This document shows, one piece after another, positions 1 through 34,158 of a stretch of DNA of 34,158 nt. The notes below the pieces were generated by a model. The model searched no databases, was not told where the DNA came from, and saw only the letters and a program-made list of their open reading frames with translations. Origin of the DNA: Clostridiaceae bacterium (GTDB taxonomy: Bacteria > Bacillota > Clostridia > Lachnospirales > Lachnospiraceae); the NCBI GenBank assembly GCA_021200535.1, contig JAJQGL010000056.1, positions 19,108 through 53,265 of the forward strand, read 5' to 3'. Position 1 is the stretch's first letter. Each line of letters begins with the position of its first letter. The position numbers and the translations under genes were made by a program.

Positions 1-51
1 CTCCATTCCTCTCCCCGCCCGCTCGCCTGGGCTCCTACAGGTGCATTACTG

Positions 52-225
52 CCATGCCGAACCTCACCTCACCGCCCCATCCCGTACCGCACCTTACCTG
101 CCATACCTTACCCCGCCTCACCTCGCCTAGCCGCGCCGCGCCTCACCATACCGCACCTTACCTGCCATACCGAACCGTACCTCACCTTGCCATACCGTAC
201 CAAGCCACACCGCACCTTACCTGCC
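52..225. repeat. Degenerate pentanucleotide array (CCNNN / NNNGG)
   Basis: On the plus strand a CC dinucleotide recurs every five bases for about 35 units, with the other three bases varied (CCGTA, CCTCA, CCATA, CCAAG and so on). On the minus strand, the sense strand of the neighbouring gene, this reads NNNGG. The block CCGCA-CCTTA-CCTG-CC occurs three times (about 87, 151 and 210), and its CCTG unit is four bases long, shifting the register each time. The array lies just 3' of a minus-strand gene. The period is not a multiple of three, so coding is unlikely. I do not know a named family for it; a GG every five bases is compatible with two-tetrad G-quadruplexes or repeated protein-binding sites, but that is inference. 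Confidence 0.85.
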
Positions 226-239
226 TCATCTATCGTGTA

Positions 240-281
240 GGAACGGTCAACCAAACCCTTCTCTGTTTAATTGACCGTTCC
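240..281. repeat. Inverted repeat with 11-bp perfect arms
   Basis: GGAACGGTCAA (240-250) is repeated in inverted orientation as TTGACCGTTCC (271-281), with a 20-nt spacer. It sits between the stop codon of the minus-strand gene ending at 299 and the pentamer array. There is no T-run on either side, so it is not a typical intrinsic terminator. It could be a binding site, a processing hairpin or a recombination or transfer site. Confidence 0.7.
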
Positions 282-298
282 CAACAAAGTACTGTGCA

Positions 299-985
299 TC
301 AGTAGACGTGGAAACGCCCGTTCTGTCCATCGCGTTCAACTCGCCACTCGCCGACGCCGCAAATGCAGCCTCCTGCGTTGATAATATTGATGATGTTTTC
401 CAGGCTGTACGCTCCGTTCTTGTTATAGGAGACCACCAGATCGCAGGACCAGTTTCGGAACTCCGGACGGTAACGCAAATCCGCCGTGCCCATCCCAATT
501 TTTACGGAATCCTCTCTCATCACAGGGATGTCGGATTTGATTTCCACCAGGTCCCCACAGTCTGCTTCGATGAAGAACGCTCCGCGCAAACTCATCTTGT
601 CCTTTGCCCAGCCCATACGGTATGCCGCGCTGATTGCAGCCTGCTTGAATCCTGTCGTGGGGAATCCGAAACGGGCGCCCTTGGCACAGGCAGCGTAAAA
701 CTCGTCGTAGTCCTCCGCGTTCAAAGCCTCCTCCGCTGCAGCCGCCGCTTCCGGAAACTTGCGGGGATCATCGAAGAAATATGCCGAATCCACAAAATCC
801 TTGAACGGATTCTTGGCTTCCTTCTTTTTCCCCTTGTCCGTGCCAGTCTGAATTCCAATCATCTGCTTGCGGGCTTTCTCAGACCATTTGTGCATAATCA
901 GAGGGGTGTCGCCCTCAACATGAATTGTTACCTTCTGGAGATCGATGGGTCTGATCTCGATAATTTCCTGTGTCTTCTTAGCCAT
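299..985 (-). CDS. Uncharacterised phage/ICE-type protein, 228 aa
   Basis: A soluble 228-residue protein of unknown function. The start is ATG at 985, behind AAAGG; an in-frame TTG four codons upstream has no spaced ribosome site. The N-terminal part contains T-P-L-I-M-H-K-W, the middle has an Ala/Glu-rich helix and an F-G-F-P-T-T-G-F-K-Q stretch, and the C-terminus ends with a Gly-rich G-V-G-E-W-R plus G-R-F-H-V-Y pattern. I recall similar C-termini in hypothetical proteins of Firmicutes prophages. The Gly-rich end is loosely reminiscent of RAMP/Cas7-type folds, but that is speculation. It is the last gene of a minus-strand run of small accessory genes, followed by the inverted repeat and the pentamer array. 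Confidence 0.75.
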   Translation of the reverse strand: MAKKTQEIIEIRPIDLQKVTIHVEGDTPLIMHKWSEKARKQMIGIQTGTDKGKKKEAKNPFKDFVDSAYFFDDPRKFPEAAAAAEEALNAEDYDEFYAACAKGARFGFPTTGFKQAAISAAYRMGWAKDKMSLRGAFFIEADCGDLVEIKSDIPVMREDSVKIGMGTADLRYRPEFRNWSCDLVVSYNKNGAYSLENIINIINAGGCICGVGEWRVERDGQNGRFHVY

Positions 986-1099
986 AGTGCTTACCAACCT
1001 TTCTGAATTTGAATTTTTGAATCATCGTAACTGCGGTTCGTCTGCCGCCGGTCATTTAAGTATTGGGGGTGGAATCCCGCCCACCCCAGGCGGTCGAGA

Positions 1100-1393
1100 T
1101 TATTGCATCTCTTTCAGAACGCTGCCCAAGATGGTTCTCAGGAACTCCTTCTCGTCCTCTGGCATCTCCGAGATGTGCTTGACGCCGCTGTCCTTCTTCT
1201 CGTCCTTGCAGGCGTCGCACTCGCAGGTGTCCTCGACATCCTCTTCATCCTCGCCGTCATCCTCGAAGTCCAGCTCCATCTCCTCATCCACATCCGTGTT
1301 GTAGTAGGTGGTGCTGTGGCAATCCCCAAAGTGGAAGTTCACAGACTCAATGTTGATGGTGACCGGCGCCTTTTCCAAATCCTTGTTACTCAT
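1100..1393 (-). CDS. Small very acidic protein with a CxCxxC cluster, 97 aa
   Basis: The start ATG at 1393 follows GAGG at suitable spacing and overlaps the stop codon of the preceding gene by a few bases, which suggests translational coupling. The central third is almost entirely Asp and Glu (V-D-E-E-M-E-L-D-F-E-D-D-G-E-D-E-E-D), followed by C-E-C-D-A-C, a possible metal-binding cluster. Strong negative charge is seen in DNA-mimic anti-restriction proteins and in many unrelated small phage proteins. I recognise no family, so the function is unknown. Confidence 0.7.
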   Translation of the reverse strand: MSNKDLEKAPVTINIESVNFHFGDCHSTTYYNTDVDEEMELDFEDDGEDEEDVEDTCECDACKDEKKDSGVKHISEMPEDEKEFLRTILGSVLKEMQ

Positions 1394-1823
1394 GTTTAAA
1401 TTCCTCGCTTTCTTCATTTACGAACTGCTTCTTCAGCCCGTTATACAGTTTCGCCGCAAGCTCGTCCGGCTCCGGCATGTTGCGGATTTTGATGAAGTTT
1501 TCCTTCGCAAAATCAATCTCCGTCTGCATCCCCTCGCTGATCCTGTCCCCGAAGGTCCACAGCTCATCACACATGGACAGCCACTCGATTCCGAGCTGCA
1601 TCCCTTCCTCCCGCTCCTCCGGGTCATCGTCCGAAAGGAACTGCGTGAAATAGGCGTGGGGAGCCATTGGCATATAGCCACACAGCGTCAACAGCTTGCA
1701 GGCTTTTATAACCCTGTCCCTGTTGGCCTCCATCTCCCATCTGCGATGTGCCGGATCTTCCGATACCGGCCGGTGCGGAGTACAGACATAAACTTTGGTG
1801 GGTTCTCTGGATTTATCCCTCAT
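1386..1823 (-). CDS. DUF4406/DUF7768-like protein (deoxyribosyltransferase fold)
   Basis: A 145-aa protein. The start is ATG at 1823, nine bases after AAGGAGG; the ATG at 1832 touches the Shine-Dalgarno sequence and is unlikely. The N-terminal strand K-V-Y-V-C-T-P-H-R-P, the helix N-R-D-R-V-I-K-A-C, the M-P-M-A-P-H-A-Y-F segment and the C-terminal C-D-E-L-W-T-F-G-D plus G-M-Q-T-E-I-D-F-A pattern match the nucleoside 2-deoxyribosyltransferase-like family common in Firmicutes phages (DUF4406/DUF7768). A role in nucleotide metabolism or NAD/nucleotide sensing is inferred from the fold only. It overlaps both neighbours, so it belongs to the same operon. Confidence 0.8.
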   Translation of the reverse strand: MRDKSREPTKVYVCTPHRPVSEDPAHRRWEMEANRDRVIKACKLLTLCGYMPMAPHAYFTQFLSDDDPEEREEGMQLGIEWLSMCDELWTFGDRISEGMQTEIDFAKENFIKIRNMPEPDELAAKLYNGLKKQFVNEESEEFKHE

Positions 1824-2028
1824 CCGTCTCATCCTCCTTTTCTTCCATCTCCGAAATCACAACCTCACCGACTGCGGAATGGGGCGTGATTACCAAAACT
1901 TTCATCCCATCCCCGAACAGGAAACGCACCAGCCTTGCCGGGAGAGTCATCTCGCCGCTTTCAAGTGCTTCGCTTTTTTCACCGCCGGGAGTCATAACAT
2001 TGACTCGGACTTTGTGTTTCAAAAACAT
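1813..2028 (-). CDS. Small conserved hypothetical protein, 71 aa
   Basis: The start is ATG at 2028, eleven bases after AGGAGG; a GTG four codons earlier abuts the Shine-Dalgarno and is rejected. The protein is a compact beta-rich sequence (V-R-V-N-V-M-T-P-G-G, then G-E-M-T-L-P-A-R-L-V-R-F-L-F-G-D, then M-K-V-L-V-I-T-P) with an acidic tail. I have seen this pattern in hypothetical proteins of Lachnospiraceae mobile elements, without known function. Its 3' end overlaps the start of the next gene. Confidence 0.65.
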   Translation of the reverse strand: MFLKHKVRVNVMTPGGEKSEALESGEMTLPARLVRFLFGDGMKVLVITPHSAVGEVVISEMEEKEDETDEG

Positions 2029-2058
2029 TGCTTCCTTCACCTCCTGCTTTATGTATCC

Positions 2059-2083
2059 GAGGGGCTGTGGTTGTTTGCCCCTC
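2059..2083. repeat. Intergenic hairpin GAGGGGC/GCCCCTC
   Basis: A perfect 7-bp stem with an 11-nt loop lies between the sigma-like gene and the 71-aa gene. No T-run follows on either strand, so it is more likely an mRNA stability or regulatory stem than a terminator. Confidence 0.5.
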
Positions 2084-2107
2084 TATATCTCAGGCGTGAA
2101 AAACCGC

Positions 2108-2677
2108 TCATTTTTCAACCTCGCCTAAAAATTTTTTGAAATTCTCTTTGAAAATTTTCTTGACGCGGATTGCACACTTGGATACTGCCTGGTAAGAAAT
2201 ACCCAAATCCGCCGCCACATCCTCTAAGCGGTCGCCATCAATCAACACTCTCTGGTAGACAACCTGCTGCCTTTCATTTAAGTAAATCTCCACGAAGTCC
2301 CTCACAGCCTGAGTCTCAGCAGAGACATCTTCTTCAGCCGCCATACTGATAATGTAAGCAAGCGTGCTCTTGTCATCGTCGTTCTGTGGATTATCTGTGT
2401 TCATCAGAGCATCCGTGGACAGCCTTGCCATGCTCGGCACATCCTCTTCCGGGTGGCGCTCTTTCCAGTCCTCCACATACTCCTTCTGCCAGGGCTGCAG
2501 TTTCGGCTTCCACTCACCGTTGTTGTTCTCGACCTCTCGGTCATCCATCCGGTGCAGCATAGCGATGTCGGCCTCGGTGACACCGTCAACTCCCGGTGTC
2601 AGCACCACACTTGTCCCGTCTGCAAATCTGTAGGTGAATGTGTTCCTCGCATCGCTTCTTGTTTTCCTCGTTTTCAT
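2108..2677 (-). CDS. Sigma-70 region-4-like regulator
   Basis: A 189-aa protein with start ATG at 2677 after AAAGGA. The C-terminal about 60 residues look like sigma-70 region 4: L-N-E-R-Q-Q-V-V-Y-Q-R, then D-R-L-E-D-V-A-A-D-L-G-I-S-Y-Q-A-V-S-K as the helix-turn-helix, and R-V-K-K-I-F-K-E-N-F. The N-terminal part (T-Y-R-F-A-D-G-T) and the acidic middle resemble nothing I know, and no region 2 is visible. It is therefore probably a phage/ICE-type late activator or partial sigma factor and not a full one. It heads the minus-strand operon running to 299 and may control it or conjugation genes elsewhere. Its leader holds a terminator-like hairpin 54 nt before the start codon. Confidence 0.8.
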   Translation of the reverse strand: MKTRKTRSDARNTFTYRFADGTSVVLTPGVDGVTEADIAMLHRMDDREVENNNGEWKPKLQPWQKEYVEDWKERHPEEDVPSMARLSTDALMNTDNPQNDDDKSTLAYIISMAAEEDVSAETQAVRDFVEIYLNERQQVVYQRVLIDGDRLEDVAADLGISYQAVSKCAIRVKKIFKENFKKFLGEVEK

Positions 2678-2730
2678 AGTCTTCGTTGTCCTTTCTGCCT
2701 GGTTCGAGCGGATCGGGCGAGGACTATGGG

Positions 2731-2776
2731 AAAACAAAAACCCCGGAAGCACTTCTCACTTTGGAAATACCTCCGG
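2731..2776 (-). terminator. Terminator-like hairpin in the leader of the sigma-like gene
   Basis: On the minus strand the arms starting CCGGAGG and ending TTCCGG (2743-2776) form about 13 pairs including G-U wobbles, with an 8-nt loop, followed by GGTTTTTGTTTT (2731-2740 region). This is a classical intrinsic terminator shape placed before the coding region, so it could act as an attenuator. Confidence 0.65.
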
Positions 2777-2987
2777 AGCCAATGAGCCAACTTCTGGCTG
2801 CAACTGAGCATGATTAAATAGAGGTACTTTCACAGCGATTCCCCTATGTCCTTCAGCTTTCTACTGTGGAACATTTGAAAATCGTATGAGAATATCGTCC
2901 TCGCCTTAATCATGAATCAGGCTTTCGATATTTGGTTTTTAATGTCAGGGAGCTTACCGCTGTGGGCTTGTCCCTTGAACTGTTTAT

Positions 2988-3016
2988 ATGATACCAATCT
3001 TCATTGGAGCTGTCGA
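2988..3016 (-). promoter_or_regulatory. Candidate promoter of the sigma-like gene
   Basis: Read on the minus strand, TCGACA (3011-3016) and TATCAT (2988-2993) are separated by exactly 17 bp, each one mismatch from consensus. Transcription would begin near 2980 and give a leader of about 300 nt before the start codon at 2677, passing through the hairpin at 2743-2776. The promoter lies downstream of repeated GTTAT(C/T)GAAAACGA boxes. Confidence 0.5.
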
Positions 3017-3022
3017 AGTCTC

Positions 3023-3101
3023 AAACGATAACATTCCGTCCGTTCTTGTTATCGAAAACGACGACTTTTCAATTTTTCTCTTTCTGTGTTATTGAAAACG
3101 A
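3023..3101. repeat. GTTATYGAAAACGA boxes (candidate operator)
   Basis: Two 14-bp direct repeats, GTTATCGAAAACGA (3048-3061) and GTTATTGAAAACGA (3088-3101), differ at one base and are spaced 40 bp apart, about four helical turns. A related inverted half, GTTATCGTTT on the minus strand, lies at 3023-3032, close to the -35 element at 3011-3016. Position and spacing suggest binding sites for a regulator, possibly the adjacent XRE protein. Confidence 0.55.
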
Positions 3102-3112
3102 CTACCAGATGC

Positions 3113-3148
3113 AAAAACCGTACAGCCAAACCCCTCTGACTGTACGGT
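3113..3148 (-). terminator. Intrinsic terminator of the XRE gene
   Basis: On the minus strand, ACCGTACAG and CTGTACGGT form a perfect 9-bp stem (3117-3148) with a 14-nt loop, followed by TTTTT. It begins immediately after the stop codon of the XRE gene ending at 3150. Confidence 0.8.
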
Positions 3149-3149
3149 A

Positions 3150-3542
3150 TCATGCATGGTTGCTCATCGAGTTATCTGAAACGGATACACCTGCCGTCAT
3201 TGTGTTAAGCATCCAGCATATCTTCTGGATGCTGTCCGAATCCATCTGACTGGCATTTTTGCAGGCGCTCAGTAACTGTGGATCAAAATCCTGTACGAAC
3301 TCTGTCTCATCATCCTCTCCCATGAGCTGCTCAACGGTTGTATGTAGACATTTTGCTATATCTCTTAGGCGCCGCCACTTCATTTCTCTTTCGCCGGTTT
3401 CGTAGAGGTGGATAGTGGCTTTGTTTGTGCCAACCTGGAAACCCAGCTCCTCCTGGCTCATGCCAAGCGCCTCGCGTTGTACTCTTATTCGTTCTCCCAT
3501 CGCAGCCAGTTCCGGGTCTGCCGTTTTATATTCTGTAGCCAT
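3150..3542 (-). CDS. XRE-family transcriptional regulator, 130 aa
   Basis: The start is ATG at 3542, preceded by AAGGGGG. Residues about 12-65 form a Cro/C1-type helix-turn-helix: M-G-E-R-I-R-V-Q-R-E-A-L-G-M-S-Q-E-E-L-G, then T-N-K-A-T-I-H-L-Y-E-T-G-E-R-E-M-K-W and L-R-D-I-A-K-C-L. The C-terminal half is acidic (G-E-D-D-E-T-E-F) and then helical, likely for dimerisation. It is monocistronic, bracketed by a terminator on each side. It may bind the GTTATYGAAAACGA boxes downstream, which would link it to the sigma-like gene; that is inference. Confidence 0.9.
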   Translation of the reverse strand: MATEYKTADPELAAMGERIRVQREALGMSQEELGFQVGTNKATIHLYETGEREMKWRRLRDIAKCLHTTVEQLMGEDDETEFVQDFDPQLLSACKNASQMDSDSIQKICWMLNTMTAGVSVSDNSMSNHA

Positions 3543-3647
3543 GCTATCCACCCCCTTTCCTTTATTTCTCCATTTTCGCGATTCTACCGTCGGTTTTTGA
3601 CGACTACTATTCAAATAATAGCCTCATATTTTTGCGGTTCGTGTCAT

Positions 3648-3663
3648 ACTGTGTTCTACACAG
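3648..3663. repeat. Palindrome CTGTGT-tct-ACACAG upstream of the XRE gene
   Basis: Perfect 6-bp arms (3649-3654 and 3658-3663) around a 3-nt centre lie about 110 bp upstream of the XRE start. The same arms, with a 6-nt centre, occur in the glmS leader at 14932-14951. It could be an operator or a short hairpin in the leader. Confidence 0.45.
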
Positions 3664-3752
3664 AAAGTTCATCGGTTGACCACCTTCCAACCAATCATAT
3701 AACAGAAAGCTGTCACCTGCGTGCCGTTGTTGGAAAATATCGGCTGGCGTTA

Positions 3753-3811
3753 TAAAACAGAAAAGGGGTCAAAAAGCATCAGTGGTTATCGCCACGATAC
3801 CTTTTGACCCC
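3753..3811 (-). terminator. Intrinsic terminator of the 5036-3833 operon
   Basis: On the minus strand, GGGGTCAAAA pairs with TTTTGACCCC (3765-3774 with 3802-3811), and an inner GTGG/CCAC stem extends the hairpin. It is followed by TTTTCTGTTTT. It closes the transcription unit ending with the 72-aa gene at 3833. Confidence 0.8.
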
Positions 3812-3832
3812 AACTGGTCCTTCGCCATGTCC

Positions 3833-4051
3833 CTATTGACCGGCGGCTACGATATTCTTTTTCACTTCATAGACAGTAAGCGTTCCGTCTCTTTTCTGGT
3901 GTACCTCCGCATTATTTCCGCGGGATGTTATTTCTCGCAATGTTTTAAGTACCCATGCATCCGACTGAGCCTCGGCAGGCGAATTATCTGTGCCTCGTCT
4001 CACGGAACCTTCATCAACTTCCCTCTCTGGGAACCGTCTTTTATTTGCCAT
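3833..4051 (-). CDS. Small basic hypothetical protein, 72 aa
   Basis: The start is ATG at 4051 with GGAGGAGA just upstream. The N-terminus is basic (M-A-N-K-R-R-F-P-E-R-E) and the C-terminal half has an L-K-T-L-R-E-I helix and a short strand pair (G-T-L-T-V-Y-E-V-K-K). I recognise no family. It begins 14 nt after the stop codon of the 323-aa gene and is followed by a strong terminator, so the two are cotranscribed. Confidence 0.65.
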   Translation of the reverse strand: MANKRRFPEREVDEGSVRRGTDNSPAEAQSDAWVLKTLREITSRGNNAEVHQKRDGTLTVYEVKKNIVAAGQ

Positions 4052-4064
4052 ACATTCTCCTCCA

Positions 4065-5036
4065 TCAGCGGTCATGCATTTTAAAGAAATCCAGGACACC
4101 GCTTCTCCCGGTTTCTTTCTCAACCGACCTCAGAGCATCTGGGTGATCCTTCAAATACTCGTAAATCCGCTGGTATTTAATAATGTACTCAGAGGCAAGA
4201 GTCTCCTCTCCGACAGCAACATCTGCTTTGTCTGCTCCGGAAACATCTGCAAATCTCACAAATGCCTTGATTCCATCGAGGGCTTTTGCTGTCGCATCCC
4301 TATCAAAGACATCCAGCACCTGCGAAAGAATCTGCAGGTAATCCTGCTGAGTATATGCTGAATCAAGAATTTCCTCGATGGTCTTCCCCTTGATATCAAT
4401 CTTCCTTTCTTTAGCCTGATGAATATACTCACTGTGGCCATCCTCGAATGTCGTATACATATCACCCACACGCACACTGCTGTTTAATGCCAGAGAACTG
4501 GCACGGAAATCCTCCAATCGACGCTTCATTTTCAGAGTGATATCGGCGCTATCATAGTTGATGACAGCCCGAACAGTATTGATCCATTCATCAGTGACCA
4601 CATCGTCCACCTCGCCCCTCATGTTCGGCGTCATGATTACAAACTTAAGACACGGGAAGAGGAGAAGTGCTTCCTCCGAATCGTTAGTGTCAATTTTTCC
4701 GTTAAACCACTCCCGAATCAACTCGTGATCCTCGTCCTTATCGGTTGCAGCATCAAGAAGCGCACGGACAATCGGTGCCTCTACAGCTGGGATCATGTTG
4801 CTATGCTTCTGTTTAAAATCGTTCTTATCCCGAAGGACAACCTTCCTAGCAAGAAAATCGTACTTCTTCCTTAAATTTCTACGGAATGATTCGATATCAG
4901 GGTATTCATCATCTGCGGCATCACTATCATCGACAGTTTTTTCAGCTTCCTCCTGAGGACCGCTACCATCGATAGCACCATAGCGCTCCACATAAATCTC
5001 ATCAATCACATCCTGTAATTTTACATATTCGGCCAT
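4065..5036 (-). CDS. Hypothetical protein, 323 aa
   Basis: The start is ATG at 5036 behind AAGGGAGA. It is a soluble, acidic protein with no signal peptide or membrane segment. The acidic stretch at about residues 25-48 (E-E-A-E-K-T-V-D-D-S-D-A-A-D-D-E) is followed by a mixed helical domain with short motifs such as L-L-L-F-P-C-L-K-F-V-I-M-T-P and L-K-M-K-R-R-L-E-D-F. I cannot place it in a family. It shares a transcription unit with the 72-aa gene and lies downstream of the XRE-fusion regulator; the 110-nt gap before it holds an inverted repeat CCGTGAT/ATCACGG (5071-5077, 5105-5111), possibly an operator. Confidence 0.75.
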   Translation of the reverse strand: MAEYVKLQDVIDEIYVERYGAIDGSGPQEEAEKTVDDSDAADDEYPDIESFRRNLRKKYDFLARKVVLRDKNDFKQKHSNMIPAVEAPIVRALLDAATDKDEDHELIREWFNGKIDTNDSEEALLLFPCLKFVIMTPNMRGEVDDVVTDEWINTVRAVINYDSADITLKMKRRLEDFRASSLALNSSVRVGDMYTTFEDGHSEYIHQAKERKIDIKGKTIEEILDSAYTQQDYLQILSQVLDVFDRDATAKALDGIKAFVRFADVSGADKADVAVGEETLASEYIIKYQRIYEYLKDHPDALRSVEKETGRSGVLDFFKMHDR

Positions 5037-5147
5037 GCTACTGGTCTCCCTTCATTATTATTCGGCCTTGCCGTGATCATAGGATATCATAGCTGAGGCA
5101 TAAAATCACGGAACCGAAATCTGCAATTCTCGTTCCGCTTTCAGGCA

Positions 5148-6014
5148 TCAATGCCTATCAAAGCCTAGCTTCTCTTCTACCATAAACACCTTTATTCTCT
5201 CCTTCCCGTCATAGCGCTGTACCAAATACTCGTCTACTACCTTTCTCGAATCGGTGTCAACGAGAATGAGCGACACATCATCATGTACCCTTACATCATC
5301 CAGCTTGTCCAACACATCGTAGTACTCCGCCTTCTTCGTTGTCACCAGCGAGATCTTTGTATGCTTCTTTTCTGGTGAATCCACATATGCCAATGTGAAC
5401 AGACGCATTAGATTGCTTTCCAGCTGGCGGATTGGCGAATTGACCTCAAACGCCCACTGGTTGATTCCATCAGCATCCAAGGCATCCGTCTTCACAGTAA
5501 AGTCAGAACGGAACCGAATGAGACTGGTGGTTACTGTGAAAGCATCCCGTTCCACGGAAACCATATATCCCCTCATCAAAAGCTCGTTCTGAATAATCTC
5601 CCGTATAGTTGCTTCTATCATTGACTCCTGATAAGCGACTAACCTTCTTTTCTGCGACTCTGATATATTACCGACTGCTTTGTCCGCATTTTCTATGGAA
5701 GGGGACTGAACCCTGTACTCAATATCAACCTTTGCCATTCCAAGCGCTGTAATCAGCGTTTCGTATGTTACGCCAGAGTCCTCCTCCGCATTAGATGCGA
5801 TCGCTTTAGCAACAGCCTCTGTGCAAGGACTCGTAATCTTCTTATTTATTATCCTCGATAATGTCGATGCATTCACTCCACAATCCTCTGCAAATGCGTT
5901 CAGGCTTCTGCAGCCTTGTGCCGCCTTGGTTTGAACGGATAAGGACTCGAAGTCAGGTTCTCCTATTTTTACACAGCCCGGAAATGCGCTGTCTGATTTT
6001 CTCGGTGCCATCAT
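5148..6014 (-). CDS. XRE-like DNA-binding protein with a novel C-terminal domain
   Basis: A 288-aa protein. The start is the first of two adjacent ATGs (6014), with AAAGGAGG five bases upstream and a consensus promoter at 6048-6076; the open frame extends upstream of these signals but has no ribosome site there. Residues about 30-80 look like an XRE helix-turn-helix: L-N-A-F-A-E-D-C-G-V-N-A-S-T-L-S-R-I-I-N-K-K. The C-terminal about 140 residues (F-R-S-D-F-T-V, then W-A-F-E-V-N, then I-S-L-V-T-T-K-K) have the strand/helix spacing of a restriction-endonuclease-like fold, but the usual catalytic Lys is not obvious. It may be a repressor with a sensor or degenerate nuclease domain. It is divergent from the XRE/ImmA operon, as in a phage or ICE immunity switch. 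Confidence 0.8.
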   Translation of the reverse strand: MMAPRKSDSAFPGCVKIGEPDFESLSVQTKAAQGCRSLNAFAEDCGVNASTLSRIINKKITSPCTEAVAKAIASNAEEDSGVTYETLITALGMAKVDIEYRVQSPSIENADKAVGNISESQKRRLVAYQESMIEATIREIIQNELLMRGYMVSVERDAFTVTTSLIRFRSDFTVKTDALDADGINQWAFEVNSPIRQLESNLMRLFTLAYVDSPEKKHTKISLVTTKKAEYYDVLDKLDDVRVHDDVSLILVDTDSRKVVDEYLVQRYDGKERIKVFMVEEKLGFDRH

Positions 6015-6047
6015 TGCTACCTCCTTTGTTTGTTCTTGTTGCTTCGT

Positions 6048-6076
6048 ATTATAATACTCCGTTGCGTGATTGTCAA
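6048..6076 (-). promoter_or_regulatory. Consensus promoter for the XRE-fusion gene
   Basis: On the minus strand, TTGACA (6071-6076) and TATAAT (6048-6053) are perfect and separated by 17 bp. The start codon at 6014 is about 27 nt past the expected transcription start. A 6-bp inverted repeat, GTTGCG (6061-6066) with CGCAAC (6081-6086), flanks the -35 box and is a plausible autoregulatory operator. Confidence 0.85.
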
Positions 6077-6200
6077 TAGCCGCAACATAAAATTTTATAA
6101 ATTTATTTTCCGCCATTTCACGCAATAGATATTGAATCGCGCAGCATTCAAATGTCTCTCTTCCTATGTCTAAACCTGCGGTTGCAAGGCAAAAATCAAA

Positions 6201-6456
6201 ACTTCTCATTTTTCCCTTTTCCCCGTCAAAACAGGTTATTTCAAGACTTCTCATTCCCTATTCTGGGGTTTGAAACTTCTCTTCATTTCAAAACTTCTCT
6301 TTTTTCAAAAGAAATTTCTCATTTTCTCTTGACAACCTCACTTTTATTCGCTATAATGAGAATGTCAATCGAACTGATGTTTCTATTGTACACCTTAACA
6401 CTTCTCATTGTCAAGAGAAATTTCAAAGTTTTATGGATTGTTTACAACTTCTCATG
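6201..6456. promoter_or_regulatory. Array of eight ACTTCTCATT-type operator boxes
   Basis: The decamer ACTTCTCATT or close variants occurs at 6201, 6246, 6275 (ACTTCTCTTC), 6293 (ACTTCTCTTT), 6314 (ATTTCTCATT), 6355-6364 (inverted), 6400 and 6447. The boxes surround and overlap the plus-strand promoter at 6329-6357, and the inverted copy covers its -10 region. The 524-bp gap between the divergent regulators holds no convincing gene. Such an array is expected for cooperative repression by one of the flanking XRE proteins; which one binds is not known. Confidence 0.8.
6329..6357 (+). promoter_or_regulatory. Consensus promoter for the XRE/ImmA operon
   Basis: TTGACA (6329-6334) and TATAAT (6352-6357) are both perfect, with 17-bp spacing. 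The promoter sits within the box array, so it should be strong when free and repressible. The leader to the start codon at 6539 is about 175 nt and contains two more boxes. Confidence 0.85.
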
Positions 6457-6538
6457 GCAAAGTGTCCGTAGGCTTGTACAAAAGCATAGGTTTGAAGGCT
6501 TACACATCAAACAAACAAGCAAAAGGAAGGTAATCACT

Positions 6539-7018
6539 ATGACACGCTTTGGAGAAAAAGTCCGGGATCGCCGGATAGAGCTTGGATTAAAGCAGGAGCA
6601 GCTCGCAGACCTCGTCGGTGTATCTCGGCGCACAATCGTCTCCTATGAGACAACTGAGGCTAAGCCTTACACTCGCACTATGCGTAAGCTGGCAGAAGCT
6701 CTCGGCGTGACGGAGCAATACCTCAAAAACGATGACTGCGACGATCCGCAGGCCGGTATCGAAACAGAACAGTACATCCAGGCGGCAAGGGACGAGTTTG
6801 GCAAAAAAGGCGCCGATGAAATGGCAGCGGCCCTTGCGCAGAACACTGCTCTCTTCGCCGGTGGTACGCTGACCGAAGAACAGAAAGATATGTATTATGA
6901 AGCACTTTCCCGCGCGTACTTCTCTAACAAAAGACGTGCCCGTGCGAAATTCGGAGACAAGAATCCAGATGGGACGCTGAAGCACCCTCGCGGCGGCGGA
7001 AAGGTACAGGGGAATTAA
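6539..7018 (+). CDS. XRE-family repressor (ImmR-like), 159 aa
   Basis: The start is ATG at 6539 behind AAAGGAAGG. The frame stays open for about 390 nt upstream, but that stretch is the operator and promoter region and encodes a low-complexity Phe/Leu-rich sequence, so it is rejected. Residues 3-58 are a typical helix-turn-helix: F-G-E-K-V-R-D-R-R-I-E-L-G-L-K-Q-E-Q-L-A, then V-S-R-R-T-I-V-S-Y-E and M-R-K-L-A-E-A-L-G-V. The C-terminal half is helical with a basic tail (N-K-R-R-A-R-A-K-F). An ImmA-type protease gene follows, the arrangement of the ICEBs1 ImmR/ImmA switch, in which the protease cleaves the repressor. It probably represses its own promoter through the box array. Confidence 0.9.
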   Translation: MTRFGEKVRDRRIELGLKQEQLADLVGVSRRTIVSYETTEAKPYTRTMRKLAEALGVTEQYLKNDDCDDPQAGIETEQYIQAARDEFGKKGADEMAAALAQNTALFAGGTLTEEQKDMYYEALSRAYFSNKRRARAKFGDKNPDGTLKHPRGGGKVQGN

Positions 7019-7110
7019 TCATTCCAATCAGAACGAACTTAATATAATAAGCGGGATATGCCGGCAAAACCACCCCCGGCCCGTTGCCCGTGTGACTGCG
7101 AGATGAAACG

Positions 7111-7674
7111 ATGAAGAAAGAAGATATAACAAAAGCTGCGCTTTCACTGCGCAAAAAATATGGAGTGGTCAGTGGAAAAGAACTGTGTGCGCTTTTGGAA
7201 GTAGACATCATAGAAATGCATCCGGGAACAGATGAGAATGCTTTCAACGCCTTTGTGTTTAAGAGCAACCGCCGTAACTGTGTTGTCCTCAACATGGACC
7301 TGACCCCCGGAAACCGAAATCTAGTCTTGTACCATGAGAGCGGGCATGTCGTCCTTGACCATGCCAGCACAGGCATTGTTGCCTGCCAGGAACTCTTCTC
7401 TGTGCGGGAGAAATCCGTCATGGAAATAGAAGCGAATGAATTTGCGGTTGAATACTTCCTGGACAACAATGAAGTCCTGGCTACTTTAAAGGAAACGAAC
7501 TCGTTCTTCGATACAGCCCGCATTCTCCGTGTTACGCCGGCAATGCTGGTATACAAGTGGCGGATGATGGCCTATTACGGACTGCTAAACGGAGAACCGC
7601 CCATTCAAGCCTCAAGTGACTGTATGGGACATCTTGATAACGATGGTATTGATGATGATGACTATGGCTGGTAA
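7111..7674 (+). CDS. immA: ImmA/IrrE-family metallopeptidase
   Basis: A 187-aa protein with the zinc-protease motif H-E-S-G-H at residues 75-79, followed by V-V-L-D-H and the downstream E-A-N-E-F-A-V-E-Y-F-L helix (residues 107-117) that supplies the third ligand in the ImmA/IrrE family. The N-terminal region (L-R-K-K-Y-G-V-V-S-G-K-E-L-C) matches the usual family layout. Known members cleave and inactivate a partner XRE repressor after DNA damage or peptide signalling. The partner is almost certainly the XRE protein encoded 92 nt upstream. The start ATG at 7111 has a modest GAGATG site upstream. The symbol is used by family analogy. Confidence 0.9.
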   Translation: MKKEDITKAALSLRKKYGVVSGKELCALLEVDIIEMHPGTDENAFNAFVFKSNRRNCVVLNMDLTPGNRNLVLYHESGHVVLDHASTGIVACQELFSVREKSVMEIEANEFAVEYFLDNNEVLATLKETNSFFDTARILRVTPAMLVYKWRMMAYYGLLNGEPPIQASSDCMGHLDNDGIDDDDYGW

Positions 7675-7696
7675 CCAGGAAGGAGATGGGCAGGAT

Positions 7697-7918
7697 ATGA
7701 TATGTCATTGCGACGCTTGTCAATACACGTTCAATGCAGACCTCTTCCACAGCAAGTACGATATTCCGAGAAGGTGTCCAGACTGTGGTAAGAAAACGGT
7801 CGGAAACAAGGTGCCGGCTGTGAGAGCTGCAACTGAAAAAGAAATAGAAGAATATAGAGAAGACCAGCGTATGGTCATGGAAGAAATGTATGAAGAACTG
7901 AACGGGAGGTGTGGCTAA
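7697..7918 (+). CDS. Zinc-ribbon protein, 73 aa
   Basis: The start is ATG at 7697 with AGGAGATGG upstream. The protein has two cysteine pairs, C-H-C-D-A-C at the N-terminus (residues 3-8) and C-P-D-C-G-K-K (about residues 27-33), forming a zinc ribbon. A charged helix follows (A-T-E-K-E-I-E-E-Y-R-E-D-Q). Small zinc-ribbon proteins of this type are frequent in mobile elements; the role is unknown. It lies 22 nt after immA and one base before the next gene, in the same operon. Confidence 0.75.
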   Translation: MICHCDACQYTFNADLFHSKYDIPRRCPDCGKKTVGNKVPAVRAATEKEIEEYREDQRMVMEEMYEELNGRCG

Positions 7919-7919
7919 G

Positions 7920-8375
7920 ATGCTATTTTATGATGTGGATATGTTTGGTGAGGGTCCAAAACCGGAGCCGCTCACAGATGAGCAGTACCAGCAACGTTGT
8001 GAAACATACGATAAGCTATTGACCGATTACAAAGCCAGAGTTGCTAAAGCATTCGGTCCTAGGCAGGTGCGGAGGTTGGAGAAAGAGGCGGCTCAATTCA
8101 TAGACCGCAATGCCATGTTAGACCTGTCCTTCCATGACTGGTCAGCCTTGCTAAACGACATTTTGAGAATATGCTGTGAAGCTTTTATTGAGGCGAAGGT
8201 AAAATACACCCCGAAGAAGTACCAGCACGAATGGACGGCTACGGAGCTTGATAGATTGATAGACATCTGTGGTATTGAAGAAAACGGACGGTATTATATT
8301 TTCCGCGATGCAGGGTTGCCCTGCAAAAAGCCGGAGCGTCCTGTAAATCCTCGTGCCGAAGCTGCCGCTGTGTGA
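7920..8375 (+). CDS. Hypothetical protein, first of a tandem paralogous pair
   Basis: A 151-aa protein. The start is ATG at 7920, ten bases after GGGAGG; a GTG at 7911 abuts the Shine-Dalgarno. Diagnostic stretches shared with the next gene are P-L-T-D-E-Q-Y, Q-R-C-E, F-I-D-R-N-A, K-Y-T-P-K-K-Y-Q-H-E-W-T-A and G-R-Y-Y-I-F-R-D-A. It is helical and soluble with no recognisable domain. Near-identical organisation of the two genes indicates a tandem duplication followed by divergence. The function is unknown. Confidence 0.75.
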   Translation: MLFYDVDMFGEGPKPEPLTDEQYQQRCETYDKLLTDYKARVAKAFGPRQVRRLEKEAAQFIDRNAMLDLSFHDWSALLNDILRICCEAFIEAKVKYTPKKYQHEWTATELDRLIDICGIEENGRYYIFRDAGLPCKKPERPVNPRAEAAAV

Positions 8376-8409
8376 CACAGCGCCTTAGAAGAATAAGAGG
8401 TTTTAAGAT

Positions 8410-8904
8410 ATGATGTTATTATATGATACCGCTGATTCCATTGCGGGCAGGCCCCGGAAGTTCACACCGCTCACCGATGAGCAGTACGAACAGAGATGCG
8501 AGGCTTTTAATTCGATTGTTGGTGATTACAAAAAACGTGTGCGCCTTGCCATGGGAAACCGAGAAGCCCGGCATCTTGAAAAATCGGTGCTGGAATTCAT
8601 TGATCGTAATGCCTATACGGATATCGATTTTGAGTCATGGAAATTGATTCTGAACGCAGTGCTGTGCGTGTCCTGCCAGCATATGATAAGTTCCAAAATC
8701 AAATACACGCCCAATAAGTACCGGCATGAATGGACTGCGGAAGAGCTGGACAAGATGATAGAAATCTGCGGGATTGACGAGCAAGGGCGCTATTATATAT
8801 TCCGCGATGCAAACCTGGCATGCAAGGCACCGGAATGTATGGCAAGGCACGGATACGAAGATGTCGTTCCACAGCGGACACAGGTTGCCGCCACAGGCGC
8901 ATAA
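8410..8904 (+). CDS. Hypothetical protein, second of a tandem paralogous pair
   Basis: A 164-aa paralogue of the preceding protein, roughly half identical by eye along its whole length. It shares F-I-D-R-N-A, K-Y-T-P-N-K-Y-R-H-E-W-T-A, I-E-I-C-G-I-D and G-R-Y-Y-I-F-R-D-A. The N-terminus (M-M-L-L-Y-D-T-A-D) and C-terminal tail differ. The ribosome site is AGAGG. The conserved C-terminal half is the likely functional core, perhaps a shared binding surface. No family is recognised. Confidence 0.75.
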   Translation: MMLLYDTADSIAGRPRKFTPLTDEQYEQRCEAFNSIVGDYKKRVRLAMGNREARHLEKSVLEFIDRNAYTDIDFESWKLILNAVLCVSCQHMISSKIKYTPNKYRHEWTAEELDKMIEICGIDEQGRYYIFRDANLACKAPECMARHGYEDVVPQRTQVAATGA

Positions 8905-8955
8905 TTATTCGCCTTTTATTCGCCGCTACTATATAGAAAGAGAGGTGACCACACA

Positions 8956-9348
8956 ATGCATTACTTGGTTTTTCAATTCCCAGAAATATATTACTGGTCA
9001 GAAGATATGGGTTACGGCGATGATGGGCACCATATCATCCGAGAAGATATTGATTTTCCCATCAGGCCAAAATATATAGACCAGGAATATGCTCCTGATG
9101 TAATTCATGCTAAAAACGGTATTATCGACAGAATTAAGAAAGAGCTTTGTGGGAAGAAAGAATTCAAAGGTTATGATTTTTCTTTTTTTGCCCCATACGA
9201 GCCGGTAACTATAGAATCTGATTTTCGGTGTGCCAATATGTTTGACTATGAAATGCTGGTGATGATGACGAACCTGAACAAGTGTATTGCTCCTCATCGC
9301 CATGTGACAAAATATATCTACTACGGGCTGATTGAAACAGAACGATAA
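8956..9348 (+). CDS. Hypothetical protein, 130 aa
   Basis: The start is ATG at 8956 behind GAGAGGTG. It is rich in Tyr, Phe, His and Asp, with Y-W-S-E-D-M-G-Y-G-D-D-G-H-H near the N-terminus and F-F-A-P-Y-E-P-V-T in the middle. There is no signal peptide, membrane segment or motif I recognise. It is in the same plus-strand run as the ImmA genes. The function is unknown. Confidence 0.6.
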   Translation: MHYLVFQFPEIYYWSEDMGYGDDGHHIIREDIDFPIRPKYIDQEYAPDVIHAKNGIIDRIKKELCGKKEFKGYDFSFFAPYEPVTIESDFRCANMFDYEMLVMMTNLNKCIAPHRHVTKYIYYGLIETER

Positions 9349-9382
9349 ACACATATGCTCACGAGAAGGAGGTGACCTCATC

Positions 9383-9682
9383 ATGCATCCCAAGGCACAA
9401 GCACTACATCCACATAAAGAAAAAGTCTATGTGAAGGTCACATCCGAAACGGACAAGACCGGCTATGTCGTGCCAACATCCATCACATGGGCGGATGGCC
9501 GGGAATACAGAATTGAGAACGTGAAAGACTTCCGGCCGGCTGACACGGTTGGTTCCGACCTTTCCGGAGACTGCTATACTGTGGTCATCAAAGGCCAGAT
9601 GAAGCACTTGTTCTATGAGCATCTGGACAGGCATTTCAACGGTCGGCACGGCAGATGGTTCGTAGAAGTGCAGAGCGGTTAG
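9383..9682 (+). CDS. Small hypothetical protein, 99 aa
   Basis: The start is ATG at 9383, preceded by GAAGGAGGTGA; an upstream in-frame ATG at 9332 lies inside the preceding gene and has no site. The sequence is a compact beta-rich domain: V-Y-V-K-V-T-S-E-T-D, T-S-I-T-W-A-D-G-R-E-Y, C-Y-T-V-V-I-K-G and a C-terminal R-W-F-V-E-V. Small proteins of this layout occur in Lachnospiraceae mobile elements, sometimes next to the UmuC-like polymerase. The function is unknown. Confidence 0.7.
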   Translation: MHPKAQALHPHKEKVYVKVTSETDKTGYVVPTSITWADGREYRIENVKDFRPADTVGSDLSGDCYTVVIKGQMKHLFYEHLDRHFNGRHGRWFVEVQSG

Positions 9683-9737
9683 AATTGAAATAAGACTGTG
9701 GACATCCACAGAATATATATAATCACGGAGAAAATAT

Positions 9738-10709
9738 ATGATAACTCAAAGTCAACTCAAGCTGTGGATACCAGAAGCCACAGAAATTTTCAAAAGATAC
9801 ATGCCTCCTACCACTCTCCCGCCAATCTACATCGGCGCCCCTCGAAACATACTGAAACTCCGCGCCGAGCTTGTGGTGAAAACACAGTCACACCAGGTCA
9901 ATCATCCAGACCCATACGATTCCGTCATGGAGATGATCCACGGGGATGCCGGTGATGCCATCCTGATACAGCAGAAGCTGGTCTACACAGGCAGAGGCGC
10001 AGAGGACCACTTCTACCACTGTCTCTGGCACGAACTCGGCCACTACTTCGCCATCAAATACGAGTGTGATGACCTTGATGAACACGGCTCTTCCGCTCTC
10101 CACCGCTATAATGACCCCGGACTGCAAGGTGACCTGCTCTCCACAGACCGTTACAAGCAGGAGGGATACTGGTTCTGGTCAGAATATATAGCGGAGTCCA
10201 TAGCAAACTATGTGGAGGAGCAGCACTGCCGGATCGATAACGCTGACTGTTACCATCCGGAACAGCTCACATGGGAACCGAAACAGTGGGGATTCATCCC
10301 CGACCGGTTACAGGACTTCCTTGAGATGACGCTCACCTACTACCCCTCCACCATTGACGAGGCGGCTCTCGCCATGTACTTCGCATCCTTGCTCATGAGT
10401 GATGCAATCAAACGGTATGTGGTAGCCGCAGATGAAGGGAAACTGAAAGTTTATGATAACGAGGCGATTGGCAAAGGAAAGCTGGGTGCAACAAAGCTCA
10501 TGGAGCCGGGCAGCATCGAGCCGACCTGCATAAGCGACATGCCGGATTGCTACCAGGACACCATGTGGGATATGAAAGCGCTGCTTGAGCGGCAGCTGAA
10601 AAAGAAGGAATTCTGGAAGATTGACGAGACGTTCCTGGAAGAAATCGGCGGGTGCATTTCATTGCTCATGATGGATAAGATGCTTATGATGAGGCTGGAT
10701 GAAGAATAA
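9738..10709 (+). CDS. HExxH-type putative metallopeptidase, 323 aa
   Basis: A 323-aa protein with H-E-L-G-H at residues 98-102, inside the helix F-Y-H-C-L-W-H-E-L-G-H-Y-F-A, and a downstream W-S-E-Y-I-A-E-S-I-A helix whose Glu is a plausible third zinc ligand. This is a gluzincin/IrrE-like arrangement, but the rest of the sequence is not ImmA-like. No signal peptide is present, so it should act in the cytoplasm. It is the second HExxH protein in this plus-strand run and lies 35 nt before the polymerase gene. The substrate is unknown; cleavage of a regulator or host factor is a guess. A CTGTGG-acat-CCACAG hairpin (9696-9711) precedes it. Confidence 0.75.
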   Translation: MITQSQLKLWIPEATEIFKRYMPPTTLPPIYIGAPRNILKLRAELVVKTQSHQVNHPDPYDSVMEMIHGDAGDAILIQQKLVYTGRGAEDHFYHCLWHELGHYFAIKYECDDLDEHGSSALHRYNDPGLQGDLLSTDRYKQEGYWFWSEYIAESIANYVEEQHCRIDNADCYHPEQLTWEPKQWGFIPDRLQDFLEMTLTYYPSTIDEAALAMYFASLLMSDAIKRYVVAADEGKLKVYDNEAIGKGKLGATKLMEPGSIEPTCISDMPDCYQDTMWDMKALLERQLKKKEFWKIDETFLEEIGGCISLLMMDKMLMMRLDEE

Positions 10710-10744
10710 AGGAAAGGAATCTACGAGGAAGGGAGGCAGAGCAG

Positions 10745-12241
10745 ATGAACACAGGCAAGAGCAAATCGGTTCCGGATAGTGTGCGTCAGTACTTAGCGAT
10801 AGATTTAAAGTCTTTTTACGCCAGTTGTGAAGCCTCGGATCGACATCTCGACCCTCTCACCACAAACCTTGTCGTGGCTGATGAGTCCCGGACGGAGAAA
10901 ACAATCTGCCTCGCCGTCTCCCCTTCCCTGAAAGCCTACGGCATCCCTGGCAGAGCGCGGCTCTTTGAAGTCATCCAGGCTGTGGAGAAAGTCAACGCAG
11001 AGCGGCTTAGTAATCTCCGCCGTATCACAAGGAATAAGAACGCACAGTTTAACAGCTCCTCTTTTGACGCGGAGGTGCTGGCATCCGACCCCTGGGCGAA
11101 ACTTACCTATATAACCGCTCCACCTCGCATGAAGCGGTATGTAGAAACCTCCGCACAGATTTATTCCATTTATCTTAAGTATATCGCCCCAGAGGACATC
11201 TTCGCTTACTCCATCGACGAGGTTTTCATTGATGCAACAGCTTACCTTCACACCTATGGCATGACCGCCCATGAGTTGACCATGACGCTGATCCGTGAAG
11301 TGCTGTATGCAACCGGCATCACGGCCACAGGCGGCATCGGCACCAACCTCTACCTCGCCAAAGTCGCCATGGACATCGTGGCGAAGCACGTCCCGGCCGA
11401 CAAGGACGGGGTAAGAATTGCGGAGCTGGATGAACACACCTACCGTGCCAAGCTGTGGGACCACAAGCCGCTCACCGACTTCTGGCGCTGCGGATCAGCC
11501 ACAGCCAGGAAGCTTGAAAAAAACTATATGTACACGATGGGAGATGTAGCGAGGACATCTCTCATCAATCCGGAATGGTTCTATAAGACCTTCGGCATCG
11601 ACGGGGAAATCCTCATCGACCATGCGTGGGGATTGGAACCAGTGGAGATGCACCACATCAAGAATTACAAGAACGATTCCCACAGCATCTCCGAGGGGCA
11701 GGTGCTATCCGAACCGTACCCATATAATAAAGCAAAAATCATCGTCCGGGAGATGGCGGACAACGTCACCATGCAGCTGATCGAGAAAGAACTGGTCGCT
11801 GAAGGGATAACACTGGACATCGGTTACGACAGGGAGAACTGTGATAAGGGTAACTACAGCGGAGACACAAAGTCCGACTACTACGGACGCACAGTCCCCA
11901 AACCGGCGCACGGCAGCTATCGCTTCCCCTCTCCCACCAACCTCGGCAGTTCCATCATAGATGCCGCTGTGTCTATCTTTGAGCGTATCGCCGACCCGAA
12001 CCTCACAGTCCGGCGCATCACAATCGCCGCGACGAACGTGACCGAGGACACAGGCACATACCAGATTGACCTGTTCACGGATGTGGAAAAGCAGGAAAAA
12101 GAGAAAAAGCTGCAAGCGGCTGTGGCCGGGTTAAAAAGAAGGTATGGAAAGAACGCAATTCTGAAAGGCACCAACTTCGAGGAAGGCGCCACAGGACGTG
12201 AGCGGAATAAGAGCATCGGCGGGCATAGAAGTGGGGAATGA
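10745..12241 (+). CDS. Y-family DNA polymerase, ImpB/MucB/SamB (UmuC-like)
   Basis: A 498-aa translesion polymerase. The palm signatures are visible: A-I-D-L-K-S-F-Y-A-S-C-E at residues 18-29 (Asp20 binds metal) and Y-S-I-D-E-V-F-I-D at residues 155-163 (Asp158 and Glu159). A G-I-G-T-N-L-Y-L-A-K thumb segment follows. The polymerase-specific H-S-I-S-E-G-Q-V-L and the C-terminal little-finger region are present, so the gene is complete. Mobile elements of Firmicutes often carry this type with a small YolD-like partner, as here (UvrX/YolD in Bacillus). It would copy damaged DNA during SOS or after transfer. The start ATG at 10745 follows GGGAGG. I found no clear LexA box upstream. Confidence 0.93.
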   Translation: MNTGKSKSVPDSVRQYLAIDLKSFYASCEASDRHLDPLTTNLVVADESRTEKTICLAVSPSLKAYGIPGRARLFEVIQAVEKVNAERLSNLRRITRNKNAQFNSSSFDAEVLASDPWAKLTYITAPPRMKRYVETSAQIYSIYLKYIAPEDIFAYSIDEVFIDATAYLHTYGMTAHELTMTLIREVLYATGITATGGIGTNLYLAKVAMDIVAKHVPADKDGVRIAELDEHTYRAKLWDHKPLTDFWRCGSATARKLEKNYMYTMGDVARTSLINPEWFYKTFGIDGEILIDHAWGLEPVEMHHIKNYKNDSHSISEGQVLSEPYPYNKAKIIVREMADNVTMQLIEKELVAEGITLDIGYDRENCDKGNYSGDTKSDYYGRTVPKPAHGSYRFPSPTNLGSSIIDAAVSIFERIADPNLTVRRITIAATNVTEDTGTYQIDLFTDVEKQEKEKKLQAAVAGLKRRYGKNAILKGTNFEEGATGRERNKSIGGHRSGE

Positions 12242-12323
12242 AGCACAGGGTTGGCGACTGAGCCGGCGGAGTGGAGAATAAAGTGAGTGTACGAGATAGT
12301 CACAGGAAGGAGGGCTGGTTGCG

Positions 12324-12905
12324 ATGACCACAGCATCAGGGAAAACACCTGCAGAAGAAACCTATAAAGACATCATCAATCTGTCTTGGCGTAAGGAAGT
12401 CCAGAAGTCCACACCGTCCTTCTTCATCAAGCACCCACAGATGTCCTTGGAAAACCGTGCTAAGATTTTCGCCCCATTTGCTGCTCTCCGTGGGCATTCT
12501 GACCGGCTCTCCGAAGAGACAGGGAAACTGCTCCGCAGTGAGAAAATAGAGCTGTCCGAGGAGGAAGCGGCGGTTCTTTCCGACAAACTCCTGCAGGTGA
12601 AGAAAAGCATGGAAGTGACTGTGGTGTACTTTGAGCCGGACAGTGAAGGCGGCAGTGTCGGCTACGACATCTCCCTGACCGGCACCGTTGCCGAGATTGA
12701 TGCCATCTATAGGATACTCAAGATAAACACAGGCGTGGAGGGTGAAAAAGGCGAAATCGTAAAAACCGTGAAATTCGATGATCTGCTCGATGTGAGCGGG
12801 GATGGGATTGTAGGGATAGATGAGTTTCTGGAGATTGAGGAATATGCGGAGCATGAGGACTGTGGCGATTATGAAGACTGTGACGATTTTCCGGCCGACG
12901 AATAA
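12324..12905 (+). CDS. YolD-like family protein
   Basis: A 193-aa protein behind GGAGG. The N-terminal segment S-L-E-N-R-A-K-I-F-A-P-F-A-A-L-R-G-H (about residues 35-55) is the YolD-family signature R-A-K-x-F-x-P-F-A-A-L-x-G. The middle is a beta-rich domain and the C-terminus is very acidic with repeated E-D-C. YolD proteins are found next to Y-family polymerases and are thought to regulate or assist them. It lies 82 nt after the polymerase gene and is the last gene of the plus-strand run, followed by a terminator. It is longer than the usual YolD protein (about 110 aa) because of the acidic tail. Confidence 0.85.
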   Translation: MTTASGKTPAEETYKDIINLSWRKEVQKSTPSFFIKHPQMSLENRAKIFAPFAALRGHSDRLSEETGKLLRSEKIELSEEEAAVLSDKLLQVKKSMEVTVVYFEPDSEGGSVGYDISLTGTVAEIDAIYRILKINTGVEGEKGEIVKTVKFDDLLDVSGDGIVGIDEFLEIEEYAEHEDCGDYEDCDDFPADE

Positions 12906-12911
12906 TCGGAA

Positions 12912-12925
12912 AGTTAGTACTAACT
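12912..12925. repeat. 14-bp perfect palindrome AGTTAGTACTAACT
   Basis: The palindrome lies seven bases past the yolD stop codon and just before the terminator, between converging transcription units. It could be a protein-binding site or a junction mark of the accessory region. No promoter is associated. Confidence 0.6.
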
Positions 12926-12936
12926 AACCACACGGC

Positions 12937-13002
12937 AAAAAAAAGACCTCTGCGGGAAACGTCCGGCAAAGCTCCGGCGCATCTCTCACAGAGGTCTTTT
13001 TT
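12937..13002. terminator. Bidirectional intrinsic terminator between yolD and glmS
   Basis: AAAAAGACCTCTG (12940-12952) pairs perfectly with CAGAGGTCTTTTT (12989-13001). The A-run on the left and T-run on the right make it active for both converging operons. The 36-nt apex contains a small CCGG-caaagct-CCGG stem, giving a branched top. Confidence 0.9.
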
Positions 13003-13037
13003 CAAAATTCACGATTTTTCAATTTTCCGGCAGATCA

Positions 13038-14888
13038 CTACTCCACCGTCACTGATTTCGCCAGATTCCGAGGTTTATCCACATCAAGTCCTTTTGCAAC
13101 GCTCACATAATACCCGATGAGCTGCAGCGGAATCACAGCCAAACTTCCGACGAAGTGCGCATCACTTCTCGGTATATAAACCGTAAAGTCAGCCAGGTCT
13201 TCTATCTCATAGTTTCCATATGTGGTTAAAGCCATCAGATAGGCGCCCCGACTCTTAACTTCGACCATATTGCTTACGGTTTTCTCATAAAGTTCCGGCT
13301 GTGTAAGTGTCCCGATGACAAGCGTTCCGTCCTCAATCAACGAAATTGTCCCATGCTTCAGTTCCCCGGCAGCGTAGGCTTCGGAATGAATGTAGCTAAT
13401 TTCCTTCAACTTCAGACTGCCTTCCAGAGAAACCGCGTAGTCAATCCCGCGTCCAATGAAGAAGATATCCTTCTTGTTCGCCTGCTTTGCAGCGAACCAC
13501 TGGAGGCGTTCTTTATCTTCCAGAATTTTTTCAATTTTCCCCGGCAGTGCTTCCAACTCTGCTATGTACTTACCGTATTCCTCCGCCTGAATTTCTCCTC
13601 TCACGTATCCGAACTGTACCGCGAGACTATAGCAGGCAATGAGCTGTGTGCTATATGCTTTCGTGGTAGCCACAGCAATCTCTGGACCAGCTAAAGTCAG
13701 GAACACACTGTCCGCTTCCCTGGCGATAGAACTCCCCACCACATTCACAATGGCAAGCGTCCGAATCCCCAGCTCTTTTGCTTCCCTTAACGCTGCGAGG
13801 GAATCCGCCGTCTCTCCGCTCTGGCTGATGACAACCACGAGGGCGTCTTTATCGAGCAGCGGTTTCCGATACCGGAACTCTGACGCCAGCTCCACACGGA
13901 CTGGAATCTTCACAAGGTCCTCGAACACATACTGTGCCACGACTCCCACATGGTAAGCGGAGCCACAGGCTACGATGTGGATGGCAGAGATGGAGGTTAT
14001 TTCATCGGATGAGAGTCCGACTGTGGTCAAGTCTATCTTCTTGAGGCCATCCTCTTCTTTCACCACAGACCCCAGCGTATCACTCACAGCTTTCGGCTGC
14101 TCATGGATCTCCTTCATCATGAAATGTTCGTAGCCGCCCTTCTCGGCAGCCTCCGCATCCCAGCGGATTTCGGTCATTTCTTTTTCAATCTCGTCGCCGT
14201 CCAGGTTGTAGAAGGTAATCTCGCCCTTCTTTAACCTCGCCATTTCGAGATTGCCGATGTAGTATACATTCCTTGTGTATTTCAGGATAGCCGGGACGTC
14301 TGAGGCGATGTAAGACTCATCACCACTAACACCCAAAATCATCGGGCTGTCTTTTCTCGCTACATAGATTTCATCCGGGTAATCCTTGAACATCACAGCC
14401 AAGGCATAAGAGCCTCTGATCCGCACCATCGAATGATTGATGGCGTCCACAGGCGTGTGCTCATACTTCTTATAATAATAATCGATCAGCTTTACCGCCA
14501 CCTCTGTGTCGGTATCCGAATGGAACTCATACCCCTTCCGCACCAGCTTGTCCTTCAGCTCCTGGTAATTCTCGATGATGCCGTTGTGGACCGCCACAAC
14601 GTTCATGTCATCAGAGAAATGGGGATGGGCGTTCGTCTCGCTCGGCTCGCCGTGGGTTGCCCATCTTGTGTGTCCGATGCCACAGGTGCCTGTGATCGAG
14701 TTGCCGCCGTTTGTTTTCTCGGATAACGTTTTCAGCCGTCCTTTGGCGCGGACGATTTCTACTTCACGTTCACCGTCTCTCACAGCCAATCCAGCTGAAT
14801 CATATCCTCGGTATTCAAGTTTACTCAGCCCGTCTAAAAGAATCGGACCTGCCTGGTGGGTGCCATTAAAGCCTACAATTCCACACAT
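13038..14888 (-). CDS. glmS: Glutamine--fructose-6-phosphate aminotransferase
   Basis: A 616-aa enzyme that converts fructose-6-phosphate and glutamine to glucosamine-6-phosphate, the first step toward UDP-GlcNAc for cell wall and polysaccharide. The N-terminus M-C-G-I-V-G-F carries the catalytic Cys2 of the class II glutaminase domain; H-T-R-W-A-T-H-G-E-P and H-N-G-I-I-E-N are also present. Two SIS sugar-isomerase domains follow, with S-Q-S-G-E-T-A-D-S and the conserved C-terminal P-R-N-L-A-K-S-V-T-V-E. It is full length. It is the last gene of the minus-strand polysaccharide region, with its own promoter and terminator. The 101-nt gap upstream has no room for the glmS ribozyme found in many Firmicutes. 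Confidence 0.97.
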   Translation of the reverse strand: MCGIVGFNGTHQAGPILLDGLSKLEYRGYDSAGLAVRDGEREVEIVRAKGRLKTLSEKTNGGNSITGTCGIGHTRWATHGEPSETNAHPHFSDDMNVVAVHNGIIENYQELKDKLVRKGYEFHSDTDTEVAVKLIDYYYKKYEHTPVDAINHSMVRIRGSYALAVMFKDYPDEIYVARKDSPMILGVSGDESYIASDVPAILKYTRNVYYIGNLEMARLKKGEITFYNLDGDEIEKEMTEIRWDAEAAEKGGYEHFMMKEIHEQPKAVSDTLGSVVKEEDGLKKIDLTTVGLSSDEITSISAIHIVACGSAYHVGVVAQYVFEDLVKIPVRVELASEFRYRKPLLDKDALVVVISQSGETADSLAALREAKELGIRTLAIVNVVGSSIAREADSVFLTLAGPEIAVATTKAYSTQLIACYSLAVQFGYVRGEIQAEEYGKYIAELEALPGKIEKILEDKERLQWFAAKQANKKDIFFIGRGIDYAVSLEGSLKLKEISYIHSEAYAAGELKHGTISLIEDGTLVIGTLTQPELYEKTVSNMVEVKSRGAYLMALTTYGNYEIEDLADFTVYIPRSDAHFVGSLAVIPLQLIGYYVSVAKGLDVDKPRNLAKSVTVE

Positions 14889-14931
14889 TTATCTCTACCA
14901 AGCCCCTTTCACAACCCAAAGTTTATATCGT

Positions 14932-14951
14932 ACTGTGTCTATGAACACAGT
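14932..14951. repeat. Inverted repeat ACTGTGT-N6-ACACAGT in the glmS leader
   Basis: Perfect 7-bp arms around CTATGA lie in the expected 5' untranslated region of glmS, between its promoter and ribosome site. The arms match the palindrome at 3649-3663. It may be an operator overlapping the start of transcription or an mRNA hairpin. Confidence 0.55.
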
Positions 14952-14963
14952 CATCCGGTCAGA

Positions 14964-14992
14964 ATGATAACATAGAATCTTGCAGAAGTCTA
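14964..14992 (-). promoter_or_regulatory. Candidate glmS promoter
   Basis: On the minus strand, TAGACT (14987-14992) and TATCAT (14964-14969) are 17 bp apart, each near consensus. The -35 box contains the TAG stop codon of the VanZ-like gene. Transcription would start near 14957. Confidence 0.6.
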
Positions 14993-15571
14993 TTGTTTTT
15001 TCGCAGACGGATTGTGCCTTTTCTCCACACATATCCTCATCACATACCCACACGCTATCCATCCAATCACCCCACCAACCGTATTCCCTATAACGTCATC
15101 AAATATCTCGCAGAGCCCTCGACAGGTAAAATACTGTGTCAGTTCGATGGATAGGGAGAGGAGGAAGGAGAAAAGGAGTATCGGTCTGAGCCGGAAATTT
15201 TGGAGCCGTGCCAAAATACCCACAGGCACAAAAAGCAAAATATTTAACAATATTTCCACAGCCAAGGATGTACTGTGATTCACAATAACCTCATACCATG
15301 ACCAGAATGGGATTAATTCTGCTCGGCGTGTGTCTGCTGGTGTCCTGGCTATGAGTGTGATTAATAAAATGAAGAAGATGTAAGTGACGAATAAGGAGAT
15401 GAGGACAGCCTGTGTCCATTTCTTCTCCTCATTTCCACAGGTTCGCTTATCTCCCTGTTTCCGCTTTTCTACCGCTTTCCAGATGATGAGTGTGGCTATG
15501 AAAACGATGAGGAGGGAAAGACAATATGGAAGGCTTAGGTGGTTTTGTAATATGCTGTAGGCTGTTTCCAA
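14990..15571 (-). CDS. VanZ-family membrane protein
   Basis: A 193-aa integral membrane protein with four to five hydrophobic helices. The family pattern is present: L-L-I-T-L-I-A-R-T-P near the first loop, N-I-L-L-F-V-P-V-G-I-L in the middle, S-L-S-I-E-L-T-Q-Y-F and the C-terminal I-F-D-D-V-I-G-N-T-V-G-G-V-I-G. VanZ proteins give low-level glycopeptide resistance in some hosts, but most chromosomal members have no known role. It sits between the polysaccharide precursor genes and glmS. The start is TTG at 15571, eight bases after AGGAG; no better ATG exists. Confidence 0.85.
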   Translation of the reverse strand: METAYSILQNHLSLPYCLSLLIVFIATLIIWKAVEKRKQGDKRTCGNEEKKWTQAVLISLFVTYIFFILLITLIARTPADTRRAELIPFWSWYEVIVNHSTSLAVEILLNILLFVPVGILARLQNFRLRPILLFSFLLSLSIELTQYFTCRGLCEIFDDVIGNTVGGVIGWIACGYVMRICVEKRHNPSAKKQ

Positions 15572-15652
15572 ATGTCTATCTCCTCCATCGCTCCACTCAA
15601 TTTACCTGCTGTTCCTCCTCGCCACTGTGTTAATCACACCTCATCATGTCCG

Positions 15653-16744
15653 TCAGGACATATAAAACTCTTTATACCACTCCGCAAACTTCCTAAGTCC
15701 ATCCCTCAGACTCGTACTCGGTTTGAATCCGAAGTCTCTCTCCAAGGCACTCGTATCCGCATAGGTCACCGGCACATCCCCCGGTTGCATAGGCACTAAT
15801 TCCTTATGAGCATCGAAATCATAATCCTCACTCAACACCCCTGCACGGATCAGCTCCTGCTGCAAGATGACCACGAAGTCAAGCAGATTCTCCGGCTGAT
15901 TGTTGCCGATGTTATAAATACGATACGGCGGAACAGGCAATCCGTCCTCTCCATTCACTTTCTCCGGCGCACACTGCATCACACGTTTTACGCCCTCCAC
16001 AATGTCGTCCACATAGGTAAAGTCACGCTTGCAGTTGCCGTAGTTGAAAATCTGAATGGTCTTTCCGGCTCTTAATTTGTCCGTGAATCCGAAGTAAGCC
16101 ATATCCGGCCGCCCAGCCGGTCCATATACTGTGAAGAAACGTAAACCTGTGGAAGGGATGTTGTAAAGCTTGCTGTATGCGTGTGCGAGAAGCTCATTGC
16201 TCTTTTTCGTGGCCGCATAAAGGGACACAGGATTGTCCACCTTGTCATCTGTGGAATACGGCACCTTCTTGTTACTTCCGTACACGGATGAGGAGGAAGC
16301 GTAAACCAAATGCTCCACGCCTCTGTTCCCGTCATCATAGGAATGCCTGCAAGCTTCCAGTAAATTGTAAAATCCCAAAATATTGCTCTCAATATACACA
16401 TCCGGGTTCGTAATGCTGTACCGCACCCCTGCCTGTGCTGCTAGGTTGACCACAATCGAAGGTTTGTAATCGCGGAAAATAGCATCTACACATTCCTTAT
16501 CCGCAATACTTCCCTTCACGAAGCTCCATATAGATTCCGGATGCTGCTCTGCTGTCTTCTGTATCTCGTCAAGCCGATAGTTTTTAATGGATACGTCATA
16601 GTAATCGTTCAGATTGTCGATGCCGATGATATTCACAGGGGAGCAGGTATTCAGCAATTCCAGAACAAGGTTTGCACCGATGAATCCGGCGGCACCTGTG
16701 ACGAGGACGGTTTTATTTTTGATTTCTACATTCTTCTCTAACAT
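15653..16744 (-). CDS. UDP-glucuronate 4-epimerase (NAD-dependent SDR)
   Basis: A 363-aa extended short-chain dehydrogenase. The NAD-binding motif T-G-A-A-G-F-I-G is at residues 16-23, the catalytic Ser region A-S-S-S-S-V-Y-G at 148-155 and Y-A-A-T-K with Tyr175 and Lys179. R-F-F-T-V-Y-G-P-x-G-R-P-D-M-A is characteristic of the UDP-GlcA 4-epimerase (CapI/GAE) group. It would convert UDP-glucuronate to UDP-galacturonate. The gene directly upstream makes UDP-glucuronate, which supports the substrate. A GGAG site precedes the ATG at 16744. Confidence 0.88.
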   Translation of the reverse strand: MLEKNVEIKNKTVLVTGAAGFIGANLVLELLNTCSPVNIIGIDNLNDYYDVSIKNYRLDEIQKTAEQHPESIWSFVKGSIADKECVDAIFRDYKPSIVVNLAAQAGVRYSITNPDVYIESNILGFYNLLEACRHSYDDGNRGVEHLVYASSSSVYGSNKKVPYSTDDKVDNPVSLYAATKKSNELLAHAYSKLYNIPSTGLRFFTVYGPAGRPDMAYFGFTDKLRAGKTIQIFNYGNCKRDFTYVDDIVEGVKRVMQCAPEKVNGEDGLPVPPYRIYNIGNNQPENLLDFVVILQQELIRAGVLSEDYDFDAHKELVPMQPGDVPVTYADTSALERDFGFKPSTSLRDGLRKFAEWYKEFYMS

Positions 16745-16762
16745 TTCTCTACTCTCCTCGTT

Positions 16763-17995
16763 TCAATCGCGCCCGTACAAATCGCGTGTGTACACTTTAT
16801 CTTTCACATCATCCAAGCAGCTATCATACCGATTCGCAATGATGGATTGTGACTGTTCTTTGAAAGAAGCAAAATCATTCACAACTTTGCTGCCAAAGAA
16901 CGTGCTGCCGTCCTCAAGCGTCGGCTCATATATAATCACAGTAGCGCCTTTCGCTTTGATCCGCTTCATAACACCCTGGATGGAGGACTGGCGGAAATTA
17001 TCGGAATTGGACTTCATCGTCAGACGATATACTCCGACTACTACTTCTTTTTCCTTCTCCGCACTATATTCTTCCGAATTGCCGTAGGCTCCTGCAATTT
17101 CCAAAACTCTATCCGCTATGAAGTCTTTCCTGGTCCTGTTACTCTCCACAATCGCTTCGATCAGATTTTCCGGCACGTCCTCATAGTTGGCTAACAGCTG
17201 TTTTGTGTCTTTCGGCAAGCAGTAGCCACCGTACCCGAACGAAGGATTATTATAGTGGTTACCTATTCTTGGGTCAAGGCACACGCCATTGATAATCTGC
17301 TGTGTATTAAGCCCCTTCATCTCAGCATAGGTGTCCAGTTCGTTGAAATAACTCACTCTCAACGCCAGATAGGTATTGGCAAAGAGTTTCACAGCTTCTG
17401 CTTCTGTGAATCCCATGATGAGTGTGTCTATATTCTCTTTAAGCGCACCTTCCTGCAACAACCCTGCAAAGGTATTAGCTGCTTTCACAAGTCTGGCATT
17501 CTCTACGTCAGTCCCTACAATAATGCGCGAAGGGTACAGGTTATCATACAGAGCCTTGCTCTCCCGCAAAAACTCTGGACTAAAGATGATATTATCACAG
17601 TGGAATTTCTCCCGGACACTCGCAGTGTATCCTACCGGAATCGTACTCTTTATTACCATCACAGCGTCCGGATTGTACTGGATCACCAATTTAATCACAG
17701 CCTCCACTGCCGAAGTATCGAAGAAGTTCTTCTTGCTGTCATAGTTAGTCGGCGCTGCGATGATTACGAAATCCGCATCTTTGTACGCACTCTCTGCATC
17801 CAGTGTGGCTGTTAAATCCAGCTCCTTCTCAGCTAAATACTTCTCTATGTATTCATCCTGGATGGGACTCTCTCTCCTATTGATTTTCTCCACTTTGGAC
17901 TCTACGATGTCCACAGCTTTGACTTCGTTGTGCTGGGCTAAGAGGACGGCTAAGGATAAGCCGACATAGCCTGTTCCTGCTACTGCTATTTTCAT
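16763..17995 (-). CDS. ugd: UDP-glucose 6-dehydrogenase
   Basis: A 410-aa enzyme that oxidises UDP-glucose to UDP-glucuronate in the cytoplasm. The Rossmann motif G-T-G-Y-V-G is at residues 7-12, K-S-T-I-P-V-G at 116-122, S-P-E-F-L-R-E-S at 139-146, and the catalytic Cys259 lies in [13 protein letters not shown]. Lys203 and Asn207 are in the central helix. The gene is complete. With the adjacent epimerase it supplies uronic acids, so the polymer is probably acidic. It starts with ATG after AAGGAG. Confidence 0.95.
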
Positions 17996-18021
17996 GGTTG
18001 TTGATACTCCTTCTATATATT

Positions 18022-18531
18022 TTAGGCTCCAGTTGCTCCGGCCAATTCCAATGCTCTCCCAGTAGTCGCAGCTGCCTCTTTCACAGCATCTGCCATTTTC
18101 CCAGCTGTGATAATCGTCTCCTTTAATACAGCCAATATTTCTCTGTCACCTTTTTTCATAAGCTCAATGCCTTTTATGGTCATTTTGTAGTAGGGTACGT
18201 CACAAGACAGTATCACCTGTTTTATGTAACCGCCTTCTATGAGCTCATCAATGAACGACTGAAAATCCTGCTCTGTCCGTCCGTACAGTTCCGGGAAGAC
18301 AGCGTAGCCTTTATTTATTCCGGTCAGAATGCTCTTTAGAATGACATCCTGTTTGCTTATCCGCCTTATGCGATTAGCAGTATATGGCTTTCTCGCGTCA
18401 TCTGGGATAAGCCATTCACCGTCCTTATTCTTTTCAACTCCACCTATGTAACCTTTGGAAATCCATGTAAGAACGGTAGCTTCTTTTACTTTATTCGGTT
18501 TTTCTTTTGCAAATTCTGATACCGTCTTCAT
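18022..18531 (-). CDS. Excisionase-like HTH protein, 169 aa
   Basis: The N-terminus ([35 protein letters not shown]) matches the HTH_17/excisionase-type winged helix in which a recognition helix and wing end in W-x-I-P. The middle ([16 protein letters not shown]) is a second winged-helix-like domain, and the C-terminus is an Ala-rich helix. A DNA-binding regulator is likely. This type is normal in mobile elements and unexpected between ugd and nucleotidyltransferase genes. It may regulate the polysaccharide operon or be cargo from an insertion. The start is ATG at 18531 behind GAGG. Confidence 0.75.
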
Positions 18532-18560
18532 GTGTGTCCTCTGTGTGGGTTAGGTGGCTA

Positions 18561-19193
18561 TTATTGTTCTTTCATCAGTCTCTCACCTGTGGGTATTATG
18601 TCTTTTGGATGATCACAGTGTGCATATGCTCCGGGTTTCTCCGGGATTGTGACTGTGTACCCGGTTACTTCACCGTTCTCGATTTCTTCAGTTGCTTCTA
18701 TATGAAATGGAAATTGCTCCCTAGTGTTCTTCTTTACAATGTACCACTCCTCTATTGGCAGTGGCTCCTCGCCCTTCATCACACCAGCCTGTACTGCGTC
18801 CTCAAGGCTCTCCTTTATACCACACATATCACAGATGATAATGTCTGCTCTTCTGGATACAGCGTGTGTATGAAGAGAACCGGGCATCTCATCGCCACAG
18901 CGTGGACAGTAGGAACCGTCATGCTGGAGGTGTGCTTCTTTGTTAATGTAATAAAGTGCCGCTTCATGAGGTGTGGCTATGTGGATTTCGTCAACTGGAA
19001 AAGCAACTCCAAGAGTTGAACCTGTCAACCAATTAACATGAACTGTTCCAATATCATCTACACCCGTTACAACTCCGGCTGTGCCGATTTCCGGTGCTTG
19101 CTCGTCTATCATCTTATCTAAAACCACAACAGTCCCGGTTAAATACTGTGTTCTTAAATCTTCTATAGTGGTTTTATCCGGGTATGTGTTCAT
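18561..19193 (-). CDS. DUF4314-domain protein with zinc-binding cysteines
   Basis: A 210-aa protein. The start is ATG at 19193, eight bases after GAGG; an upstream GTG has no spaced site. Residues about 15-70 match DUF4314: G-T-V-V-V-L-D-K-M, D-E-Q-A-P, G-T-A-G-V-V-T-G-V-D-D-I-G-T-V-H-V-N-W and V-D-E-I-H. A zinc-binding part follows with C-P-R-C-G-D-E-M and C-D-M-C-G. DUF4314 proteins are abundant on Clostridia conjugative elements and prophages; the function is unknown. Its place inside the polysaccharide operon, beside an excisionase-like gene, hints that the locus is part of, or was invaded by, a mobile element. Confidence 0.8.
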   Translation of the reverse strand: MNTYPDKTTIEDLRTQYLTGTVVVLDKMIDEQAPEIGTAGVVTGVDDIGTVHVNWLTGSTLGVAFPVDEIHIATPHEAALYYINKEAHLQHDGSYCPRCGDEMPGSLHTHAVSRRADIIICDMCGIKESLEDAVQAGVMKGEEPLPIEEWYIVKKNTREQFPFHIEATEEIENGEVTGYTVTIPEKPGAYAHCDHPKDIIPTGERLMKEQ

Positions 19194-19238
19194 CTCGTAC
19201 ACCTCACTCACTTATTCTCGACTACAGTTTCGGTTATT

Positions 19239-20126
19239 TCATAAAGGCGATTCATACACACCGTTTTCAACAAGTTTCTTGAAACTCTCCTCAACATAAG
19301 CCTGATCTTCTGCATATGTAACTCCAAACCATTTGTCATTTGTTTCAAGCATTTCTACAGATGCCTTACCATAGCCAATCAGCTTATCAATAATGGTTGG
19401 CAGAAGATATTCTGTAGTTGCTGCATCTGAGTCATTCAAGAACTGAACAAAACCCGATTCCAGAACATCCATGAACTCTGGTGTCAATCCCCACATATTC
19501 ATCGAAACATGAGCATTCGGGTTAATCTCTCCGACATATTCTACCGCAGCGCCATTATCCGTCTTAATGATATGGTAGGTTTCTTTTACTGCCTGTAAGT
19601 AATTATTCTCGTTTATTTGACAGATTCCCCTCGTTACGGAACCGTTCTGACTTAGAGTGTTTTTTAATATGAATCCAGCCATGCAATATTGGAACTGAGT
19701 TTTCTCATGAGCAACTAAAAAATCATGAATCTTTACAAACGCTTCTTTCCCATAATAATCATCAGCATTAATTACACAAAAAGGTTCATTTATAATTTCC
19801 TTTGCTGCTAAAACAGCCTGCCCAGTACCCCATGGCTTTATCCTGTTCTCCGGCACCGAGAATCCATCAGGTAAATCGGATAGTTCCTGGAAAACGTATT
19901 CTACCTCACAGATATTCGAGATACGATTTCCAATGATGTCTTTGAAGTCAGCTTCGATGTCCTTACGGATAATAAATACAATCCTATCAAATCCCGCTTC
20001 AAGGGCATCATGAATGGAATAGTCTATGATGAGTTCACCACTCGGTCCTACCGGGGTGAGTTGCTTTATACCCTTCCCAAACCGGCTGCCAATACCGGCA
20101 GCCATAATCAATAGTGTCGTTTTCAT
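19239..20126 (-). CDS. Sugar-phosphate nucleotidyltransferase, 295 aa
   Basis: The start is ATG at 20126 after AAGGAG; the frame is open upstream but without a ribosome site. The N-terminus L-L-I-M-A-A-G-I-G-S-R-F-G-K-G-I-K-Q-L is the nucleotide-binding loop of the nucleotidyltransferase family, followed by I-I-D-Y-S-I-H-D-A and the metal-binding V-I-N-A-D-D-Y-Y-G. M-N-M-W-G-L-T-P lies in the sugar-binding half. It would activate a sugar phosphate with NTP for the repeat unit; the exact sugar is not evident, as it is neither a typical GalU nor RfbA. It begins 89 nt after the DUF1919 gene. Confidence 0.85.
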   Translation of the reverse strand: MKTTLLIMAAGIGSRFGKGIKQLTPVGPSGELIIDYSIHDALEAGFDRIVFIIRKDIEADFKDIIGNRISNICEVEYVFQELSDLPDGFSVPENRIKPWGTGQAVLAAKEIINEPFCVINADDYYGKEAFVKIHDFLVAHEKTQFQYCMAGFILKNTLSQNGSVTRGICQINENNYLQAVKETYHIIKTDNGAAVEYVGEINPNAHVSMNMWGLTPEFMDVLESGFVQFLNDSDAATTEYLLPTIIDKLIGYGKASVEMLETNDKWFGVTYAEDQAYVEESFKKLVENGVYESPL

Positions 20127-20214
20127 ATATCTCCTTAAAACATTGGTTCTAATTGTAATCTCTTTACACACACACTGTGACTTCCTTCTTGTGGACGTTA
20201 GGACGATACCATAA

Positions 20215-20879
20215 TTACTTAAGTAAGATTCCGTCTCCATTTATAAAAGCAGGCACATCAAAATATCTATTGTAGTAATATGTATCGTTACGGATTTGCT
20301 CATCATCCTCAAAACCAGGATAATATACGCCGCATTTATAATGATGTTCCTCTTCCGGTACAAACATAAATTTCTTCCCTGGAAGTTCTAAGAAATCGAA
20401 TTCCTTAAGTTGCTCTTTCGTGCAGGAATTCATATAAGAGAATTTGAAAATGAGATTATCCCAATTTACTCTCTTAACTCTCTTTGTCCACTTGTCTTTC
20501 GTAAGGACAGCTTTCTTATAATGCACAAATACGATTTCAACATCGTCCAAAACACCAATAGGGCAGTCCTCATTTCCATTATTTTTAATCTGTTCCTTAT
20601 GCCTAGCCTCTTGCGCAGTGATCATCTTAATGTCCAACGAAAGATAGTATTCAAGCTTCTGGACAAATTTCAAATAATCATCGGCAAAGAAATAACACCC
20701 CACTGTAGGCGACTGCTTTTGTAATCCAAATGATTCATAGATTACCCCCCCCAACAATTATTTGAGATTATTGTAAAATCCGTATTATTCAACTTTTTAC
20801 GTTGATGAAATGCTCTAAAATTTCTTGTCTTCATTTCGGCTTGATGAAGAATTCTCTCTGGTAACGCTGGGTTAAACAC
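20215..20879 (-). pseudogene. DUF1919 polysaccharide protein, frameshifted at a G8 tract
   Basis: The start is GTG at 20879, overlapping the flippase stop codon and preceded by GGAGG eight bases upstream. The reading frame continues through F-T-I-I-S-N-N-C-W-G-G and then meets TAA right after a run of eight G, giving a 45-residue peptide. One more G would rejoin the downstream frame V-I-Y-E-S-F-G-L-Q and give a normal 221-aa DUF1919 protein. N-N-C-W-G-G is the conserved start of this family, which occurs in capsule and exopolysaccharide loci and is probably a sugar-modifying or transferase enzyme. The downstream frame alone opens with TTG at 20757 but lacks the conserved strand. It is either phase-off or damaged. 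Confidence 0.85.
20745..20752. repeat. G8 homopolymer (C8 on the plus strand) inside the DUF1919 gene
   Basis: A run of eight G on the coding strand lies within codons for W-G-G. The run length decides whether the gene is open (nine) or closed (eight, as here). Such tracts are classical slipped-strand mispairing sites. Confidence 0.8.
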
Positions 20880-22311
20880 TGTTAATTCCTCCTCGATTGA
20901 ATTGTTTTTTTAAATACAAATACACAATACTCAGCATCGCATAAATTATAAATCCGACAATCATTTTCGTAAGAATATTAAGTATCGGGCTTGCAATTTG
21001 TATATATGAAAGACAAATATACATCAGCAAACCTATCATGCAAAATGCAACTGTATCAATTATAAAAGAACTATAATTATATATTCTGGTAGTCATAACG
21101 ACTTGAACAATCAATACAGCAAATTCCGCTAACACAGTACCCCAGACTGCTCCAAGCCCTTGGTAGACTGGAATCAAGAAATAATTAGCTACGAGATTAA
21201 CTGCTGCGCCAGCAAATACAGAATATATATAAATATTATCTTTCCCTGATGGAATAATCAATTGAGTCCGAACTGATCCAGCTATGGACTTGAAAACAAT
21301 TGTCGGGCAAAGACATGCTATATAAATACCACATGTTGCAAATTCAGCCCCATAAAACCAGACAGCAAAAGTTTGAGAAACACTCGAAAGACCAAATGCA
21401 AATAATATACTGCCGCAAGACATAAATATCATAGACTTTGCGAACAGTTCTCTACTCTTATCTTTTTTACCACTCGCCAACAAATTGGACATTCTGGGCA
21501 TCAGCACATTTCCAACGGCCATTACAATCGAATTTGGAATTTGAGCAATTTTCTCAGCGTTCGTATAAAATGCAACTTCATCATCCGTACTCAGCCAGCC
21601 AAGCATTAACTTATCCATAATATTGTATAAGCTAATGGCGATAACCGGTATGAATAAAACTAAATTCGGTTTAATGTGTGATAATACCCCTTTATAGCTT
21701 ACCTTGACGAACGAAATTTGTTTTTTAGCAAACGGCCATAATACTGCAACACTAAGCAGTGTTCCAAACGACATTATGAAAGTATAAATGGCCAGATCAC
21801 CAGTATCCTTTACAAAGAGGAACACTGCAGCCGCATTTAGCAACTTTATTATAATATTTCGAGTTACCGTTACCTTAAATTGTTCCGTTCCAAAAAAGAA
21901 CCACGAAATATCTAAACCGGCGGAAACAACGTAAAAGATTTGTAAGATATAGATAATCTTATTATCAGAGATAGCGAAAAAAACATAAGCTATGAAGCAA
22001 GCAGTAACAATAAGTGTCATAATAACCTGGAAAATATATATCTCCCAGAATGTCTTGCTCATTTCCTTCTTATTATCGCGAACTCTTGCTATTGCTCTAT
22101 TTCCGTAATTGGACACCCCAAGCATGCCAAATAGAACAAAATAGTTTGCAAAAGCTTGTGTATACGAATATACACCAAGTTTAGTCGCTCCAAGAACTCG
22201 CGATATATAAGGCGACGTGATCAGTGGTATAATAAGAATAAACACCTGATACAACGTACTATAGATAATATTTGATTTCAGGTTATCCCCTTTTTCTTTA
22301 TTCAATCCCAT
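20872..22311 (-). CDS. Oligosaccharide flippase (Wzx-like)
   Basis: A 479-aa polytopic membrane protein with about 12-14 hydrophobic helices and the MATE/PST-type N-terminus: I-I-P-L-I-T-S-P-Y-I-S-R-V-L-G and G-V-Y-S-Y-T-Q-A-F-A-N-Y-F. It would move the undecaprenyl-linked repeat unit across the membrane. GAGGA sits in front of the ATG at 22311, and the preceding polymerase gene ends four bases away. Its C-terminal Ile/Asn-Ser-Val stop overlaps the GTG start of the DUF1919 gene. Low GC compared with glmS and ugd suggests the cluster's variable core. Confidence 0.9.
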   Translation of the reverse strand: MGLNKEKGDNLKSNIIYSTLYQVFILIIPLITSPYISRVLGATKLGVYSYTQAFANYFVLFGMLGVSNYGNRAIARVRDNKKEMSKTFWEIYIFQVIMTLIVTACFIAYVFFAISDNKIIYILQIFYVVSAGLDISWFFFGTEQFKVTVTRNIIIKLLNAAAVFLFVKDTGDLAIYTFIMSFGTLLSVAVLWPFAKKQISFVKVSYKGVLSHIKPNLVLFIPVIAISLYNIMDKLMLGWLSTDDEVAFYTNAEKIAQIPNSIVMAVGNVLMPRMSNLLASGKKDKSRELFAKSMIFMSCGSILFAFGLSSVSQTFAVWFYGAEFATCGIYIACLCPTIVFKSIAGSVRTQLIIPSGKDNIYIYSVFAGAAVNLVANYFLIPVYQGLGAVWGTVLAEFAVLIVQVVMTTRIYNYSSFIIDTVAFCMIGLLMYICLSYIQIASPILNILTKMIVGFIIYAMLSIVYLYLKKQFNRGGINSV

Positions 22312-22315
22312 TCAG

Positions 22316-23722
22316 CTATTCCTCTTGCAGATTGGAAAAATCGTACTCGCTGTCAACAAACTTACACATAATGACCATTGGTAGAAGTGTTGATGTAAAA
22401 GTAGATCCAAATAAAATAAAATTTTTGCATACAATCATTGATGACAGATATAACATAAACATGGTGTATGTTCCATATGAAAATATATGTTTTGCAGAAT
22501 GCATCCTTTCTTCAGCGTGTATAGCCCCCTTTGCAAATAACATAGAAAGAATCGGTGAAAATACAAAGCCAAAATAATGATATGACTCTCCTACCAAGGG
22601 TAATATTTGTCCTGCTATATCATTTCTTTCACAAAATATTTCTGTAAGATTCGTCACTTGAAGACCAAACAACGAATTTCTAAATGGGATCATAGTATAA
22701 AAATCCGCGAATATAGTATTCAAAACATTGGTCCTCTCGATTTTTACAGTTCCCGCCACATTAGCGATCCCAGGAAGATATGCCTGTAAAGAACTGCCGA
22801 GATTTTCCACATATGCATCCCAAGATGTAAATCCTCCCTTTATAAAAGGCAGTATTACAAGTGCAGCCGCCATCGCCGTTCCAAAAACACCAAGCATAAT
22901 TCTTTTTGAACCCGGCCAAAGTTTTATAGTTGCAAATAAAATAAAAAATAAGATATAGAATGCGAACATTAATTGTGAACTTATAAAAGTCATTTGTATC
23001 AAAGCTATTACAAGTGCGGATATAATACCCACAGATGTCCGTGAGGAACGTTGTCTTATTTTATAGAGTACCCACAAGGTAACAAAGAATCTGCAAAAAG
23101 TCACTAGCATTGCTCCTATGGTATACAATGCTCTGGTAGAAGAAGATAACTCATCTTTGTCGACATTATTTGCAATTTGTACCAGGTTTTCAATGTTGAA
23201 TAAGGAATCAAAAGAATCCCTTAAAGATGGCACAGTAATCCAAATTACGATCGTTATGAAAAATAACCCGAACAGCATGACATTAAATAATCTTTGCTGG
23301 AACGCACCATAATTCAGAAAGCCATCTCGATCACCAACAGACCATGGAGTTACTACTTTCAACCTCCGTGACAGTACAATAAATACCATAAATGTTTCAT
23401 ACAACATCAACGCTATTGATAAGTTCACATCGCTCTCGCTTGTGATATTGATTCCTAGTTTAAAGTCGTTAGCCGCCAATAACAGCGGAGTGATCACATT
23501 TCTTATAAAGTACAAAGCGTAGATTATAATCTGAGAAGGATATACTAACATTTCATCTGCGACAGGTGCAAAGACGAGCATAATAATACCGTGTATTAAT
23601 GGAAGCAAGAACAAATATTTATATACAGTACTACTACCATTATCACCTAGGAACATTGAAATGTATATTATAACGAAAGCTACTATGCCGATCGAAATAT
23701 TTTTGTAAACAGAATTTCTCAT
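22316..23722 (-). CDS. Wzy-like oligosaccharide repeat polymerase
   Basis: A 468-aa membrane protein with roughly 12 hydrophobic segments and few recognisable motifs, as usual for Wzy polymerases. The start is ATG at 23722 behind AGGAG; an upstream TTG/ATG candidate has no site. The long central loop between helices (about residues 300-370, with N-L-G-S-S-L-Q-A-Y-L-P-G) and the position directly before the flippase support the polymerase call over a generic membrane protein. It would link repeat units on the outer face of the membrane. It is the only full-size polymerase candidate in the window. Confidence 0.75.
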   Translation of the reverse strand: MRNSVYKNISIGIVAFVIIYISMFLGDNGSSTVYKYLFLLPLIHGIIMLVFAPVADEMLVYPSQIIIYALYFIRNVITPLLLAANDFKLGINITSESDVNLSIALMLYETFMVFIVLSRRLKVVTPWSVGDRDGFLNYGAFQQRLFNVMLFGLFFITIVIWITVPSLRDSFDSLFNIENLVQIANNVDKDELSSSTRALYTIGAMLVTFCRFFVTLWVLYKIRQRSSRTSVGIISALVIALIQMTFISSQLMFAFYILFFILFATIKLWPGSKRIMLGVFGTAMAAALVILPFIKGGFTSWDAYVENLGSSLQAYLPGIANVAGTVKIERTNVLNTIFADFYTMIPFRNSLFGLQVTNLTEIFCERNDIAGQILPLVGESYHYFGFVFSPILSMLFAKGAIHAEERMHSAKHIFSYGTYTMFMLYLSSMIVCKNFILFGSTFTSTLLPMVIMCKFVDSEYDFSNLQEE

Positions 23723-23752
23723 ATATCTCCTCGCTCCAACAAACGAAACCAA

Positions 23753-23842
23753 TTATAATATACCGGTGTGTCCGGACTTATGAAGTGTATAAATCATTCC
23801 GTATATTAAAACCGAGAATAGATACACATAATATACTGTCAT
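23753..23842 (-). CDS. 29-residue hydrophobic ORF, possible EpsG-type remnant
   Basis: The start is ATG at 23842 with AGGAG at good spacing, overlapping the end of the glycosyltransferase gene. The peptide begins M-T-V-Y-Y-V-Y-L-F-S-V-L-I-Y-G-M-I-Y and ends after H-T-G-I-L. The beginning resembles the first helix of EpsG-type polysaccharide polymerases. The rest of such a gene is absent; the Wzy-like gene starts 31 nt later. It may be a decay remnant or a genuine small membrane peptide. Confidence 0.4.
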   Translation of the reverse strand: MTVYYVYLFSVLIYGMIYTLHKSGHTGIL

Positions 23843-23843
23843 T

Positions 23844-24987
23844 TTACAGTCTCCTACAAATCACTTTTTGGTTCTCCCACTTTTTCGCCGCTTCAATGTA
23901 CAAATTTTCCAGAGTTTTAACTTGCTCATTTACATCAAATCCCGCCGCTTTAATTGCTTCTTTTTGTGAAGTTCTTTTATAGCCGTCTTTGTACTTTAAG
24001 ACCTCATCCGCCCATACAGACGGATCTTCATTCAAAGAAATATACTCTATTAAATCTGTCACTTTCGTGGATTTCGGAACACCTTCAAGGCTTGTAATGG
24101 TGTGTAGTCCAGCAGCTTGAGCTTCAACCAGGACATTTCCGAAACCTTCATACTTTGTAGGCAACACAAACACATCCATAGCCTGTAACAAGTCGGGGAC
24201 ATCGGTTCTAATCCCGGTAAATACCGTCTTGTCTTCCACACCATATTCTTTTACCCAACTATGTACTTCCTTTTCCTGCTCTCCCCCGCCAACGATCATC
24301 AAGCGCGCTTTTGAGTATTTTTCGGCCACACACTTGAAAATTCTTATCATAAACTGATAATTCTTCTGATCATGAAACCGGCCGACTATTCCGACCACAA
24401 AATAATCCTCCAGATTCCATAACTTTCTCTGTTCTGCTCTTTTTGCAATATTGAAATCATATTTTTCAACCTGTATAGCATTCGGCAAAACAATGACTTT
24501 GCCTTTCTCAAACGCCTTTTTCCCAAACATATCAATGGCTGCATCATCACTGCAAGCAAGCCAATGCGTGGCAAACAATTTACACAAAACTTTTGCAGGC
24601 GGTGTCAGATATTTCATTTTACCGACTTTTGGGACATACGCCATATGGTTATGAATCATCCGCACTTTAACGCCGCAAATCCATGCCGTAACAAGATGAG
24701 TTAGTCCTTTAACATTCATCCTACTGTGAACTATGTCGTAAGGATTGTCATGAAGGATTTTGTATATGTCGCCGATATTCTTTTTTGAGGCTTACGGTTT
24801 TAGGTGTAACCCTATAAATCTTACACCCAAGCTCCGAAAAGGTTTTTTCCAATTTTCCTTCATATTGACTATGTACGACAATATCGATGTGGACTTTGGT
24901 TTTGTCCATTTTTCTGTAATAATTAAGTAATATATTTTCAACTCCCCCACCATCAAGGCCGGAAAGTATTGTTAATACCTTTACCAT
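23844..24987 (-). pseudogene. GT4 glycosyltransferase split by a one-base frameshift
   Basis: The start is ATG at 24987, seven bases after GAGG. The first frame encodes a typical GT4 N-terminus (V-L-T-I-L-S-G-L-D-G-G-G-V-E) and stops at 24748. The rest (N-I-G-D-I-Y-K-I-L onward, including V-V-G-I-V-G-R-F-H and the E-x7-E type motif Y-E-G-F-G-N-V-L-V-E-A) lies in the next frame down to 23844. The shift maps to a run of six A on the coding strand (24781-24786); five A would restore one 382-aa enzyme. Without correction the two pieces are a donor-site-free N-terminus and an N-truncated C-terminal domain starting M-N-V-K-G-L-T, probably inactive. The acceptor and sugar cannot be inferred. Confidence 0.85.
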
Positions 24988-24996
24988 ATTCATCCC

Positions 24997-26145
24997 TCAT
25001 GCGCTTTGAATAATCTTTTCCAACTCGTTAACTTTATTAATAACCATGAGATGCGTTTCCGCATATCTTTTTCCTATTTTTCCTAAACCGCAGGCATACT
25101 CCTGATTTCTCATCATGAAATTCATCCAGTAGGTCATGTCTGCCTGATTCTTAACTATTACGCCGCCGGGAAGTTGACGAACAACTCCAACGTCTGTTGA
25201 AATGAACGGCAAACCGACAGCAAGTGCTTCTACAATGGTTATCGGATAATATTCATAATTACTCGACATTACACAAGCAAAAGCGTTTTTCGTGTACGCT
25301 GCAATCTGCTCCCTTGGAACAGAAAATTTTATCTGGACATCTCTTTGCCCATATTTACTATCCAACTCCTCTTTCACGTTAATCAGATGGTGATAGTAAC
25401 TATTATCCTGACTTCCAATTAGCAGCAATCCAAAAGCAGTATCCTCGGTCTCATAAAAGGCACGTATCGCCATCTCTTGGTTTTTCCTGTCACAATAATT
25501 GCCAACATAGATAAAATAATTATTCTTTGCGTTATTTGTGTTTTCGGGAATTTCCGCAAAAAACTCGTCCTCACATGCATTTTCTATGACATAATTATGA
25601 TCATAACCGTGGTTCTTGAAGTACCTATAACTGTTATCATTTTCAAAAAGGTGCATGACTGCATCGAATTTTTTTATTTTGCCAAACTGCCTTGTGTAAA
25701 AAAACTTCCATCGAGTATTCCGAAACGCTGTTTTCATCACATCCTTAAGCCCATTTCGCTCACTCAGATGCATTTTGAAATCCGGCATTCCATGAAGGTA
25801 CAACACCTTTTTACACTTAATGTCGTCCATATCATCCAGCAACCAATCGGCAGCAAAAGATTGAAGGCACACTGCTACAAGAGCATCTGCGTTGGAGCAC
25901 TGCTTCTTCACTTCGGAAACATATTCTTTTTTATCTCCACGGTGCCAATAATAGAAATTATATGCATTCACGCGAATGATGTTTACGCCATTATGTGTTT
26001 CACTGTCAGGCACGTCATTCATCTTTGATGTAATAACAACTACTTCATGTCCTTTTTTCGCTAATCCTTCTGCCTGATATTGTGTCACCATTTGTACACC
26101 ATCTGTCTTCGGCCAATAGGTGGCTACTGTAAATACAACTTTCAT
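24997..26145 (-). CDS. GT4-type glycosyltransferase, 382 aa
   Basis: A GT-B fold enzyme. The N-terminal domain opens K-V-V-F-T-V-A-T-Y-W-P-K-T-D-G-V-Q and contains G-H-E-V-V-V-I-T-S; the C-terminal domain has F-I-Y-V-G-N-Y-C-D-R-K-N-Q and the E-x7-E type segment Y-E-Y-Y-P-I-T-I-V-E-A-L-A-V-G-L-P-F-I. It would add one sugar to the lipid-linked repeat unit on the cytoplasmic side. Only a weak GAGGG precedes the ATG at a long distance. It ends ten bases before the next transferase gene starts. Donor and linkage are unknown. Confidence 0.9.
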   Translation of the reverse strand: MKVVFTVATYWPKTDGVQMVTQYQAEGLAKKGHEVVVITSKMNDVPDSETHNGVNIIRVNAYNFYYWHRGDKKEYVSEVKKQCSNADALVAVCLQSFAADWLLDDMDDIKCKKVLYLHGMPDFKMHLSERNGLKDVMKTAFRNTRWKFFYTRQFGKIKKFDAVMHLFENDNSYRYFKNHGYDHNYVIENACEDEFFAEIPENTNNAKNNYFIYVGNYCDRKNQEMAIRAFYETEDTAFGLLLIGSQDNSYYHHLINVKEELDSKYGQRDVQIKFSVPREQIAAYTKNAFACVMSSNYEYYPITIVEALAVGLPFISTDVGVVRQLPGGVIVKNQADMTYWMNFMMRNQEYACGLGKIGKRYAETHLMVINKVNELEKIIQSA

Positions 26146-26163
26146 AGAATATAATCATTCCCT

Positions 26164-26397
26164 CTAATGTTTATGCTTCAAAAGCGCCAAATGTATCCTG
26201 AAAAGAATTATTTTTCTCGAAAATGGATATCTGAAAATCATATCAAAGAGTCTTTTTCTCTTATAGTCTTTTGACTGTTGGCTCTCATCATCAGCACTTC
26301 TAAACTCATTTTCTCTATCCAGTTCAGCTTGGCTGAACTCCTTTTCCAACCGCTTCTCTATGCAATTTCCTTTTATATAGAAATTATCATAATCATC
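26164..26397 (-). pseudogene. Detached C-terminal part of the DUF6625 protein
   Basis: This stretch is in the same frame as the gene ending at 26398 and would continue it for 77 codons if the TAG were sense. It encodes D-D-Y-D-N-F-Y-I-K, a charged helix and a basic end L-F-D-M-I-F-R-Y-P-F-S-R-K. The paralogue at 28280-29332 has a comparable C-terminal extension (K-G-K-M-I-N-I-K-I-H-Q-A-L-L), matching R-I-H-L-A-L-L here. Independent translation is unlikely, as the internal ATG at 26349 has no strong ribosome site. Confidence 0.7.
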
Positions 26398-27150
26398 CTA
26401 TGTAATATGAACAGCGGGTGACTTCCCGGACATATGCAGGTATAAGTATTCATCTGCCATAAGCCCTCGTTTATTATCCTCATAGACTCGGAACAGCTTC
26501 CCATCCTTCATGCAGAAGAATTCCTTACATTTCTCTGTTCCTCTTATATTAAGCCGAGTATTTTCTCTGATGGCATCTGCTATATGTAAATCCTTGTACC
26601 TTGAAATCCCATGCTTTTCTGAAATCCTGTTCATCCCGGTCATTTCATCAAAACCGCAGCTTTCAGTATGTGAGAACACATAATCACTTGAAAAGACACC
26701 GCCGTCTAACCGATATAAATGATTAATCCGCTCACAATTCCGGTATAGAATCAGTGCCCCTCTCTGACCGACAATATCATAATTTTCCAGGATTTCATCT
26801 GTGATTCCTGCCTTGAGATTTCCCCAAAGCATATCCAAATCACACTGTCCCCAAAAATCGTAGCCTTTCAATTCATCCGCAAAAGCCAGCCCGTAAACAG
26901 GCCTATAATCACACAGCTTATATGGCTTTTCAAGTTTGATTTTCTTTCCAAGACATTTACTGATCTTATCCTTCAAATCCGGAAAGCTGATATTATATAC
27001 AAATACATTATCGGGAGCATTTTCAACCTGCTCATCAGTCACAAGCATAAAGTCAAACTTAGGGTTATTTCCGCATGTCCATAGCCACAGATTGAAATAC
27101 TCCGGGAATTTTCCATAATAGCAGCAAATTATCTTAACTTTGTTATTCAT
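26398..27150 (-). CDS. DUF6625-family protein, truncated by TAG
   Basis: The start is ATG at 27150, ten bases after GGAG (an ATG at 27159 is too close). The protein of 250 residues shows family features: V-K-I-I-C-C-Y-Y-G-K-F-P-E, F-D-F-M-L-V-T-D, the D-x-D type Q-C-D-L-D-M-L-W-G-N-L, L-I-L-Y-R-N and the C-terminal E-Y-L-Y-L-H-M-S-G-K. DUF6625 proteins occur in polysaccharide loci and have a GT-A-like arrangement, so they are probably glycosyltransferases. The TAG at 26400-26398 ends the frame just after the core domain. The core may still be functional, since the lost part lies outside the conserved motifs. Confidence 0.8.
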   Translation of the reverse strand: MNNKVKIICCYYGKFPEYFNLWLWTCGNNPKFDFMLVTDEQVENAPDNVFVYNISFPDLKDKISKCLGKKIKLEKPYKLCDYRPVYGLAFADELKGYDFWGQCDLDMLWGNLKAGITDEILENYDIVGQRGALILYRNCERINHLYRLDGGVFSSDYVFSHTESCGFDEMTGMNRISEKHGISRYKDLHIADAIRENTRLNIRGTEKCKEFFCMKDGKLFRVYEDNKRGLMADEYLYLHMSGKSPAVHIT

Positions 27151-27155
27151 TCTCT

Positions 27156-28283
27156 TCATACTCCAACCAACTTCTTATATACCGCAAGAGTATTCTGAGC
27201 GCACTGCTCTTTCGTGAATAGCTGCTTAACGGCCATCTGTCCAGCCTTTGTCATCTCCGCGTTAAAGCTATTATTAATAGTGCCCCGGATTGCTTCAATC
27301 AACGCGTCTTCGTTATCTTTATCAATGCAAGTGACCCATTCCTGCATCTCCTGCCACCCTGGTGTTTTTGTTCTGATTACAGCGCACCCCATAGCAAGCG
27401 CTTCAATGCACACTAAAGGAAATCCTTCATATATAGAAGGCAGAACAAATAAATTTGACACGCCAAATACATTTCGCGGTTCAGAGAATCCCAGAAACTC
27501 TACGTTCAGTGAGTTATCCTTTGCATAGTTCTCTAATTCATCAAAGTATTCCTTGTACTGATCATCTACGGAGCCGGCAATTAGAATTTTAACTTTACTT
27601 TTTTCTTCCAGATTATTAACAGCCTGCAATAGCTTTAACTGCCCCTTGATAGGGCTAATTCTTGACAGCTCACATATAATGTATGGTGTCTTATCTGTAT
27701 CTATATGATATTCTTCATGCAGTGATTTAATTTCCTCTACTGAAAGAGGAGTCAATTTGTCTAAATCTGTTCCATTATTAACCACAAAAACTCTATTCGG
27801 ATTGCATCCATACTCTTCTACCATAAATCTACGTAACTGCTGTGATACAGATATAACCGGGAATTTCATCACACGGCACATGACTTTAAAGAGTTTGCTC
27901 TGTGGAATATCGTCAATATGATTTGTCCAGAGGTATGGGATTCCATTTCTCACCTTCAACAAATGCGCTGCAAATAGAAGTCTCTGGCTGTGGACATGAA
28001 CAATGTCTATCCCTTCTTCTTTTACAATTTTTTGAAGTTGTCTATACGAATTCAGTATCCCCTTTGGGCTCATACCGTCCGACCAAAATGTAGCTTTTGC
28101 ATAGCTCGTTTTTTTTAGCAAACTCAGCGTATCAATGCGCTCTCCCCATTCACATGCAACAACCACTTTTCCTATTTCACTTATGTTTTCATATTCCTTA
28201 CACAGATCAATAATATGCGTACTGACGCCACCTGCTCTATAACTTAAATGATTTAAACAGATTAATATATTATACGTCTTCAT
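27156..28283 (-). CDS. GT4-type glycosyltransferase, 375 aa
   Basis: A GT-B enzyme with N-terminal I-L-I-C-L-N-H-L-S-Y-R-A-G-G-V-S-T-H-I, D-I-V-H-V-H-S-Q-R in the acceptor domain and, in the donor domain, I-S-P-I-K-G-Q and P-S-I-Y-E-G-F-P-L-V-C-I-E-A (E-x7-E). The ATG overlaps the preceding stop codon in ATGA, and GGAGGTGA lies in front, so translation is coupled to the DUF6625 gene. It is complete and probably active, transferring one sugar of unknown identity to the repeat unit. Confidence 0.92.
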   Translation of the reverse strand: MKTYNILICLNHLSYRAGGVSTHIIDLCKEYENISEIGKVVVACEWGERIDTLSLLKKTSYAKATFWSDGMSPKGILNSYRQLQKIVKEEGIDIVHVHSQRLLFAAHLLKVRNGIPYLWTNHIDDIPQSKLFKVMCRVMKFPVISVSQQLRRFMVEEYGCNPNRVFVVNNGTDLDKLTPLSVEEIKSLHEEYHIDTDKTPYIICELSRISPIKGQLKLLQAVNNLEEKSKVKILIAGSVDDQYKEYFDELENYAKDNSLNVEFLGFSEPRNVFGVSNLFVLPSIYEGFPLVCIEALAMGCAVIRTKTPGWQEMQEWVTCIDKDNEDALIEAIRGTINNSFNAEMTKAGQMAVKQLFTKEQCAQNTLAVYKKLVGV

Positions 28284-29332
28284 GCGGTCACCTCCATGAG
28301 ATGACCATATGAGCTATAACCTACTAGCGGTTCATACCCCCCCCCGAAGATTTTCAGCCTATCAGCTAATAAAGCCTGGTGAATTTTTATGTTGATCATT
28401 TTTCCTTTCATACTTAGCCTCATAAATTTCTTTGTCTTAGCCTCTTTTGCTGTTTTCAGTTCGGCATTATCCTCATCTATACTGACAAAGCGATTAAATT
28501 CGCTTATTGTCTCAAGTGAGTATTCTGAATCTCCGAATGCTATAATCTCATCTGACAAGATACAGAATCCTCTTTCAGCTTCTCTATATGATAAATTGCA
28601 TTTCGGCTTCTTTCCTGAAAAATGAAGATAAGCATACTCATCGAAACAAACAGCCCCATTTTTCTCGTATACCCGCTTTAGTCTTCCTTTATCCCAACAG
28701 AAAAACTCCTTACAGGAGTCATATCCTCTTGCTTTGATTCTCATCAGTTCCGGTACAGCATTCGCTATCTTAATATCTGCTGAACCAATATTGTTCTTCT
28801 TCACGATTCTGTCCATTCCGGACATTTCGTCAAAACTGTAGTTTTCCGGATTTTTATATACTGTTTCATATGGAAAAGCGCCACCATTCAGCCTGTATAA
28901 GCGATTGATCCGTTCTGAGTTCCTATATAAAATCAGATGACCATATTTTCCAATCGCATCATAGTTGTTTAACATAGCCTCTGTAATATGATCTGATAAA
29001 TTTCCAAATATCAAATCAACATCACAATGCCCCCAAAATTCATACCCTTCCAGCTTGTCGGCAAGAGCCAAGCCATACAATGGCTTATAATCACATAGCT
29101 TATATGGGTTATCCAGGACACATTCAAATCCGAGTACCCCACTGAACCTGTTCTTTAATTCTCCCATTGGTATTTTCAAAGCTGTGACATTATTAGGCAT
29201 CTTATCGACATCCTGGTCTGTTACAAGCAGGAAATCAAATTCCGGATTGTATTCACAGGAAAGCAGCCACAAATTAAACCATTCGGGCAACTTTCCATAA
29301 TAGCAAACAATTAATTTCACCCGCCTATTCAT
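28280..29332 (-). CDS. DUF6625-family protein with a G9 tract near the 3' end
   Basis: A 350-aa paralogue of the 26398-27150 product. Shared motifs are V-K-L-I-V-C-Y-Y-G-K-L-P-E-W-F-N-L-W, F-L-L-V-T-D, K-P-Y-K-L-C-D-Y, the D-x-D type H-C-D-V-D-L-I-F-G-N-L, L-I-L-Y-R-N-S-E-R-I-N and F-D-E-Y-A-Y-L-H-F-S-G-K-K-P. A GT-A-like glycosyltransferase role is inferred. Nine G in frame encode G-G-G, followed by an 18-residue tail that overlaps the next gene's start. Eight or ten G would end the protein within a few residues of the tract, trimming only the tail. Confidence 0.85.
   Translation of the reverse strand: MNRRVKLIVCYYGKLPEWFNLWLLSCEYNPEFDFLLVTDQDVDKMPNNVTALKIPMGELKNRFSGVLGFECVLDNPYKLCDYKPLYGLALADKLEGYEFWGHCDVDLIFGNLSDHITEAMLNNYDAIGKYGHLILYRNSERINRLYRLNGGAFPYETVYKNPENYSFDEMSGMDRIVKKNNIGSADIKIANAVPELMRIKARGYDSCKEFFCWDKGRLKRVYEKNGAVCFDEYAYLHFSGKKPKCNLSYREAERGFCILSDEIIAFGDSEYSLETISEFNRFVSIDEDNAELKTAKEAKTKKFMRLSMKGKMINIKIHQALLADRLKIFGGGYEPLVGYSSYGHLMEVTA
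28337..28345. repeat. G9 homopolymer (C9 on the plus strand) in the DUF6625 gene
   Basis: Nine G on the coding strand encode G-G-G after K-I-F. In G8 the frame would read on to M-N-R and stop; in G10 it would stop after one residue. Together with the G8 tract at 20745 it is one of the two longest homopolymers noticed in the window. Confidence 0.8.
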
Positions 29333-29348
29333 GACCGCTCCTTTCCAC

Positions 29349-30446
29349 TCAATTCATACCTTTTACGAATTCAATTTCATTCAAATATTTTCGGACAACA
29401 ATCTGCCGATCAAACTCCTTCTCGACCTTTGCCCTGCCTGCGGTTCCCATTGCCATCTTCTGTCCATAAGTCAGACCTATGAACTTCTCCACTTTCTCAA
29501 TTAGATCCTTGCTATCCTGCTGCTTCACAATATAGCCATTCACTCCATCATCAATTACCTCACGGCAACCGCTTCGATTAGTTGTAATAATCGGTCTGGC
29601 GCAGGCAGATGCTTCAAGTAATACATTACTCAATCCCTCTGGGTAGAATGTCGGATGAACAACACAGTGAACTTTCTCATATATCTCCTGCATATTCTTT
29701 ACGAGCCCATGGTATATGACGATGCCTTTTTCCTGCTGTTCTTTCACAATGTCCTCATAGGCTTCTTCGCAATAACCACAGATATGGAACTGCGTATGAG
29801 GGTATTTTCCCTTTATGATTTTCGCCATTTCCAAGTATTGATCAATGCCTTTTTCTTTCATCAGGCGGGCAACAAAGACAAACTCAATTGTATCTTCACC
29901 CGGATACTCTACAGGCAAATAATACTGCAGGTTTACACCAGAACCAGGAAGCATCTTATGTTTTCCAAGAGCCAATCCCTTATTTGTGAAGAACTCTTCA
30001 TTTTCCTTATTTTGAAAGAACACAGTCTGCGCCTTCCTTAATCCATATCGATACAGTGAAAGCGTAATTTTCTGCATCATTCCACCGTTCTCTACTGCCG
30101 AACCCAGTCCAGTGATATTGGCTACATAAGGAACATTTAATGACGCACAAGCCGCACCACCATAAACATTCGGCTTAATTGTGTATGTAAAGACGATATC
30201 CGGCTTTTTCTCTTTTATAATTCTTTTATAAGACTGCATCAGTTTTAAATCCTGAACTGGATTTGTGCCATGCCTCGATATCTCGGTTTTAATAACCTCA
30301 CACCCAAGTGCTTCTATATCAGGAATCATATCTCCTTCCGGCAACGATGCATAAACAGTATGCCCATCTGATATCAAGCACTCTAAAAGTTCTTTTCTGA
30401 ATTTGTAAAGTCCAATATCATTATTGGCTAATATTAAGATACGCAC
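29349..30446 (-). CDS. GT4-type glycosyltransferase (PglA/EpsD-like)
   Basis: A GT-B enzyme opening R-I-L-I-L-A-N-N-D-I-G-L-Y-K-F-R-K-E-L-L, with F-T-Y-T-I-K-P-N-V-Y-G-G and V-A-N-I-T-G-L-G-S-A, the pattern of transferases that add the second sugar to an undecaprenyl-PP-sugar. The donor domain has F-V-A-R-L-M-K-E-K-G-I-D-Q and P-E-G-L-S-N-V-L-L-E-A. The GTG at 30446 is nine bases from GGAG and gives the usual M-R-I-L start; the ATG two codons earlier (30452) is only three bases from it. It overlaps nothing but follows the HAD gene closely and is the first transferase after the initiating enzyme. Confidence 0.9.
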   Translation of the reverse strand: MRILILANNDIGLYKFRKELLECLISDGHTVYASLPEGDMIPDIEALGCEVIKTEISRHGTNPVQDLKLMQSYKRIIKEKKPDIVFTYTIKPNVYGGAACASLNVPYVANITGLGSAVENGGMMQKITLSLYRYGLRKAQTVFFQNKENEEFFTNKGLALGKHKMLPGSGVNLQYYLPVEYPGEDTIEFVFVARLMKEKGIDQYLEMAKIIKGKYPHTQFHICGYCEEAYEDIVKEQQEKGIVIYHGLVKNMQEIYEKVHCVVHPTFYPEGLSNVLLEASACARPIITTNRSGCREVIDDGVNGYIVKQQDSKDLIEKVEKFIGLTYGQKMAMGTAGRAKVEKEFDRQIVVRKYLNEIEFVKGMN

Positions 30447-30460
30447 TGCCATTGTCTCCT

Positions 30461-31093
30461 TCACCAACTGTAATACAGCCCATCCTTATTTCTGAACCAT
30501 ATACACCGCATACCTAACTTCTCTGGTGCTACAAAATCCTTTTTGATGTTGTCACCGACATAACACATTTCTGAATACTCAACATCCAGCTTCTCTTTCA
30601 TCATACGAAACGCTGTGTCATTCGGCTTTCTGTATTCAATACCGCCAAGCTCGTCTGTGATAATAACGTGGTCTACATATTTTTCAATTCCAAGGGCTTC
30701 AATCTTCGCCCTCTGCCCTTCTGGTCTGCCGTCTGTGATAATACCCAACTTATAACCGGCTGCTTTCAGCTGAACTAACATGTCCAACACTCCATCATAT
30801 AGATGAATGTCTGGCTGCTGGAATCGGTAGGCTCTCAAGCATTTCTGCTTCAATTCATCTGTGTAGATTCCTTCATTCTTCAGCACCTCATCAAAGGCTG
30901 ATTTGCCTTTCTCAAATGCCCTCCACAGTTTTCCTTCACAATCCTCAACCTGTGGCAGGATGCCGGCTACCGCATGGTATCCGCTTCGGACATATTTCTT
31001 TTCTCCATAGAGTGTATCGTCAAGATCAAAGATGATGGCTTTCAATCCAGCTATGTATTGATTTACTTCTGTAACCTGGCTAATTTCTATCAT
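30461..31093 (-). CDS. HAD-superfamily hydrolase
   Basis: A 210-aa cytoplasmic phosphatase-type protein. Motif I is F-D-L-D-D-T-L-Y (Asp23 and Asp25), motif II is I-I-T-D-G-R, motif III has Y-R-K-P and motif IV is Y-V-G-D-N. The start ATG at 31093 overlaps the ATP-grasp stop codon (TGATG), and GAAGGG provides the ribosome site; a TTG one codon earlier is less likely. HAD and ATP-grasp genes are found as a pair in several Clostridia capsule loci. A role in dephosphorylating a sugar or amino-acid-like precursor is inferred. Confidence 0.88.
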   Translation of the reverse strand: MIEISQVTEVNQYIAGLKAIIFDLDDTLYGEKKYVRSGYHAVAGILPQVEDCEGKLWRAFEKGKSAFDEVLKNEGIYTDELKQKCLRAYRFQQPDIHLYDGVLDMLVQLKAAGYKLGIITDGRPEGQRAKIEALGIEKYVDHVIITDELGGIEYRKPNDTAFRMMKEKLDVEYSEMCYVGDNIKKDFVAPEKLGMRCIWFRNKDGLYYSW

Positions 31094-32091
31094 CAATTCA
31101 ACCCTTCATCTACACACACGCTCTGGTCGAACCTGCTGTACACGGCACCGTCCTTCGCAGCCTTCGCCGCATACTCAAGCTTCTCACCACACAGCATACG
31201 GATCACAGCCTTTGCGGAATCGGCTCCGGCTTTAATGCTTAGAGGAGCGCCGCCACCAAATCGTGGATTAATTTCTATGTAATAATCGTCACCGGTCACA
31301 TCATCACGGATAAGCTGCACTGTAATCTGACCGCAGGGCTTGAAGTCCTTAATCAGCATCTGCATTTCAGCAATCATGATATCATCCTGCGTGATTCTAG
31401 TTTTCAGAACCTCACCGGCTCTGACAGCAATACGCTCTCTCGGCGTGATGTACACAGGATTTCCTTCATAATCACAGAAGATGTCGATGGTGAATTCCCT
31501 GCCTGAAATGAACGGCTGGATGATGTAGTCGCCTATCTTCTCGGCGTACACTCTTAAATTCTCGATGCTCTTCACTTTATACGCATCAATACTGGAACTG
31601 CCGTCCTTGGGTTTAATGAACGCAGGAAAGCCTACAGTGCCCTTTCTCACTTCTTCTTCATATTTTTCTACCGTGTTGACCGGCAGAGGAGATTTCAACC
31701 CAAGAGAAATGAAATAATCTGCTGTGTAATTCTTGTCTCTACATAATTTGACCTTATCTACAGCACTGATAAGAACCTTAGTGCCTATAGCTTCGAATTT
31801 ATGCTTATTCTCTGCCAAAAGCAGAAGGTCCGTATCAATGGTAGGAATCAAGCAGTCCACACCTGCTTCTTCGCAAATCCGGAGAAGCTGTGGAATGTAC
31901 TGCTTGTCCTTAATTCTGCAAACGATTTTCGTTTCATCGCAAAATTGCAAAGCCGGAGCATCTGTTACTATGTCTGCCCCAATGATCGTCAAATCCACAT
32001 TCAGCTCATTCGCAGCTTTGCGGAATGCCTGCATCAATTCCACACGACGCCCAACGCTGGTAAACAGTATTTTATTACTCTTTTTCTTCAT
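31093..32091 (-). CDS. ATP-grasp carboxylate-amine ligase-like protein
   Basis: A 332-aa protein of the carbamoyl-phosphate-synthase-like ATP-grasp group. The N-terminal pre-ATP-grasp domain has F-T-S-V-G-R-R-V-E-L. The central P-A-F-I-K-P-K-D-G-S-S-S and I-I-Q-P-F-I-S-G-R-E-F-T-I-D bind ATP, and Y-Y-I-E-I-N-P-R-F-G-G-G holds the metal ligands. It would join a carboxylate to an amine, possibly decorating a sugar or making an amino-acid substituent of the polymer. The partner may be the deacetylase product, since an exposed amine would arise there. It begins with GGGAG before the ATG. Confidence 0.88.
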   Translation of the reverse strand: MKKKSNKILFTSVGRRVELMQAFRKAANELNVDLTIIGADIVTDAPALQFCDETKIVCRIKDKQYIPQLLRICEEAGVDCLIPTIDTDLLLLAENKHKFEAIGTKVLISAVDKVKLCRDKNYTADYFISLGLKSPLPVNTVEKYEEEVRKGTVGFPAFIKPKDGSSSIDAYKVKSIENLRVYAEKIGDYIIQPFISGREFTIDIFCDYEGNPVYITPRERIAVRAGEVLKTRITQDDIMIAEMQMLIKDFKPCGQITVQLIRDDVTGDDYYIEINPRFGGGAPLSIKAGADSAKAVIRMLCGEKLEYAAKAAKDGAVYSRFDQSVCVDEGLN

Positions 32092-32122
32092 TTCTGCTCG
32101 CTCCCACTTTTTCGTTCGAGCC

Positions 32123-32785
32123 TTATAACTCTCTCATCACCTGACGTATAACCATAAAACTCTCGGCATTCCTTACACCAACAGTCGAGCCACGAAGCCT
32201 TGATAATGCTTCTATGGCCTCTAGGGAACGTGGGTGTGGGAACTCTTTTATCTGGGTTTCAAAGCACGCCATAGCCCGTTTCTTTATCTCTATAAACTCT
32301 GTAATATCGCAATAGCAATTCGGTTGAAACATATTATCAACCGTTGGTGTGTTCCACTCCGTCTCAGACAAAGTTTCATATGCATAAATCGCGTTAAGCT
32401 GAGGATTTTCAATCGGTCTTAAAGCAACCATTGCGGCCTTTGCAACCTCAGAGTGGTCAATGTGCATATCTCCTTTGTGTGGAATATATGCAATATTAGG
32501 TTTTAATTCCTTTACTATCTTATCGAACCGAGAATTTACCTCTATTGTCGGGGTGTCCTTAATAGCTACCACTGGCAGTTCAAGAAATAGCGTGTCTTTG
32601 ACCCCCAATAGGTTATGTGCCTTAATAGCCTCGTCTTTTATACGTTGTACTAATTCAGGATTACTAAGGAGGCTTGTTGCTTCACAAACATAAACCTCGT
32701 GCCCCGCTTTTGCGTACTTTGCAATTGTTCCACCAACACCTAAAACCTCATCGTCATTATGAGGTGCAAAAACCAATACTCTCAT
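32123..32785 (-). CDS. PIG-L family N-deacetylase
   Basis: A 220-aa zinc hydrolase of the LmbE/PIG-L family. The start is ATG at 32785 after AGGTG; earlier ATG/GTG codons are too close to the site. The metal motif A-P-H-N-D-D-E is at residues 7-13, and H-I-D-H lies in G-D-M-H-I-D-H-S-E. Family members remove the acetyl group from GlcNAc-type sugars. It lies nine bases downstream of the formyltransferase gene; together they could replace N-acetyl with N-formyl on a repeat-unit sugar. Confidence 0.92.
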   Translation of the reverse strand: MRVLVFAPHNDDEVLGVGGTIAKYAKAGHEVYVCEATSLLSNPELVQRIKDEAIKAHNLLGVKDTLFLELPVVAIKDTPTIEVNSRFDKIVKELKPNIAYIPHKGDMHIDHSEVAKAAMVALRPIENPQLNAIYAYETLSETEWNTPTVDNMFQPNCYCDITEFIEIKKRAMACFETQIKEFPHPRSLEAIEALSRLRGSTVGVRNAESFMVIRQVMREL

Positions 32786-32794
32786 ACTCATCAC

Positions 32795-33694
32795 CTATTT
32801 CAGCTTATGCCCTACAAACATTTTCACTGAATCGACATTTTCATACTCCCAGACACGGATAAGGCCATCTACACCAACAACATCAAAGTGGTCTGTATGG
32901 ATTTCACATATTTGTCCCGGAATACCTATATATTTTTTATTCTCTAAAAAATCAGCTTTCCATATAATAATCTTGTGATTACCATCATACATGCCAAAAG
33001 CACCAGGATATGGTTTACTCACAGCTCGTATTAATCTTTGAATTTTCTCTACCGGCTCTTTCCAATCAATTAACCCATCCTCCGGCCTTCTTATTAAAAG
33101 GTATATAGCATCTTCTTCGTTTTGCTTTTGTGGTTTCAAAGTACCGTTAAGAATCTGTTTCAAAACCTTTGGTGTTAATTTTTTAAGAGCATCACAGAGT
33201 TTTCTCTCTACATCTACAGCGTAATCAGAATCTTCGATTACATATTCTTCTTGACCCAGAATGTCACCTGAATCCATTCCTTCATCTATTAAAAACAGAC
33301 TGCACTTTGTTTCGTGGACTCCCAGCAGCACCTGCCAGACCATAGCTGCACGACCACGATATTTAGGCAGTGGTGTTGGATGGAAGCCAACCACTCCACA
33401 CTTAGCTATATCAATAATCTCCTTGCTGACTATCTGCGATAATCCAATCACAAAAATATAGTCCGGATCTATATCACGAATAATCTCGATATTATCCGCT
33501 GTACCAATTTTTCTAAATTTAGTATAGGGAATCCCGTTCTCCTCTGCGGTTTTGTGTATTGGGTAGTACCCAGACACATTTTCAGAAAACTGCTCATCGA
33601 GAGAAAAAACCATATCCACAGGAAACCCCATATTTATCATTTCCTGCAGTACAATCTGACTAGATATTACTGAGCCAATTAAAACTGATTTCAT
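32795..33694 (-). CDS. Formyltransferase-family protein (sugar N-formyltransferase candidate)
   Basis: A 299-aa protein of the methionyl-tRNA-formyltransferase-like fold. The core has G-F-H-P-T-P-L-P-K-Y-R-G-R (His105) and D-E-G-M-D-S-G-D-I-L (Asp141). The usual N-x-H is G-F-H here, a variant I recall in sugar-associated members. A C-terminal FMT-C-like domain with R-P-E-D-G-L-I-D-W and P-Y-P-G-A-F-G follows. The genomic context, directly next to a PIG-L deacetylase and in a polysaccharide operon, favours a sugar substrate over initiator tRNA. The ATG overlaps the stop codon of the preceding transferase (ATGA). Confidence 0.85.
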   Translation of the reverse strand: MKSVLIGSVISSQIVLQEMINMGFPVDMVFSLDEQFSENVSGYYPIHKTAEENGIPYTKFRKIGTADNIEIIRDIDPDYIFVIGLSQIVSKEIIDIAKCGVVGFHPTPLPKYRGRAAMVWQVLLGVHETKCSLFLIDEGMDSGDILGQEEYVIEDSDYAVDVERKLCDALKKLTPKVLKQILNGTLKPQKQNEEDAIYLLIRRPEDGLIDWKEPVEKIQRLIRAVSKPYPGAFGMYDGNHKIIIWKADFLENKKYIGIPGQICEIHTDHFDVVGVDGLIRVWEYENVDSVKMFVGHKLK

Positions 33695-34134
33695 ACTTTA
33701 TCCTTCTTTGTTCCCATGAACTCACTATTCGTTGCACAACCATCCTCATTAATTCCTTCTCTCTTAACAACAATCGCTATCGTCCAGAAGAGAATTTTTA
33801 AATCCAAGAGGAAAGAAACATTATCAACATATTCCAAATCAAGCTCGAACTTTTTATCCCATCCAGCACTGTTTCGGACTCGTGACATGGCAAGCCCTGT
33901 CAAACCCGGTCTCACTTCATGACGCCGATGCTGTTCCGGGGTGTACCGATCCAGATATTTAACAAGAAGTGGTCTCGGACCTATCACAGACATATCGCCT
34001 TTTATGATATTGAAAGCTTCCGGGAGTTCGTCTAGGCTGGTACTTCTTAATATTCTCCCAAACTGGCGCTCGGTGAAATGGCGGTGAGCCTCCGTTAATT
34101 CGTGGTATTTAGGTACCTGATTTCCACCGCCTTT
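33691..34134 (-). CDS. Undecaprenyl-phosphate sugar transferase, 5' end broken or beyond the edge
   Basis: The initiating phosphoglycosyl transferase of the locus. Visible are F-G-R-I-L-R-S-T-S-L-D-E-L-P-E, K-G-D-M-S-V-I-G-P-R-P-L-L, R-R-H-E-V-R-P-G-L-T-G-L-A and D-L-E-Y-V-D-N-V-S-F, all hallmarks of the bacterial sugar transferase domain. The usual N-terminal membrane helix and K-F-R-T-M segment are missing: the frame meets TGA at 34137-34135, and the first ATG (33993) is too late. Upstream residues G-N-Q-V-P-K-Y-H-E-L-T are atypical. M-S-R-V-R-N replaces the usual Q-V-x-G-R-N. The gene is truncated by rearrangement or by unreliable sequence near the edge. Confidence 0.8.
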   Translation of the reverse strand, partial: KGGGNQVPKYHELTEAHRHFTERQFGRILRSTSLDELPEAFNIIKGDMSVIGPRPLLVKYLDRYTPEQHRRHEVRPGLTGLAMSRVRNSAGWDKKFELDLEYVDNVSFLLDLKILFWTIAIVVKREGINEDGCATNSEFMGTKKDKV

Positions 34135-34144
34135 TCACGGAGCG
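34067..34144. repeat. 20-bp inverted repeat at the window edge
   Basis: CGCTCGGTGAAATGGCGGTG (34067-34086) reappears inverted at 34125-34144, with 18 of 20 bases identical and a 38-nt spacer around GGTACC. The left arm is inside the sugar transferase coding sequence. It could be a true hairpin, an insertion boundary or a fold-back assembly artefact. Confidence 0.6.
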
Positions 34145-34158
34145 GTTCCAGCCCTCAC

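Follow-up and report, generated by a model that had tools for sequence, protein, structure and literature searches.

What does a run of eight G in the middle of a DUF1919 gene indicate: a dead gene, a misread one or a gene that is only switched off? The tract lies at positions 20745-20752 of the window (the whole 34,158-nucleotide stretch of DNA analysed here), where eight C on the plus strand correspond to G8 on the minus strand, with TA next on its own strand, and direct reading shows that it joins two different frames of the gene. The 5' frame (20742-20879, minus strand) encodes 45 aa from a GTG start, matches positions 6-33 of the DUF1919 profile (PF08942, E 2.5e-6) and ends in NNCWGG with a stop directly after the tract; the 3' frame (20215-20757, minus strand) encodes 180 aa, has a TTG as its first possible start and matches positions 32-177 (E 9.8e-35). 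The pieces score 120.3 and 27.6 bits, both above the Pfam gathering cut-off of 25, and because they match adjoining parts of the profile, with no other stop, the tract is the sole visible break in the gene. Its length thus sets the frame of an otherwise intact coding sequence, in which it has the size of about 8 G or more that defines poly-G contingency tracts. A Shine-Dalgarno-like GAGGAGG (20888-20894, minus strand), read directly, stands 8 bases 5' of the GTG start (20879), and the frame opened by this GTG overlaps by 8 bases the end of a flippase-type gene (20872-22311, minus strand; Pfam PF01943). The preliminary description had claimed a gene split by G8 at its NNCWGG codons, good start signals coupled to the flippase gene and no other lesion, all of which is borne out; its statement that the gene is "currently off" is valid only at the level of the assembled sequence which, the assembly being probably metagenome-derived, may be a population consensus.

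Of the four closest homologues, three share the NNCWGG motif at the tract and one has NNCWAG instead, and more distant DUF1919 homologues retain only N-C-x-G, or less. According to a homologue's model and the alignment, the frame is broken in the loop that follows the first beta strand, so that the 180-aa frame lacks this strand together with a near-invariant Cys, and the OFF state should therefore abolish function. Only one clear structural relative of DUF1919 was found, itself uncharacterised. The gene belongs to what appears to be a surface-polysaccharide locus, extending approximately from 19239 to 33993 (minus strand) and comprising genes for a nucleotidyltransferase-like protein, the flippase, glycosyltransferases and DUF6625 proteins, among others. 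One of the DUF6625 genes (28280-29332, minus strand; PF20330, E 2.5e-82) carries, by direct reading, a G9 tract (28337-28345, minus strand) that is in frame 18 codons from the gene end and that is also followed by TA; a change in its length would touch the C-terminus alone, as described for Helicobacter canadensis.

Within the window, five G7 words were seen for 2.5 expected, a number reached by 15 of 100 shuffles, so that an excess is not clear: the G8 tract is notable by its place and its class and not by its mere occurrence. Since a single G8 is no rarity by chance, the whole class of tracts was tested. The assembly to which the window belongs (118 contigs, 2.89 Mb, 91% complete) contains 14 runs of at least eight G, or 12 internal ones once two contig-end runs (G50 and G15) that look like artefacts are set aside, and 2 of these 12 are the DUF1919 and DUF6625 tracts. 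The organism is probably a Lachnospiraceae species, its GlmS being 94%, 93% and 90% identical to those of three MAGs labelled Clostridiales, Lachnospiraceae and Oscillospiraceae, and at most 83% identical to those of Blautia and others. Further internal runs occur in two hexapeptide-repeat transferase genes, of which one is in frame and the other broken, toward the end of an epimerase gene, in a gene for a GDPD-domain protein (broken) and in an aldo/keto-reductase-like frame, the remaining internal runs being located on contigs C20, C65 and C100. On contig C64, a G11 (L040, 3262-3272) is found just 5' of the gene for a 719-aa protein read as CapD-like; it has 14 nt of 3' flank in common with the DUF1919 tract, with one mismatch, and the proteins do not match. 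On contig C46, a G8 (L038, 2907-2914) breaks a protein-kinase gene, a piece of which matches PADLOC PD-T4-6 (E 1.2e-8) and whose neighbours in the row we take to be VWA-like, PP2C-like and helicase-like genes; this kinase is a possible switchable defence gene. Without the two contig-end runs, the genome has 7 runs of at least nine G for 8 of exactly seven, when a model that assumes a step probability of 0.3 predicts ca. 1 (P ~1e-4), and long tracts are thus commoner than chance in this genome, a property that does not extend to every genome of the genus.

A run of at least nine G is present in 21 of 28 same-genus genomes and absent from 7. Such runs strongly exceed expectation relative to G7 runs in G002 (7 vs. 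0), G003 (4 vs. 0), G004 (13 vs. 5), G006 (24 vs. 19), G013 (21 vs. 3) and G025 (10 vs. 13); in these counts, contig-end runs were dropped for the window's own genome alone, so that a few stay in those of G002, G019 and G025, and some runs, for instance in these three genomes, lie at most 75 bases from a contig end, where assembly artefacts occur. The opposite pattern is seen in G005 (6 vs. 94), G018 (2 vs. 149), G024 (2 vs. 41), G026 (4 vs. 102), G027 (2 vs. 73), G017 (1 vs. 33) and G016 (3 vs. 17), as well as in G001, G010, G014 and G022, which have no run of at least nine G for 2-16 G7 runs; the other ten genomes have 0-4 and 1-21, respectively. The excess depends on the species, some showing it clearly and others not at all. 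Of the 118 long runs of the genus, 87 are G9 and 22 are G10, and in 102 the G strand is the coding-like strand.

The effect of the tracts on reading frames was assessed in 100 stretches around runs of at least nine G from other genomes, runs less than 60 bases from a stretch end being dropped and at least 60 open codons being required on each side, a threshold that the DUF1919 tract itself passes only when lowered to 50. Different frames were joined by 21 of 39 runs of at least nine G, 2 of 3 G8 and none of 3 G7, with 2/20 for G6 and 24/177 for G5 (26/200 for G5-G7 together). In a separate count for G006, 5 of 7 runs of at least nine G were shifted. Runs of A or T behaved otherwise, with 7/101 for A7, 0/21 for A8, 4/89 for T7 and 0/13 for T8, that is 11/224 together, and the difference between these and the runs of at least nine G is pronounced (Fisher, 6e-13). 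Tracts at the same aligned place were found in 12 orthologue pairs, among which L113 (G9, in frame) and L159 (G10, out of frame) share 78-85% identity and L128 (G9) and L191 (G12) are 95-99% identical; in further pairs with unlike frame states, the upstream parts are short or weakly similar. For the window DUF1919 gene itself, no close orthologue was found in a survey including 397 genomes of the family.

As for the genes concerned, Pfam was run on the 90 of 118 tract pieces that have at least 100 aa and returned 73 families, 25 of which were listed; among the listed ones are response regulators (5), acyltransferases (4) and family-2 glycosyltransferases (3), then histidine kinases, group-1 glycosyltransferases and cellulases (2 each). 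The 17 pieces examined around G7 runs include a tRNA synthetase, an RnfC-type protein, a family-28 glycosyltransferase, a DNA methylase and a response regulator. In seven cases (L111, L115, L116, L142, L143, L156 and L179) the tract looks to be placed just after the signal peptide of a large secreted protein, and in L186, as in L305 and L309 of a genome of another genus (G144), it seems to lie near a lipobox. The G9 of L305 and the G10 of L309 are directly 3' of the apparent lipobox Cys, with frames that differ across the tract and short upstream parts. Elsewhere, in G168, a G11 (L313) and a G10 (L315) are each flanked by a TTG-type box and a TATAAT/TATGAT-type box, an arrangement that recalls promoters of variable spacing. 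Overall, long G runs form a set in surface-type and regulatory genes of the window's own genome and of some relatives.

Taken together, the DUF1919 G8 is likely a slippage-prone contingency site of the surface-polysaccharide locus that was sampled in its OFF state, a reading carried by the evidence on the class and not by direct proof. A G would be gained or lost at the tract during replication, and the ribosome would then shift between the frame that stops after NNCWGG and the one that reads through the DUF1919 domain; the tract would vary in this way in living cells, and the DUF1919 product would presumably alter a surface glycan. Slipped-strand phase variation, as put forward in the preliminary description, is supported in part, considerable indirect evidence coming from the excess of long G runs in some genomes of the genus, the frame breaks that are common at runs of at least nine G and rare at A/T runs, the contrasting states of L113 and L159 and the many surface-type carriers. 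Points against a switch are that G8 lies at the short end of the tract range, that the window shows no clear G7 excess, that the other DUF1919 genes measured lack a long run at the equivalent place and that several genomes of the genus are rich in G7 but poor in longer runs. Among the alternatives, the one that survives best is a sequencing or assembly error, in which the true gene would be uninterrupted and the run length miscalled. G homopolymers may sequence worse than those of A or T, and the assembly is fragmented and has artefact-like G50 and G15 runs at two contig ends; however, none of the 34 A8 and T8 runs found in these stretches was shifted, exact-G7 controls (18 stretches from G006 and two from G001) were shifted in only 1 of 11 cases, and frame breaks at runs of at least nine G recur across many independent assemblies. 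These results bear on the class of runs, and an error at this one site is improbable.

A plain irreversible pseudogene, in which an ordinary decay frameshift happened to hit a G run, is a still weaker candidate. DUF1919 is patchy, being detected in 2 of 28 same-genus and 21 of 397 family genomes, and the gene is therefore dispensable, and none of the other 23 DUF1919 ORFs measured has a long G run at the place equivalent to the G8. Twenty-two of them read through that place with G runs of 3-6, and a homologue in G088 (L047) has its own G10 (1503-1512) at a different place, near the 3' end. Against decay, both pieces of the window gene score well and display no second lesion, and the break coincides exactly with a run whose class is often frame-broken in relatives, so that a pseudogene appears quite unlikely. 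Productive transcriptional or ribosomal slippage yielding some full-length protein from a gene that is not off, which the run length makes conceivable, is very hard to reconcile with a site that is not conserved, the other 22 ORFs being read through and the run of L047 lying elsewhere, and with the many tracts of the class that are plainly in frame. A programmed frameshift site was also considered and rejected, the slippery site not being conserved in the 23 ORFs. DUF1919 genes of other bacteria likewise occur in sugar loci, one beside the translocase gene epsU in the L. johnsonii eps cluster and another in the A. pleuropneumoniae serovar 17 capsule locus, and the available portions of these sources contain no mention of a G tract in either gene (PMC3609815, PMC5901230).

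A feature shared by the two tracts of the window, the TA that follows them, was found to be common after long runs. In the genus, TA comes next after 50 of 118 runs of at least nine G and 6 of 14 G7-8 runs, for 17 of 357 G5-6 and 99 of 1401 G4 runs, independently of codon phase and in coding-like and other tracts alike, with a share that varies by species (12/13 in G004, 5/21 in G013). At the family level, 253 of 397 genomes have a run of at least nine G, and 159 have at least one that precedes TA. The 27 genomes that contain 10 or more of these runs total 587, of which 288 are followed by TA; the control in the reversed direction, in which AT stands before the run, gives 74, and removal of the extreme G173 leaves 226 of 461 with a control of 38. 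This latter genome (1.6 Mb, 68% complete) has 126 runs of at least nine G, far more than other genomes of the family. Finally, G9TA is present in 52 of 291 genomes surveyed across the class, high counts being confined to few families. No mechanism behind the TA emerged from the genus, family and class surveys. A broader and tentative reading, which we hold to be possible but short of probable, is that members of the Lachnospiraceae (the family as read) and some other Clostridia have a poly-G phasome on the Campylobacter scale, whose sites, the DUF1919 and DUF6625 tracts among them, would be marked by a run followed by TA irrespective of codon phase, a mark that may point to a cis rule or factor making or keeping the runs mutable.

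Poly-G switches of this kind are already known; the question that is new concerns the TA mark. As far as the available part of the source goes, in the Campylobacter phasome the coding strand carries long G runs, with length peaks at 9 and 10 and many surface genes among the carriers (PMC6321876). The tracts described here resemble it in their G on the coding-like strand, their G9-G10 peak, their surface genes and their in- and out-of-frame states, but differ in belonging to a Clostridia lineage, in being known from frames and relatives, and in the TA after the run, of which that part of the source offers no treatment. In Helicobacter canadensis, the accessible text describes coding-region poly-G with C-terminal switching (PMC2823697); coding tracts are found here as well, and that of the window's DUF6625 gene is likewise close to the 3' end, although in H. 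canadensis length variation was seen in reads and here the evidence comes from frames and relatives alone. For Gardnerella, again from the portion of the article at hand, phase variation has been proposed at runs of at least 8, some in surface-protein genes, with one shown to vary by sequencing (PMC11287997); run length and some surface-type carriers are similar, whereas the Gardnerella tracts are mostly upstream of genes and those reported here mostly in coding-like frames. No report of poly-G phase variation in Lachnospiraceae was found in searches of an open-licence library.

If the switch reading is true, some uncultured Blautia relatives would randomly vary the sugars of their surface and the proteins they secrete, by a mechanism for which Campylobacter, Helicobacter and Neisseria are the best-known examples. 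Some of the genes that appear frameshifted in such assemblies would then be switches and not pseudogenes, and the TA mark would provide a testable handle on the origin or upkeep of the tracts. Such switching would also be relevant to the coexistence of gut-type Clostridia with phages and host immunity.
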